Assembly (NCBI GenBank): GCA_964036195.1
Contig: OZ038453.1
Coordinates: 17,459,206 to 17,523,205, forward strand
Direction of reading: 5' to 3'
DNA length: 64,000 nucleotides
Source of the DNA: Sphaerolaimus hirsutus
Lineage: Eukaryota; Nematoda; Chromadorea; Monhysterida; Sphaerolaimidae
Part shown: piece after piece, positions 1-64,000 of the stretch
Position numbering within the stretch: position 1 is the stretch's first letter
Layout: each line of letters begins with the position of its first letter
Notes under the pieces: generated by a model
Told to the model about the DNA's origin: nothing
What the model saw: the letters and a program-made list of their open reading frames with translations, nothing else
Databases searched by the model: none
Made by a program: the position numbers and the translations under genes

Positions 1-389
1 GCTTTTTGTTGCGTCTTCACACGGGATGCGATGGAATGAAATTTTCTCGAAATCATCCACTTTAGATGTCTGCTCATCTTCTACAGTGTGTCCCACCCAG
101 GTTGAACAATTTTTTCACGTAGACGCGACGCAAATGAATAAGTATATAGGTAGGTTTTACTTCGCTGCGCACACTACTTTTGTGGCAGTAAGGATTTTGA
201 CAAATACTTAATACATAGTCAGCTTTCAACATATTTGAGTTTGCCAGAATGATTAGTCTGTCAACTGCAATAAGGGAAGATTTAATATAGGTAACTGTTC
301 CTGGTAAACTCAGATACATTCAAAGCTTATTTATAAGCACCCAATTTGAGGCTACTTCTGTTAGTAAACTAGTATTTATGTGCAACAAC

Positions 390-815
390 TACCGTATTAC
401 CTCGAATTATCCCCCCCTTGAATTAACCCCCCCCTCGAATTAACCCCCCCTCAAAATGGGCTGGGGAAATAATAAACCCCCCCTCGAAATACCCCCCCCT
501 TCGGAATGATGTACGTCATGTACATAATAAATACGTCATGTATGCAATGTACATGATGTATATTACTGTTTATTTGTATTGCAGCTACACATGGACATGT
601 TTGTGTAGCTAATCTACTAAATATATCTTGTTTGGACACATTTATTACCTGTTTTGGGCATGCAAATGCCTACTAGTTACTACGATACTTACGAAAATTT
701 CTGACGAAATAATAAGACCCCCCCTCGAATAAACCCCCCCCTCGAATTAACCCCCCCTCAAATTTTGCTGGCGAAATAATAAACCCCCATGGGGGTATTT
801 CGAGGTAATACGGTA
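390..815. mobile_element. TA-flanked CCGTATT foldback MITE, C/G-run interior
   Basis: The ends are inverted repeats: TACCGTATTACCTCGAA on the left and its complement, reading TTTCGAGGTAATACGGTA, on the right. A TA dinucleotide on each side fits a mariner-like TA target duplication. The interior repeats a unit of the form CTCGAATTA followed by a C-run. No coding potential. The same ends recur at 8474, 16704, 17426, 27259, 31860, 55006 and 57895. Confidence 0.7.
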
Positions 816-1307
816 TTTACATGTTCATGGGGATATTCCTAAGCGTAGATAGCGGCTGAATGTAGCTTACGAAAAATTTCGCGAGTTTCATAGTGTCGTG
901 AAAGAATTGCACGTGTGCGGTAAAAAAAACGCGAAAACTCGCCATTCCAAAATCGACGGACACACCTCAATTATATTGCGTTAGCGCATGAACTTGACAC
1001 AATTTTCAACATGAATCTTTTGTGCACATGCTTTTGAAAGTTTACAAAACAGAGTGTAAGAATGCACGCCGGATTTTTTCTGTCGGTCCAATAGAGTGGG
1101 GATAATTGGATCCGCGCAATATAGGTAAATTTACGGCATCGATTACGGTTTTGAAGCTAAGTTAGGTAGGTAGCGATCTTGCCGTCTTTAAGTCTGTCTT
1201 ATTTTTTTCTACTATAAGTCCATTTTTATCTATTTTTTCGACAGCTTTGAATTGATTGCGATATTCAATCGACTTACCTATCTGCTTATGGTTTTTGTTC
1301 AGAGAAA

Positions 1308-4300
1308 ATGGCGATTTATGCACTGCTTTTATTATCTGCATTAGCTGCAGCTGCATGCGGACAAAGGCACACAGGTGAATTTATTTTTTGTCTCATTTTC
1401 TTATTTTCTCCGGTAAATCTAGGTTAAAACATTTTCTGTTGTTACCTTGTTTTTTCTCTGGCCGCCCATTTGAACCTCATTTGCTATCTGTCCAATTTGA
1501 TCGTCTATTCTGGCGGTTTGGCTTTTCGATAAAAATTGAGATAATTTTAGCAGAGTTGTTAAAAGTACCGAACTTTCTCAAAGTATACGTAAACGTAAAG
1601 TATTTATTTTTTACTCACCCCCTCAGTACAGAAAACGTAAAGTTAATTTTTTTACTAAAACGTAAAGTGAAATGTTTACTCATGAGTATAATACTTTTCC
1701 CTCCAGTATTTTTGAGTATTTTTAGAAAATTTTGGCCCAATTTCAACTCAAAATCAGTCATTTTCGTACCTTTTGACCATTTTGACTTCGAATTCACAAG
1801 TACATGTGTTAGGTACCTATTTTTAACAATTTTTTCCCCTAATTTTCGCTTTTTCTCCCTCTTTTTCCCCATCTATGCCTTGAAAAAGCCTATCTGAAAT
1901 ACGTATTCTGAACTCGAGTACTTTCAAAAAGTATACGTAAAAGTGAGTACAGCTACTTTTTTCAAAGTATACGTAAACGTATTTACTCAGTACTCGAGTA
2001 TACGTACTTTTTGAGTAAACGTAAATACGTTTTAACAACTATGAATTTTATATGAAATGAATCGGACTAGGTAATTCGGACTACATGAAAAAACCGTTAA
2101 CCAGGGGGCAGTCCTAGACCCTGTAAAATGTAAAATGTCTGTAGTATCAAAAGTCGTGTAAAATTCCCTGCAAGATGGCAAGCATACTTCTGATATTTTG
2201 CACGGTATTTTACACTACTTTTGACACCTTGCATGACATTTGACAGTTTACAAGGTCTGGCACTGGCACCTGACCAATTTTTATTCCAACCAAGAAACGA
2301 TTTGCACCTTTTCAGTGCTCCCTCACTCTGCCGCCGAGTGGTTGAAAATTCACAATGAAATCAGGACGTTCGAGCGCGCGGCCGACATGCAACTCATGGT
2401 TCGCATTTTCCAATTTTCCATTAATTTTCATTTTTCAATTCACTTGTCATTTTTTCCGCGTTCCAGGAATGGAATCTGGACTTGGCGGCGCTAGCTGAGC
2501 GACACGCCGAGGCTTATTGCAGCCAACCAGAGCTTTATGGACCGCAGGTGTCGTGACATTTGTTTATTGTTGATTATGGAATACTGGCTCTTTTCAATTT
2601 GGTTTACTTGCGACTAGTGATGTTAAAGGCACCGGGAAAAATGGCACCGCACCGCACCGGCACCTTTGCCAACGCATGAAAAGGGCACCTGGCACCCTGG
2701 GGCACCGGCCAGAAAATGGCACCGCACCGCATCGGCACCGGTGCCTTTTGGAAAAAATGGCACCGGCACCGAAGGGCACCGGCGGGTTGCCGGTGCTAGC
2801 ACCGAAAGGCACCGCACCGGGCTGGATTTTCTGAAGTAAATATCGGGCAGTTTCTCAGTGGTCTCACCTTTGGAAGCGCATATTTCCATGAATTTTCAAC
2901 CGATTTTGATGGTTGAGCACTTAAAATGATCAGAATGATGTGGCAATCACTTTTATGAAGCAATTATAATGATTACACATGAAAGACAAAATATTTAATT
3001 CATTACAATGTCCATAGCCACTATTGTCTACTGATCGGAGTCGTTGCTGTACAGAGAATGGAACTATCTCTGTCATAAACTGACAACAAATTTTGAACAA
3101 AAAAGTAAGATAAATATAAAATATAAAAATCATTTAAAATTCAACAAAATTTTAGATTCGCTCATCAGATCACGTATCGGGTATAATGGATTTCACAGTA
3201 GGTATATTTATTTGATGGGAGGTTTACAAAATAGGCAAAAACGGTTGGGTAAAAATATCGCTGTTTTTTGAAATATGAATAACCACATACTATGGACAAA
3301 ATTGCACAGCACATGAAGCCTTGGCCGGTGCCTTTCCCGGTGCCTTTTACTTTGCCCTGGTGCTAGCACCTTTGGCACCGGCAAAAAAATGGCACCGCAC
3401 CGCACCGGCACCGGTGCTATTCTGAAAAAAATGGCACCGGCACCGGCATGGCACCCCTGAAGATTGCAATGGCACCGCACCAGCACCGGTGCTGGTGCCC
3501 TTCGGTGCCCAGCACCGGGGCACCGGTGCCCCGGTGCCTTTACATCACTACTTGCGACACACACATAAATTGACACGGGTGTGTCAACTGGTCTGTGTCA
3601 ACTCAGATTTTAACTTCACGTGTCGCAGAGAGCGATCTTCTAATGCACTTGCCGTAATATTTATTTTCCAACATTGCCGCATGTGCATTTTGGAGATCGC
3701 GGTGCCACACGTGAAGTCCAAATCTGAGTTGACACTAATCAGTTGACACATGTGTCAACTAGTGTGCTGGCCGCCATTCTGTGATCGTTTCCTCACTTTG
3801 GTGCCTAATCTTACCTTCTTTCGACAATTCTTTCGACATCACCTATGAAGCACCAATCAAGAAAAAAAAATGCCGCGGGAGCCACACTGCGGGAAAATCT
3901 GGAAAAATCGTTTTAACAACAAAAAACGGTAGCGCCAAAATTCCAACTATACAATATAGATAACATCACAATCACCCCTGGCACCATCAAACAAACCAGT
4001 CAAAATTACCCCCCCCCCCAACCCCCCAGGAAACAGCCAACCTAACCTACGGCGTCAACGCGGCCATATTCGATTCTCGCGAAGCCCCGCCCACTGCGCT
4101 GCAAGTAGCCGACAGGTGGATCAAGGAACTAGTTGATTACGATGCCAAGGGGCATAGATGTCTAGCGGGTAGGGGCAGGTGCAGGCAGTTCTTGCAGGTG
4201 GGGGGGGGGTGCAGAAATTGATGTTTTGAATGGTTGTTCTGCATTTTATAGGCATTTTCGTCTGACAAAACAAAAAAATTCGAAAGCATTTCTTTAGAAA

Positions 4301-7300
4301 AACTCGATTTGAAGTTTTTTTTTCTAGGTATGAAATGAAAAGTCGAAAAAATTCTAGTTTTTGAATTTTTGTTTGACATGGTTTGTCATGAGTGAATTTA
4401 TATGTACACCTGATTTGAAGAATTTATATTGTTGTCACTTAACTTGTTGTTTGATCGGCATATTGCTTGTAAACGTGCTACTTCACGAACTTCACATATC
4501 ATTCACGGAAATTTGAATTTTTCAATCGAAATTTTGAAATTTACCGTGTATTTAGATTTTAAAAATGTTTGAACTTGTCTGAAAATTCTCATCGGCCAGA
4601 CACTGAACCTCAAAATTCCACCCTAATGACCCCCCCCCCCTTCAGATGGTCCAATCATCAACGTGTCAACTGGGCTGTAAAACAATCCAATGCGCAACCC
4701 CCGATGCCCCCTACATCTCCGCGTGTCTCTACGCACCCATGAGAGTGTCCCGAAATTCCCCGGACGACCGTTTTGGGCCTAGGCCCTACGCCCAGGGACA
4801 ATCGTGCACTTTGTGTTTGGGACACGCGGGAAATTGTGATCCTAGAGCTACGTTGTGCGGTTGGTTTGGGAGTTTTGGGGTTGATATTTTTTTGATATGA
4901 TAAGTAACTCTCTGGAGGGAATGGTTGAAGTTATGAGTGTTTTTTCTATGATAATTTTCGGATTTTCTCTCTATTTCCTCAAAATACCCTCAGGGAGTTT
5001 ATTCGTTCGCCAGCAGATTTTAAGGAAGGGGGTAGTGCGAGGGGGTATTATTTCGCTAAAATTTTTCGTGAAGGATCGCAGTAAAGAATATGCTTTTACA
5101 TACCAAAACTTAATTTCTAAACAATTCTTTTATTGATGAATATTTGCCATCGTTAGCCAGGTGTCAATACGATTGCCTTGACTGACGTCACTTTTAAAAC
5201 CTTGAGAAAGTTGTTAATCATTCCAAAATGCAAACACAGCACCGACCTGCACTTGGCAAGGAATAGAACCCACTGGCAAAAAATCTGTAGAGCCACCAAA
5301 AAGTTCTGGCAATTTTCCAACTGGTAACCAAGGTTTAGCTCTGGGAATCAAATCTTCAAAGGCATTCCAAGTGGCGGAAAATTTGGCAGTGATTGAAAAT
5401 GAACAAAATCTGCCCAAAATAGAAAACCCAATTGAAAATGTGGACTATTTGCAAGAAACTATTGCAAAAACTGGTGATGTTGACAAAGATGACAGTGAAA
5501 ATGAGGCAATTGGCGGCACATGGGGAATTTCTGGCAAAAACTTTGCCAGCACTCTGGACAGTTCACTGCAAAGTGGAAGGTCTGTAATGTGTAAGCCCAA
5601 GAAGTGTGACTGTCTGATAAAATTTGTTCACTACCCAAAGTGTAGTTTTGAGATTGAAGTGAAAATAATGTTCAAATGTTATTAAAGAATCAAATTATTG
5701 TTATAATTTCAGATGGTATCAGCTCAACGGACAAGATTCCAGTGAAGCTTCAGAATCAATTGAAAAATCAAGCGAGGAAATTGCAAAAACAAAATCAGCC
5801 CAGGTACCCCACACACCGCCGGCCGTAACTGTCAGAAGCGCCGCCCCCCAGCCTATTCCTGATAGGGCACAGGGGCGCCACTTGCGCCGATTAGAATCAG
5901 GCCGGTCCAGTGCTCAGACTGATGTTCAGGGTATCCTCGGTTTGGGAATTCGACCTGCTAGGGTTTTGGATCAGTCAACAACGGATGTAGTGGCGGAACA
6001 GACAACTGTAGGTCTCAGATGTGTATTGTATTTTCTTTTGGAACCATCTAACGGCCTGTGATAAAAAGGCAAAAAACCCACCCCCCCCTGGGCATCACTG
6101 AAAATCCACCCCCAAACACCAGCGTTCATTTCACACCTTCATGCGCGCACTGGGCATCAAGCACCGTTAGACATTCGTGACGCCGGGCTGGTGCTTTGTC
6201 AACTTGTGGAAGTGTACCCTCTACTAGTGATGGAAAAGGTGGAAGTGTACCCATTCGGAAACTGGGCGCCAAGCGCCAAGGGCGCCACAGAAAAAGGGCG
6301 CCAGGTGCCAAAGGCGCCATGGCGCCATTCGGAAAATGGGCGCCAAGGGCGCCACGGAAAGAGGGCGCCAATCGCCAAGGGCGCCATGGCGCCATTTGAC
6401 AATTTGGGCGCCAGGCGCCAAGGGCGCCAGAATAAATAGGTGTGTACATTACCCTGCGTGTGCTAAAAATGTGTCTCCAGCACTGTAGTGAAGACACTGA
6501 GTCACTGACTTCTTGATAAACACTATCCAGCGTGCAATCAACAAAAATGAGACCAGCAACAGTATTTTTGCACAAAATAATGCTCACACATGACATTCGA
6601 TTCAAACACGATGAAAATTATTGTCATTTGACCAAATAATGCATCAACTTCAAGTAGATGTTCCAATGGATCTTTTTTGAAGTGGACAAAAACGAAATTA
6701 CGACAATTTGTAGCCATTAATTTACGAGGTTGCAAGTTCGCTGGTTCATCATTCTAAGTTTCTGATTCTTCAGGTGTGTCTGATGAACCGTTGAATGCAT
6801 GATTTCCATCCACTGGCACCACTTTCCGGCGAATTTCGATATCCACAGACACGCTTTTTCTTTTTTTTCATTTATGCAGCGCTCGCCGCTCACCTTGAAA
6901 CCCTGCTGGCGCCATTTTGGCGCCCTTCTAGGGCAGGGCGCCAGGCGCCAAGGGCGCCACGGAAAAAGGGCGCCAAGCGCCAATGGCGCCATTGCGCCTT
7001 TCAGAAAGTGGGCGCCAGGCGCCAAGGGCGCCACAGGAAAAGAGCGCCAACACTGTTAACTACAGTTGACGAAGATTTGAAACTTGACTAACTTATTCTG
7101 GTCAACTTATAAAAACTCATATTCTGGTAAATATATTCAAAGGTGATTAATGAAGACTAAAATTACTTATGTTAGTAAATTAGTGTGTGCAGCCACGATG
7201 GCTGCCCACACACTAGTTGACACATGTGTGTCAACTGGTCTGTGTCAACTTAGATTTGGATTTCACATTTCGAGAGCGATCTTCAAATGAACTTGCCTTA

Positions 7301-10300
7301 ATATTTATATTTCCACATTGCCGCATGTGCATTTGGAGATGGCTGTCTGTGTGGCACGTGAAGCCACAATCTGAGTGGACATAGACCAGTTGACACACGT
7401 GTGACCACCATGCGCGACCGCAAAATGTGCGGCGACATCAGAGAGAAACCTGGCAACAGAGGTGGCACTAGCTAAACTCGGCGGACTTTTTGGAAGTCAT
7501 TGTTCTACGCGATTTTTGTACGAGTGTGAATACTTAAACTTGGCACACATCCAAGTTCCTTGCGTTTCATGCAAACAAGTTTAAAAACGCACGATTTCTG
7601 TTTGCATGACCGTTCGCGTTCGCGTTCAAATCAAATTAAGCGACCGCAAATGGCGACCCACATACTAGTTGAAACTTGAGTGGACTTAATCGCATTCAGC
7701 GGCCAATATCGGTGACGTGAACAGAAATCGTTCGTCTTTAAGGTTTTTGGTATGAAACGCAAGGAACTTGGACGTGTGCCAAATTCATGCATACGTACTT
7801 TTTTGGAGGAATTTGTTGGGGCTGAGACGATAAGATCCGACTTAAGGTCTTACAATCCGACTCTCTATAACGATATGCCTATCAAATTCATATCGTTGTC
7901 ATATAAAAGTCGGATTGAAAAAAATGAACTTGAATGGACGGATTCCATTCGGTTCACGATACGAATTTAAAAACATACGTCATTGGTAACCAAGGGCCGG
8001 ATCACTGATTCGTTTCATGTCCGCCGAGTTTATGTGCAAAGCTGCGCTGACGGGTCTGTGCCTCTGTGCATGTTTACCCGCTGTGCATGGATACCCGGTG
8101 TGTATTTTTCGCAACCCGGTGTGCATGGAGGTCCGGTGTGCATGGCGACCGACCCTCCATACACACCGGGCACCATCATGCGCACCGAGCCGACATTCCA
8201 ACTCTTTACCTGCCGTTCTATTGTAGGCTGTCGTTCTGTGTTTTTTGCCAATTTTTTCGCGCATACCATATTCCCTCGAAATACCCCCCTCAAAATGACC
8301 TCTATTAAATTATAAACCAATAGAATGGCACCTACTATAGAATGGCAGGTTTTGGACGTTTTTGCGCTCAGGATAACAATATAACGGTAGCCTCCAATAG
8401 AACGGCAGGTACAAATTATGATGGATCAGTGCCGAAACAAATATATGAAAAATGAATGGATGTTCAAATCAAATACCGTATTTCCTCGAATTACCCCCAG
8501 ACGGTTTATTTTTTCATAGTGGAAATTTTGAGAGGGGGGTATTTTGAGGGGCTATTATTTCGCCAGAATTTTTTTACTCCGAGTACTAATTCGTCGTTGT
8601 ATGTTCTGTAAATATCACGCAGAACACAAACTGCGTTTACATTCTCCTTACACTCATTTGGGGGGGGGGTATTTCGACGGGGAGTTTATAATTTCATAGT
8701 GGTCATTTTGAGGGGGGATTTCAAGGAAATATGGTATGCGCGAAAAAATTGGCAAAAAAAAAACAGAACGACAGAATACAATAGAACAGCAGGTAAAGAG
8801 TTGGAATGTCGGCTCGGTGCGAATGGTGATGCCCGGTGCGCATGGTGGTGCCCGGTGTGCATGGAGGGGCGACCGCCATGCACACCGGGTTGAGAAAAAT
8901 GCACACCAGGTATCCATGCACAGCGGGTAAACATGCACAGAAGGTCTAGGCCGTGCTGACGAACAATGCACATCGGCGCCAGCTTGACGTGCAGATGAGA
9001 TGTCCAGGGGTGTTTGCGCCTCAGTACGCCCATGCAGATGTGCTATGATCGCGGGTGTCCAGGGGTGTCCGATGTCCCCAGCTGCTGAGTTTATAAGAAA
9101 TGCTAGCTTGTATTCACCATTTCGGGTAAACTGTTTACTGATTTACATTTGATAAAACTCTGCTGTTGTTTGACAGGGGATGCATTTCAACGCTTTTATG
9201 CCTGTGCTTTTCCAAAAATTTGGAATGTTGCCGAAAGTCTGGGATGGTTTATTTATGATGTTTTTGCACCTCACGCAAGAATAATATTCAAAAGTATCCT
9301 TTAAAAGAACAAACCGTTTGATCCGTAGAAAACTCAACTCATTCACATTTCGCTTTCATTCTGATCATGCTTCAACATCAAATAATGCTTCATTCAGACA
9401 CCGATAACAACAGAAGCAACGGAACCTGTACTCGTACGTGAGTCCAGGCGCCAGCGAAATAAAGGTCCGAGCATAAAACAATATATTACTGGCGGTATTG
9501 GGCCAGTGACCAGGTGAATGTCTTCTTTGCAGATTTTTTACATTGGTCTGAATTTACTAGTGGTCAAAATCGAGTTTTGAGAATGTAAATTGCAAAAAAG
9601 ACAAAAATTAAGCCAAACAATTCGTTAAACTTTACCAAAAAGAAATTCCCCAGTATTTTCCACGAGTCTAAAGTTTCATGAAAATTAAAACACACAAAAG
9701 TGAAAACACACCATCAAAAACAAATCCTATGGTCACTAAATTGCTGCATTTCGCGTTTTGAATTGTTTTGACCATGGCACATTTAAATGGCGGATTACAA
9801 CCCCTTTCTTCTATTTACTGTATTTCAGAAGGGAACCTCACGAAACGAGCACTGAAAGTCCCTCAACCACAAAAGCGAAAAGAACCAGAACCAGAAGTCG
9901 CAAAATTGATCAAGATGTAGAGGGTATAATTCTATTTCCAAGATCTAACAGACGCAGACAGAAAGGAACCACAACTACAGAGACACCTAAAACCACTACC
10001 AAAGCACCAAAAACCACCACCAAAGGACCAAAAACTACCACAGAGCTCCAAGCACCAATAGTTTTGGAGCCAGTCACAGTTTCCAATGGTCGATTTGAAG
10101 AGCCACCAGAACCTGTGAGTTGGCCAGGTGCCATCAGTGAAAATGGTGCCAGTGATGGCAGGGAAATCAATTTTGCTGGCAATTTTGCTGCCAGAGCTGT
10201 GAATAAAGAACCTGGTGGTGAGTTTTGATTGTGTTATTGTGTCTTAATAATATTTGGTAAATATTGTACTGTTTTTTCTGATAAAATTCACCCCTTCAAC

Positions 10301-12654
10301 AACCCCCCTTTGGTATATAGGTAATCAGTTTGCAGTGCCCAATTTGAACAAAAATGGATGTTACTTCGTGAAATGACTTGATAAAAACATGACTTGAATA
10401 TTTTGATGAAATAATAACTTTCCCCTTGAATAATACCTTTGTCAGTGAATAGTTTCTCCTTTAAAAAGTCTGATGAAACAATAATTCTCTACGCCCCAGG
10501 GAAATTATTCAAGCAAATACATCATTTTTTACAGAATCTTCCAAGGCAACCATAATCAACACGGAATCTGACACAACAACTGAAGCTGTCACTGATAGCA
10601 TCGATTTAGAGTTTGAAGAGACTACTATCAGCGTTTTGTCAGAGATTTTGCCTGATTTTGATGATCTCCATGAATCTCATGAGGAAACAGGTACCTGTTA
10701 ACATTTTTCGATGGTTCTTAGCTCTTTGCCATCAGTTTAGGTTTTTCTATACTGTTTAGTCTAGGTTTTACCGTAATTTTTTGACATGTCGAGTCCCGAG
10801 ACCCGGTAAAATGCCCTGTAAAATGCCAAATGTCATGTAAAGTGTCAAAAGTCATGTAAAATGCTCTGTTACATGGCAAATGTATGTTCCACAGATGGAA
10901 AATGTAATGAATCCATAGGATAGAACAAAACCCCAACAAAAAAGATACCTAGGTATCACAGTTCATCACAAGAAGTTTGCCTACACTATCTTCCCAAACC
11001 ACAATTTTCTCACTTCTCACCCAACAAAAACCGCCTACCCACCCCCAGACCCCTGTCACATCTCCTACGAACTGTGTCTATTCTGGGCGGGCGAGAACGA
11101 GTGTGACAAAAACCCGGATTACATGTTCAAACAGTGCGCTGGGGTGTGCAAGCCAGAGTGTAAAGGGAGGTTGGAACATGAACAATTGGAGTTGCTGAAG
11201 GATAGACTCGATGATCAGGATCAGTGCTATAATAGGTCGGTTTTCTTTTTTGATATGTGCATTTGTGAGTGTTTGACAGATTTGAAATTTATCTACCGTA
11301 ATTCCTCGAATTATCCCCCACCTTTGAATTGAACTAAATTACGTGGAATTTCATGCAATTTCTGGCGAAATAATACCCCCTTCGAATTCCTGCTCCCGCG
11401 TTATCGACAAAAACAAAAATAATTTTTGACGCATACTTTTATGTCCGCCTAGTACATTTAATTAATTTTGCAGACATCCCTACTGCAACTACTGGCGCTG
11501 GCGCGGCCAGTGCGTGTCCAACATCGGTTACATGCTGTGGCGTTGCCGAAAATCCTGCCATCCTTGGTGCCAGGTCTGTTCACGTCAACTGCATGCAGTC
11601 CCGCACTTTGTAAATGTGCAATGTCAAGTGAAAAAATGTCAAGTGTTGTGCAAAATGTCAATTTTGGTAGAATATGACGTTTTTGTTCAGAACGTTTGAC
11701 ATTTTGCAAGGCAATTGACAAACTTTTATGATAGCTTCTTATAGGTATATCAAATGTTCGTTGTCCGTCGCGAAAAATCTATATTTTCGTTAAAAAAAAT
11801 ATGTAAAATTCGTAAAAAAATCTACTTACTCAGGCGAAAACCGGCAACTACGGCCGCGCACCCCCGCTGGACATCCCACTGATAGAACACAATCTGGCGA
11901 CATTCGAAAGTGGACCACCCGGTATAATCGGACGCACCGTGTCCGCATTGGACGGCGACATCGTTGTGGATGCGGGCGCGCCGGGGTCCGGACCCCCCGG
12001 GGCCAGGCACGAACCCCCCTTGGCTTTGTTGAGGTTTAGCAGGACTAGGTGGGTTTAATTTGACTTGTATTTTACTTTTTTGTGTTTTTTATTGTAGTGT
12101 GTAACTTGTGGACTTATGTGTAGTGTTGGTATAGGCGGGCCACTAGTTGACGCACGTGTGGCAACTGGTTTGTGTCAAATCAAATTTCGGCTTCACGTGT
12201 CGCACAGCAATTTCCCAATGCACTTGCCGTAATATTTATTTTTCAACATTGTCGCACGTGCATTTTGAGAACGCTCTGAAAGTGAAACACGTGAAGCCGA
12301 AATCTGACTTGACACAGACCAGTTGACACAAGCGTGTTAACTACTGTGTGGGCTGCCAATGGGTGTGCCTAAAAACATTACCCACACAGATTCGAGAATG
12401 CGAAGCGTTTGAACGGGCCGGCGCCACCTCCAAAATCTGGCACTTTGCCAGCTTCGAAAATCTCCGTTGCGGATGAGGAGAAACCTGTCGTCCACGAAAC
12501 AAATACTGACACTCAAACAGAAGACCCGAATGTTACAACCAAGGAGAAAGAAAGTGTTTTGTCAACTACTGCAATTAACCCTGCAAGAGAGCGTTTATTG
12601 CGCAGAGTAGCTGCTTTAAAAAGACACAGACAGTTGAGAGGGCGCACACCTTGA
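1308..12654 (+). CDS. Secreted CAP-domain protein with two ShKT domains (14 exons)
   Basis: Exons: 1308-1374, 2316-2398, 2467-2547, 4030-4197, 4646-4859, 5240-5579, 5713-6011, 9398-9437, 9829-10217, 10535-10690, 11049-11235, 11474-11573, 11834-12048, 12390-12654. All introns are GT-AG, all phases match, and the total is 2604 nt (867 aa plus stop). Exon 1 encodes a signal peptide (MAIYALLLLSALAAAACG). Exons 2-5 form a CAP/SCP domain: WLKIHNEIR, then MEWNLDLAALAERHAEAYC, then FLQMVQSSTCQLGCKTIQC, then PYAQGQSCTLC. Exons 6-10 are a low-complexity acidic, Thr/Glu-rich linker with KTTTKAPKTTTK repeats. Exons 11 and 12 each carry an ShKT-like six-cysteine motif (LCLFWAGENECDKNPDYM and CNYWRWRGQCVSNIGYM). 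The C-terminal exon is basic. CAP and ShKT proteins are typically extracellular, some of them venom or defence proteins, but no activity is demonstrated here. The 40-nt exon at 9398 and the donor at 6011 are the least certain. The polypyrimidine tract before 5240 is weak. The ends of exon 6 and of the intron before exon 9 were chosen by phase. Confidence 0.85.
1551..2043. mobile_element. hAT-type MITE, ACGTAAAC array (copy 1)
   Basis: The termini are CAGAGTTGTTAAAAG and its near complement ending AACAACTATG. The interior repeats ACGTAAAC and its complement. The flanking 8-mers are aattttag and aattttat (7/8), which fits a hAT target duplication. It lies in the first intron of the CAP gene. 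Full relatives are at 46103 and 47031, and a broken one surrounds the BEL element. Confidence 0.75.
2102..2272. mobile_element. Copy of the introner-like palindromic MITE, inside an intron
   Basis: It has the family ends (CAGGGGGCAGTCC on the left, GGCACTGGCACCTG on the right) and the internal TGTCAAAAGT palindrome arms. Here it sits within CAP intron 1 and is not itself the intron, because the AG or GT needed at one end is not present in either orientation. It is a diverged copy. Confidence 0.65.
2615..3550. mobile_element. hAT-type foldback element, GGCACC array
   Basis: The termini are TAGTGATGTTAAAGGCACC and the complementary GGTGCCTTTACATCACTA. They are flanked by a perfect 8-bp duplication, cttgcgac (2607-2614 and 3551-3558). 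Dense GGCACC/GGTGCC arrays form the outer 200-250 bp on each side and enclose a unique AT-rich centre. The terminal 10 bp are shared with the GCGCC elements. No transposase is visible. Confidence 0.85.
3559..3775. repeat. CACTAGTTGACAC foldback MITE (copy 1)
   Basis: The palindromic ends read GACACGGGTGTGTCAACTGG on the left and TTGACACATGTGTCAACTAG on the right. The centre is the conserved CTTGCCGTAATATTTATTTTC. It lies in a CAP gene intron next to the hAT element that ends at 3550. Related copies are at 7198-7406 and 12136-12352. Confidence 0.65.
6225..7053. repeat. Paired GCGCC arrays, probably a decayed hAT element
   Basis: The left end TAGTGATGGAAAAGG resembles the hAT termini seen elsewhere. 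GCGCC/GGCGCC arrays at 6260-6430 and 6905-7053 flank a unique centre, the same layout as 21781-22607. No right terminus or target duplication was found, so it is probably truncated. The Ala/Arg/Pro-rich open frames across it are by-products of the array. Confidence 0.55.
7198..7406. repeat. CACTAGTTGACAC foldback MITE (copy 2)
   Basis: This is the same family as 3559-3775: CACTAGTTGACACATGTGTG at the left end, AGTTGACACACGTGTG at the right, and a TTGCCTTAATATTTATA centre. It lies in the intron between the exons at 6011 and 9398 of the CAP gene. Confidence 0.65.
8017..8975. repeat. Long imperfect inverted repeat
   Basis: The segment 8020-8310 (GTGCATGG/CACACCGGG motifs, then the GCGCGCATACC-type tract and a CCTCGAAATACCCC run) recurs as its reverse complement at about 8690-8975. 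The spacer holds TA-flanked CCGTATT material (8474-8736) and AACGGCA motifs. Several open frames here are mirror products of the repeat and are not genes. Confidence 0.6.
8474..8736. mobile_element. TA-flanked CCGTATT foldback MITE
   Basis: TACCGTATTTCCTCGAA on the left and the diverged complement ending AAATATGGTA on the right, with G/C runs inside. It is part of the CCGTATT family and overlaps the right arm of the 8017-8975 inverted repeat. Confidence 0.5.
12136..12352. repeat. CACTAGTTGACAC foldback MITE (copy 3)
   Basis: Same family as 3559 and 7198. It occupies most of the last CAP intron (12049-12389) but does not coincide with its splice sites. Confidence 0.65.
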
Positions 12655-13169
12655 AATGTTTTTTTTTGTTGTATTTTTTTTGTAAATAATGATGTTAGTC
12701 CTTGTAGTGCAGGTGCCTTGGCAAATTGTGCAATAATTGTGTGCTCAAATGTTTTGTAATGCATATTGTGATATTTTTTGTTTGGTGAAATTATGTGTTT
12801 GAAGAATTTGTCTTTGGTAATCAATGAGGTTACAAGTATACATTCACATTAAAACATGCATCTTTGTTCTACAGAAACACAGGTAGACGCAAATTTAAAA
12901 AAAACTCCTCAGCTTTGCTCGTTTTTGAGTTTTCTAGAATGGAGTCATTTTTATCTCAGTCAACTGTAGTTGACGGAACCGTCATTCTAGCAAACTCAAG
13001 TGCGTTCAAAGCTGATTTATGAGTTTCCAAAATATCGGTGAAAACTAGTGTGCACAGGCACAATGTCTACTTTTTCACATGTGAGATTATATGATCTCAA
13101 TGTCTACAAGAGAAAAGTTTCCCTCTACCTCAAACAACCTCAAAATCACAAAATTCTCAAATTCAAGAT

Positions 13170-15999
13170 CTATCTAGATCTAATCAGCGCTAGAAATTCC
13201 TCCCTACTTTTCGGATTATCCCTGAACTCTCCCAACATGCAGCTAGTAGTCGTTCGAGCGTTGAGTTTCTGCACTCCGCGCATCACCATGCACATGTGAC
13301 TGCGGAGGGAAATTTGGGGAATGTTTTTGTTTTTTTTGGATGGGTTTAGTTTAGGAAGTATTTACCATATATCCCCGAAAAGCTCTCTCGAATAACTACC
13401 CCTGTTCAACGATGGGTAAGTTCTCCAAAAAAAAACACTTTCTGTGTTTTGAGTTTTTCAAAAATGAATACCTGTGTTTTGAGTTTTTTTATCGAAAAAA
13501 ACTTGAGTAACTCTGTTTTTATTTCTGTGTTTTTTGTTAAAACTCGAGTTTTTTGAGTTTTTTTCTTAAAAACTCAAGTTTTTGTCCAAAAAACTCGAGT
13601 TTTCCGCCAAAAAATTCTGATTTACAGCATTTTGATGTGGAAACAGCGGTTTTCTTATAAAATGTTGGTTTTGCACATATTTTAACCCCACATAACATAG
13701 GTATGTGTATTCATTCAAGTGTCAAAAAAGTCCATAAAAATGTCCTCAATGAGGACATCCACCCACATCACAACACCAGCATCAACAAAATGCTCACAAA
13801 CGACAATTTACACAGTACTCCAAAATTCTTCAATGGATGTGCACTGTATGGAAGACTACAGAATTGATTTGAACTACAACTATATTTAAACATGTCCACC
13901 AGGAGATGTGCATGCCATCTTTAATTTATTTTTTGTTCCATCATAAAATATGAATACATTATGTACATATTTACATGCTATACATGCATATCTTATCTTG
14001 TTTAACTGAATTCATGTGCGTTCTGAAAATGTGTTCAACCACTTCGCTGAAAAAAACTCAAAAACTCAAAAAACTTTTCTGTGTTTCCGTGTTTCTGTGT
14101 TTCTGTGTTCTCCAAAAAAAAACTTATTTGAGTTTTGAGTTTTTCCAAATTTGTGAGTTTCCGTGTTTCTGTGTAAAACAAAAACACAGAAACTCAATGA
14201 GTTTCTGTGTTCAATTTCTGTGTTTTTTCCATCGTTGCCCCTGTTAGCGGAGTGGGGGTAAAATTACTCCCAATCGACCCCCCCCTCGTTGATGGGTGGG
14301 AAAGAGAATCATATTTAAAAAACGTTTTTCTTATGCATTCTTCGACAGAAAATTGATTGTAAAAAAATCAATTATCCTTGTCAAGTTGCAGAATACGCAC
14401 GAAGTTGCAAATTCCCGGTGAACTTGATGTATAGTTTTCAGAAACACAGAACAGTGATCAGTAATAGTGTTTTCATAAATACTATAAATTTTTTCAAACA
14501 TTTCGCCATAAATTTGAAACTTTGTGCAAAATTTGCAACTTGACAGTTGTCAGTCATAAGTTCAATAACAATCGCAAACAACCGCAAACTAACGAAGCTT
14601 CGATGACCACTCCAACCCCTGCCGGATTCACCGCGTCAATCATCGCAGTGGCTATTTGTTTTGTGAGCCGCTCTTGAACTGTGATAGAGGATGAGAAATT
14701 TAGAAAAAGAATTATCATCAAGGACGTAGCCAGGGGGGGGGGGCGGGGGGCGGCCGCCCCCCCCCTTCCCGGGTCGGACAAAAAAATGTTCCAGAAATGG
14801 CACTTTCGTAAAGCAATATGTCGGCAGCTAGAAAAATTTATGCGCGCAAGCGCACATTTCGGACCCGCACAGTATGTTTCATTTGTATCTGCGGTTGAGG
14901 ATCGAAAAAGTACGCGAAAAGTGTCCTCGTCGCTGTAATGTATGTAAATTACATACATGTACAGCAGCATTTGGCACCAACGCCCACGGCAATGGCGCCA
15001 TGGCGTGGCGCCTACGAATGATACATATCGTGGCGCCTACATAAAATCATTTTGGCGCTGGCTGTATTGTTGCTTAGCGCCTTGACCCGAAAAAGCACCA
15101 TAGAAATTTTGGCACCTGGCGCCAAAATTTGTCACTTTTTCCATTAGTAGTAGTGACAACTCAGTTTGCGTATATAAATTATGAACAGATTTGCAGATGC
15201 TTCTAGCCGGGTACTTAGCTAATTTATCCCCACCAATGACTAACCTTGCAGACGTCTACTGAACATTTCCACCATTCGTGCCAACTTGCTTATACCAAGA
15301 ACCTTCCTGTTTGGCAAGTAGCCAATTGACACGCTGCCAAAAAATGGCACCAAATGGTGTTCACACAGCGAGAACATTTCAATATCCCTCACTATCACCA
15401 TTTCATCATGGTTCTCATCAAATACCGCACCATTTATGATGTCTGGAAGTTGACGTGTAGTTATCATTTACAATTTTACATGCCACACTGTTGAAAATTT
15501 CATTCATTTTTGACAATTTTTTTTCAACCAACCATGCAAGTCTTCCTCATATCCCTTGGTGAAGTGCATCATAGCCTTCGCAGCCCGTTCCGGAGTTTTC
15601 AGTAAACCCTAAAAATGACGTCACAATTGCACAAAACTTGACTTTGGCACGGTGCCAAAAACCGCCCACCTGTCTGGTCACATCCTCCCCAATATTTACA
15701 ATGAGTGAACTATAGGCGGCCATCATTTTGCGCAGAGCTTCCCCAGTGTCCGGGTCATAGCTAGTTGCTACGGATTGGCGCCGCTGCGTTTGAAGGAGTG
15801 GTTTTTGGTTTCGAATGATAAGGTGTTGTCGATTTGGTATTTGTTGTTGGTGCGAAGGTGCTATTGAGCATAAAAGCAAACTCAGTGCTGAACATCTAAG
15901 AAAGTGACACTCGCCCAGACCACCATGAGGTGCTGTAAATTGTAATGGCACCAGAGTTTGGGGAGAATGGCACAATTGCAACTCAGCACCTGTGGACAT
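13170..15999 (-). CDS. GCH1: GTP cyclohydrolase I
   Basis: GTP cyclohydrolase I converts GTP to 7,8-dihydroneopterin triphosphate, the first step of tetrahydrobiopterin synthesis; it is a cytosolic homodecamer. Exons on the minus strand: 15670-15860 (preceded either by a 10-nt exon at 15990-15999 or by uninterrupted reading frame from an ATG at 15999), 15533-15608, 15245-15442, 14594-14678, 13170-13299. All junctions are GT-AG with matching phases; the spliced version gives 229 aa. Recognisable segments in order are [86 protein letters not shown], and a last exon with [14 protein letters not shown] ending at LIRSR. The zinc ligands are present (Cys and His of LCEHH, Cys of HMCMV). The N-terminal region is Gln-rich and unconserved, as is usual. 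The intron at 13300-14593 holds a hAT element (13407-14237). Confidence 0.93.
13407..14237. mobile_element. hAT-type element, CTGTGTTT/AACTCAAAAA array
   Basis: The termini are CAACGATGGGTAAG and the complement ending TTTTCCATCGTTG. They are flanked by a perfect 8-bp duplication, cccctgtt (13399-13406 and 14238-14245). Both arms are filled with iterated ...TCTGTGTTTTGAGTTTTT and its complement around a unique centre. It lies in the last intron of GCH1. Confidence 0.85.
14719..15140. mobile_element. ACGTAGCCAG hAT-type element, right end lost
   Basis: It starts CAAGGACGTAGCCAGG followed by a GGGGGGCGG block, exactly as the complete copy at 62683-63120 does. The next 250 bp also match that copy in order (GCGCGCAAGCGC, then AAATTACATACATGTACAGC, then TGGCGCCATGGCGT). 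The right terminus is missing. It lies in a GCH1 intron. Confidence 0.65.
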
Positions 16000-16616
16000 C
16001 TGCAGTCGTGTGATATTTGTGCATGCTCACTGGACATCAGTACCCCTGCAGCCAGATTCCATTCTCGAGTTATCTCAGTAAGCTATGTCTTACATGCCCA
16101 ACAACTGTGAATATAAAATGATTTTTACATTTATTTTATGGGTTTCGATTCACAACACACAGGAAAAACATTTATAGCTGCCCAGCTGCATGACATGGGC
16201 CACATACATGCACCCTGGATGTCCAGTGACTTAAATGTCCACAGAGCACACATGTCCAGAGAGTGCACAGATGTCCAAAGGTCACTCAACCACAACATCA
16301 CAAACACAACACGGCCACTCACCAATCGCTCGCCCTGCATCACTACAGGATGCTTTGCCACGGCACTCGTCCCAACCTGCATCTGTTCCTTCCCATTGGC
16401 GCTGCCATTGCTGCAGCTCGACAATAACACGTCGCTTTTCTCGGTGTCTTGGGGAATTGGGGGGGGGGGTGTTTTTGATATACTCGGAAGACATGATACT
16501 CACAAATAGATATGATTTATGTCTTCGGCTGGCAGAGAGCCAAGCAAAAACTTATGAACCGACACCCCACTCCACTCTACTGCACTCCACTTCATCCGGA
16601 CTCTGAACCGGTTCAG

Positions 16617-16700
16617 TCAGACGCAGTTCACTGCGGATGCGGTTATGACGTCATGATGGAGTGTGACCTCCAGAAAAATGTAGGCTGTAATGTTGCCCGA
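16617..16700 (+). CDS. Possible isolated exon, Cys-rich
   Basis: An 84-nt in-frame segment lies between an acceptor (ggttcag) and a donor (GTATAC). It encodes 28 residues including HCGCGYDVMMECDLQ and NVGCNVAR. No neighbouring exon was found, and the TA-flanked element begins 3 bp downstream. It could be a fragment of an unidentified gene or chance. Confidence 0.25.
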
Positions 16701-16703
16701 GTA

Positions 16704-17135
16704 TACCGTATTTCTTCTAATAGAACGGCATACCTCCAATAGAATGGAACCTCCAATAGAACGGCAGGTTTTTTGGCACGTTTTTGCGCTCACGAAAACA
16801 ATAGAACGGCAGCCTCTAATTGAACGGCACCTCCAATAGAACAGCAGGTAGAAATAATTCTGGGAGGGTGCCAAAACGCAAAAACAACTCAAAAATGGAT
16901 GGTGGGAACATTCAAAGCATTCAAATAGGTGTCAAATTTCAAATTGATACTCTGATAATAAAATATTGCTCAAGCTCCATCAAAATAAGGTTATGTTGAA
17001 ATGAGAAAGCAGTGAAAAAAGTTGGTGAAGAGAATAGAACGGCAGCCTCCAATAGAACGGCACCTCCAATAGAACGGCAGGTAAAAAAGTTGACAAAAAA
17101 TACAACGGCGCTCTTATATTAGAAGAAATACGGTA
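16704..17135. mobile_element. TA-flanked CCGTATT MITE, AATAGAACGGCA interior
   Basis: TACCGTATTTCTTCTAATAG on the left and the complement ATTAGAAGAAATACGGTA on the right. Both arms repeat CTCCAATAGAACGGCA. The outer ends are those of the C/G-run family, but the interior motif is different. Confidence 0.75.
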
Positions 17136-17425
17136 TGTTATATGATTGCATTGAAATTGACTAAAGTCGACAGACGTATCGCCGTACAAACATTTGCGTC
17201 AGTCTCTCCAGTGGAGAGTGCATGACGGCATTAGGTATTGTGACGCAATATTTTAACCATTGGAATAGATCGGGTCACATATGAAAACTTGGCCCCTATC
17301 ACAGTTACCAGTTGCGTATTATACAAATGAGAGTGAAAACTGAGAGTTAGCTAAAATTCGTTAAAATTTGCTTCGCTTTGCCAATTTCCACCTTCATAAT
17401 TGCTATTTTTGTTTATATACATGGT

Positions 17426-17897
17426 TACCGTATTACCTCTAATATAAGGTATACCTTATATTGTTTTCGTCAGATTTTTCGAGCCAAAAGTTATGCCTTA
17501 TATTAGAGGGTACCTTATATTAGAGGGTACCTTCAATTATTTTCACCAGATTTTAAAGAAATTTCATTAACAGTGAACAACGATACAATTCATTTTTTTT
17601 CAAATTGGAATGTACAAAATAGGTGGTACAGTATCACTACAAAATGGCAGAAGTCGACCAAGAGTTATCGCAGTGCCCTTCGGCACCATTTTCATCATTT
17701 TCCGCCATGTTTGGCGACCGTTTTTATGATTTTGCTCGTTTTAGCACGCAGCCAGCTGTTCCTTATATTAAAGGTATGCCTTATATTAGAGGGTACCTTA
17801 TATTTATTTCATCGCGTTCAAAATAGCTAAAAGTTATACCTTATATTAGAGGGTACCTTATATTAGAGGGATGCCTTATATTGGAGGTAATACGGTA
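17426..17897. mobile_element. TA-flanked CCGTATT MITE, CCTTATATTAGAGGGTA interior
   Basis: TACCGTATTACCTCTAATAT on the left and ATTGGAGGTAATACGGTA on the right. The arms are multiple copies of ACCTTATATTAGAGGGT. This is the third interior type with the same ends. Confidence 0.75.
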
Positions 17898-19565
17898 TAT
17901 AGCTATTGTGAGCCTATTTACTTCATATTAATAGTGGATTTCGAAATTTTGGCCGGCTGCCAAGTTCTCTTCTGTTGGAATGGAGCCAACGAATGAAAAA
18001 TAAAATAAAAACAAAAACGGTAGTTTGAACGGTAAAACGGTAGTTTGAACGGTCAAATTCTTTACGAGCAACGTTGAAAATGTAGATAACTAGGGCGCGG
18101 CACGCACAGACGCAGCGAAACGTCCATTTTTCTTTTAATATAATTTTATTTTTCAATTTCTAGCGTCCGCGTGGGACACAAGTTTCGTTGTTCGCTCTAT
18201 TCACGAGCGAATTCTAACTCTCCGATTTTGTAGGGTGAAATGTCCGCCGACTTGCCTTGGGTGCTGGATGGCTGTTTTATCATTTTGAGCATAATTGTTG
18301 AGGCATTTCTTCTAATAGAAAGTCATACCTCCAGTAAATAGAAGGGGACTTTTAATAAATGCAATGGCAGGTTTCGCCTTTTACAATCATGGAAAAAGTG
18401 AACGGCAGCTTCCAAAAGAAGTACGCACTTCAATACAACGGCAGGTAAAAAAGTTTTTGGAAAAAAAGAATGACGCTCTTCTAAATATTAAATGAAATAC
18501 AGTATGAGACTTCGCCATGTCACATTTGCTATTTATTCTAAGAAGTTCAATGGGGGGCGTGGTAAGTCACATTTCTACGTTAATTTTCTTTACCTAAACT
18601 TCAGTTTGGTAACACCCAATCTGTTTATCCCTCATCTTATTGAAATGACAAAAAAATTTCCGCATCTAGGTAAGTAGGTAAACTCCCAGCAACTTTGCAA
18701 TAACATACCGGAAGTGTCTTGTAGCACGGGCATGTCTGAAGTATAATCCTCAGTAGAGAGTTCGGGCTTCAAATCCAAAAGTTGTTTACGACCATGCGCC
18801 ATATTTATGCAAAATTTCGTACAGGGTGTGTAGTTTACTTTTCAATGTTTGAAGACTGGTTTAGGCGGGTGCAATATTTGATTCCGCTGAATAACTTGTC
18901 TTTGTACTTACCTAAGTTGGTATTTTGTGTAATTCGTATGTTAATCGATTATCATTAATTGGTCGTGTCGATATCAACGCGCATCGATTATGACTTATCA
19001 CAGGCAATAAATGTGATTTTACTGTCCGCGTTCTAGTTGCAATCTACTGATAGCAAAATTGAAAGCATTACTAGGTATATCGTACTAAAAGTAAATACTG
19101 AAATTGGGCCACACCGTACGATGGAAGGGAAACGTGAAAAACAGTACATTCTTAACTGTTTATCACTGAACATCAGCAGTTTTGTAGATAAAAATATAGC
19201 GGTGCACATAATTTTGCTGTGTTGTGAATTTTTCCATTTTTTGATTTTCTGCTTTCAACGAGAAAATAAAAACCCATGTATAAGAATTTTTCAATTTCTT
19301 ACCAGTCGGAAAACGTATAAAAACAATTATCTGTATGTGGGAATATTTTGGTGGATTAATCCTCCCCAGAATACATTTTGCTGCATTATAAATTCCTTCG
19401 TAGGTATTTTATTTATTTCCTGTGGCTATTCGTAGGTATTCAAACAGCTCCTCTGTACTAACCAACACTAATTTAAAAATGTAGAATGTAAAATATAAAT
19501 GCGTCAGACCAAAACAATAAAAATGAATCTCAATGGCGCTCTTGCTTCAGCACCATGCACCATTA
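17898..19565. other. No gene recognised
   Basis: A decayed AACGGCAG-type element is visible at about 18298-18508. The remainder is AT-rich, with no exon pair, signal peptide or domain that I can support. Confidence 0.5.
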
Positions 19566-19570
19566 TTTTT

Positions 19571-19746
19571 TATCCAAGACCCTGTAAAATGCCGTGCGAA
19601 ATGTCAAATGTCATGCAAAGTGTCAAAAGTCCTGTGAAATGCCCTGCAAAATGGCAACCGAGTTGCCATTTTGCAGGGCATTTCACATGACTTTTGACAC
19701 TTTGCATGACATTTGACATTTTTCAGGGTCTGGGAGTGGCACATGA
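19571..19746. mobile_element. Copy of the introner-like palindromic MITE
   Basis: A near-perfect palindrome: AAGACCCTGTAAAATGCCG, then TGTCATGCAAAGTGTCAAAA, then a GGCAACCGAGTTGCC hairpin centre, then the complement. The left outer end is diverged. It is not flanked by recognised exons. Confidence 0.75.
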
Positions 19747-20063
19747 AATGACATTATTTTTATCATGATAAAGGACTGTTCCAGTATCATTACAACGGAT
19801 GGTGGATAGGCCGGCATACTTTTCGTGTGCTCTGGTTATAAGTAAAATATACCCCAGGCTAAAAGTAGTTGTCAAGTGAGGCTAGCTAGGTTAGTGGTTA
19901 AGTGAAAAGAAAAGTGTTAAGTGGCGAAGTAAGTGACAATAAGTTAACTTGATTTAAGTGAGAAGTATTTTTTCTACAAATAGACAGTTCATTCACAAGT
20001 TTCACTGTCACTTGACACAGCACTTCTTCCAAAATATCACCTGCAAACTTTTGAAAATGCCCC

Positions 20064-20249
20064 CTGGTGGCAGTCCCAAGCCCTGTAAAGTGTCAAATGT
20101 AAAGTAAAATGCAATGTAAACTGTCAATTGTCATGAAGATTTCAGTGATAAAATCTTTTCTTTTTTGTTTTGATTGACAGTCTGCTTTTCATTTGACTCT
20201 ACATTTGACACTTTACTTTACACTTTACAGGGCTTGGGACTGCCCCCAG
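20064..20249. mobile_element. Introner-like MITE, AAGCCCTGTAAAGTG subfamily
   Basis: CTGGTGGCAGTCCCAAGCCC on the left and GGGCTTGGGACTGCCCCCAG on the right, 186 bp. It is the closest sister of the copy that forms the intron at 24801-24996. Read on the plus strand it is GT...AG, but joining the flanks gives stops in every frame, so no intron is claimed. Confidence 0.75.
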
Positions 20250-20801
20250 ATCCATGAATCCGGGCTCGCTAGCACAAGTAAGCATTAAGCCGAAGATAAT
20301 TTGCTTACAGACAACGCGCAATTTGAGGCCTATGGTGGGAGAATAATTGGTCTGCTCGCTTTAAGATTGAATGTAAATACTAGAATATAAATAGAGCCGT
20401 CTAGATACCGCGTTTCCTTGAATAATTTACAATGGAGTTTTTAGAAACTGAAAAGCTCTATTTAATACTTATCCGAATTGGGTGTGGCATGGCATAATTT
20501 AGACATTCCTTCATATTAAATTTAACAAAAACAACAACTTTTTAAACACAACATACTGTGCTCATCCGGAGGTCGGATTTTATTTAATCTGTTTGTTTGG
20601 ACTCCCGGGAATTTTTCAGGGTGCACCCTTTCATAAGAAACCAAGGTAACCTTAACTCCTTTCATAAGAAACCAAGGTAACTCAAATGCACGAAAACTGA
20701 TGTTTTTTACGTAAAAATACTAAATCTACGTAAAAAACATGAGCTGTTCAGCGTTGAAGAGCTTGTAAATGATTTGCGCACATGCGAATTTGCATTAGAT
20801 T

Positions 20802-20993
20802 CTGAGGGCAGCTAGTCCCAGACCCTGAGGCCTGACAATGCCCTGTAAAATGTCAAAGTTCATGCAAAGTGTCAAAAGTCATGTAAAATGCCCGGTAAAA
20901 TGGCAGCCATTTTACCGGGCATATTTTATGACTTTTGACACTGTATGACATTTGACATTTTACAGGGCAATTTACAGAGTCTGGGACTTGCAC
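20802..20993 (-). mobile_element. Introner-like MITE, possible intron on minus strand
   Basis: A 192-bp copy bounded on the minus strand by CCCTTCAG/GTGCAAGTCCC and GACTAGCTGCCCTCAG/AATC. The length equals that of the intron at 51804-51995. Joining the flanks leaves an open frame (KRMRFDRFEDVPS then ESNANSHVRKSF), but no conserved domain or further exon supports a gene, so its status as an intron is tentative. Confidence 0.5.
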
Positions 20994-21780
20994 CTGAAGG
21001 GACATCCTCAAACCTGTCAAACCTCATCCTCTTGGGCTCTATATGGGTACCTACTTTTTTTATATGTTACGCATTTCCTACTATTCGCAGACGGAGGTGT
21101 TAATCAAGGATAAGCTATCTTTTAAAACCTGGGGGGTAAGTCGTGCAAAGCAGAGTTGATAGTTGGTATTTACGTTTTACTCTACATTGTACATGTACCG
21201 GTACCCATCTGTACGCATATTTTTTTCCATCAGTACTTGATACTTTCAGAAAATTTCAGAGTACTGGGTTCTGAGTTATTTCAGAAAATTTAAGAATTTG
21301 CACTGCAAAGGAGAGTTGTTATTCGGGAAAGACGGTATATGATAAAGCTTGGATAAGTATGTACACATACACGGTTTATGTATGCATGAGCACGGTATTT
21401 ATACACGGACAATTAACGCATACCTAGTTCATGCGCCATTATTTACAGCTCACCACAAGAGTTCAACGAAATTATTTCTGTGAAATTTCGGTCGTGTTTA
21501 CCGCAGAAGAGAATTGCAAATGCAAAAAACCCACAGACATTTCGTTTTTTTTTCTTCAAAAACTCTCATAGATGACATGGGCGCACAGTTTTTGCAAAAT
21601 CACTGATGATACTCTCTTATGCAGTATGTTTACCATCACGTTGTGAACCGACAATAATCACAGTTCAAAGTAAACTAGAAATAATTACAAAAGACTATAA
21701 AAATCTGCTCGATTTTCTCTTTGAAGTTGTGTTGGCAGTACATTTCTACTCCCTACAAAGCATATGGCCTGTGCCGCTTG

Positions 21781-22607
21781 TAGTGATGTAAAAAGCGCCA
21801 TGGCGCTTTTCAAAGTCCAGCGCCAAGCGCCAATGGCGCCACGACAAAATGGCGCCAAGCGCCAAAAGCGTCATGGCGCTTTTCCAGACCACGGCGCCAA
21901 GCGCCAATGGCGCCAGGAGGCTATGGCGCCAAGCGCCAATGGCGACAGCGCCAAAATATTTTCATTTTATGACGCAGGCACAGTTCACCTATCAGTTTCA
22001 TCACCTTATGACTTCTATCGTTTCCCAGAACATAATAATAACCAAATGAAAGCCAAAAAGCTTTCTTGCTTAACACTAAAGGTAGTAATTCCACCTGGGG
22101 ACACTCCCAGACCTTGTAAAACTCTGTTAAGTGTCAAATTACCTGTAAAATGCCGAAAGTTTTGTAAAAAGACCCCCGTAAAATGTCATATGCCATGTAA
22201 AATATTATGTAAAATGTCATTTGAAAAACCGCGTAGAATGTCAAATTTCAATATGTTTCACATTTTACAGGGCATTTTACATGACTTTTAGACTTATTAG
22301 ACCAGTAGTATGTGCACACTTCATTCATGAGAATAAAAAATAGCCATAAAATGAATTGGCCATCGAGCTTACGCAATTCGCAGTCAGTTATCACAGCGTA
22401 AATTTTTCATTCTCTGGCGCTTTTTAAAATGCTAGCGCCAAGCGCCAATGGCGCCATCGGAAAATAGCGCCAAGCGCCAAAAGCGCCATGGCGCCTTTCG
22501 GAAGCATGGCGCCAGAGCATTTTAGCGCCAAGCGCCAAAAGCGCCATGGCGCTTTTTGCTTTGGCGCTAGCGCCAGGCGCCAGCGCCATGGCGCTTTTAC
22601 ATCACTA
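21781..22607. mobile_element. hAT-type element, GCGCC array
   Basis: TAGTGATGTAAAAAGCGCC on the left and GGCGCTTTTACATCACTA on the right, with a perfect 8-bp duplication gccgcttg (21773-21780 and 22608-22615). GCGCC arrays form both arms. The centre carries a damaged introner-family copy at about 22098-22290. Confidence 0.87.
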
Positions 22608-22955
22608 GCCGCTTGGCATGTAACCGTTCGGCATGTAGACAGCGAATCAGAGGTTTCCAAGATTTTGACACTCCCGGTGGCATCATAGAAATAAAATCTC
22701 CCCTCCAGAGGATAAGATAGCTGAAATTATTCTGGGGGCTCGCTGGGGAACAATATTCATACGATATTTGGCAAAATTGACCAAATGGAGCAGAATTTAG
22801 TTATTTTGTTGATTTTTGATGATTTTGTTGATTTTTTGGTTTACTTGAAAAATCGCTCAAAGTTTGCTCCACTTAGATAGTAGATAGCTGAAAGATTTGG
22901 GAGCGGGACTCAGGGGATAGTAGCCTTGGGATAGATGACTAGCTGAACACCCCCC

Positions 22956-23027
22956 ATGGGTCTACATGCCAAGTGGGTTGCATGCCAAGCAATGGGTCTA
23001 CATGCCAAGTGGGTTGCATGCCAAGCA
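22956..23027. repeat. 36-bp tandem duplication
   Basis: Two adjacent copies of a 36-bp unit beginning ATGGGTCTACATGCCAAG. Confidence 0.8.
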
Positions 23028-23101
23028 AGCCTACGACCAAAGGCTCATGTTTGTCAAATCACAATTGATCTGTCATTTCATTTGCTACCCGTTTCCTGCA
23101 G

Positions 23102-23237
23102 CCATTGCTCTCTGCGAGTGGAACACCTGCAATTTCGAAACATTGTGGCCACACAGCTAGTTTTCATGGTTCCAGTTGGAAAACTCATTCAAAAACTGAA
23201 TGGCAACGCGAACGCTGATTGGCGTTTCCACCATCCC
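23102..23237 (+). CDS. Possible isolated exon
   Basis: A 136-nt open segment lies between a good acceptor (gtttcctgcag) and a consensus donor (GTAAGT). It encodes 45 residues including FRNIVATQLVFMVPVGK and NGNANADWRFHHP. No partner exon or domain is recognised. It lies just past the 3' end of the DEG/ENaC gene on the opposite strand. Confidence 0.25.
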
Positions 23238-23369
23238 GTAAGTGATCACTGACTCAGCGCACTGGTATTAGGATGCAATTGTTAGTTTACAGAAATGAGC
23301 AGTACATGAACTACTGTTTAAAGAGATCGGCAAGATTTCGATCGAGTTTTCAAATTGTGACCATGAAAA

Positions 23370-26300
23370 CTAGCTTGTGTGACACCAACATAACTGTTCA
23401 GATGAAACATGGAATGTATTCATACTCGACGGACATTTTTGTCTTATGGTCAAATTATGGAAACATGGAAAAATCAGGGAACACTTGCTTTTTTGTACTC
23501 CCTTATCATTTTTTTCATCATCAGGAAAATATCTGCTGACAGTTTTGGCAATCATCCAGTCACCCAATTGGAACAAATGTATAATGCAGACACCAATCCA
23601 AAGCCCCAGCTGGCCACCTAGAATGTGATATTTATTTGGTTGATATTTTTGACAAAATGAGTGTTTTACATTTGCTGTAAAAATATCAATATTGCTGTAT
23701 AACCTTACCAAAGTTTGACAGTAGAACATCAAAAGTAATAGCATATTCCTGGGTGAATTGTTTATAACCAACTTTAGAATGATAGATGTAAATTGTACTC
23801 GTCTTATTAGGGTTCCAAGTCTGCAAAAACGAACAATACTGTGTTTTAGACTGTAAAACAAAATACGATACCTAGAGTCACGAAACTTTGTGTCAAAACA
23901 ATTTTTATGGAAATGTGAAACATTTTGCACTTTTTGCCGGAATACGGAGAAGTGAAACGGAATTTTTTGCAATTTGCAGTCATAAATTGGAAAATGGAGT
24001 GATGAAATGCGAAAACAAACAAACAGAATGCAAAATTTGCCTAGAAATGGAAAAAGATTTGCAGAAATTTTCATCCCTGAAATGGAAAAATACACATAGG
24101 TGATTGAAGAAGTGGCTGCATGTAGGTATACCAGTTTGGGTTTGATTGTGGTCTCATCAGTCAATTATTTATTCTGCGACCGTCCCATAGCAAAAAATTA
24201 GTGTGTGGATGCACCGTCAAGCGCCGTGAAGTGTCTTCACACCAACACTTCCCAAGACTTCACAAAGCATGCTAGCCCTTCACACACATCACGAAAATAT
24301 GTGTGAAGAAACTTCACACTTCTCAACGGGTGGAAGCATCAGCATTGTGAAGTGGCTTCCACAATGTTGGAAGCACCTGAAGTGCACAGTGAAGCTAGGT
24401 GAAGCATGTGGAAGACACTTCACCTTGTGCCAATCCTAGACACTGTAAAAGCCCTGTAAAATGTCAAATGTCATGCAAAGTGTCAAAAGTTACGGAAAAT
24501 GCCCTGCAAAATGGCAACTCGGTTTCCATAGCATTTGACACTTTACATGGTCTGGGAGTGCCCCCTGGAATCTCATGATGTTTATGGAAGCATGTGGAAG
24601 CTTGTTTAAGCGCACCGTTTCGTGTTTAACGTGTTGAACACCTTAAAAAACTCACAGTTTTGTATTTTTCATTGTAATTCTCAATCCTCCACTCATCATT
24701 CTGCGCATAGCTAACTGTGGCAGTGATCTCATATCTATCACATTTCTGCTTGCAGTCCATAGCACACTGGTCATTTTTTAAGCCCCTCACAACCAGTGGC
24801 CTGGAGGCAGTCCCAAGCCCTGTAAAGTGTAAAGTAAAGGTCAAATGTAAAGTCAAATGCAAAGTAAAGTGTCAATCAAAACAAAAAAAAGAAAAGATTT
24901 TAGTACTGAACTTTGCATGACAATTGACACTTTACTTTTCATTTGACTTTACATTTGACACCTTACTTTACACTTTACAGGGCTTGGGACTGTCACCTGA
25001 CGCATAGAATGAACTGTTTGGGTGAACAAAAATCCTTCTGTGTGAGGCCGAGCACATTGTTGGTGAAAATTGTGCAGTTGCACACCTCTGTAAAGCGGGA
25101 ATTAGAGCTCAGCGTCGATTCGACGTGAAATGACGACGTGAAATGATGTCGTGAAATTAATTACACGAGTGTGGATCATGCTACGGGTCTACAATTTTCT
25201 AAGGATAATATATGAATCAATACCTTAATCGTGTCCAATACTGAGTGTTATCAGCCACAACTAGAGCGAATTGAAAAATTCAATTTTTATCATTCCACGT
25301 CATCATTTTACGTCAGGGAACAACTTAACATTTCACGTCAGACTATTGCTTGCACTCGTGTAATTAATTTCACGACATCATTTCACGTCGTCATTTCACG
25401 TCGAATCGACGCTGAGCTCTAATTTCCGCTTAAGAACACATGGCATTGATTTTGTGGGAGAGTAATGTCGCTGCACACACTAGTTTTTTAATGCAATTAA
25501 AAAATTAGGTAGTATTTACCAGATTACTTACCAGATTACCAAATTTGAGTTTTTTGACACTAAACTAGTGTGTACAGCGACAATCGATTCTCATTAAAAA
25601 GAACGTACCTTTGGCTTTGTTTACGAAACATTGGAACTGGCACCCCGCTCTGGAATATTGTGGGAAATTCTCCAGTGCAGATTCGTTGCTGCAGTAATCA
25701 GCCACTGATATGAAACGCGTCGCATCCAGCTGAAGTGTAATTTGTGTGATACATATTGTTTATTGTTCATTGTTATACTGTACTTCCTCAAAATACCCCC
25801 AGGGGGTTATGATTTCGCCAGTATATTTTGAGGGGGCTTATTCTAGGGGTGTTTATTATTGCAAAAAATACATCATGTACACTGCATACATGGTGTACAT
25901 ACCAGACGGGGGCATTTTTTCCTCGGCTCGCACAGACCTGCGGGTATTTCGAGGGAACCAATTGGATGGGGAGGATGGTAATTAACGGTGGCAAAAAATT
26001 ATTCGAAAATTCGAAAATATTTTCGAATTTTCGAATTTTTTCGGAATTTTCGAATTTTTATCCCACCACTGGAAAAAACACTTAAAAATCGATTTTTTTT
26101 TGAAAAAATTCGAAAATTCATAAATTTGAAAATAGTTTTCGAATTTTTCAGGGAATTCAAGGAAATAAAAGACATTCTTAGGTTCTATGTGCTAAATCGA
26201 TCGATAATTGATACGCGGTTCGTCTGGAAAAGTCTATCGAAACAGAAAAAAACGTCAATGAACGTTGAAATGGTATCCATGGCGGACACAGCACTGGAAT

Positions 26301-29300
26301 CGGGGAAGGCATTTTAGGAGGTAGGTCCACCAGACTTTGTGTCGCCACATTCTGTTGCACTCAACCAAATTGTTTCTTTACTTGAATCGTCCCCCAGTCC
26401 CACGAAGGGGGGTGTCTATTTATAAAAACGTGTTGATTTTACATGGCAGATCTGGCTAGTTGACTTTGAAGCTTAATAACTCGGTCATTTCTTGGCCGAT
26501 TTGGACCGTTAAATACTTAAGATGATCTGCAGAACATGTAGATTCCATTTTTGAGGTTGGATTAGTGATGTATAAATTAATTATACAATTTGACCCAGTA
26601 TTTCAACGTGTAAAATGAATTTTTATGAACATGCCATCATATACTTAATAAAAATACTGTATATCCTCGAATAAGTCCCCCTGGGGGGCGGGGTTATTTG
26701 TTGTCAGTGATTTTTGAGGGGACTTATTCAAGGGTGAGTTTTTTGAGGTGGACTTTTTGAAGCATTTATGGTAAATATATAGATAAAAATGTACAACAGA
26801 ATGGAATGACACAATAGTCAGGTGGACCCCCCCCCCCTTAACAGCCACCCACAATTCCAGCTATGGGTGGACCTGGTCACATTGAGCAATGTGCAGGAAT
26901 GCACCAAGCACCCATAACTATTTCAACATAACTACTTAACATCTCAAAGCTCTTAATTCAATATTTTTTGCCAAAAATTCAAAAAGTATGTAAAAAAATT
27001 CGAAAATTACCCAAAAAATTGAAAACTGCCCAAAAAGATTCGAAAATTCGAAAATTCAAAAATTAAATTCGAAATTCGAAAATTAATCTGAGGAAAAATT
27101 CGAAAATTGGAAAATTCATTAAGGAAAAAACACTTAAAAATTTAAATACTTTTTTCGGAGGGTTTGCCATCGTTAGTGGTAATTTGAGGAAATATGATAT
27201 ACGATATGATTGATAATACGATTGATAAAATTTATCGCAAAAGTGTGTCGCAACAATTTACCATATTTCCTCGAAATACCCTCCCACCCCCCTCGAAATA
27301 CCCCCCGTCTCGAAATACCCCCCCCCAAAAAAAAAGGGCACTGTGAAATAATTAGCCCCCCCCTCGAAATACCCACCTCGTTTAACCCCCCCCCCCCTAA
27401 AAATTCTCACTCTGAAACAATCACCCCCTGGGGGGTATTTCGATGAAATACGGTAGTGTCAAACGTTTTTCAAGGCTACCCCACCCACAGACGCTGATGT
27501 ACGCCCTGCTCTGCCTGGGCACAAAGATGGGGTTGTGCAAATTCGGTGCCCATTCACCGTCCAAGTTCAGGTGCAAGCCGTCGTCGAAACCTTGGTTCAA
27601 AACTGCCTTCGGTTCGTGGTCGTTCAGCAGGCGAACGACTAGTCTGGATATCGTATATATTCGTCGAACATGATACTCTGCCCTCGCACTCATTTATGTC
27701 TCACGTTGGAAGCGTGCCAATGATGATAAGACATGCGTTTTTTGTATATAACGTGAAAAAAATCATTGTTGTGAATATGTTCACGTATAGCGTTATAAGA
27801 GAGATGACTTTTTTCAACTTTTTATCAAAATCGCATGCGTAAAAAATCGTTGGCACGCTTCAAGCGCGAACCACGCGTACGCGTGCAGGGAGTAAAGTGA
27901 CTGGAGTATACGTAACGGTTAAGTGATGTAACGGTTCAAACGGGACCGCGGTCCCGGTATATGGTTCGGCAAAAAGTCGGGAGTGGGGCGGTCCCGGTCC
28001 CAGTCCCGGTCCGAAAAACTGGTCCCGTTTGAACCCTAGTTTATGTACCGGGTGGCCCACGTCAGGCGCACGGTTTCAATTGGCACCCAACACGTCAATT
28101 TTGAATGAAACCTGCTCAAATTTGGTATTGTGGTACCGGTAGATAAATGTACCGCATTTGTTGTGTTAAGTGCACAGTTTCATGTCGCAAGATTTCGTGT
28201 CGGAACGGGAAGAAAAGTCTAATTTTTATCTTTACGTGCTTAAACGTGTGCCATTGTAGGTGTTTATGTGGAGTGACATTGTTTTGCATATGATGTGATA
28301 AATGAGAAAATTTAGAGATATGAATGTGTGTGCTCAAAATACTAAATAGGGTACATTAATCTACGGCCATGCCAAATTTGGACCATTTTTATGAACAATT
28401 GGTGCTTTGGTAGACGATTGAACCTGTGCGCCACATTCAAACACGTATCAAACTATGCTTCACGTTCTGACATGAAAATTTGCGATGTGGAACTGTACAC
28501 TCACACAACAAATGGGGTACATTTATCTACCCCCATACCAAATTTGAGCAAGTTTGATTCAAAATTGACGTGTTGGGAGCCAATTGAAACTGGGGGCCTG
28601 ATGTGGGCCACCCTATATGATCATGGCTAACTCTGGAGAAATGTTTACAATTTTTAACAGGGAGTTTTATTTAAAATGTAAAATTTTAAATTCAGAATTT
28701 AATCAAAAATTGTTTTTCGAGTTTTTGAACACCCATTTTTGGCATACTTTTTTCTCCAATAATTTCCGGATTTTTTGCATGTAAAATAATAAATTTACAG
28801 TGTCATATTTGAACAAAAATGGCATGTTAATAAAGCATATTTCATGAAACGAATTGATAGAAACACACTTGAATTCTTTCACAAAATAACAACCCCCTTT
28901 GAATAATCCCCCCACTTAAATAGCTTCCCTTAAAAGTCTGATGCAAATATAAGCCATCAGTGCAATTCCTATAACACAAAATAGACCCCCGAATATGCCC
29001 CACCTCGAATTAACCCCCCTTCGAATTTACCCCCGTCAAAAGTTGCTGACGAAATAATAAACCCCGTGTTGGTATTTCGAGGATATACGGCAGTTTAATA
29101 ATGAACTAACTGAAGCCCAGCGGCGGGTCCGGGAAGCGCCTGGTTGTTCAGCAGGGACGTGTTCAGTGTCCAGCACATACCCGACGATGTGAGTATCAAA
29201 GTGCAGTTTGTGTACACGTGTACTTACATTTTAATACCAATTGAACCATTTTTGTGATAGTATACTCCAGTGACATTACACCTTACAATGAAATCTACCA

Positions 29301-31144
29301 TATCCCATCTGAATAAAACAACAAACATAAAAAAAATTTCATGATATTTATCAAAGCAATTCAATAAATATGATGAAAACAATTTTATGTTTGTTCTTTT
29401 ATTCAGATGGGATATGGTAGATTTCGTTGTAAGATGTAATGTCGCTGGAGTATTCAGACATTCAAAAAGGATGCACGAAGCAATGGTAATATTTATGTGT
29501 TTTACGAAATGTGGGCTTACGATTACTGTTTTATGATACCGGTTTTAAGTTTCTTCCTACAAAAAAAAAATTTGCCTCGACGAATAGTCTATTATTTGCC
29601 TCTATTTTCGAGTACAGGTAGATACTGGCTTGCGACTTTGTTAAAAACCGGCTGAAAGGGTTATTGGTTATTGGTATAATAAATGATTATTGGTAAAATG
29701 TGAAGTGAGTATAGGATGTTTCCCTAGTGTCCATGTTATGATTGCCATTCGTAAACCATATTTTTCACAAATGGTAATTAGAAAAAGTTTACACTAAAAC
29801 ATCAATCGAAATTGCAAGCGACACCGATCTGACTGCAGAAACCATTTTCCTATCCAATGACCCACCTGAAGTAACTTTTCACAATCGTGTATATGTTCCT
29901 CAAATGTGCATTTTGAAGCGAACCTCCGTGTGGTGGTAATGTTGTGAAAGAAATCGCGGTAATCGAAATCTGCAAATTTGCACAATGTTCATCAAGATAC
30001 ACATGTTACTAAATATAATTCAGAATGTACCTAGTTTAGTAACGAGGGCACACCCTCTCGAAAAAGGTATTTTAATTTGTTAACTAAACTTAAACTCAAT
30101 TCGAAAATTCGAACTGTTTTTTGAAAAAAATTGAAATTCGAAATGTCGTTTTGGAAAAAAAACACTTAAAAATTTAAATACTTTGTTCCAGAGGGTGTGC
30201 CATCGTTTGCTACTTCTATGCAAAAGGCAAATCGTATATCAACCACACAATTGATAATTCACACCTGGATAATTCCTCAGCAATTCCTGAAAAGCAGGTT
30301 CCATCTTGTTCACATATTTTTCAAGCGCTCTCGTTTTCCTTGATCTTTTATAATTATTAAATCCAACAAAACCAGCTCGCAAATATTCCAACAAATTTCT
30401 GCTGATGCCCATTTTCTTTACTTTTCTTTCGTCCATCCATTGATTTGGACAAATTTGCATGTATGGCAGGATTACCTGTCACATTATTGTATATTTTAAG
30501 AGTGGTTTAATTCAAAAAATTTATCAATTTTCTACTTAGTGTTGTCGTCACATTATTACTGCGTGGAGTGAACACTGTTTGAATCAAACTTTATTTTAAA
30601 GATGATAAATAAAACATAACCTCATGTCCATTGATGTATTCATATGTGACCATAGGCCGCTGATCCCTATATTGCACATAAACAGTCCTGGGGGCATTCC
30701 CAGACTCTGTAAAAAGCCCCGTAAAATGTCAAATGTCATGCAAAGTGTCAAAAGTAGTGATGTGAAAAGTGCCAGAACTTTGGCGCCAAGCGCCAAAAGC
30801 GCCGTGGCGCTTTTTGCCTTGGCGCTAGCGACAGGCATTTTGTTCCTGGCGCCAGTCAAAAATAGCGCCAAGCTTTTGCTTTGGCGCTAGCGCCATGGCG
30901 CTTTTACATCACTATTCAAAAGTCATTTGAAATGCCCTGCAAAATGGAAACTCGGTTACCATTTTGCAGTGCATTTCACATGACTTTTGACACCTTGCAT
31001 GACATTTACATTTTACAGGGCTTTTCACTGGGTCTGGGATCGGCACCAGCAGAAATAGAGTGACACAATTAGACAAATTACCCAGAAAATATGGAATAGA
31101 TAACCTTTCCGTATGGAAGTCTTCAACAGACGACATATATTCAT
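23370..31144 (-). CDS. DEG/ENaC-family sodium channel subunit
   Basis: Exons on the minus strand, in order: 31047-31144, 30621-30687, 30265-30475, 29862-29969 (or ending at 29866), 29111-29222, 27493-27643, 25609-25729, 24997-25087, 24656-24800, 23709-23820, 23370-23617. The total is 1464 nt (487 aa) and the phases match. Family members form trimeric, amiloride-type cation channels in the plasma membrane. The first exon holds TM1 (IRKGYLFHIFWVICLIVSLY). Exon 3 has PYMQICPNQW, the family FPAVTICN-type segment. Exon 5 has SSGMCWTLN and PGPAAGL. Exons 7-9 give the cysteine-rich domain (YSRAGCQFQCFVNKAKEVCN, CSPKQFILC, then CAMDCKQKCDRYEITATVSY). Exons 10-11 give LLSNFGGQLGLWIGVCIIHL, which contains TM2. 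The pore GxS position reads Gly-Val-Cys. The N-terminal His-Gly motif is not seen, so an upstream exon may be missing. The join between exons 4 and 5 is the least certain. The 3' end could lie further downstream. Two of its introns are exactly the introner-like MITE. Confidence 0.88.
24801..24996 (-). mobile_element. Introner: MITE that is exactly a DEG/ENaC intron
   Basis: On the minus strand the intron runs from GTGACAGTCCCAAGCCC to GGGCTTGGGACTGCCTCCAG. Both ends are the terminal inverted repeat of the element family, and no host sequence lies between repeat and splice site. The exons on both sides are strongly DEG/ENaC (CSPKQFILCV and GLKNDQCAMDC). Length 196 bp. Confidence 0.85.
25095..25431. 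mobile_element. Palindromic MITE, GAGCTCAGCGTCGATTCGAC arms
   Basis: Arms of more than 70 bp are almost perfectly complementary (AGCTCAGCGTCGATTCGACG ... CGTCGAATCGACGCTGAGCT), around a diverged centre. The left end lies 8 bp from the 3' splice site of the DEG/ENaC exon that starts at 25087, so the element contributes the sequence just upstream of that acceptor. The arms of the foldback at 31611-32470 are related. Confidence 0.8.
25770..27180. repeat. Intronic repeats: CCGTATT-type fragment and GAAAATTCGAAAATTC arrays
   Basis: Within a DEG/ENaC intron. 25783-25950 resembles the C/G-run CCGTATT family. 25985-26160 and 26990-27130 are arrays of TTCGAAAATTC. The latter ends near GGTTTGCCATCGTTAG, which recurs at 30200 as GTGTGCCATCGTTTG. 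No exon recognised. Confidence 0.5.
27259..27455. mobile_element. TA-flanked CCGTATT foldback MITE
   Basis: TACCATATTTCCTCGAAATA on the left and TATTTCGATGAAATACGGTA on the right, with C-runs between. It lies 37 bp from the donor of the DEG/ENaC exon that ends at 27493. Confidence 0.65.
27930..28040. repeat. Short GGTCCC-array element with TTCAAACGGGAC ends
   Basis: GGTTCAAACGGGACCG on the left and GGTCCCGTTTGAACCCTA on the right, with CGGTCCCGGTCCC-type repeats between. The ends match the larger hAT-type element at 62413-63687, whose array is GATCCC. No clear target duplication. Confidence 0.6.
28045..28615. repeat. Foldback repeat with GGGTGGCCCACGTCAGGC ends
   Basis: Arms at about 28049-28330 and 28370-28612 are reverse complements with many mismatches (AAATGTACCGCATTTGTTGT against ACAACAAATGGGGTACATTT). 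The centre holds the turn. It lies in a DEG/ENaC intron and has no coding support. Confidence 0.6.
29264..29457. mobile_element. Palindromic MITE, TACTCCAGTGACATTACA ends
   Basis: About 65-bp complementary arms (CTACCATATCCCATCTGAAT and its complement) around an AT-rich centre. It lies in a DEG/ENaC intron, just upstream of the exon at 29111-29222. Confidence 0.7.
30688..31046 (-). mobile_element. Introner: MITE that is exactly a DEG/ENaC intron, with nested insertion
   Basis: On the minus strand the donor is CTG/GTGCCGATCCCAGACCC and the acceptor is GGAATGCCCCCAG/G. The terminal repeats run right up to both splice sites. It separates the TM1 exon from the exon encoding TVYVQYRDQRPMVTYEY. 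A hAT element (30755-30914) is inserted inside; removing it with one target copy leaves 191 bp, the size of the other introners. Confidence 0.85.
30755..30914. mobile_element. Small GCGCC hAT-type element nested in the introner
   Basis: TAGTGATGTGAAAAGTGCC on the left and GGCGCTTTTACATCACTA on the right. The flanking 8-mers gtcaaaag and ttcaaaag match at 7/8. It interrupts the TGTCAAAAGT motif of the surrounding introner. Confidence 0.82.
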
Positions 31145-31610
31145 GATTGTTTTACAGGAGAAATGAATTGTAAACAACAGGAATACCACTGGAGCATGCT
31201 GATATTGTCACATCTTTCTAGTTTTTTACACGCTCAATTTGGCATGCATATACCGGTATTTATACATATCCCTGTATTTGCTGTGTCCAAACAAATGTAC
31301 AAATTTTATGTACAAGTAATTTATTCAGTTAGTACGTTTAGTAAATGTGTCACGCAAAATTCTTCAGCGTTGGGAATTACCATTAACCTAATTGAGATTA
31401 ATTATTGACAATTCAGCTGGAAGATATATTTCTATTGGATTTCAAATTGATGAATTCTTTATGCCATCTAAATGAAAACAGCATATAAATGTAACTGGGC
31501 TTGTTTGCGTGGCCTTGTATGACATGCAGAGTTGTTAAAAGTAATAAAAAAATCCAAAGCAAATGTGAATGTAAGATATTTTATTTTTACTCAGCTTTAA
31601 AGCTCAGCTC

Positions 31611-32470
31611 AGCTCAGCGGCGTTTGATGTGAAATGATGACGTTGTAAAATTGATTACATCAAAATAGACATAGGTATAGCGTTGAAATTTCAGATTTTG
31701 ATGGTTCTAGTAATTGTGTGTAATGTCCTAAAAAATTTAGAAAATAATTATTATATGATAAGTTATTAATTTTGTGTCAAAATTTACACATTCTACATCA
31801 ACATTTCACGTCAAACATTTTCGTCACCAAAAAATTTTGATGTTAAATTAATAAATACTTACCGTATTTCCTCGAAATACCCCCCGGGGGGTGATTGTTT
31901 CATAGTGGTCCCGAGAGGGGGGGGGGGTTAAACGAGGGGGGGGGGTATTTCGAGGGGGGGGTTATTATTTCACAAGAAAATTTTTGAAAACCAAGTACGA
32001 AATTGTCGTCTGAAACGTACGCAGACGTCGAAAAATGCAACAAAAACTGCCATTTATAAGGTTCTGTAGACTAATATTAGTATGTAGATGGTATGTACAC
32101 TGTTCTAACGTAACACCGACATTGTTTTAACGCGTGTTCTGCAGTACACAGAACACAAACTACAGTTATTGGCATGTACGTTCCCTTTACACTCAATTTG
32201 GGGGGGGGGTATTTCGAGGGGGGGGTGATTGTTTCATAGTGGTCCCGAGAGGGGGGGGGGGTCAAACGAGGGGGGGGGGTATTTCGAGGGGGGGGGGGGT
32301 ATTTCGAGGAAATACGGTAAATAATGATTATTTGATAAATTTTTTTTTGGGACATTACACACAATTACTAGAACTATCTAATTCTGAAATTTCAATGCTG
32401 TACCTTTGTCTATTTTGATGTAATCAATTTTACGACGTCATCATTTCACATCAAACGCCGCTGAGCTGTA
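31611..32470. mobile_element. Foldback element with CTCAGCGGCGTTTGATGTGA arms
   Basis: Arms of about 130-150 bp (31611-31760 and 32345-32470) are reverse complements: GGCGTTTGATGTGAAATGAT against ATCATTTCACATCAAACGCC. The centre contains a TA-flanked CCGTATT MITE. Confidence 0.75.
31860..32319. mobile_element. TA-flanked CCGTATT MITE nested in the foldback
   Basis: TACCGTATTTCCTCGAAATA on the left and TATTTCGAGGAAATACGGTA on the right, with G-runs and TATTTCGAGGGG repeats inside. Confidence 0.75.
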
Positions 32471-33650
32471 ATTACGGCTTTAAGTGCGGAAAATGTAACG
32501 TAAATTTTTCACTGTTACGCTGCGTAAGTGGTGAGTAAACGTAAATATTTACCTACCAGTATTTTAGTCAGGGTAAACAAAAATGCTAGGAATTTTTTTG
32601 AGATTTTGTACCTAGCAACATGAATAAAAATGAGTAAAGTAAAAGCTAGTGTGTTCGCTTTCCCTACTTGTTACGCTTCCCATTACAATTAAACTCTATC
32701 ATTTCCGCTGCTATTTTTGCAGCCCTTTCAATTTGCTTGAGTGGTTTTTGCTTTTTATGCACGCAAAAAAATTTTTTTTTCAATAACGTTTTGTGCTGAC
32801 CGTGGCAAAATGGATGGATAAAGAAATACAGAGAATTGATAATTAGGCTCATATTTGCACATTTACTTATTTGCACTAATTTACAATTTATGCACTATAT
32901 TAATTTACCACGCAAATTGTATTTCCTGCACTATATTATTTACCCATGGAGAATATTTGATTAGGAAAGTGTTCTATAAGTTATTGATAGGTTTATGTGG
33001 AATGTTTAGGTTAAAAGGTCAAATATGTTATTATTAGGTGTATTAATATAAAATTAGGCTCATTCAACTCGCCGTAATTTTCTGATCATGATTATATATA
33101 CATTTGCATAGTTTACTTGCAGTTTACAAAAGTCAAATCTTGTAAATATTTACGTGCTGCGTAATTATCTAGGCCAGCGTCCTAATAGAGAAATGGTGCC
33201 CTGCGTGCAACTAGCATTTACTTTACAAAGCCCTTCGCATAGGTATAATTGTCATAACCCTGTTCACAACTATTTATATTTACTTAATAATTATAATACC
33301 TTGCTCAATCGAATATATTATAAACTCTGCTCAATTACAATACCCATTTACCTCAAATAAGTCCCAATTTGCTAGATTATTCAACATACGTTTCCAGGAA
33401 GTGATTATTATTATCATGTTGAATATACCTTATTCTATTTACGTCATTAGGAACATTTACACTACTATTTACAGTTTCAAACCCTATTTTATTAGTTCCA
33501 ATGTGCGTCAATGTTTTCTGACAAATTGAAGCAAATTAGTAAATCGGCCGAGTTTGCCGACTTCGCGCCTCTCAAGATTAATAGTTTTTCTATTAGCCCA
33601 ATTTGTACTTGGTATTTCTTTACCATAATTATTTGAATGTATGCACGCGC

Positions 33651-33658
33651 GGTATAAG
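33651..33658 (+). promoter_or_regulatory. TATA-like box of the LTR promoter
   Basis: GGTATAAG in a GC-rich context about 240 bp before the LTR polyadenylation signal. The position fits a U3 core promoter. Inferred from motif and position only. Confidence 0.5.
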
Positions 33659-33893
33659 GCAACTGTTTCGGCTAGATGTGTTTATTTGTTGCATTCATGT
33701 CTTATTTGTGCATTTGTATTAGGAAATTACTGTAGCTGTTTTTCTATACGTGATTTCCGTGTCTTAGCTACTTTGAGAGTTTTTACTTCAGTCTGCGGAC
33801 CCACCCCAAGTGAACAAAATAAGCTAGCGATAGAAACTTCGACTAGGAAGCTCGCTAGGCTTTGCGCTTTTGTAACACGCTGTATCTGATCGA

Positions 33894-33899
33894 AATAAA
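33894..33899 (+). terminator. LTR polyadenylation signal
   Basis: AATAAA about 240 bp after the TATA-like box and before the LTR end. The 3' LTR copy would serve the genomic transcript. Confidence 0.5.
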
Positions 33900-34083
33900 G
33901 TACCTGAAACAATTTTGAAACCCCTTTTCAACACGCAACCACGAAATAAACTCAACTTGGCTGTCGACAAGTGGACGTTCGGCTACAACGGGAAATCAAC
34001 CACTCTAAAGGCCGTTTCTCACTACGGTCTTGGAGCTGCTGGATTCGGTGGTAGAAGACGCTGACTTCGGTGGCTTCATCACA

Positions 34084-34101
34084 TGGCGCAGCGAGCAGGG
34101 T
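34084..34101 (+). other. Primer binding site, tRNA-Ser type
   Basis: TGGCGCAGCGAGCAGGGT directly follows the 5' LTR. It is complementary to a tRNA 3' end CCTGCTCGCTGCG plus CCA, which is the 3' end I recall for animal tRNA-Ser(UGA). The tRNA identity is from memory of that tRNA; the TGG start and position are seen directly. Confidence 0.8.
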
Positions 34102-35311
34102 GATTGCATGACATTGTGCTATCACCAAGCCGGAACGAACATTGTGCGGCAGTTGGCAGAACTTCAAAAGTCCTGCTGAACATCAATTTGGCCTTGGCTG
34201 AGCGTTGGCTGTTGATTTGCAGACAGCATTGTGCCAAAGTCACGGCACTCCTGTCTACATCCTGGGAGCGGTTCTACGCTCACGCGCGGAGGACACTGGA
34301 GTTCTGACAGACCTGTCAGGATTTCAGGCAGCTTTCACCAGTGTTCTGGCAAGGTGCTAGACGCTGGGCGGCACCGGCATTTGACAAGGAGTCATTGTCG
34401 GACGGTGGTCAAACTTTCGCTGGACGCTCCTGGACATCTGGACGCCAGTGACCGCTCGCACGTCCTTCCTATGCCAAGGGAGGGTGACCTGACGGAGACA
34501 GGATCGCCACAAAGCCACGCTAGTCAAAGGGCTGTTTTTGGGCATTCGCGGAGGTCCCTCGCTCCACTGGGTAAGAGTGGACTCATACCTCGGAAGTGCA
34601 AAAGTAGGGGTATCAGTGTACAAAGGGCTGTAGCTGACAGAGGGCTGTAGCTGACAGAGAGTGGATTTGAAAACCAAGTATTAGGATACTTGGTAGCGTG
34701 TAGGGGCTTTGCGGAGCTCCCATCAAATATACACGCTGTGCCTGCTCGGTACCATCAGATTAGACAGCACAAAAGTGCCAGAATACTGCATTGCACAGGC
34801 GCAATTGCAGAGCAGTGTACAGAAACACTGCCCAGAATCAGAAAGTGCACCAGAGTGCACAGAAACGTGTCACAGGCGACACGGCAAGCGCAGCACTGCG
34901 CACAGCGGCACAGGAGCCGCTCAGGAAAGCAAGTGGCCGGCGTGGTCACAAGGCACACAGGCGTGCCAGAAAGAGCGCCAGAGCGCTCAGAAAGAGTGTG
35001 TACGGACCCTCTTTGGGCGCACACTGCTGGGCAAATAACTTGTTTATTGTCCAGGTGGATTTGACCGGTGTGTTGAAGTCAACGCGTGTAAACAATCACG
35101 TCAGGGGCTTTAGGAACACACCTGGTGCCAGTGCAGTAAAGGTCAACGCGTGAGAACACGTCAGGGGCCGGTAGGACTGCATTGGTATTGTGCGTGGCAC
35201 AACAAATCCGTAGTGCACAGAGCACTACACAGAAAGACGCAGAGAAGCGTCCCAAGCGTCACAGGCGACGCACTATAAAGAGAAACAGTGAAGGAAAATT
35301 CATCAGCGAAA
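34102..35311 (+). other. Long untranslated leader of the BEL element
   Basis: About 1.2 kb lies between the primer site and the gag start. It has only short open frames in several registers and no recognisable domain. It probably carries packaging and translation signals; none can be assigned. Confidence 0.6.
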
Positions 35312-38300
35312 ATGGTTTCGCCAACGGGTCACATCAGAAAGACCCTGGGGCCAGCAAAGCACAGGGTGGAAAGTAGATTGGCAAGAGAATTTGCCAAATA
35401 TGACCTGGAACTATTTGCGGAAGCATCAAAGGATGATAAGAGAACAGAGATGAGAAGAGTGATTGCATCTGTCAAACAGGAGGGTGCAAAATTGGAAAGT
35501 GCAATGAATGCAGTGAAAACTCAATTTGACGCATGGAGGGATATCGTCAAGGACATTGACGAACCCGACCAGATGGAACAAGAACAGAAGATATACCAAG
35601 ACTCATATGAGGAATATGCAAATATGTCAGACTTGGTGACACAGAAAGTAGTAGCCATGAATGTGTACATCGAAGAGTTGCAAGACATGATACAGCAACA
35701 GAGCGGAAATACCATGTATGAAGTCAATACAGCATTCATACAGCAGATGGCTGCCCAGATGGCTCTGACAGCTCAGGGAGCTGCTCCGGGGGCCAGTTCA
35801 ACCAATGCAACCACTGCAAAGAGCGTCAAATTACAGAAACTGGAAGTGGAACAGTTTACTGGGGAAATTGTCAAATTTCGATCATGGTGGCAAATGTTCG
35901 AATCCCACATTCACAATCGGACAGATTTGGAGGACATTTCCAAGTTCTCATACTTGAGGAGCTTGCTGAAAGGCTCAGCATTTGGCATGATCAGTGGATT
36001 GAGTGTGACCGCAGAAAATTATGCACCCGCAATTGCAATGCTCAAGAAGAGATATGACCAGCCAGTTGTGGTCAGAAACACGCTGATGAGTAATATCATG
36101 AAGCTGCGACAGGCCAGGAATACCTGTCAGGATATGAGAATTTTGTTCGATGCAATTGAAAGGCTGCTCCAGCAGTTGGAGTCACTGGGTGAATCAGTGG
36201 AACATCCAATGCTGTTGAGCCAGCTGCAACAGAAAGTGCCACCCGAGGTTCTCAGAGAAATCCAGAAGGAACAGGGAACTGAGGAAGCCTTGACGGTGGA
36301 AAAATTCAGAAAGCTGTTTGGCCAGCAGCTAGCGCTCAGTGAGGCTGTACAGCACGCACAGCAAACTGAGGCACCAGTTCAGCAATCGCGCCAAGGGTTT
36401 GGGAATAATCCCCGCGCACAGCAATTCAATAATCGGTTTCAAGGCAATGGGAACCGATTCAGAGGGCCAGAGAACCCAAGGACCAGCACAGGGAGCATGT
36501 CTGTGATCCAGAATGGACAGAGTGCACCACAGGCTGGATTCATGAATCCTGGGAGGCCGTGTGTGTTCTGCAATGACACACAGCAATTACACTTTAATGA
36601 TAAGTGTCCAAAGTTCAAAACTGCCAGAGAAAGGAGAGTGGTTTTGTCAAAGGCAGAGCGATGCCTGAGATGCCTGCAGAAAGGGCATTACATGAATCAA
36701 TGTCAATTTACGAGAAGTTGCTTCTATTGCAAGTCCAATAGGCACCACACTGCGGTGTGCCCAGAGAAATTTGGTGATAATGGCAATGGAAACGCTGGAC
36801 GGCAAATTCCAGCATTCAAAGCAAATGGTCAACAGAGTGGCCAGCAATCAGCAAACAATAGCAGAAAGTCTGTGCCGACGGCCGGTCGACCAGCACAGAG
36901 CCAACAGAGAAAGGCTACAGTGAATTGTGTCACTGTGGAAGAAGCTGGACCAGAAATGGTAGAGACAGAAACCATATCCAGCACAGTGGTTACAGAACCA
37001 AATACAAAGCAACAAAATACGTCAGTGAACCTGTCAGTAAACAGGAATATGTCAATGTTAATGACAGCCAGAACCGTGATTGAGGCCTCAGAAATGGATA
37101 CAGAGATGGAGCCTGAACAACCACCACTACAGATTCAAGCGTTCTTGGACACAGGATCCCAGGGAACGTACATGTCAGAGAAAGTGGCCAAGAAACTCAA
37201 TCTGAAGAGTACAGGTGAACACCACATCCAGGTGTACACTTTCGGAAATGAAAAGCCGCACTATAAAGTGGTACAGCAAGTGGAATTCAGAATGCGGCTC
37301 AGAAATGGCCAGAAAGTTGATATGGTGGCTGATGTGGTCCCGACGTTGACCACAGAACAAGTCAAAGTGCCTGTATCAGAACAGGACGAAAAGTACCTGC
37401 AGAAGTACTTCCCGGATGAGAGGTACTTTGCAGACAGAATTCCCAAGGAAAAAGGGACAGAGTGCAAGTTCAAGCCAGACATTATAGTAGGCTTGAATTA
37501 TTTTTGGGACTTGATGTCCAGAAACACCAGCACCACCAGACTTCCGTCAGGATTGTATGTCATTCCATCAGAATTGGGATTGCTGATGGGAGGTGGGCAG
37601 CTGACAAGCAACAGAAATCAATGGACCACGGATGGCGCATATCCGGTGGTGGTCAATACAATTGTGCATCAAATTCAGAGAGAAAAGTGGTACGAGGAAG
37701 CACCGTTGTCAATTGCTCCTGTACCAAATGTCAAAGATATGGACAGACTGGATACCATTGGCATAATGGACCAGCCAGACCTCGTCGAGGACGATGAGGC
37801 CATCAAGCAATTCAATGAGAGTGTACAGAGAAACCCAGATGGACGGTACTCTGTAAAGTTCATGTACAAGCCAAATTTGCATGAACTCCCAGACAACAAA
37901 GCAATGGCGTTCAAGAGGTTCAGGTACCTCACCAACAGGCTCAAGAGAGACCCAGAATTACTAGAGAAAATTCAGGCAATCATGAAAGCACAAGAGGAGC
38001 AAGGAGTGATTGAGAAAGTTCAAGAGGATATTATGGATGGCAGAAAGTTCCATATATTGCCTCATCAACCAGTGATAACGCCAGAGAAAACTACCACAAA
38101 GGTCAGAGAGGTATATGATGCCTCAGCAAAACCGCCAGGCATGCCAAGCTTGAATGAGTGCATGTACCGCGGTCCAGTGATACTACCACAGCTGGTAGGG
38201 ATGCTGATGCGATTCCGGTTGCATGGAATCGCCCTGGTCGCAGACATAGAGAAAGCGTTTCTGCAGATTAGTCTGCAGGACAGTGACAGAGATGTGACAA

Positions 38301-41300
38301 GATTTCTGTGGTACAAGGATCCCACGAAACCATCTATGGAGGACAATATTCAGATTTACAGATTTGCCAGAGTGCCATTTGGTATAATCTGCAGCCCAGC
38401 GCTGCTGGCGCTAACAGTCAGATACCATCTGAATCAAGCTGGCACAGAGAATGCAAAATTGATCGATGAAAATCTGTATGTGGATAATTTGATCCTCAGT
38501 GTGGAAACAGAGCAGAAAGCAATCGAATTGTGCCAGGAATCCAAAGTGCTGTTCACAGAGGCACAGATGAATCTGAGAGAATGGAACAGCAACAATAAGA
38601 GTTTTACTTGGCAATTGGCAGAGTCAGATGTAGCCAAGGAAATTGTCACAACAGTCCTAGGAATGAAATGGGACACAGAGAGCGACCAGATGTGGCTGAA
38701 AACGCCAAAGACAGTTCAGCAATCACAGTTATCAGAAACTGACCAGAAAATCAAACTTCCCACGAAAAGGACAGTTGCAAAGGTGACTGCGGGATGTTTT
38801 GATCCAATGGGACTCGTTAGTCCTGTCCTACTGCCAGCAAAGAGATTTTTGCAAACGTTATGGCATTCAGGACCAAGTGCCAAAGAATGGGATACTCCCC
38901 TGTCTGAGGAACAGACAGCAATTTGGCAGCAATTAGAGACAGAGTTGCTCAAAGTTGGACAGATCAAGTTCAACAGAAATCTGAATTATCAGAGTGGTGC
39001 AGATGCACAACTGCACATCTTCGTCGATGCCTCAGCAATGGCATACAGCGCAGCGGCATACATATGCCAGAAAATAGAAAATGACAGCGGCACGTCAAGC
39101 CTGCTGTACTCCAGATTGAGACTCGCTCCAAAGAAACCAGAAGTGACAATTCCACGGCTGGAATTGTTAGCAATGTTGATCGGCAGCAGAATGTCAAAGT
39201 TTATTCACAAAGAGCTCAAGGACGTCAAATTCAGTCAAACAGTTGTATGGTCAGATTCAACCTGTTGTCTGAAGTGGCTGACAACAGCGAAGCCACTGGC
39301 ATGTTTTGTCAAGAACAGATTGGATGAAATCAGGAAAATTCAGAGTGAGACAGAGAACATGCACATCAGACACATCGCAGGATTGGAGAACCCAGCTGAC
39401 ATGGCCACAAGAGGCATGAATATGTCAGAGTTGGAAGGCAGTAACCTGTGGTGGAAGGGGCCAGAATGGCTAATGACTGGAGAGTGGCCAGAGCCAAAAG
39501 TGGAGCCAGTCACGCCAGAAGTAATGGCAGAAATCAAGAAAGAAGAGCTCAAGTTCCCAAAAGCCAGTCCAATTTACCTAGGCGCCACACAGCAAGTGGT
39601 CAGTGACCCAGATGCCAGCAATTTGCAAGCTGATGAAAGCAAGCAAAGCAACCCATTGGGAATTGAGATTCAGAGATTCTCATCACTGACAAAGTTACTG
39701 GATGCAACAGTATACGTGATGAGATTTGTGCGACAGATGCACAAAAAGCGCAGCAGAAATGGCAGTCAGAGTGGACTGTCAGAAATCATGGAAAATATCT
39801 GTGGTACAATGAAACCACAAGGAATTGTCAGTATTGAAGAGAGAGAGATTGCGTTGAAATATTGGATCAAAGTGACGCAACAGAATCATTACAAAGGAGT
39901 GGCAAAGATTCTGGCAACAGGCCACAGCAAAGGCAGCCAGGATGGCAAGAAAGCAGCTGCAGACCAGCAGTTGATCAAATGGCTCAATGTGCAAATGCAT
40001 CAGGATGAAATCCTGAAGTGCCACGGCAGAATGGAGCATACAGACCCACAGGAGGTCACAGTGCCACTCATACTGTTGCCAGCAACGGCTACAGTGACTC
40101 AGCTGATCGTCAGAGACCAGCATGAGAAGTTGATGCACGCAGGAGTGCAACATACATTGGCAGCGATCAGACAAAAGTATTGGATTACACAGGGCAGACG
40201 GGTGATCTACAATGTGACCAGAACCTGCTCAACCTGTAAGAAATTGGGAGCGAAGCCGTACCAGCTTCCACCAATGCCAGATTTGCCAGAAACCAGAGTT
40301 CAGAGAGCCAGACCGTTCCAGTACACGGGCTTGGATTATTTGGGACCAGTTTGGTACAAAGTGGACAAAGATCACAGGAAAATGTGGATTTGTTTGTTCA
40401 CATGCATGGTGACACGTGCAGTTCACCTGGAAAGTGTGCTGGACATGACAGCACAAGAATTCCTGAATGCAGTCAGGAGATTCATCGCCAGGCGCGGAAA
40501 GCCTGAGGCAGTGATTTCAGACAATGCGACGCAATTCAAATTGACAGAGAAAGTGCTCAGCACAAGCACTGACAAGGCCATTAATACTGGGAAAGAATGG
40601 TCAGAAATGGTCAAAAGTGGAGCAGTACAGACTTACTGCTCACAGCAACAAATCCAGTGGAACATGACTACTCCTATGGCACCGTGGCAGGGAGGAGTCT
40701 ATGAGAGAATGGTGGGCATCACCAAGAAACATTTCAAGGCAGCTGTGGGGCACAGAATGTTAACCCTGCAAGAATTGTTGACACTTCTGCCAGAAGTCGA
40801 GGCAGTGATCAATAGCAGGCCAATCTCTTACATCTATGGTGATGTAAAGAGCCTCAGAGTGCTGACGCCAAAAGACTTCCTGACAGGGGAAGGTCAGATT
40901 GGAGCACCACAGTTTGACGCAGACAAAGATGGAGAATTTGTGCCCAGAATGGATAACGCAGCGAAACTGCAGAAATATTGGGAGACAACCCAGCAAACTT
41001 TGAATAAGTTCTGGGACTTATGGCATCAAGAGTACATTCCGAGCTTGAGGGAAAGAACTCAGGTGACGCACAAACATGGCAGATTGACAGCGACTCAAGA
41101 ACCCAAAGTGAATGAAGTTGTGCTGATTTATGAAGAGAACATGCCCAGAGGTGCATGGAGGATGGGTCGCATCGAGCAGTTAGAATCCAGCAAAGATGGA
41201 CAGATTCGCTCAGCAAAAGTCAGAACTGCCAACAGAAATGTGGTCAGCAGACCACTCAATCAATTGTATCCGCTGGAAATCAATTCAAAGACAATGGATA

Positions 41301-44014
41301 TCCCAGAGACAGCAGTGACAGTCAAAGTGGATTTACTGGACCCAGCAATTGTCCAGAAACATGTCAGAAATCAAAGCTCGAACAAAGATTCTGTACCAAA
41401 CCCTGCTCAGAGGAACTCAGCATCAGATAGAGTCCTGAGAAGTGCAACAGGGAAAGCCACAGCAACCACCAACAGTCTGATGATTGGAATGCTGTGCATG
41501 GTGTTGATGCTGACAGGCATGTCAGAGTCAGCAACGCTGAGAAAAGCTGGCAAAGCTTACAGCGAAGTATTTTCCAGAACATACGTTCTGGAAACCTCGA
41601 CAGTAAGGCCACCATCATTGGCAGCGCATCATGGATTGCCGCCTTTGCCTTCAGAATGGCCACCAAAATCTGTCAGAGAGGTGCAGACTTATGAGAGATT
41701 CAAGGATGCAATCAAAGATCATCCTGTGGAACAGGTGATCAGCTCACAAAGCCAGAAGTATCAAATTTGTACCAGTGGGAGGCATGGACATGCGCTTACA
41801 GTTCCTGAAGAAGTGCAGTGCCATATCCCACCAAGGAATTTTGTCAAGGCAATGAAAGTTACACTTTACGCACAGAGACAGATTCCACAGAAAGAGAAAG
41901 CATACAGATGCTACATCAGAATCAAAGAAATCATCACACACACCAGTTTCTGGGGAGCGAAAGGCATTACAGGCAATTTTGAGAAATACCAGCAAGTTGG
42001 CGTGGTAGCCTGTAACTATGCAAGAATTCACAAGATGTTCAGAGGAACACCTTTAGTGGAAATGGAACCTAGAGTGTGGACAACCAATCAAACCTTGAAT
42101 GTGGAATATTCATGGTGTTGTCATGACAAAGAGAATGTCGTCAGTAACTTCTACATGAAAGAAGGAACCGTGGCTTCACTCGATGGAAAGACTGTAATCA
42201 GCGACTTGCAAGATTTCAGCCAGTGCAGAGCCATGATGGGACATTGCAGAGACCACAATTATGGAATTACAATGTGGGATACGGAGAACTTCAAGCATCA
42301 ATGTGCATATGAGAGAATTGGCAGATTCAAATCAGAGATATCTGGCCAGACAATTATTGTATCAAAATTGCAAGCAGCATACTCCCACAGCAACAAGACA
42401 AAGAGGCCAATTGGCTCAGAATGTGTTCCAGGAGACACATACTACACCGATCAAGGAGGTGTATTCATCCAGTTTGACAGAAGAGAAGATGTGCCTGTGG
42501 AATGGGCAATGCCAGGAAAGATAGTGGAGGCAAGAGAGTCGACAATCAGTGGAACATTGTATGCCAGATTGGACGACAGAAACTCCAAGTTTCAGTTCCT
42601 GCAACATGTGGTCAGAGAGATGACTCAGGCACAATTTGCGATTGTATGGCATCAATTATGTCAACTTCGCAAGAACCAGCTGGACATGTTGACTCAGCTT
42701 TTCCGCATCGATCCAACACTGGGGATTCGAGCCATGCTGGGAAGACAGGATGTTCATGCAGAATGGGCTGGAGAAGCAATTATGTTTTGGGAATGCAAGG
42801 AAGTGCAGCCATACATAATTTATCAGACAGGAAAAGTGGGAGAGACATGTTACAAGTACACACCAATGAGATTGGACAAAGACGGGCCCTTGTGGTTCAA
42901 GAGCCCAGGCAGCAGAGACTTGGTGGAGAAATCACCAGAAGAGGACTGCAGCCACACTACACCGCACCTGTACAGAAATGAGCATGGACAATGGAAGTCC
43001 GCACATGGAATGGTGCATGTCACAGAGACGCCAATTGAAATGACATGGAAAGGACAGTGGCAGGCCTTCACGTTTGACGCGCCTCACCTGTTCACCAACA
43101 TGGTTAACAGAGCAACCAATTTCATGGATGTCAGAGGCCAGATTCAGAGACTACAGAATTTGGAGCATGTGCAGAACCAGTTGATCGATTACACAGCAGA
43201 TATGTCATTGGATCCCAGAGTGATCAGAAATTCAATAGAAGGCATTGGAGCTGGAATTGGACAGACAGCAGCAGGAATCGGCAAAGCATATGGTCACTAT
43301 ATATCTGGAGTGTCAAAAGGGTATACCAACTTTATGGGAGGAATGCTGAAAGGACCCTTTCAAGTGATCATCAACACAATCGCAATGCTGCTGGGGATCA
43401 CAATCCTGATAGCCGGAATTGTAGCTGCAGGATACCTGTGGTACAATTGGAGGATTGCCACAGGGAAACCAGTGATTCCACCGTGTGTATACACATGCAT
43501 ATGGAAATGCATAGTGTGTCCATTCAAATGCATATGGCTATGCTTCAGAGCCATCAGATACACTATCAAGAAATCAACTCAGAAAGAGACCAATTATCCA
43601 CAAAGAAAAGTGCGCAAGACAGAGTTGAGACCAGCAATCAAGAGGAGAGCCAGATCCAACTCAACACAGTCCGTCAGATTTGCCAGGAGAGCAGAAACAG
43701 AGGACAGAATGGCAAAGTCACTATCAGCATACGTTCAACCAGATGAAAGTTCAGCTGATGAAGGACAAGTCAGAGCCAGGAACAGAGACAGTGTTCACAT
43801 GCCCGATATCCGCAAATTCACCTCACGCAAACGCGCAGGAAGCGACACGGGCAACTACCTGCTTCATCATCAGGCTAGGTCGGCGTTGGCATCACCAACA
43901 ACCGGACCTGCAACTTCACGCACACCCACGACTTCGCGCACGACCACGTTCACCACCGAGGCGACTGTGGAAACGCCACTCATCACTTTGGCGCCCACCA
44001 CCACCAGCATGTGA
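35312..44014 (+). CDS. BEL/Pao gag-pro-pol-env polyprotein (2900 aa)
   Basis: The start is the ATG at 35312 (gcgaaaATGG, good context). An in-frame GTG 24 nt upstream is unlikely. Approximate residue positions: a gag coiled region 1-400; three Cys/His knuckles at 416-480 (CVFCNDTQQLHFNDKC, CLRCLQKGHYMNQC, CFYCKSNRHHTAVC); aspartic protease LDTGSQGTYMSEKVA near 612; reverse transcriptase 940-1070 (ADIEKAFLQI near 977, and YVDNLI near 1055 in place of the usual YVDD); RNase H 1230-1370 (FVDAS, WSDST, NPADMATRG); an integrase zinc motif (H..H..CSTC) at 1600-1645; an integrase core with Asp in GLDYLGP near 1673, Asp in ISDNATQF near 1736 and Glu in GGVYERMVG near 1797; a DUF5641-like region 1917-1990. 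After a hydrophobic stretch near 2054-2075 come about 600 envelope-like residues, a Gly-rich amphipathic stretch near 2640, a membrane segment at 2683-2713, a Cys-rich juxtamembrane tract and a basic, Thr-rich tail. No frameshift or stop interrupts it. Confidence 0.95.
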   Translation: MVSPTGHIRKTLGPAKHRVESRLAREFAKYDLELFAEASKDDKRTEMRRVIASVKQEGAKLESAMNAVKTQFDAWRDIVKDIDEPDQMEQEQKIYQDSYEEYANMSDLVTQKVVAMNVYIEELQDMIQQQSGNTMYEVNTAFIQQMAAQMALTAQGAAPGASSTNATTAKSVKLQKLEVEQFTGEIVKFRSWWQMFESHIHNRTDLEDISKFSYLRSLLKGSAFGMISGLSVTAENYAPAIAMLKKRYDQPVVVRNTLMSNIMKLRQARNTCQDMRILFDAIERLLQQLESLGESVEHPMLLSQLQQKVPPEVLREIQKEQGTEEALTVEKFRKLFGQQLALSEAVQHAQQTEAPVQQSRQGFGNNPRAQQFNNRFQGNGNRFRGPENPRTSTGSMSVIQNGQSAPQAGFMNPGRPCVFCNDTQQLHFNDKCPKFKTARERRVVLSKAERCLRCLQKGHYMNQCQFTRSCFYCKSNRHHTAVCPEKFGDNGNGNAGRQIPAFKANGQQSGQQSANNSRKSVPTAGRPAQSQQRKATVNCVTVEEAGPEMVETETISSTVVTEPNTKQQNTSVNLSVNRNMSMLMTARTVIEASEMDTEMEPEQPPLQIQAFLDTGSQGTYMSEKVAKKLNLKSTGEHHIQVYTFGNEKPHYKVVQQVEFRMRLRNGQKVDMVADVVPTLTTEQVKVPVSEQDEKYLQKYFPDERYFADRIPKEKGTECKFKPDIIVGLNYFWDLMSRNTSTTRLPSGLYVIPSELGLLMGGGQLTSNRNQWTTDGAYPVVVNTIVHQIQREKWYEEAPLSIAPVPNVKDMDRLDTIGIMDQPDLVEDDEAIKQFNESVQRNPDGRYSVKFMYKPNLHELPDNKAMAFKRFRYLTNRLKRDPELLEKIQAIMKAQEEQGVIEKVQEDIMDGRKFHILPHQPVITPEKTTTKVREVYDASAKPPGMPSLNECMYRGPVILPQLVGMLMRFRLHGIALVADIEKAFLQISLQDSDRDVTRFLWYKDPTKPSMEDNIQIYRFARVPFGIICSPALLALTVRYHLNQAGTENAKLIDENLYVDNLILSVETEQKAIELCQESKVLFTEAQMNLREWNSNNKSFTWQLAESDVAKEIVTTVLGMKWDTESDQMWLKTPKTVQQSQLSETDQKIKLPTKRTVAKVTAGCFDPMGLVSPVLLPAKRFLQTLWHSGPSAKEWDTPLSEEQTAIWQQLETELLKVGQIKFNRNLNYQSGADAQLHIFVDASAMAYSAAAYICQKIENDSGTSSLLYSRLRLAPKKPEVTIPRLELLAMLIGSRMSKFIHKELKDVKFSQTVVWSDSTCCLKWLTTAKPLACFVKNRLDEIRKIQSETENMHIRHIAGLENPADMATRGMNMSELEGSNLWWKGPEWLMTGEWPEPKVEPVTPEVMAEIKKEELKFPKASPIYLGATQQVVSDPDASNLQADESKQSNPLGIEIQRFSSLTKLLDATVYVMRFVRQMHKKRSRNGSQSGLSEIMENICGTMKPQGIVSIEEREIALKYWIKVTQQNHYKGVAKILATGHSKGSQDGKKAAADQQLIKWLNVQMHQDEILKCHGRMEHTDPQEVTVPLILLPATATVTQLIVRDQHEKLMHAGVQHTLAAIRQKYWITQGRRVIYNVTRTCSTCKKLGAKPYQLPPMPDLPETRVQRARPFQYTGLDYLGPVWYKVDKDHRKMWICLFTCMVTRAVHLESVLDMTAQEFLNAVRRFIARRGKPEAVISDNATQFKLTEKVLSTSTDKAINTGKEWSEMVKSGAVQTYCSQQQIQWNMTTPMAPWQGGVYERMVGITKKHFKAAVGHRMLTLQELLTLLPEVEAVINSRPISYIYGDVKSLRVLTPKDFLTGEGQIGAPQFDADKDGEFVPRMDNAAKLQKYWETTQQTLNKFWDLWHQEYIPSLRERTQVTHKHGRLTATQEPKVNEVVLIYEENMPRGAWRMGRIEQLESSKDGQIRSAKVRTANRNVVSRPLNQLYPLEINSKTMDIPETAVTVKVDLLDPAIVQKHVRNQSSNKDSVPNPAQRNSASDRVLRSATGKATATTNSLMIGMLCMVLMLTGMSESATLRKAGKAYSEVFSRTYVLETSTVRPPSLAAHHGLPPLPSEWPPKSVREVQTYERFKDAIKDHPVEQVISSQSQKYQICTSGRHGHALTVPEEVQCHIPPRNFVKAMKVTLYAQRQIPQKEKAYRCYIRIKEIITHTSFWGAKGITGNFEKYQQVGVVACNYARIHKMFRGTPLVEMEPRVWTTNQTLNVEYSWCCHDKENVVSNFYMKEGTVASLDGKTVISDLQDFSQCRAMMGHCRDHNYGITMWDTENFKHQCAYERIGRFKSEISGQTIIVSKLQAAYSHSNKTKRPIGSECVPGDTYYTDQGGVFIQFDRREDVPVEWAMPGKIVEARESTISGTLYARLDDRNSKFQFLQHVVREMTQAQFAIVWHQLCQLRKNQLDMLTQLFRIDPTLGIRAMLGRQDVHAEWAGEAIMFWECKEVQPYIIYQTGKVGETCYKYTPMRLDKDGPLWFKSPGSRDLVEKSPEEDCSHTTPHLYRNEHGQWKSAHGMVHVTETPIEMTWKGQWQAFTFDAPHLFTNMVNRATNFMDVRGQIQRLQNLEHVQNQLIDYTADMSLDPRVIRNSIEGIGAGIGQTAAGIGKAYGHYISGVSKGYTNFMGGMLKGPFQVIINTIAMLLGITILIAGIVAAGYLWYNWRIATGKPVIPPCVYTCIWKCIVCPFKCIWLCFRAIRYTIKKSTQKETNYPQRKVRKTELRPAIKRRARSNSTQSVRFARRAETEDRMAKSLSAYVQPDESSADEGQVRARNRDSVHMPDIRKFTSRKRAGSDTGNYLLHHQARSALASPTTGPATSRTPTTSRTTTFTTEATVETPLITLAPTTTSM

Positions 44015-44056
44015 CGTTGCTGCAACAACGAGGTGCAGCAACTCTTCCGCCCAGAG

Positions 44057-45348
44057 TGTGCTGACCGTGGCAAAATGGATGGATAAAGAAATACAGAGAA
44101 TTGATAATTAGGCTCATATTTGCACATTTACTTATTTGCACTAATTTACAATTTATGCACTATATTAATTTACCACGCAAATTGTATTTCCTGCACTATA
44201 TTATTTACCCATGGAGAATATTCGATTAGGAAAGTGTTCTATAAGTTATTGATAGGTTTATGTGGAATGTTTAGGTTAAAAGGTCAAATATGTTATTATT
44301 AGGTGTATTAATATAAAATTAGGCTCATTCAACTCGCCGTAATTTTCTGATCATGATTATATATACATTTGCATAGTTTACTTGCAGTTTACAAAAGTCA
44401 AATCTTGTAAATATTTACGTGCTGCGTAATTATCTAGGCCAGCGTCCTAATAGAGAAATGGTGCCCTGCGTGCAACTAGCATTTACTTTACAAAGCCCTT
44501 CGCATAGGTAAAATTGTCATAACCCTGTTCACAACTATTTATATTTACTTAATAATTATAATACCTTGCTCAATCGAATATATTATAAACTCTGCTCAAT
44601 TACAATACCCATTTACCTCAAATAAGTCCCAATTTGCTAGATTATTCAACATACGTTTCCAGGAAGTGATTATTATTATCATGTTGAATATACCTTATTC
44701 TATTTACGTCATTAGGAACATTTACACTACTATTTACAGTTTCAAACCCTATTTTATTAGTTCCAATGTGCGTCAATGTTTTCTGACAAATTGAAGCAAA
44801 TTAGTAAATCAGCCGAGTTTGCCGACTTCGCGCCTCTCAAGATTAATAGTTTTTCTATTAGCCCAATTTGTACTTGGTATTTCTTTACCATAATTATTTG
44901 AATGTATGCACGCGCGGTATAAGGCAACTGTTTCGGCTAGATGTGTTTATTTGTTGCATTCATGTCTTATTTGTGCATTTGTATTAGGAAATTACTGTAG
45001 CTGTTTTTCTATACGTGATTTCCGTGTCTTAGCTACTTTGAGAGTTTTTACTTCAGTCTGCGGACCCACCCCAAGTGAACAAAATAAGCTAGCGATAGAA
45101 ACTTCAACTAGGAAGCTCGCTAGGCTTTGCGCTTTTGTAACATGCTGTATCTGATCGAAATAAAGTACCTGAAACAATTTTGAAACCCCTTTTCAACACG
45201 CAACCACGAAATAAACTCAACTTGGCTGTCGACAAGTGGACGTTCGGCTACAACGGGAAATCAACCACTCTAAAGGCCGTTTCTCACTACGGTCTTGGAG
45301 CTGCTGGATTCGGTGGTAGAAGACGCTGACTTCGGTGGCTTCATCACA
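44057..45348 (+). repeat. 3' LTR
   Basis: 1292 bp, the pair of 32792-34083. The sequence just upstream (GTGCAGCAACTCTTCCGCCC then AGAG) is not a clear polypurine tract, which is unusual. Confidence 0.96.
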
Positions 45349-45534
45349 CGTTTTCTGTACTCGCGTACTTTCACAAACAAGTGTAATGTGAGTACCAGTA
45401 CTTTTTAAGGAGGAAACGTAAACGTATTTACTCAGTACTCGAGTATATGTACTTTTTGAACAAACGTAAACACGTTTAAACAATTATGTTGCCATGTCAA
45501 GTGTATAATGTTAACTGATAAATACGAGCATGGA

Positions 45535-47016
45535 ATTGAGGAGTTTGATTCCGAAACCCGTTATCTGCAGGTTTTTGGGTTTTTTGAAAATCGAATTTGA
45601 AATTTTGACATTGGCCCGCGCGGGCATGCTTCAAGTGACAACGCTTGCCCGTAACTTTTTGAAAAGTTCATGAATTTCTCTACATTTTCCATATTTACAA
45701 CCCTCTGGCCGGCATATATACCCAGAGTTATGACGATTTGTTTGACGTCACATCAGCATAAATGCATGCAGATAACGAGTTTCGGGTGCAAAGTCACCTG
45801 CGGATTGACAGGTTTCGGGTGCAAATTCATAAAAACCTCTAAAAACCAGTACAGATTTCCTTAACGAGTTTCGGATGCAAACTCCATTTTTGTATGGTGA
45901 TTTTGACACCTCCATACTAAATCCTTAACGAGTTTCTGATGCAAACTTTTTTCTCTGCAGATAACGAGTTTAGGGTGCAAAAAATGATAGTTTTTTTGTA
46001 GATAACGGGTTTCGAGTGCAAACTCGCCTATTTTGGGCTGCAGATAACGGGTTTCGGATGCAAACTTGCATTTTTTTAAAAAAACGGAATCTCTGTATCT
46101 CGCAGAGTTGTACAAATACTGGTATTTTTGGAAAACGTAAACGTAAACGTAAATACCTTTTCCAAATCTAAAGTATAAATACTAAAACGTAAGGTATTTT
46201 TAAAATACCAAGGAATACGTAAAAAAAACGTAAACGTAAAATTTTTATATGTGTAGTATTTGCCATTTTGCTTTGGAAAATACCATTATTTTCACCTTTA
46301 TATGGGTGAATCGCTGATTTCCACACAATATCTTTATGTTATTAGCACTACATGCTCACCATAATGAACAACATCGAGTCAGACAACTATAACAAATGAT
46401 AATCTAACACAAACAACAATGATATAAACATCAAAATTGAGCAAAAATTACACCTTCATAATTTATTGTCAGTTTATGACAAAATATACCTAGTTACATT
46501 TTTATGTGCGGCATTGACTCTGGTCAGTGGACATTAGTGGCTATGTATTGGAGTGTATTCAATATTTTAGGTATTGTTTGTAATCATGCTAATTGCAGGA
46601 CTAAAGGGATTGCCACATCATTCTGACAATTTTAAGTGGTCAACCATCAACATGGGTAGAGAATTCATGGAAATATGCAGTTCCGTCTGAGGGCGCAGCC
46701 GCTAAGAAACTACAAAATATCGGAATTTTTACGTTTTCACATGTACCCGGGTATTTCTGTCAGGAAAATGTAACAAAACGTAACGGTATTTTTCAAAAAC
46801 GTAAACGTAAACGTAAATATAAATACCCAAATCACCGGGTATTTTGGGTAAACGTAAATACGTTTTTCCAACTATGGTATCTAGGGAACGGTATGAGATA
46901 TTGAGAAAAAAATTTTTCTATCACAAAGAACTATATATATATACGTCAGATCCGCACTTAACTCAATTTTTTTCACTTTTGCACTTAACGGGTTAAGGAA
47001 CCAAACTCCTCAATTT
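45535..47016. repeat. Repeat with AATTGAGGAGTTTG ends and GATAACGRGTTTCGG units
   Basis: Inverted ends (AATTGAGGAGTTTGATTCC and GGAACCAAACTCCTCAATT) enclose at least seven dispersed copies of a unit like GATAACGGGTTTCGGATGCA at 45560-46070. An ACGTAAAC hAT-type element (46103-46876) is inserted inside. No clear target duplication. Confidence 0.55.
46103..46876. mobile_element. ACGTAAAC hAT-type element (copy 3)
   Basis: CAGAGTTGTACAAATACTGG on the left and TTTTTCCAACTATG on the right, with ACGTAAACGTAAACG arrays at both ends. The flanking 8-mers gtatctcg and gtatctag match at 7/8. The centre is unique AT-rich sequence. Confidence 0.78.
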
Positions 47017-47030
47017 GTTCAACTCTTCAC

Positions 47031-47516
47031 CAGAGTTGTTAAAAGTACCGAACTTTTTCAAAGTATATGTAAACGTAAAGTATTTATTTTTTACTCACCC
47101 CCTGGGTACAGAAAACGTAAAGTAGAAATTTTCTACTTTTAGTCATGAGTAAACGTGAGTAAACGTACTTTTTTTTCCCAGAAAACGTAAATGTGAGTAC
47201 TTTTGAGAAATGTCATCAAAATTTTCGCTCGAGATCACTCATTTTCATAACTTTTTTGTGTGCATATTTTAATACATTTTCGGCTAGGTACATAATTTTC
47301 GACCAGTTTCCTCAATTTTAGCGTATTTTCTCCCTTTTTTCCTTTCTATGCCATAATAAACGTATATAAAAATACGTTTTCTGTATTAGAGAACTTTCAA
47401 AAAGTATACGTAAATGTGAGTACAGGAACTTTTCTTGGAGGAAACGTATACGTATTTACTCTGTACTCGAGTATACGTATTTATCGAGTAAAAGTAAATA
47501 AGTTTCAACAACTATG
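47031..47516. mobile_element. ACGTAAAC hAT-type MITE (copy 2)
   Basis: CAGAGTTGTTAAAAGTACCG on the left and GTTTCAACAACTATG on the right, with a perfect 8-bp duplication ctcttcac (47023-47030 and 47517-47524). It is very similar to the copy at 1551-2043. Confidence 0.87.
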
Positions 47517-47524
47517 CTCTTCAC

Positions 47525-48170
47525 CTGTAGAGGAAGAGAAAGTCATTTCGTTTGTGCTGTCGATTTAAAAAATGTAACAGATATTTTTTTAAATACAATT
47601 TGCCATCAGTAAAAATTACACATAATTATGTCTTAACAACTTTGTAAATAATACAAAAATCTAGAGTTATTATCTTTTAATTAAGTTTCATCAAGTTTAT
47701 CAGGAGTTACGGAAAAATTTTCCACCTCACACAGATGTCAATATTGTTACTTTTGACGCTGGCGTGTGCAAAGAACTTCATGATGTAAATATGTAAGACT
47801 GTACCAACCACAATGTACTGAATCAGGCCCAGGGGGCCATTACACTGTTGTTTAACTCAACTGAGTGTACACCTCGCATGTCATTTTGAAAGTAAATACA
47901 TATGCATATACCTATGTTTTGCAGGTATCAAAATTATATTTAACATACCTATACAATTTGCAGAGAAAAAACAACACTTTTTCTCAGATTTTTCCCTAAG
48001 CTGTGTAATTTCCCTTCTTCTGTGCCATGATGTTGTCAAAGTTAAAGGATTAACGCACAGTTAGTGAATACATGCAAATCTTCTTTAAGCATTACCGTTT
48101 TAAACCAACATTATCTAGCCAATATATTTACCCAGGTACATTTATATTTTTGTCATTTATACAGAATGTA
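47525..48170. other. No gene recognised
   Basis: AT-rich sequence without exon-like segments on either strand. It lies downstream of the DB-module gene. Confidence 0.5.
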
Positions 48171-48179
48171 CATGATATT

Positions 48180-48185
48180 TTTATT
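48180..48185 (-). terminator. Possible polyadenylation signal of the DB-module gene
   Basis: AATAAA on the minus strand, about 75 bp after the proposed stop codon at 48258-48260. Confidence 0.4.
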
Positions 48186-48257
48186 GTGAAAATAAATATC
48201 ATAACATTGAATAAATAGTCAAGCAATGACATCTTCAATCCATATTGTGTTGCATGG

Positions 48258-51200
48258 TCACTGAATTTGTGAATTGAACTGCTGAGGTGAAGACATAATA
48301 TTTATGTACACCATATTCATTCTTGAATAAGTCTACTGCCTGGGGCAGACAATTTTGATGAGGAAATTTTTGAGGGGGATTTTTCAATTAGTTTAGCGAA
48401 ATTTTGCATTGAGACAATAAGTTATTAATTTAAATTCAGATCGACTAAAATGATATTCCTTTTGTGCTTTATTTTTATTCCCAACTTGATGGCTTTCTAT
48501 TGTTTCTGATGATTTTTTCAGTCGGGAAATTATTCTATTTTTACCTAAATTGCTTAGATGTGATACTTTTTAGATGACTTATCCAAGAATATACAGCAAA
48601 TCCATGAATATTGTCACATTTCACATCAATCACGAGGCCTACTCACTCTCTTCCTTTCCACTTTCTGGAAGCACTGCTCACTCATAGTATCTAGCTTTCT
48701 AGCACATGGTAGATGTTTACTAGAAACCTGAAACGAATTATAACTTTTTTAACACTTTCTAAATGACCTATTTGAGAATAGATTGTATGCAAACATCCCC
48801 CATTAGCCATAAAAAAGAAACTTGCTTTAACTAAAAGAAAAAAGAAATGGATTGTTTGACAGATAATACATTAAATCTAGATCTAAAATAAGACATTTGA
48901 AAAATACAAACAGTTTCTAATGGTACCCATTTTCACATAATTATGCTAGGCCTATAGGTGAATATGTCAGATGATCCTGTGGTATAGTAGGGATTATGAA
49001 AATGCTCACTCCAAATCTGGACTGGAGGTATTCATATCTTCATTATTTCATACAAAACTAATTTGGAAAGTACTCATTGTCACACTACTTACAGATGTTA
49101 CCCACATCACACTGCATTTTTATCAAATGAATGGCTCACCTGTGGGAAGTCGTCAGTCATTGGAGTACAAAACGGAATGCATAGATCACCTATACCATGT
49201 TTTCTGCAGCACTCTTCATGGTCTCTTTCTTGTGCGGCACATTGAAGTAGCCCAATACCTGTTTCCATTAGTGGACATGACTTGTCAAACCACACTTTGG
49301 TCAACTGTGTTTATGTGTTGAAGCAAGAATGATACTTTGTGGCATATATTTTCCATAAATGAATGATATGAAATGAATTGTTGTTGTTTTTAGTTGACAA
49401 ACCTCCTTTTTGTTGAATTTGTCATAGTCGCACAATTTAAAACAGCTGGCTGGGACATAATATTTACAACATTTTGCAAACCTCTCATTTGGAGTAGATT
49501 TCTGTAATGGAAATGACAGTTGTTAACAATAGTTGTTGAAGTTAAGCAAACCATGCAATTGTTCAAACATTAAACAATTCTTAAAGTTCTTAAAATTCTT
49601 GTTTCCAGCTATAAAAATATATAATATAATTCAGCTAGCTAGGTGCAAGTTAGATCCAGAAACACCTTTTTTACTTAAAAAGCATCAGCCACCTGTACTT
49701 GAAACATATTTATAGGCAAATGAACTGAATCTTACACATTTTCAATAAAATTGGTTTTACACGTTTTTCACAAACCTTGTCAGGTTGAGTTATGTCATCA
49801 GTAATGTCACCAAATCCATCGCCCCAGTTGCTAAAGTCAAATTTCTCAATCTCCACTGACTTTTTCTTTTTTGACTTTTCTTCACCCTTTTTATCTTCAC
49901 TTTCATCCTCCTCACTCTCATCCTCTTCACTGTCATCCTCTTCACTGTCATCCTCTTCACTGTCATCCTCTTCACTTTCTTCATCATATTCAAACTCTTC
50001 CAATGACTCCTCGTCCTCTTCAGTTTCCTCATCATCAGATTTCTCATCTGAATCTGTTTCCTGTGATGAAACTGTGTGCAGTTGGCTGTGTAAAGTCAGG
50101 TTGGCCAGGGATTTGTAATGTGGATGATAGAACCATACAGTATCTTTTGTAATTGATAAAACAGCTAAAGCTGAGCAGTCTTCTGGGGCAGTTTGATCGG
50201 ATGTGAAAATACATACTGGTGCTGTGCATCTTAGTTTACCGCAATTTATCATGCATTATACTGAAGAAACCTCAGATTAAGAAATAACTCCTCCCTCAAA
50301 TAACTCAAACATCTGCTACAAAACCTAGTCAACAACAACTCTGTATCCAAACATGAATTTAATGTAACTCACACTGAAATTTCTAATGACATAATTATGA
50401 CAATGCACCAACCTCTTCTTCCTCAGTATCCTCTTCAGTATCCTCTTCCTCAGTGTCCTTTTCCTCAGTATCCTCTTCTTCAGTCTCATCTTCCTCACTG
50501 TCACCCTCCTCAGTCTCATCATCATATTCCAAGCTCCCCAATTCTGGAAGTTCTGTGGTTGCTTCAACTGAATCACTTTTTGAGGATGTTGTCGTACTGG
50601 ATGTGGTTGTGCTGGTTGTGCTCATGGTGGTTGTGCTGTATTTCTGCAAAATTTGGGATGATTTCTTTAGTTGGAGTTTTAGGTAAAGCCAAGTTTTTGA
50701 ACGGACAAGGGCCTGCAGTGCTTTTTGTTCTAAAGCTGGTCAAAGCTTTTTGGTTATACATAATAGGACTGGTCTTTTTGTGTCACAGCCAAGATGCACT
50801 ATAGCACCAAAAATTGACACTGGAGTTTTTTCAGCACTTTAAAACAGCTTTTTAGAAATACTTAAGTGATATGGTATTGACATGTTTGAACATACATGGA
50901 AGAAACCTAGATTTCGAACAGAGGGTATGCTTGGCAGGCATCACAATTAGTATGGAAACCTATTATAACCCATCAGAATAATGAACCAAAAATTATACTG
51001 TTTTTCATCATAATATTTCATTTTTACTATAGTAAAAAATAATTATGAAATTTATCACAGGAACGGAAAACGGAAGAAATTGCACTTGGCGGAAAACGGA
51101 AACGGAAAAAAATTTTTCAGTGGCCGGAAAACGGAAAAAAGGGGCCGGAAAAATGGAAACGGAACAATGACATTTGCATGGAAATGGAAAAATTTGCTGA

Positions 51201-54200
51201 AATTTTGCCAGAAAACAGATAAAATTTGCTGAAATTTTGCTGGAAGTGAAAAATTTTTGCTGGGAACAGAAAATTTTTACATAATTGATGATCTGCATGA
51301 ATTTTTTCCCAGTTTGGCTGGAACAGAAAACAGAAAGTTGAGCCAAAAAAGGTAAAATGAGGCAGAAAAACAGAAAATTGAGGTGAAAAACGGAAAAAAG
51401 GTGGAAAAAACTGGACATTGAGCTTGAAAACAGAAAAAGGCGGAAAAACAGAAAATTGAGCCAGAAAACGGAAAATGAGCCGAAAAAACGGCAATGGAAA
51501 GAAAGTGGCCAGAAAACGGAACGGAAAATGGAAGAAAAAAATTCAGCAGCCGGAAAACGGTCTGGAAAACGGAAAAAATTTGCCTGCAGAAAACAGAAAA
51601 TGGAAATTTGACACCCTAAGTGTAAGTATGGCATATCAGACATCACCCACCTCTTCAGCATGTTCCATAAAGCATTTCTGCATCTCTTTATCATATCTCA
51701 AGCATGGAGCCAATCTAAACTTCCCATCCCCATTGAACAATTCATCAGACTCTTTCGTATCAGGCGAGCACAAATGCAGACATCTTCCTGGAACACCAGA
51801 ATCCTGGCGGCAGTCCCAGACCCTGTAAAATTCCCTGTAAAATGTCAAATGTCATTCAAAGTGTCAAAAGTCATGTAAAATGCTCTGCAAAATGGCAACT
51901 CGGTTGCCATTTTGCAGAGCATTTTACATGACTTTTTACACTTTGCATGATATTTGACATTTTGCAGGGCAAATTGCTGGGTCTGGGATTGGAACCTGGC
52001 AGCACTTTTCCAGGGAGGTTCCATCTGTGGCGCAGCTGAAATAGATTTGTTGCACTTCGCGCAGGGGGCACAGGGCGTCGGGCTGCCACATGCGCAGTAG
52101 CTGGGTTGGGGGGGGGCAGAGTTGTTAAAATATCAAACTTTTTCAAAGTATATGTAAAGTATTTATTTTTACTCACCCTGGTACTTAGAAACTGTACCCA
52201 ATAATGTACCAAAAAATGTAGTGAAATATAGTGATGTAAGAGCATCATAGCGCTTGGCGTCATTGGCACTGGGTTTTGGAAAACCGCCATGCCATGGCAC
52301 TTTTAGCGCAATTTTTTTATGGCGCTAGGAACAAAGCGTCTGGCGCTGGCCTGGCGCTAGCGCCAAAACAAAAAGCCCCATGGAACTTTTGACGCCAAAG
52401 TCGTATCGCTTTTTTAACATCGATAGTGAAATAAATTTTCGAGCAATATCGTCAGCCATAGGCTGTGCAATGAATAAATGGACAATTAGCGATTTATGAC
52501 ACGTGACTTGACACAAAATACCAATTGTGAAGTTACTTATCACTAGTCAACTTGCAGAATTGACACAACGCCAATACCTGCTTAGGTGGTACAAAAAGTG
52601 CCAGCCAGGCCACCCATCCCAACTAGGGTGTCAAATTTCCGTTTCCGTTTTCTGTTTCCGCCTTTCTGCAGGAAAATTTTTTACCTTTCCGTTTTCCGTT
52701 TTCCGGCAGCTGAAATTTTTTTACCTTTCCGTTTTCCGTTTTCCATTTTCCGGCAGCTGAAAATTTTTTACCTTTCCGTTTTCCGTTTTCCAGCAGCTGA
52801 AAATTTTTTACCTTTCCGTTTCCGTTTTTCCGGCCCATTTTTCCGTTTTCCGGCTGAAAAAGATTTACCTTTCCGTTTCCATTTTTCCAGGCCATTTTTC
52901 CATTTTCTGGCTTGATTTTCAGTTTTCTGGCATTTTTCCATTTTTTTCCAATCTGTATTTATCTTTTTCCACCATGGTGTTTTTTTCTACCAGGTTCTTG
53001 TGTCATTCATAATTTTTATCTGTATCCAAATCTGTATCAGATGTGCTCACAAAGACGTGAAGACGAGAAAGACGAGACATGCTCACAAAACTCGGAGTCA
53101 AGATGTTTGCTGCCGATGGCTCGATTCTGCTTGGAAATCCCAACTACCTGGCCAGTCTGCGCAACATCACCACACAAACTGATTTGGCTGATTTGTCAAC
53201 CTGCGACATCAAGTTACGACCACCCACCTATCAATTTGGGAAGACTGCTGATTCTGCAAATGTTGCTGAATGGTCAAGCCCTCATGCAACACATCAAGGA
53301 AAGTGCAGCAGAAGGCCAAGTTGATGGATGTTGGATAAAAGACCTGCTGTCAATGCAAGACATGAAATTTGTTCATTTGATTGAGGAAACTCTTTTGTGT
53401 ATAAGCTTTTCTGTTTTCCCATGCAAACATTGTTCAATTGGTTTTTGTAACTTCAGATATGTGAAACTTGTAAACTCTGTTGTATCTCTTACCTTTTTAT
53501 GATTATCTGAGGTCATATAATCCGGTTACCACCTGAGGAGTTGAGTAGTAGTGTAGATGGGGTTATTACCAAACCCGCGATTGTTATGTTTCAAGTGCAC
53601 ACCACCTGTGACCTTTTGTGATGCATGTTCAGTTCAGCACTGTGCAATAAACTTGCTCTCCCAACTGTGTCTTGGGGTTGTGGGCCCCGTGTTGACCCAC
53701 ATCTACTCCAACTTTATTGTTGTTGTAGTGTATTTTTGCTACCTTTTGATGATTTTTTGTTGGTTCAGTTAAGCTTGAACGACAAGTGAAGTTACTGGCA
53801 TGATCCATAGTTGCAGAATGTACAGCTGCATGCAAATTTGTCCATTTCCGTGCAAATTTCACGTTATTTTTTCCGTTTCCGTGAAAATTTTGCTTTCCGT
53901 TTTCCGGCATTTCATTTTTCCGTTTTCCGGCTGATAATTATTTTTACCTTTCCGTTTTCCGCTGAGTGAAAAATTTTTACCTTTCCATTTTCCGGCAGAA
54001 ATTTTTTTTTTACCTTTCCGTTTTCCTTTTTCTGTAAAGTGAAAAAATTTTACCTTTCCGTTTTCCGTAAAAAAAATTTTTTGACACCCTAATCCCAACA
54101 CAGAAATCGTACCGACGGAAAAATGAAAAAAAAACAGGCAGTGAAATTGAAACGCACCAATCTCTTGTCAAAGAAGCGATATCTGCAGAAGAAATTGCAT

Positions 54201-54325
54201 TGCCTGGGTAAATCTTTGTAATTTGTACAGCATTCTCTGAATTGGGCGTCGCCCACGGCGGCAGTGCTCGCGTGTATTGAAAAAAAAATTATAAATGTTA
54301 TTTTAATTAAATGGTCCATCGCCAT
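48258..54325 (-). CDS. Secreted protein with duplicated DB-like cysteine modules and acidic linker
   Basis: Exons on the minus strand: 54158-54325, 51996-52100, 51651-51803, 50413-50643, 49776-50060, 49403-49501, 49140-49304, 48647-48727, and a tentative last exon 48258-48281. All introns are phase 0 and GT-AG; total 1311 nt, 436 aa. Exon 1 starts with a signal peptide (MAMDHLIKITFIIFFSIHAS). Two copies of the same cysteine layout follow. In the first, FRECCTNYKDLPRQCNFFC is followed by YFSCATDGTSLEKCCQ, GVPGRCLHLC and LAPCLRYDKEMQKCF. In the second, FAKCCKYYVPASCFKLCDYD is followed by LLQCAAQERDHEECC, LCIPFC and LPCARKLDTMSEQCF. The CC..C..C spacing resembles the DB module known mainly from nematode extracellular proteins; that assignment is from memory. 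Between the copies lie a Ser/Thr-rich and two Glu/Asp-rich exons (EEDDSEEDDSEEDESEE). Function unknown; probably extracellular. The second intron is exactly an introner-like MITE. Confidence 0.85.
51045..51616. mobile_element. GGAAAACGG array, truncated hAT-type element
   Basis: Iterated CGGAAAACGGAAACGG tracts end in ATTTGACACCCTA, the right terminus of the element at 52624-54091. The left terminus is not found. It lies in the third intron of the DB-module gene. Confidence 0.65.
51804..51995 (-). mobile_element. Introner: MITE that is exactly an intron of the DB-module gene
   Basis: On the minus strand the donor is TGCTGCCAG/GTTCCAATCCCAG and the acceptor is GACTGCCGCCAG/GATTCTGG. 192 bp, nearly a perfect palindrome with a GGCAACCGAGTTGCC centre. 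The flanking exons join in frame inside one cysteine module (SLEKCCQ then DSGVPGRCLHLC). Confidence 0.87.
52119..52215. repeat. Left fragment of an ACGTAAAC hAT-type element
   Basis: CAGAGTTGTTAAAATATC followed by CTTTTTCAAAGTATATGTAA and TTTTTACTCACCCTGG, the first 90 bp of the family. The rest is missing. Confidence 0.6.
52229..52425. mobile_element. Degraded GCGCC hAT-type element
   Basis: TAGTGATGTAAGAGC on the left and TTTTTTAACATCGATA on the right, with a perfect 8-bp duplication gtgaaata (52221-52228 and 52426-52433). The array is mutated (GGCGTC, GGCGCTAGG). Confidence 0.8.
52624..54091. mobile_element. hAT-type element, CCGTTTTCC arrays, with coding-like centre
   Basis: TAGGGTGTCAAATTTCCG on the left and TTTTTTTGACACCCTA on the right, with a perfect 8-bp duplication atcccaac (52616-52623 and 54092-54099). 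CCGTTTTCC arrays form both arms. The centre (about 53079-53510) has plus-strand segments that read like protein in two registers (MFAADGSILLGNPNYLAS, then MLLNGQALMQHIKESAAEG), broken by a frameshift. It may be a captured gene fragment or a transposase remnant; I cannot tell which. Confidence 0.85.
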
Positions 54326-54574
54326 CAGTGACGTAATCTGAGTGTGAAATTAATTTAAATGTGTGGTTTTGTTGCACTCGGGTGCAGTTGGGTAGCCAGT
54401 ATTTATCGACACCATATTTATCTCGTCATGTGACATGTCCAGAAATGGACAAATTTAAAAAAAACGCTTTGAAACAGTGGCGCCAAAGCGTGCGAGATAA
54501 TTTGTGCCTTTAATTACACTTTGGGCGCCTGTTCAAAAATAAAATAGTACCAAGTAACAATGGACAACACCATG

Positions 54575-54876
54575 CGTTCTGATGTAAAAGTGTCATTGCG
54601 CTAGCGCCAACGCAAAAAGCGCTATGGGGGTCTTGGCGCCATTTTGCTCTGGCGCTACTGGTGCCAGGCATTTGGGGTTTGAAAAGTGGCATGGCGCTAC
54701 TTTTGCATGGTGCCAGGAAGAATACGTTCAGAGCTGGTGCTAGCATCAGAGCAAAAAGCACCTTAGCGCTTGGTGCTATGTTCTGGCACCATTATCACTT
54801 TAGGCCAGAAAAGCGGCAAAGCGATTTTGGCACTTGGCGCCAAGCCAAGGTACTGGCGCTTTTGACATCTCTAGCC
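54575..54876. mobile_element. Degraded GCGCC hAT-type element
   Basis: TTCTGATGTAAAAGTGTC on the left and GGCGCTTTTGACATCTCTA on the right, with GGCGC/TGGTGCCAGG motifs inside. Flanking 8-mers accatgcg and gccatggg match at 6/8. Confidence 0.55.
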
Positions 54877-55005
54877 ATGGGCACTGTTCCGTCAGGCATT
54901 AATGTTGATACTAAATAGGTAAGATGGCCAGAGGTTCTTTTAACCACTTAAACAGAATGCATGTATAAAAACCATTCAGTCTGTCCAGTGTTCTTAAAAA
55001 GAAAC

Positions 55006-55442
55006 TACCGTATTACCTCGAAATACCCCCAGGGGGTTTATTATTTCGCCAGCACAATTTGAGGGGGGGATAATTCGAGGGGGGGGGGGGTTTATTCGAG
55101 TGGGGGGTCTATTATTTCGCCAGAAATTTTCGGAAATTCCCTATACGCGGACGTAAAAAAATCGAACAATTTCATTGATGTATATGCGTTTATACGCATA
55201 TATAACTGCATATACACAAAAACCCTACCCTAACGTCACTTAATCATCAGTTTTAACATGTGTTCTGCATTGTACAGATCACAAACTGCGGTTTTTTGTC
55301 ATGTCCGTTCACGTTACACTCAATCTTAGGGGGGGTATTTCGAGGGGGGGGGGGGTTATTATTTCCTCAGCCGAAATTTAGGGGGGGTATTTCGAGGGGG
55401 GGGGGGTAATTCAAGGGGGGGTTAATTCGAGGTAATACGGTA
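55006..55442. mobile_element. TA-flanked CCGTATT MITE, G-run interior
   Basis: TACCGTATTACCTCGAAATA on the left and TTAATTCGAGGTAATACGGTA on the right, with repeated ATTTCGAGGGGGG units. Confidence 0.75.
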
Positions 55443-55448
55443 AATAGG

Positions 55449-55520
55449 ATCTGGGTAGCATGGTGGTTAGCGCACTGAAGAGCTAATTCCAGGTGGGTGG
55501 GTTCGATTCCCACCTCAGAT
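55449..55520 (+). tRNA. tRNA-like sequence, probably a pseudogene or SINE head
   Basis: 72 nt with a 7-bp acceptor stem (ATCTGGG with CTCAGAT, one G-U pair), an A-box-like TAGCATGGTGGTTAG and a clear B box GGTTCGATTCC inside a paired T arm. The anticodon arm is poor (CTGAAGAGCTAATTCCAG), so a working tRNA is doubtful. It abuts the MITE ending at 55442. Confidence 0.5.
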
Positions 55521-56205
55521 AATACATTTTTAGATGGCAGGCACAATTTTCAGTATCGATTCATCAGTATTTTTATATATAACATTGGTTTTGATCCATT
55601 TTTGGTGCTGTATTCATTCTCTGTATGCTAGAAGTAATAATAGTTGTCTGCATGTGTTTTTGGTGTGTGAAATCCTGCCAATGTGTCTCCACATGCTTCT
55701 GAAGTATGACTCCCAATGTAACTAGGTATTTACTTTTTCTTCTAAGCGCATTCACACCTAAAGCTTTTTTGTTTAATATTTTTAGTCCAATATGAAAATA
55801 CGTGTGTGAGGCGTTGATAAAATGGACTTTTTTCCGCAGAACTTAAATATAACTTATAATATAACTTTATAATGCTATGCCATGCTCCGTGAAAGTACTG
55901 ACAGTGGCCCAGCTGCATATGCTGACTGGCAACCACGTTTAGGCCAAAAAATAAAAAATGAAAATGTTGTTTCAAACGGGACTGTAAAAAACGTTTTTAA
56001 CTTGATACGCAATATAAGATATGGTGTTGTACTTTTCAAACGTATGAGCATGTATTTATACGCACCGGAAGTGCGCCACGCTATGATAGCATGATTTTAT
56101 TAAAGACGCGCGACGTGTAAATGTAATCAAACGACTAAAATCCGGTGACGTATATAATCGATGATTATTGTTTACAGAGAAAACGTTGTAACGGGCAGAC
56201 ACTTC
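55521..56205. other. No gene recognised
   Basis: AT-rich; no supported exon on either strand. The sequence after the tRNA-like block could be a SINE body, but no second copy is visible in this window. Confidence 0.4.
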
Positions 56206-56209
56206 TGTC

Positions 56210-56811
56210 TAGTGATGTAAAAGCGCCATGGCGCTGGCGCTTGGTGCTAGCGCCTAAGCAAAAAGCGCCATGGCGCTTGGCACCGTGTCCATGATAAGCG
56301 CCATGGCGCTTGGCGGTATCTTCCTGTGGCGCCATTGGCGCTTGGCACCATGCCCATGATTAACGCCATGGCGCTTGGCGATACTTTTGCTCGGCGACAG
56401 GAACAAAATGCCCGGCGCTGGCGCCAAAGCAAAAAGCGCCATGGCGCTTGGCGCCATTTTTTTCTGGCGCCATCGGCGCTGAGTGTCGCAAAAGCGCCAT
56501 GGCGCTGGCGCTTGGTGCTAGCGCCTAAGCAAAAAGCGCCATGGCGCTTGGCACCGTGCCCATGATAAGCGCCATGGCGCTTGGCGGTATCTTCCTGTGG
56601 CGCCATTGGCGCTTGGCACCATGCCCATGATTAACGCCATGGCGCTTGGCGATACTTTTGCTCGGCGACAGGAACAAAATGCCCGGCGCTGGCGCCAAAG
56701 CAAAAAGCGCCATGGCGCTTGGCACCATTTTTTTCTGGCGCCATCGGCGCTGAGTGTCGCAAAAGCGCCATGGCGCTTGGCGCCAAAATCCTGGCACGTT
56801 TTACATCACTA
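56210..56811. mobile_element. GCGCC hAT-type element with internal 271-bp tandem duplication
   Basis: TAGTGATGTAAAAGCGCC on the left and ACGTTTTACATCACTA on the right. A unit of 271 bp starting GCGCCATGGCGCTGGCGC at 56223 is repeated at 56494 almost without change. No matching 8-bp flank was found. Confidence 0.7.
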
Positions 56812-57890
56812 CCTACTCCTGTCACAACTTCCACGACAAAATGTTCGAGATGGGAAACATTTTGCAGATCAATTACGATATTAAAGAGTACGGATTGAAT
56901 ATCCAGGGGAAAAAAAACTAGTAAAATACCGGTGAAAACGTGTTCTCTTCAAAAAAATGAAATATGTTGAAATGTTGAACATATTATATTAAATAGATCA
57001 TTATCACTTGTCTGATCGCGCGTATACATATGCCTACGGGAATGACATCAGCAGTAAAAAAATATGCATCAACAAACTACGTTATGTAGAAATAACAAGA
57101 CTTTGCGCGTACGCGAAAGTAAAAACAAATAAAACACGCTTAGGTGTGTGGTTTAAAAAACGTGTTTCCATTGAGATTTTTTGAATGTCAAAAGTTACAA
57201 CGAGTCCATATTTCGGTAAGGAAATTGCTCCAAATGCATGTAAATGTGCTTTCCCATGGGCAAAATGGCGATTCTACCGTAAATTATGGATTGTCGTCTT
57301 TGGAACTAAAGGGTAATTATTCGCGGGTGTATTTTTACAACAGAACCGTCAATCTTTCAACATTTCTATCAATTCTTCTGCATGAACATTGCCAATGCAA
57401 TCTGAAACGCAATCACCATTGATGAAAACAAAATGCAAAAAAAACACCGAAAAATGATACTAAAACGCGGAATTATTTTACGCTCACGCGACCGCTAAAG
57501 AAGACTTATTCAGGGGGAAACTATTCAAGGATTCACGGTACACCGTACTCAAATCGAACTTCAAACCGAAATCAAGTCAATTTTAAATACCAAATAAATC
57601 GTCATCATACTTCCGCAAACCCCGGTTGTCCTCTGGGGGCTGCGCATTTTTCACTTCGGCAGCGCCTGAGAGTGTGGCAAAAAAAATTTCTGGGACGCAT
57701 TTTTGGAGCTTTTTTTGTGGAAAAAGCTACTTAAAGAAAATTTCAGCTACTGACACATGGTGATTTTCTCGGCGGAAATAACAGTTAGTATGGAAACCTA
57801 CCATAACCCATCTGAAAAAAGGACCAAAAAATTATACACCTTGCGTTTCGCTGACTGTTTTATTGCAGAGCGTCTGGCATAATGCTACAA
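56812..57890. other. No gene recognised
   Basis: Unique AT-rich sequence. 57785-57840 resembles 50945-51000 (TTAGTATGGAAACCTA then AACCCATC), indicating a shared repeat fragment. Confidence 0.4.
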
Positions 57891-57894
57891 AAAT

Positions 57895-58180
57895 ACCGTA
57901 TTCACTCGAAATACCCACCAGCGGTTTATTCTTTTAGAGTGCAAATTTTGAAAGGGGGTATTTCGATGGGGGGCTTATTCGAGAGGGGTTTTATTTTGTC
58001 CCCAGGTTTATGTGTAGCTGCGATGCACATTGGCAGCAATAAATACATAATGTACATTGCATACATGAAGACCCTTATATTCCAGACGGGGGGTATTTCG
58101 AGGGGGTTAAGTTTTTCCTGGGGGTATTTCAAGGGGCGGAGGGTTAATTCAAGGCAGGTATTCCGACGAAATAGTTCAAT
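57895..58180. mobile_element. TA-flanked CCGTATT MITE, diverged
   Basis: TACCGTATTCACTCGAAATA on the left, TATTTCGAGGGGG repeats inside, and a degraded right end near TTCCGACGAAATAG. Confidence 0.5.
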
Positions 58181-58479
58181 AATCGGATCTGAAAAGACCG
58201 ACATAATCAGAACAGGACCATTGTCCCATTTGCACCAAGCGTGGAACCCAGGGGTTTTGTAGATTTGTACCTGTAGATTTTGAAATATAGGCATTGAAGG
58301 GAGGAAAAGGAGAAAAATCGCTAAAAGTAGGTTGAAAATAGCTAAAAATCGGTATATAAGGACATATAGTACTAAAAATAGCTGAAAATAGGCAGTTAGA
58401 CGCATGAACTAGTGATTTTGTAGGTTAAAATCCATATAAAGGTATGAAAAATAGCGATTTTGAGCGAAAATTGGGGTAT

Positions 58480-58670
58480 AGTTTCTCAAAGATTACTCCA
58501 GATAGGTACATAGCTGGCCGATTTGGGGGGGGGGGGTTTAGGGGATAATAGCCCAAAACTTTGCCTCCGGGATAGATAGATAGCTGAGCGGGCCTCTGGG
58601 ATAGATAGATAGTTGGCGAATTTAGGGGGGAACCCCCCCCCCCCCCTACTAAACCCCTGATGGAATCAGT
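58480..58670. repeat. GATAGATAGATAGCTG repeat block
   Basis: Repeated GGGATAGATAGATAG with G/C runs. Related stretches are at 22700-22950 and 60410-60530, suggesting another dispersed family. Confidence 0.45.
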
Positions 58671-58713
58671 ATCCCGCTTTACCCATCCCCAACCTACCTA
58701 TCACAAAAAGTTC

Positions 58714-59156
58714 CAGGGACGTACGCAGGATTTTTGAGCGGGGGGGGCGGATTGTATACGGAGCCCGGCGAACGGGGGGGGGGGGCGGCGCCCCCCCCCT
58801 AAAATTTGGCCCTATAGTAAAGGAATGGAGCCATGGCGCTGGCGCCATTTGTAGGCGCCAGCGCCATGACAGTATTGGCGTTGGCGCTGGCGCCAACTTA
58901 TACTATATAGGCATCTATAAAGACCTATATATAGTTACTATGACCACGTTGGGAACTGTTATAATGCTGCTTGGACTCGTGAACTTATACATTAAACAAC
59001 GGGGTGGGGTTTGCGCGCTTGCGCGCAAAAAATGTTCAAAGTACCTACAAAATCGCTTTACAAAAGTGCCATTCTTGGCAAATTTTTATGGCCGGCCCGG
59101 GAACGGGGGGGGGGCGGCCGCCCCCCCGCCCCCCCCCCCCCCTGCGTACGTCCTTG
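58714..59156. mobile_element. CAGGGACGTACGCAGG hAT-type element
   Basis: CAGGGACGTACGCAGG on the left and CCTGCGTACGTCCTTG on the right, with a perfect 8-bp duplication aaaagttc (58706-58713 and 59157-59164). A GGGGGGCGG block adjoins each end, with GCGCCAGCGCC motifs between. It is a sister of 62683-63120. Confidence 0.87.
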
Positions 59157-59190
59157 AAAAGTTCAACAAAATTGACAACCCAATTTCAAC

Positions 59191-62100
59191 CCACCAATTT
59201 CCTCCATCCTCCCTTTCTTCACCTGCGGCGGCGCTGGCGCTTTCTCCATTTCTATGGCGCCAGCGCCAGTGGGCGCGGCGCCGGCGCCAATATTGGCCAT
59301 GCGCTGTTGCTGCATGAACTGGTGCTTGCTGAGCCAGTAGACTTTGGCCGTGATGTTGCCGCTGATGGGCGTGGTTTGCAGCTGGGCGAAATGCGGGTTG
59401 GGAAAGTCGGCATGGAAATTGGAAGTGAAGAAATTGTGATATTATGATATTTCATGCTTTTTCAATGTGTAGAAGGAAGAAACAATAGAAAAATAGCTTC
59501 AAATTTGGCAAAAAGCTAAAATAGGCATATAGGCATGTAACAAAGTTTGCTGAAGATACAGTATTTCTTCTTATAGAACGGTATACCTTCAATAGAATGG
59601 CAGGTAGAAATTATTTTGGGAGTCTGCCAAAATTCATTCAAGGACGTTCAAAGCTAAGTTCAAAGTAGATATATAATTTCAAATTGATACTGATATTAAA
59701 ATATTGCTGAAGCTCCATTAAAAATAAGGCTGTGTTCGAATGAAAAATATGTGAAAAATTGATAAAAATTGAATGACAGGTAAAAAGTTGACAAAAAATA
59801 GAACGGTGCCCTTCTAATGCAATAACGCCCCCGACCTGTTTCTGCGCCACTCTGGCGCTCACGTGTCTTTTGTAAACCACCACAGCCTCTTTATTGCTGG
59901 CGCGCATCTCCACGGCCGAGTCCAGCTCGCCGAAGGCGGCGCACGCGGCCGTCACCGACTGCAAGCCCATGGGCGCCAACGCGCGCAGGATTAGAGTGCG
60001 TTCTGGGGGGGGGTATTTTTTTTTTTTGGGGGGGGGGGGGGTTGGGCGTAAAGTGGGTGCATTGGATATAGCGGTGTTTTTACATCGGTGTTTTTATAAA
60101 CATAATAAAAAAATAATCTCAGAAAATCTATGATAAAAAATTAGAATTGTGATAAAAACTCTGTGAAAATACGCAGATAAAAAATAAAAGATATAAATGA
60201 GATATCTCTTTACATTCTCTTCTCATAAAAAAAATATTATTAAATCTCACTGGACCCCCCCCCCGGGAGAATATAAAAATAAATACAGGATTTTTTATAC
60301 TTTCTAATATACAAACAATTTATATCTCTCGAGATTTTTAGAACGCTAATTGACTAAATGGAGGCAATCTGAACTGAGAAAGACAGTTGAACTTTTTTGG
60401 TAGGGGGTGGGTCGGCTCAGGGGGGTGGGGGGCTCAGGCGGAAGTAGCCAGAATTTTTCCCTCGGGATTCATAGATAACTGGCAGATATGGGGGCGGGGG
60501 GGGGCAGCTCCCTCCCCTTTCGCGACCCCTGGGCGTAAATATTTTAACGTATTCCAGAAAAAAAATTACATCATATTGGCGCTGCACACGCTAGTTTACT
60601 GTCAGATTTTGGTAAAGTCATCAATCAGCTGTGAACGCATTTGAGTTTACCAGAATGACGTAGTTGTCAACTGCAGTTGATGCGGATTCCTAATAACTTA
60701 TTCCAGTAAACTCAAAAGCATGCAAAGTCGATTTATGAGTTTACCAAAATCTGGCGTGTGCACGCGCATTGCATCCAGCTAAAAACGACTCACCATCTTT
60801 TGGTTCAACGATTGCGACACCAGGCTCAAACTGAAAAGAAAAGTGTCACTGTGTCAATTCAACAAACTGTATGTTTTTAAAATATTGAAAATAAAAATGA
60901 CCATGGGGATATCATCATCATCCTCGAGTAAACTACTCGCCAGATTACTCGGGGAGGTAATGCTGCTCGATTGGCCCCGCCTTTTCAGTTTCTGCCTGTA
61001 AATTTGGTTTCGTAAACTGGTGGCACATTAAAATGAGAAATCAGGTACCTCAGTTTTCATAACAATCTCACAGGAAAACGTGCAGCCCAATATGGCTGCC
61101 ATTTCTTGTGGGAGTGCCGACAACATTTGCCTACATATATGCCAAGTGGCACCCCATGGCACCCCCCTGTTCAACTGCTACAGATTGATGAAGATTTTTT
61201 GCCAATTTTTTCCCGGAAAATATAAATGAGAATTTTCAAAAAACCACACAAAATATAGTTGTGGTGAAGTGTGCAGCCATTTTTTGGTGTGGTTACAACA
61301 CAAGTGATGAATACACTTGTGTTGGTGCTTTTTCAAAAAATAAAAAGTCCTTGTGGCTTGCCCAAAGCCATCTTTTGACCCCCTGGTAATTAGGGGGTAC
61401 ATTTTGACCCCCTGCCCACTCCCCCACACAAAAATTACCCCAGATAGTGCCATGTGCCATGGAGCCATGTCGACAATGATTTTAAACTTTGCGATTACCT
61501 AAATTGTGGTTGTGATTAAAAAACTGTGATTTTTCATTTTCTGGACATGACCTCTTTATTTGTCTGGCCCACTCACACTAGATACAGGGCACATTGCCCA
61601 TTGGCCCCTACAGGTTTTTATCAGATATTTAGTGCCCACATTGAATGGGCACAAGTATTTTGTAATTTGCATCACGACACTGCAGGTTCTGGACACGCTG
61701 TCACGCGAGTGCCCTCTTTACACAGGGCTGTTTTTATCATTTGCTATACAAAATACATAAGTGCAAAAACGGGACCCAGGAGCAGCCATATGTTGCCCCT
61801 GACACTGAGCGAGCCAATTCTGGCCCCCATGTGCTCCATGAATAGCTTGGGACAGTGGATTGTCCACCTTTTCAAACCTATGTTTTTCTCAAAAATATTT
61901 TTTGGATTTGATCAACAACGCCATAATTGTGTGGGGCTTCTGGGGGTTCTGAGGGGGTAGAAAAGTTGAACATACTTACAATCTACCAATGTTAAAAAAA
62001 CTTTTTGGTCTCAAATGTCCAGAAAAAAATATATTAAAAATATAAATTTATTCAGGAACAAAAATTTGTATGAATTCTCATTTATATTTTCCAGAAAAAA

Positions 62101-64000
62101 TGTGGAAAAAAATTTTTTTCTGCAGCAAGGGTGGTCTGAGGGGGGTGCCCCCTAGAGTATATATAGTAAATACTTGGGGGCACCCTCACACAAGATGAGA
62201 GCCTAACAGGTTGCATGTGGGATTTGTAAAATACAATAAAGTGATTTTCTCATTTATATTTTCCACCAGTTTATGAGTGAGTATTTCGTTTAATGAAAAT
62301 TTGTGATATCGGATTGTGGAATTGAATGGTATTCGATACACAGTTACGGCAGAATGCTGTGGTAGTTGCACCATCGACAAAAAAATGCGGGCCGTTTTGG
62401 GACCTTTGTAATTAGGGTTCAAACGGGATCCCGATCCCGGAGGCGCAGGACCAGTGCACAAGTAAACCCGGTGCACAAGTAACAATGTCCGGTTCCAATG
62501 TAGACCTGGTGCTTAGGTACGGCCACCATAATTGAGCACTGGGTTTTCATGGGCACTGTAGAGTTTCAGTATGGGGGGTTTGAGGGGGGTTGGGTTACCC
62601 CCCAAATGCTCCAGCTATCTACATATGTATCTAGCAATTTTTCTCCCTTTTTCCTTCTAAAGCTTGAAAAAACCCATATAATCAAGGACGTAGCCAGAGG
62701 GGGGGGGCGGGGGGGCGGCCGCCCCCCCCCTTCCCGGGTCGGACAAGAAAATATACCCGAAATGGTGCTTCCGAAAAGCGATTTTGTCGCCAGTCCGGAA
62801 AAATTTTGCGCGCAAGCGCGCATTTCGGCGCCGCACAGTATATTTTAGTTATACCTGTGGTTTACGACCAAAAAAGCACTGAAAATTCGCCCCCGTCGCT
62901 TTATATGTATGTAAAATACATACAAGTACAGCACTATTTGGCGCCAATGCCAACGCCAATGGCGCCATGGCGTCGCGCCTACGAATGGCGCTGGCGCCAA
63001 GGCGCCATTCCTTTACCACAGGGGTCAAATTTGGGGGGGGGGGGCGCCGCCCCCCCCCGTTCGCCGAGCTCCGTATACAATCCGCCCCCCCCCCGCTCAA
63101 AAATCCTGGCTACGTCCCTGCATATAATGAACCCCTGAGACTCCCCCCTACAAAACGTCAAATATACACATGATTAGTGATGGAATGGCGCTATTTGAGG
63201 GCACCAAAGTAAGCCGCACCATGGTGCCCTTCGACTACTTTTGCTACTTGTGCACCGGGTTTACTTGTGCACCGACACACACCCATCCCGGATCCCGTGA
63301 AATTCCGGGATTTAGCAGTCCCGATCCCGATCCCGAAACTTTTCAAATCCCGATCCCGATCCCGAGAAACTCCAAAGTCCGGGATCCCGATCCCGGAAAA
63401 ATTAGTGGTAATTATCAAACGTGAAAAAACGACGTTTTTGCATGCAAAAATGTGAACGCAAACCCCCAGCGTTCATTTTATGCCACGTTTCTGGCATCCA
63501 ACAGTGTTTTTAGACCTTTATGAACAACTGTGGATGCCAAAACATTGGCCAAAATCTCTATCCCAAGACCCCAATCCCGATCCCGTAAAAATGCCAATCC
63601 CGATCCCGTGACCCCAATCTTGATCCCGAAATCTCAAAAAACCAATCCCGATCCCGATCCCGAAAAGTCAATCCCGTTTGAACCCTATTTGTAATGCATT
63701 GTAATTTCAAGTGGAAAAAAGTCAGGGGCTTTACAGGCAGGTTTTACAGTGCGCTGAGCGCCAAAAATCACGCAAATATTCTCAACACAAACTTTGCATT
63801 GTCCGCATTGCCAAGCTGCAGGGTGCCGCTTTTCACCAACAATTTAGCTTTTTCAGTAGCATCCATTTTGTCAGCGACTAGATCAATTGAATTGTCACTC
63901 GATTTAGAACCTTTTGCTTTTCTGCTGGATTTTGTCGATTTTTGATCACTTTTCTTTGATTTGGACTGCTCTTGTGTAGTTGACGAATGACGGCTGGCGC
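59191..64000 (-). CDS. Unidentified spliced gene, partial
   Basis: Minus-strand exons: 63772-64000 (runs off the window), 61049-61130, 60794-60830, 59836-60002, 59191-59381. The junctions are GT-AG and every phase agrees (2, 0, 1, 0, then out at 2), which makes this a real gene, but I do not recognise the family. The first exon is Ser/Lys-rich (SKSKKSDQKSTKSSRKAKG) and then leads into NADNAKFVLRIFA. The next exons give QMLSALPQEMAAILGCTF, FEPGVAIVEPKD, RTLILRALAPMGLQSVTA and KEAVVVYKRHVSARVAQK. The last visible exon encodes NITAKVYWLSKHQFMQQQ and a Gly/Ala/Pro stretch written in GCGCC-type codons. No signal peptide or membrane segment is seen. The 3' part is not found; a hAT element adjoins the last donor. 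Confidence 0.7.
61150..62400. other. No exon recognised (intron of the unidentified gene)
   Basis: AT-rich. Stretches near 61190-61230 and 62060-62110 share inverted CATTTATATTTTCC motifs, suggesting another foldback repeat. Otherwise nothing supported. Confidence 0.4.
62413..63687. mobile_element. hAT-type element, GATCCC array
   Basis: TAGGGTTCAAACGGGATCCC on the left and TCCCGTTTGAACCCTA on the right, with a perfect 8-bp duplication tttgtaat (62405-62412 and 63688-63695). CCCGATCCCGATCCC arrays lie on the right side. A second hAT-type element (62683-63120) is nested inside. Confidence 0.87.
62683..63120. mobile_element. CAAGGACGTAGCCAG hAT-type element, nested
   Basis: CAAGGACGTAGCCAGAGG on the left and ATCCTGGCTACGTCCCTG on the right, with a perfect 8-bp duplication catataat (62675-62682 and 63121-63128). 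G/C blocks adjoin both ends, with GGCGCCATGGCG motifs inside. Confidence 0.87.

Follow-up and report, generated by a model that had tools for sequence, protein, structure and literature searches.

A palindromic DNA transposon with a CWG target duplication probably acts as an introner in the nematode Sphaerolaimus hirsutus

The window, by which we mean the whole 64,000-nucleotide stretch of DNA analyzed here (G000:C4:17459206-17523205), belongs to a genome of 348 Mb in 762 contigs. It contains a DEG/ENaC gene with two predicted introns and a DB-module gene with one, all on the minus strand. The first DEG/ENaC intron (24801 to 24996) consists of a MITE of the AAGCC subfamily (24804-24996, 193 bp) and one copy of its CAG target duplication (plus-strand CTG, 24801-24803); the second CAG copy (24997 to 24999) forms the exon end before GT. 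The second DEG/ENaC intron (30688 to 31046) is a MITE of the AGACC subfamily with a nested insertion. The DB-module intron (51804 to 51995) is again an AGACC-subfamily MITE (189 bp, 51807-51995) plus one CAG copy, and the other CAG copy (51996 to 51998) is the exon end before GT. Read on the minus strand, with slashes at the predicted junctions, the ends are CAG/GTGACAG...CCTCCAG/, CTG/GTGCCGA...CCCCCAG/ and CAG/GTTCCAA...CCGCCAG/, respectively. Thus, copies 1 and 3 carry the duplication pair CAG...CAG and copy 2 carries CTG...CAG.

A sequence-only reading of the window had described these stretches as copies of one palindromic MITE family that coincide with GT-AG introns. Indeed, all three are present at these coordinates on the minus strand, run from GT to AG and belong to a single inverted-repeat family. 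The nested insertion proposed for copy 2 was also found; it is a separate palindromic, GGCGCC-rich element at approximately 30755 to 30914 (TAGTGATG...CATCACTA). The proposal that the terminal inverted repeat (TIR) provides the splice signals held for the GT, which comes from the element end. The acceptor AG and the exonic AG or TG proved to be target duplication, not TIR.

The coding sequence had further been said to join in frame within conserved family motifs at each junction. This was so at junction 3, which is crossed by Pfam DB (9.1e-10), and in the hand-joined DEG/ENaC protein, which matched ASC (8.1e-22) over a stretch including junction 1. A trimmed 79-residue piece spanning junction 1 gave ASC at 0.006, under the Pfam cut-off, whereas nothing in Pfam matched a longer piece of 112 residues. 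At junction 2 the frame reads continuously (...SLYFC-W-TVYVQYRDQRP), and no trustworthy Pfam match crosses it; a YpmT match of the junction-2 exon (0.0018) was doubtful and was excluded. No relative of the joined DEG/ENaC protein was found in the protein database, and an Rfam scan of the window gave no match at the gathering threshold.

Four further copies were located in the window. A plus-strand CTG..CAG copy (20067 to 20249) showed no joined frame of at least 45 residues across it, and a shortened plus-strand copy near the DEG/ENaC gene (24427 to 24567) had no recognized coding frame across it. On the minus strand, a CAG..CTG copy (2105 to 2272) and a diverged copy (20809 to 20996) are each crossed by an open frame of the opposite strand. 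Sequence related to the GGCGCC-rich palindromic element also occurs near 52230-52440 and at one locus outside the window (L013). The region of the DB-module gene is flanked by long low-complexity arrays of the GGAAAACGGAAA type and its complement (51000-51640 and 52620-52990).

Comparison of 105 distinct copies revealed that the element starts G(T/G)G(C/G)CARTCCC and has CWG on both sides. The element proper can be written GTGSCARTCCC...GGGAYTGCCCC, with a 3-bp CWG duplication on each side. The triplet pairs were CAG..CAG in 25 copies, CTG..CTG in 22, CTG..CAG in 14 and CAG..CTG in 6, and 38 of the 105 had another triplet on at least one side. Left and right flanks were identical at the three duplicated positions in 81, 59 and 81 of 104 copies; among 12 neighboring positions tested, identity was 20 to 48 of 104 at eleven, and the twelfth, where a G is conserved, reached 63 of 104. 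Since copies with identical triplets are mostly preceded by C and followed by G, the target is CCWGG. The inverted repeat measures about 90 bp per arm, and the two ends are unlike: one begins GTG, a donor if it lies upstream, and the other GGG (GGGGGC at the acceptor end). Because of this asymmetry, most copies can form a GT intron in only one orientation.

Two subfamilies were named by their end sequence. The AAGCC consensus is 192 bp long and is matched by 51 copies at a mean identity of 0.965; the AGACC consensus is 189 bp long and is matched by 36 copies at 0.934. RNA folding predicted one near-perfect hairpin for each, at -126 and -167 kcal/mol, respectively. Like other MITEs, these elements are short and non-coding, with TIRs, a high copy number and near-uniform length; the TIRs and the CWG duplication are also what is expected of an introner that is a mobile element.

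A genome-wide search for the element, which the sequence-only reading had proposed, was carried out with the pattern CTGGNGNCARTCCC-N(150-180)-GGGAYTGNCNCCWG. It gave 907 forward and 944 reverse exact two-ended matches, and 0 + 0 in the reversed control. The first 100 matches corresponded to 86 places, since copies that are nearly symmetric are hit once per strand; exact CTG..CAG copies numbered 142 genome-wide. A very loose end motif (7 mismatches) was worthless as a census, since it found 259 ends where shuffling gave 216 on average. Two position-ordered samples were then considered. Sample A comprised 20 pattern places of both subfamilies from the start of C1 (L080-L099), leaving out places fetched before, and 10 of the 20 were submitted to Pfam directly or via a near-identical locus; four had Pfam-supported coding flanks, with a match crossing the junction in two of these. 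Sample B added another 20 places, all of AGACC type (L100-L119), and Pfam was run for 18 of them; seven had Pfam-supported coding flanks, with a match crossing the junction in six. Together, at least 11 of the 40 places have Pfam-supported coding flanks. The pattern counts stand for approximately 1,600 places, and extrapolation to these from the non-random sample would put the number of introns at several hundred. Exonic AAGCC-type copies were few among those examined, window copy 1 being one of them. A pair of duplicated innexin genes approximately 17 kb apart (L012 and L015, G000:C7) has an introner in common; in one of the two copies a single C is missing from the 3' end, and the flanks would still join in frame.

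To follow the protein across the junctions, the element and one CWG were removed, the flanks were joined and Pfam was run, with a match through the junction at E ≤ 0.01 as the criterion. Sense denotes the strand on which the GT end is upstream. The 58 sense proteins represent 54 distinct junctions (window copy 1, L033, L074 and L075 were submitted twice), chosen by eye as looking coding. A Pfam match crossed the junction in 23 of these 54, in 22 genes, a fraction that is not an estimate because the junctions were hand-picked; 15 of the 23 lie above Pfam's curated cut-off. The eight under it are the ASC piece, WD40, MSP, Zip, UDPGT, Kelch and the zinc fingers L101 and L104. In each of the 23, sequence shared by the family extends up to both splice boundaries as these are placed by protein continuity.

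Fifteen of the 23 supported junctions have an AG acceptor. Besides ASC and DB in the window, these are DDX18 (L014), BCKDHA (L017:725), Patched/SSD (L027), innexin (L015), WD40 (L077), an MSP domain (L030:591), Patched (L036), GH1 (L051), PAN (L096), ZIP (L112), ETF-QO (L118) and the two zinc finger loci L101 and L104. At L077, WD40 exceeds the junction by only 2 residues and Beta-prop_THOC3 (3.9e-5) by 19. Seven have TG instead: BCKDHA (L017:1501), HSP70 (L023), UGT (L029), a SecD/SecF-like protein (L074), ANTH/PICALM (L078), Oscp1 (L088) and an Srx GPCR (L110). One, Kelch (L021), has CG. Exact removal would therefore amount to 15 GT-AG, 7 GT-TG and 1 GT-CG introns.

No match at E ≤ 0.01 was obtained for the sense junctions of L011, L016, L018, L019, L022, L024, L029:786, L033, L043, L044, L063, L072, L075, L085, L087, L093, L095, L097, L100, L103, L105, L108, L109, L115, L116 and L117. 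A nec1 match through the junction of L090 (0.007) was judged doubtful and excluded, as were matches that stop at or near the junction (S9 in L094, cadherin in L106 and LRR in L013).

The 24 antisense controls comprised 10 of 18 loci (the long ones; L013, L085 and six shorter loci were excluded) and a further 8 + 6 frames. Where GT and AG are intact, the sense frames were inspected visually and antisense was tested for those 10 of the 18 loci; for the remaining copies both strands were read. A single control passed, the zinc fingers of L102 (G000:C1:7144913-7145355; zf-H2C2_2 at 5.6e-4, under the cut-off), the sole antisense coding copy that was counted. An NAD-GH match antisense to HSP70 (6.1e-9) was excluded; we take this family to be an antisense-HSP70 artefact, and counting it would give 2 of 24. 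An antisense cecropin match reached 0.02. The sense and antisense rates are not estimates, since some controls merely reverse an exon that already codes on the sense strand; with this proviso, Fisher's test gave 0.0004 for 23/54 versus 1/24 (0.003 versus 2/24) and, with cut-offs applied, 0.004 for 15/54 versus 0/24 (0.017 versus 1/24). Of the 24 Pfam-supported junctions, 23 are sense (binomial, 1.5e-6).

Comparison with solved structures gave alignments for all five proteins submitted. Among the best shown, gap-free alignments ran through the junction in DDX18 (5.4e-36), HSP70 (2e-31), ETF-QO (1.4e-28) and PICALM (1.1e-25). In BCKDHA (1e-56), the alignment crossed both introner junctions, and its one gap, a single residue, lies near the first of them. 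Other measures separated less well. The stop-free span across the junction had medians of 341 in sense versus 300 and 310 in shifted controls and 219 in antisense, a poor separation, because GC-rich flanks are open by chance. A weak codon-usage classifier, trained on 16 junctions, scored both flanks as coding-like in 17 copies; the two flanks agreed in strand in 8 of these, which is the chance level, and all 8 also agree in frame.

These data support the introner interpretation that had been put forward for the window: the family recurs in the same way in many unrelated conserved genes, and the protein is recovered when it is removed, almost without exception on a single strand. Very probably, the element is an introner, a non-autonomous, fully palindromic PIF/Harbinger (NuwaI-like) DNA transposon with a CCWGG target and a CWG duplication, and its splicing would restore the pre-insertion mRNA. 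We infer the splicing from the continuity of the proteins at the junctions. In the mechanism that we propose, a PIF/Harbinger-type transposase acting in trans would cut CCWGG and duplicate CWG. The 5' splice site GTGSC would lie at one element end only, and with that end upstream the insertion would read exon-CWG/GTGSC...GCCCC-CWG/exon. For the spliceosome, the exon would end with the upstream CWG and the intron with the downstream one, and therefore the mRNA would regain its pre-insertion sequence in any phase. The upstream CWG and the GTG of the element would together form CWG/GTG, a good donor if W is A, and the near-perfect RNA hairpin may juxtapose the two intron ends. A CAG target would give a perfect GT-AG intron. 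A CTG target would give a GT-TG intron, which is apparently tolerated and often upgraded to CAG by a T-to-A change. Insertions with the GT end downstream would disrupt the exon and the copy would be lost, and the strand bias would result from this loss from exons.

Bursts of intron gain have been attributed to introners, of which there are few reports in animals. Here, letter by letter, the CCWGG preference and the 3-bp duplication would supply the proto-splice site AG/G on one side and the acceptor on the other. With both splice signals provided in this way, a DNA transposon would be nearly preadapted to making harmless introns. Three copies speak against the scheme: L102, Pfam-supported in antisense, would need GG-AG for exact removal, Kelch would be GT-CG, and L018 (G000:C14:16689440-16692627), in which a cysteine-repeat protein is interrupted by a copy with GA for GT, would be GA-AG if spliced. 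The ends of L102 and of L018, whose cysteine-repeat frame has no Pfam match, suggest still looser splice sites or damaged genes.

The acceptor divides the interpretation. We consider it nearly an even prospect that the transposon has made functional GT-TG introns in large number, so that any CWG target works, TG is tolerated and one mutation later gives GT-AG. The left triplet of the 23 supported sense copies is CAG in 11, CTG in 11 and CCG in 1. Among the 11 supported CTG arrivals, four are now CTG..CAG, and no supported copy is CAG..CTG. The simplest reading of these triplets is that a TG acceptor may be tolerated on arrival and then upgraded by one T-to-A change. For all copies, the excess of CTG..CAG over CAG..CTG (14 versus 6) was not significant (one-sided p, 0.058). 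The CAG/CTG split is in effect an experiment on the acceptor set up by nature, in which the same element sits in otherwise equal insertions that differ by one base. BCKDHA (L017, G000:C1:8333722-8336911) has a CAG..CAG introner and a CTG..CTG introner within less than 1 kb, so that AG and TG acceptors can be compared in a single gene.

Somewhat short of an even prospect, in our view, is the alternative that only the CAG copies are true introners and that the exonic CTG copies are not GT-TG introns, either using inner or neighboring sites or being non-functional or polymorphic alleles. TG acceptors are rare elsewhere, and suitable sites exist nearby. The four nearest in-frame alternatives were printed for each copy, with the Srx copy (L110) left out and OSCP1 void because the exon ends within the stretch. 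A GC donor 2 bp inside the element together with an inner TTTACAG acceptor gives an in-frame GC-AG pair adding 7 residues in six copies (BCKDHA-b, HSP70, UGT, L074, L075 and PICALM). In-frame GT-AG pairs would change the protein by 4 to 9 residues, with PICALM, L074 and Kelch losing 4 to 9 and L075 gaining 4. However, among the four nearest alternatives printed, no GT-AG pair was present for BCKDHA-b, HSP70 or UGT. Moreover, all seven Pfam-supported TG-type copies have the GT end upstream, and CTG and CAG arrivals are equally frequent among supported sense copies, as if both were tolerated. If functional GT-TG introns exist as proposed, this would be the second animal lineage, after Fritillaria, in which a less strict spliceosome accompanies transposon-made introns, and the successive steps by which an intron is born would become visible. 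If the TG acceptors are used, a transposon would have driven the loosening of the rule for 3' splice sites.

It is improbable that the elements are removed from DNA, by precise excision or programmed somatic elimination, instead of being spliced. Precise transposon excision would likewise restore the target exactly with one CWG kept, and CTG..CTG copies would then need no AG. Orientation, however, should be irrelevant to DNA excision, and the supported coding copies are 23 sense against 1 antisense. Furthermore, both members carry the element in the four unplaced-contig or duplicate pairs noticed (L007/L039, L012/L015, L013/L083 and L024/L025). Still less probable is a landing of MITEs in pre-existing introns with an accidental coincidence of splice sites. 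MITEs are common in introns, and 29 of the 40 places in the position-ordered samples are without Pfam support (12 of these not submitted to Pfam), yet the supported cases show no remnant of an older intron on either side: the junction is made up of the element ends and the CWG, with the host protein running straight on from it. That the in-frame joins are chance open frames, as the GC-rich flanks and the poor separation of open-frame length from shifted controls might suggest, is hardly credible given that curated profiles and solved-structure sequences such as DDX18 and ETF-QO cross the junctions and that only one antisense control passed.

A transposon-derived introner would not be without precedent. 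Huff et al. are said to have described in 2016 MITE introners of Micromonas and Aureococcus in which a DNA transposon makes introns and a splice site is co-opted from the target duplication; the present lineage and element are different ones. In the survey by Gozashti et al. 2022 (PMC9860276), introners are defined by similarity up to both splice sites, only two animal groups are reported to have them, and splice sites drawn from target duplications are described. As far as that text goes, the family studied here agrees with those introners in being a repeat family that reaches both splice sites, in its TIRs and target duplication, in a splice site derived from the duplication and in an unchanged spliced length. 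It differs in the 3-bp CWG duplication, the whole-length palindrome, the likely PIF/Harbinger origin and the apparent TG acceptors. This suggests a variant of the introners already known, with the CWG duplication, the palindrome and the apparent TG acceptors new relative to the portion of PMC9860276 at hand. No such family is named in the titles or abstract openings of the introner papers that were listed; a fungal study was the only match at that level for introners together with Harbinger. Nor was such a family found in the accessible part of a nematode intron-gain paper (PMC9169325).

The YAY-flanked introns of Fritillaria borealis appear to be the closest parallel. According to the available part of that account (PMC13326754), YAY often precedes the 5' splice site, and introns of the AG/AC and AG/AT types almost always end in it. 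In both systems, then, the triplet directly upstream of the 5' splice site is repeated at the very end of the intron (YAY there, CWG here), and intron ends need not be GT/AG. In Fritillaria, however, AG/AC and AG/AT are the commonest and U2AF is duplicated, whereas here the ends are GT/AG and apparent GT/TG; no Harbinger link was found in the text available.

The NuwaI group of PHIS (PIF/Harbinger) is defined by a 3-bp CWG duplication, has TIRs of 12-61 bp that usually start GGG and occurs in animals only, as stated in the accessible part of PMC4482050. The present family resembles it in its CWG duplication and in its animal host; of its two ends, the acceptor end starts GGGGGC and the donor end GTG, and each arm of its inverted repeat has about 90 bp. 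A DDE transposase belongs to the definition of NuwaI families, in contrast to the 190-bp palindrome without coding capacity found here, and the same portion of PMC4482050 yielded no intron role for NuwaI. TG has been described as an alternative 3' splice site of human U2 introns in 36 genes (PMC2374985). The apparent TG sites of the present copies, read from sequence alone, would be like these in using TG at the 3' end. They would be unlike them in that TG is an alternative site there and would be the sole exact site, derived from a transposon target, here.

Matches to an Srx receptor, the DB module and an MSP domain suggest that the host is a nematode or near relative. COX1 is 90% identical to one entry of the protein database, and the named hits that were inspected, from insects and a priapulid, reach 66-71%. 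This gene lies on an apparent mitochondrial contig (G000:C762, L079) and reads with TGA as W and AGA/AGG as S.
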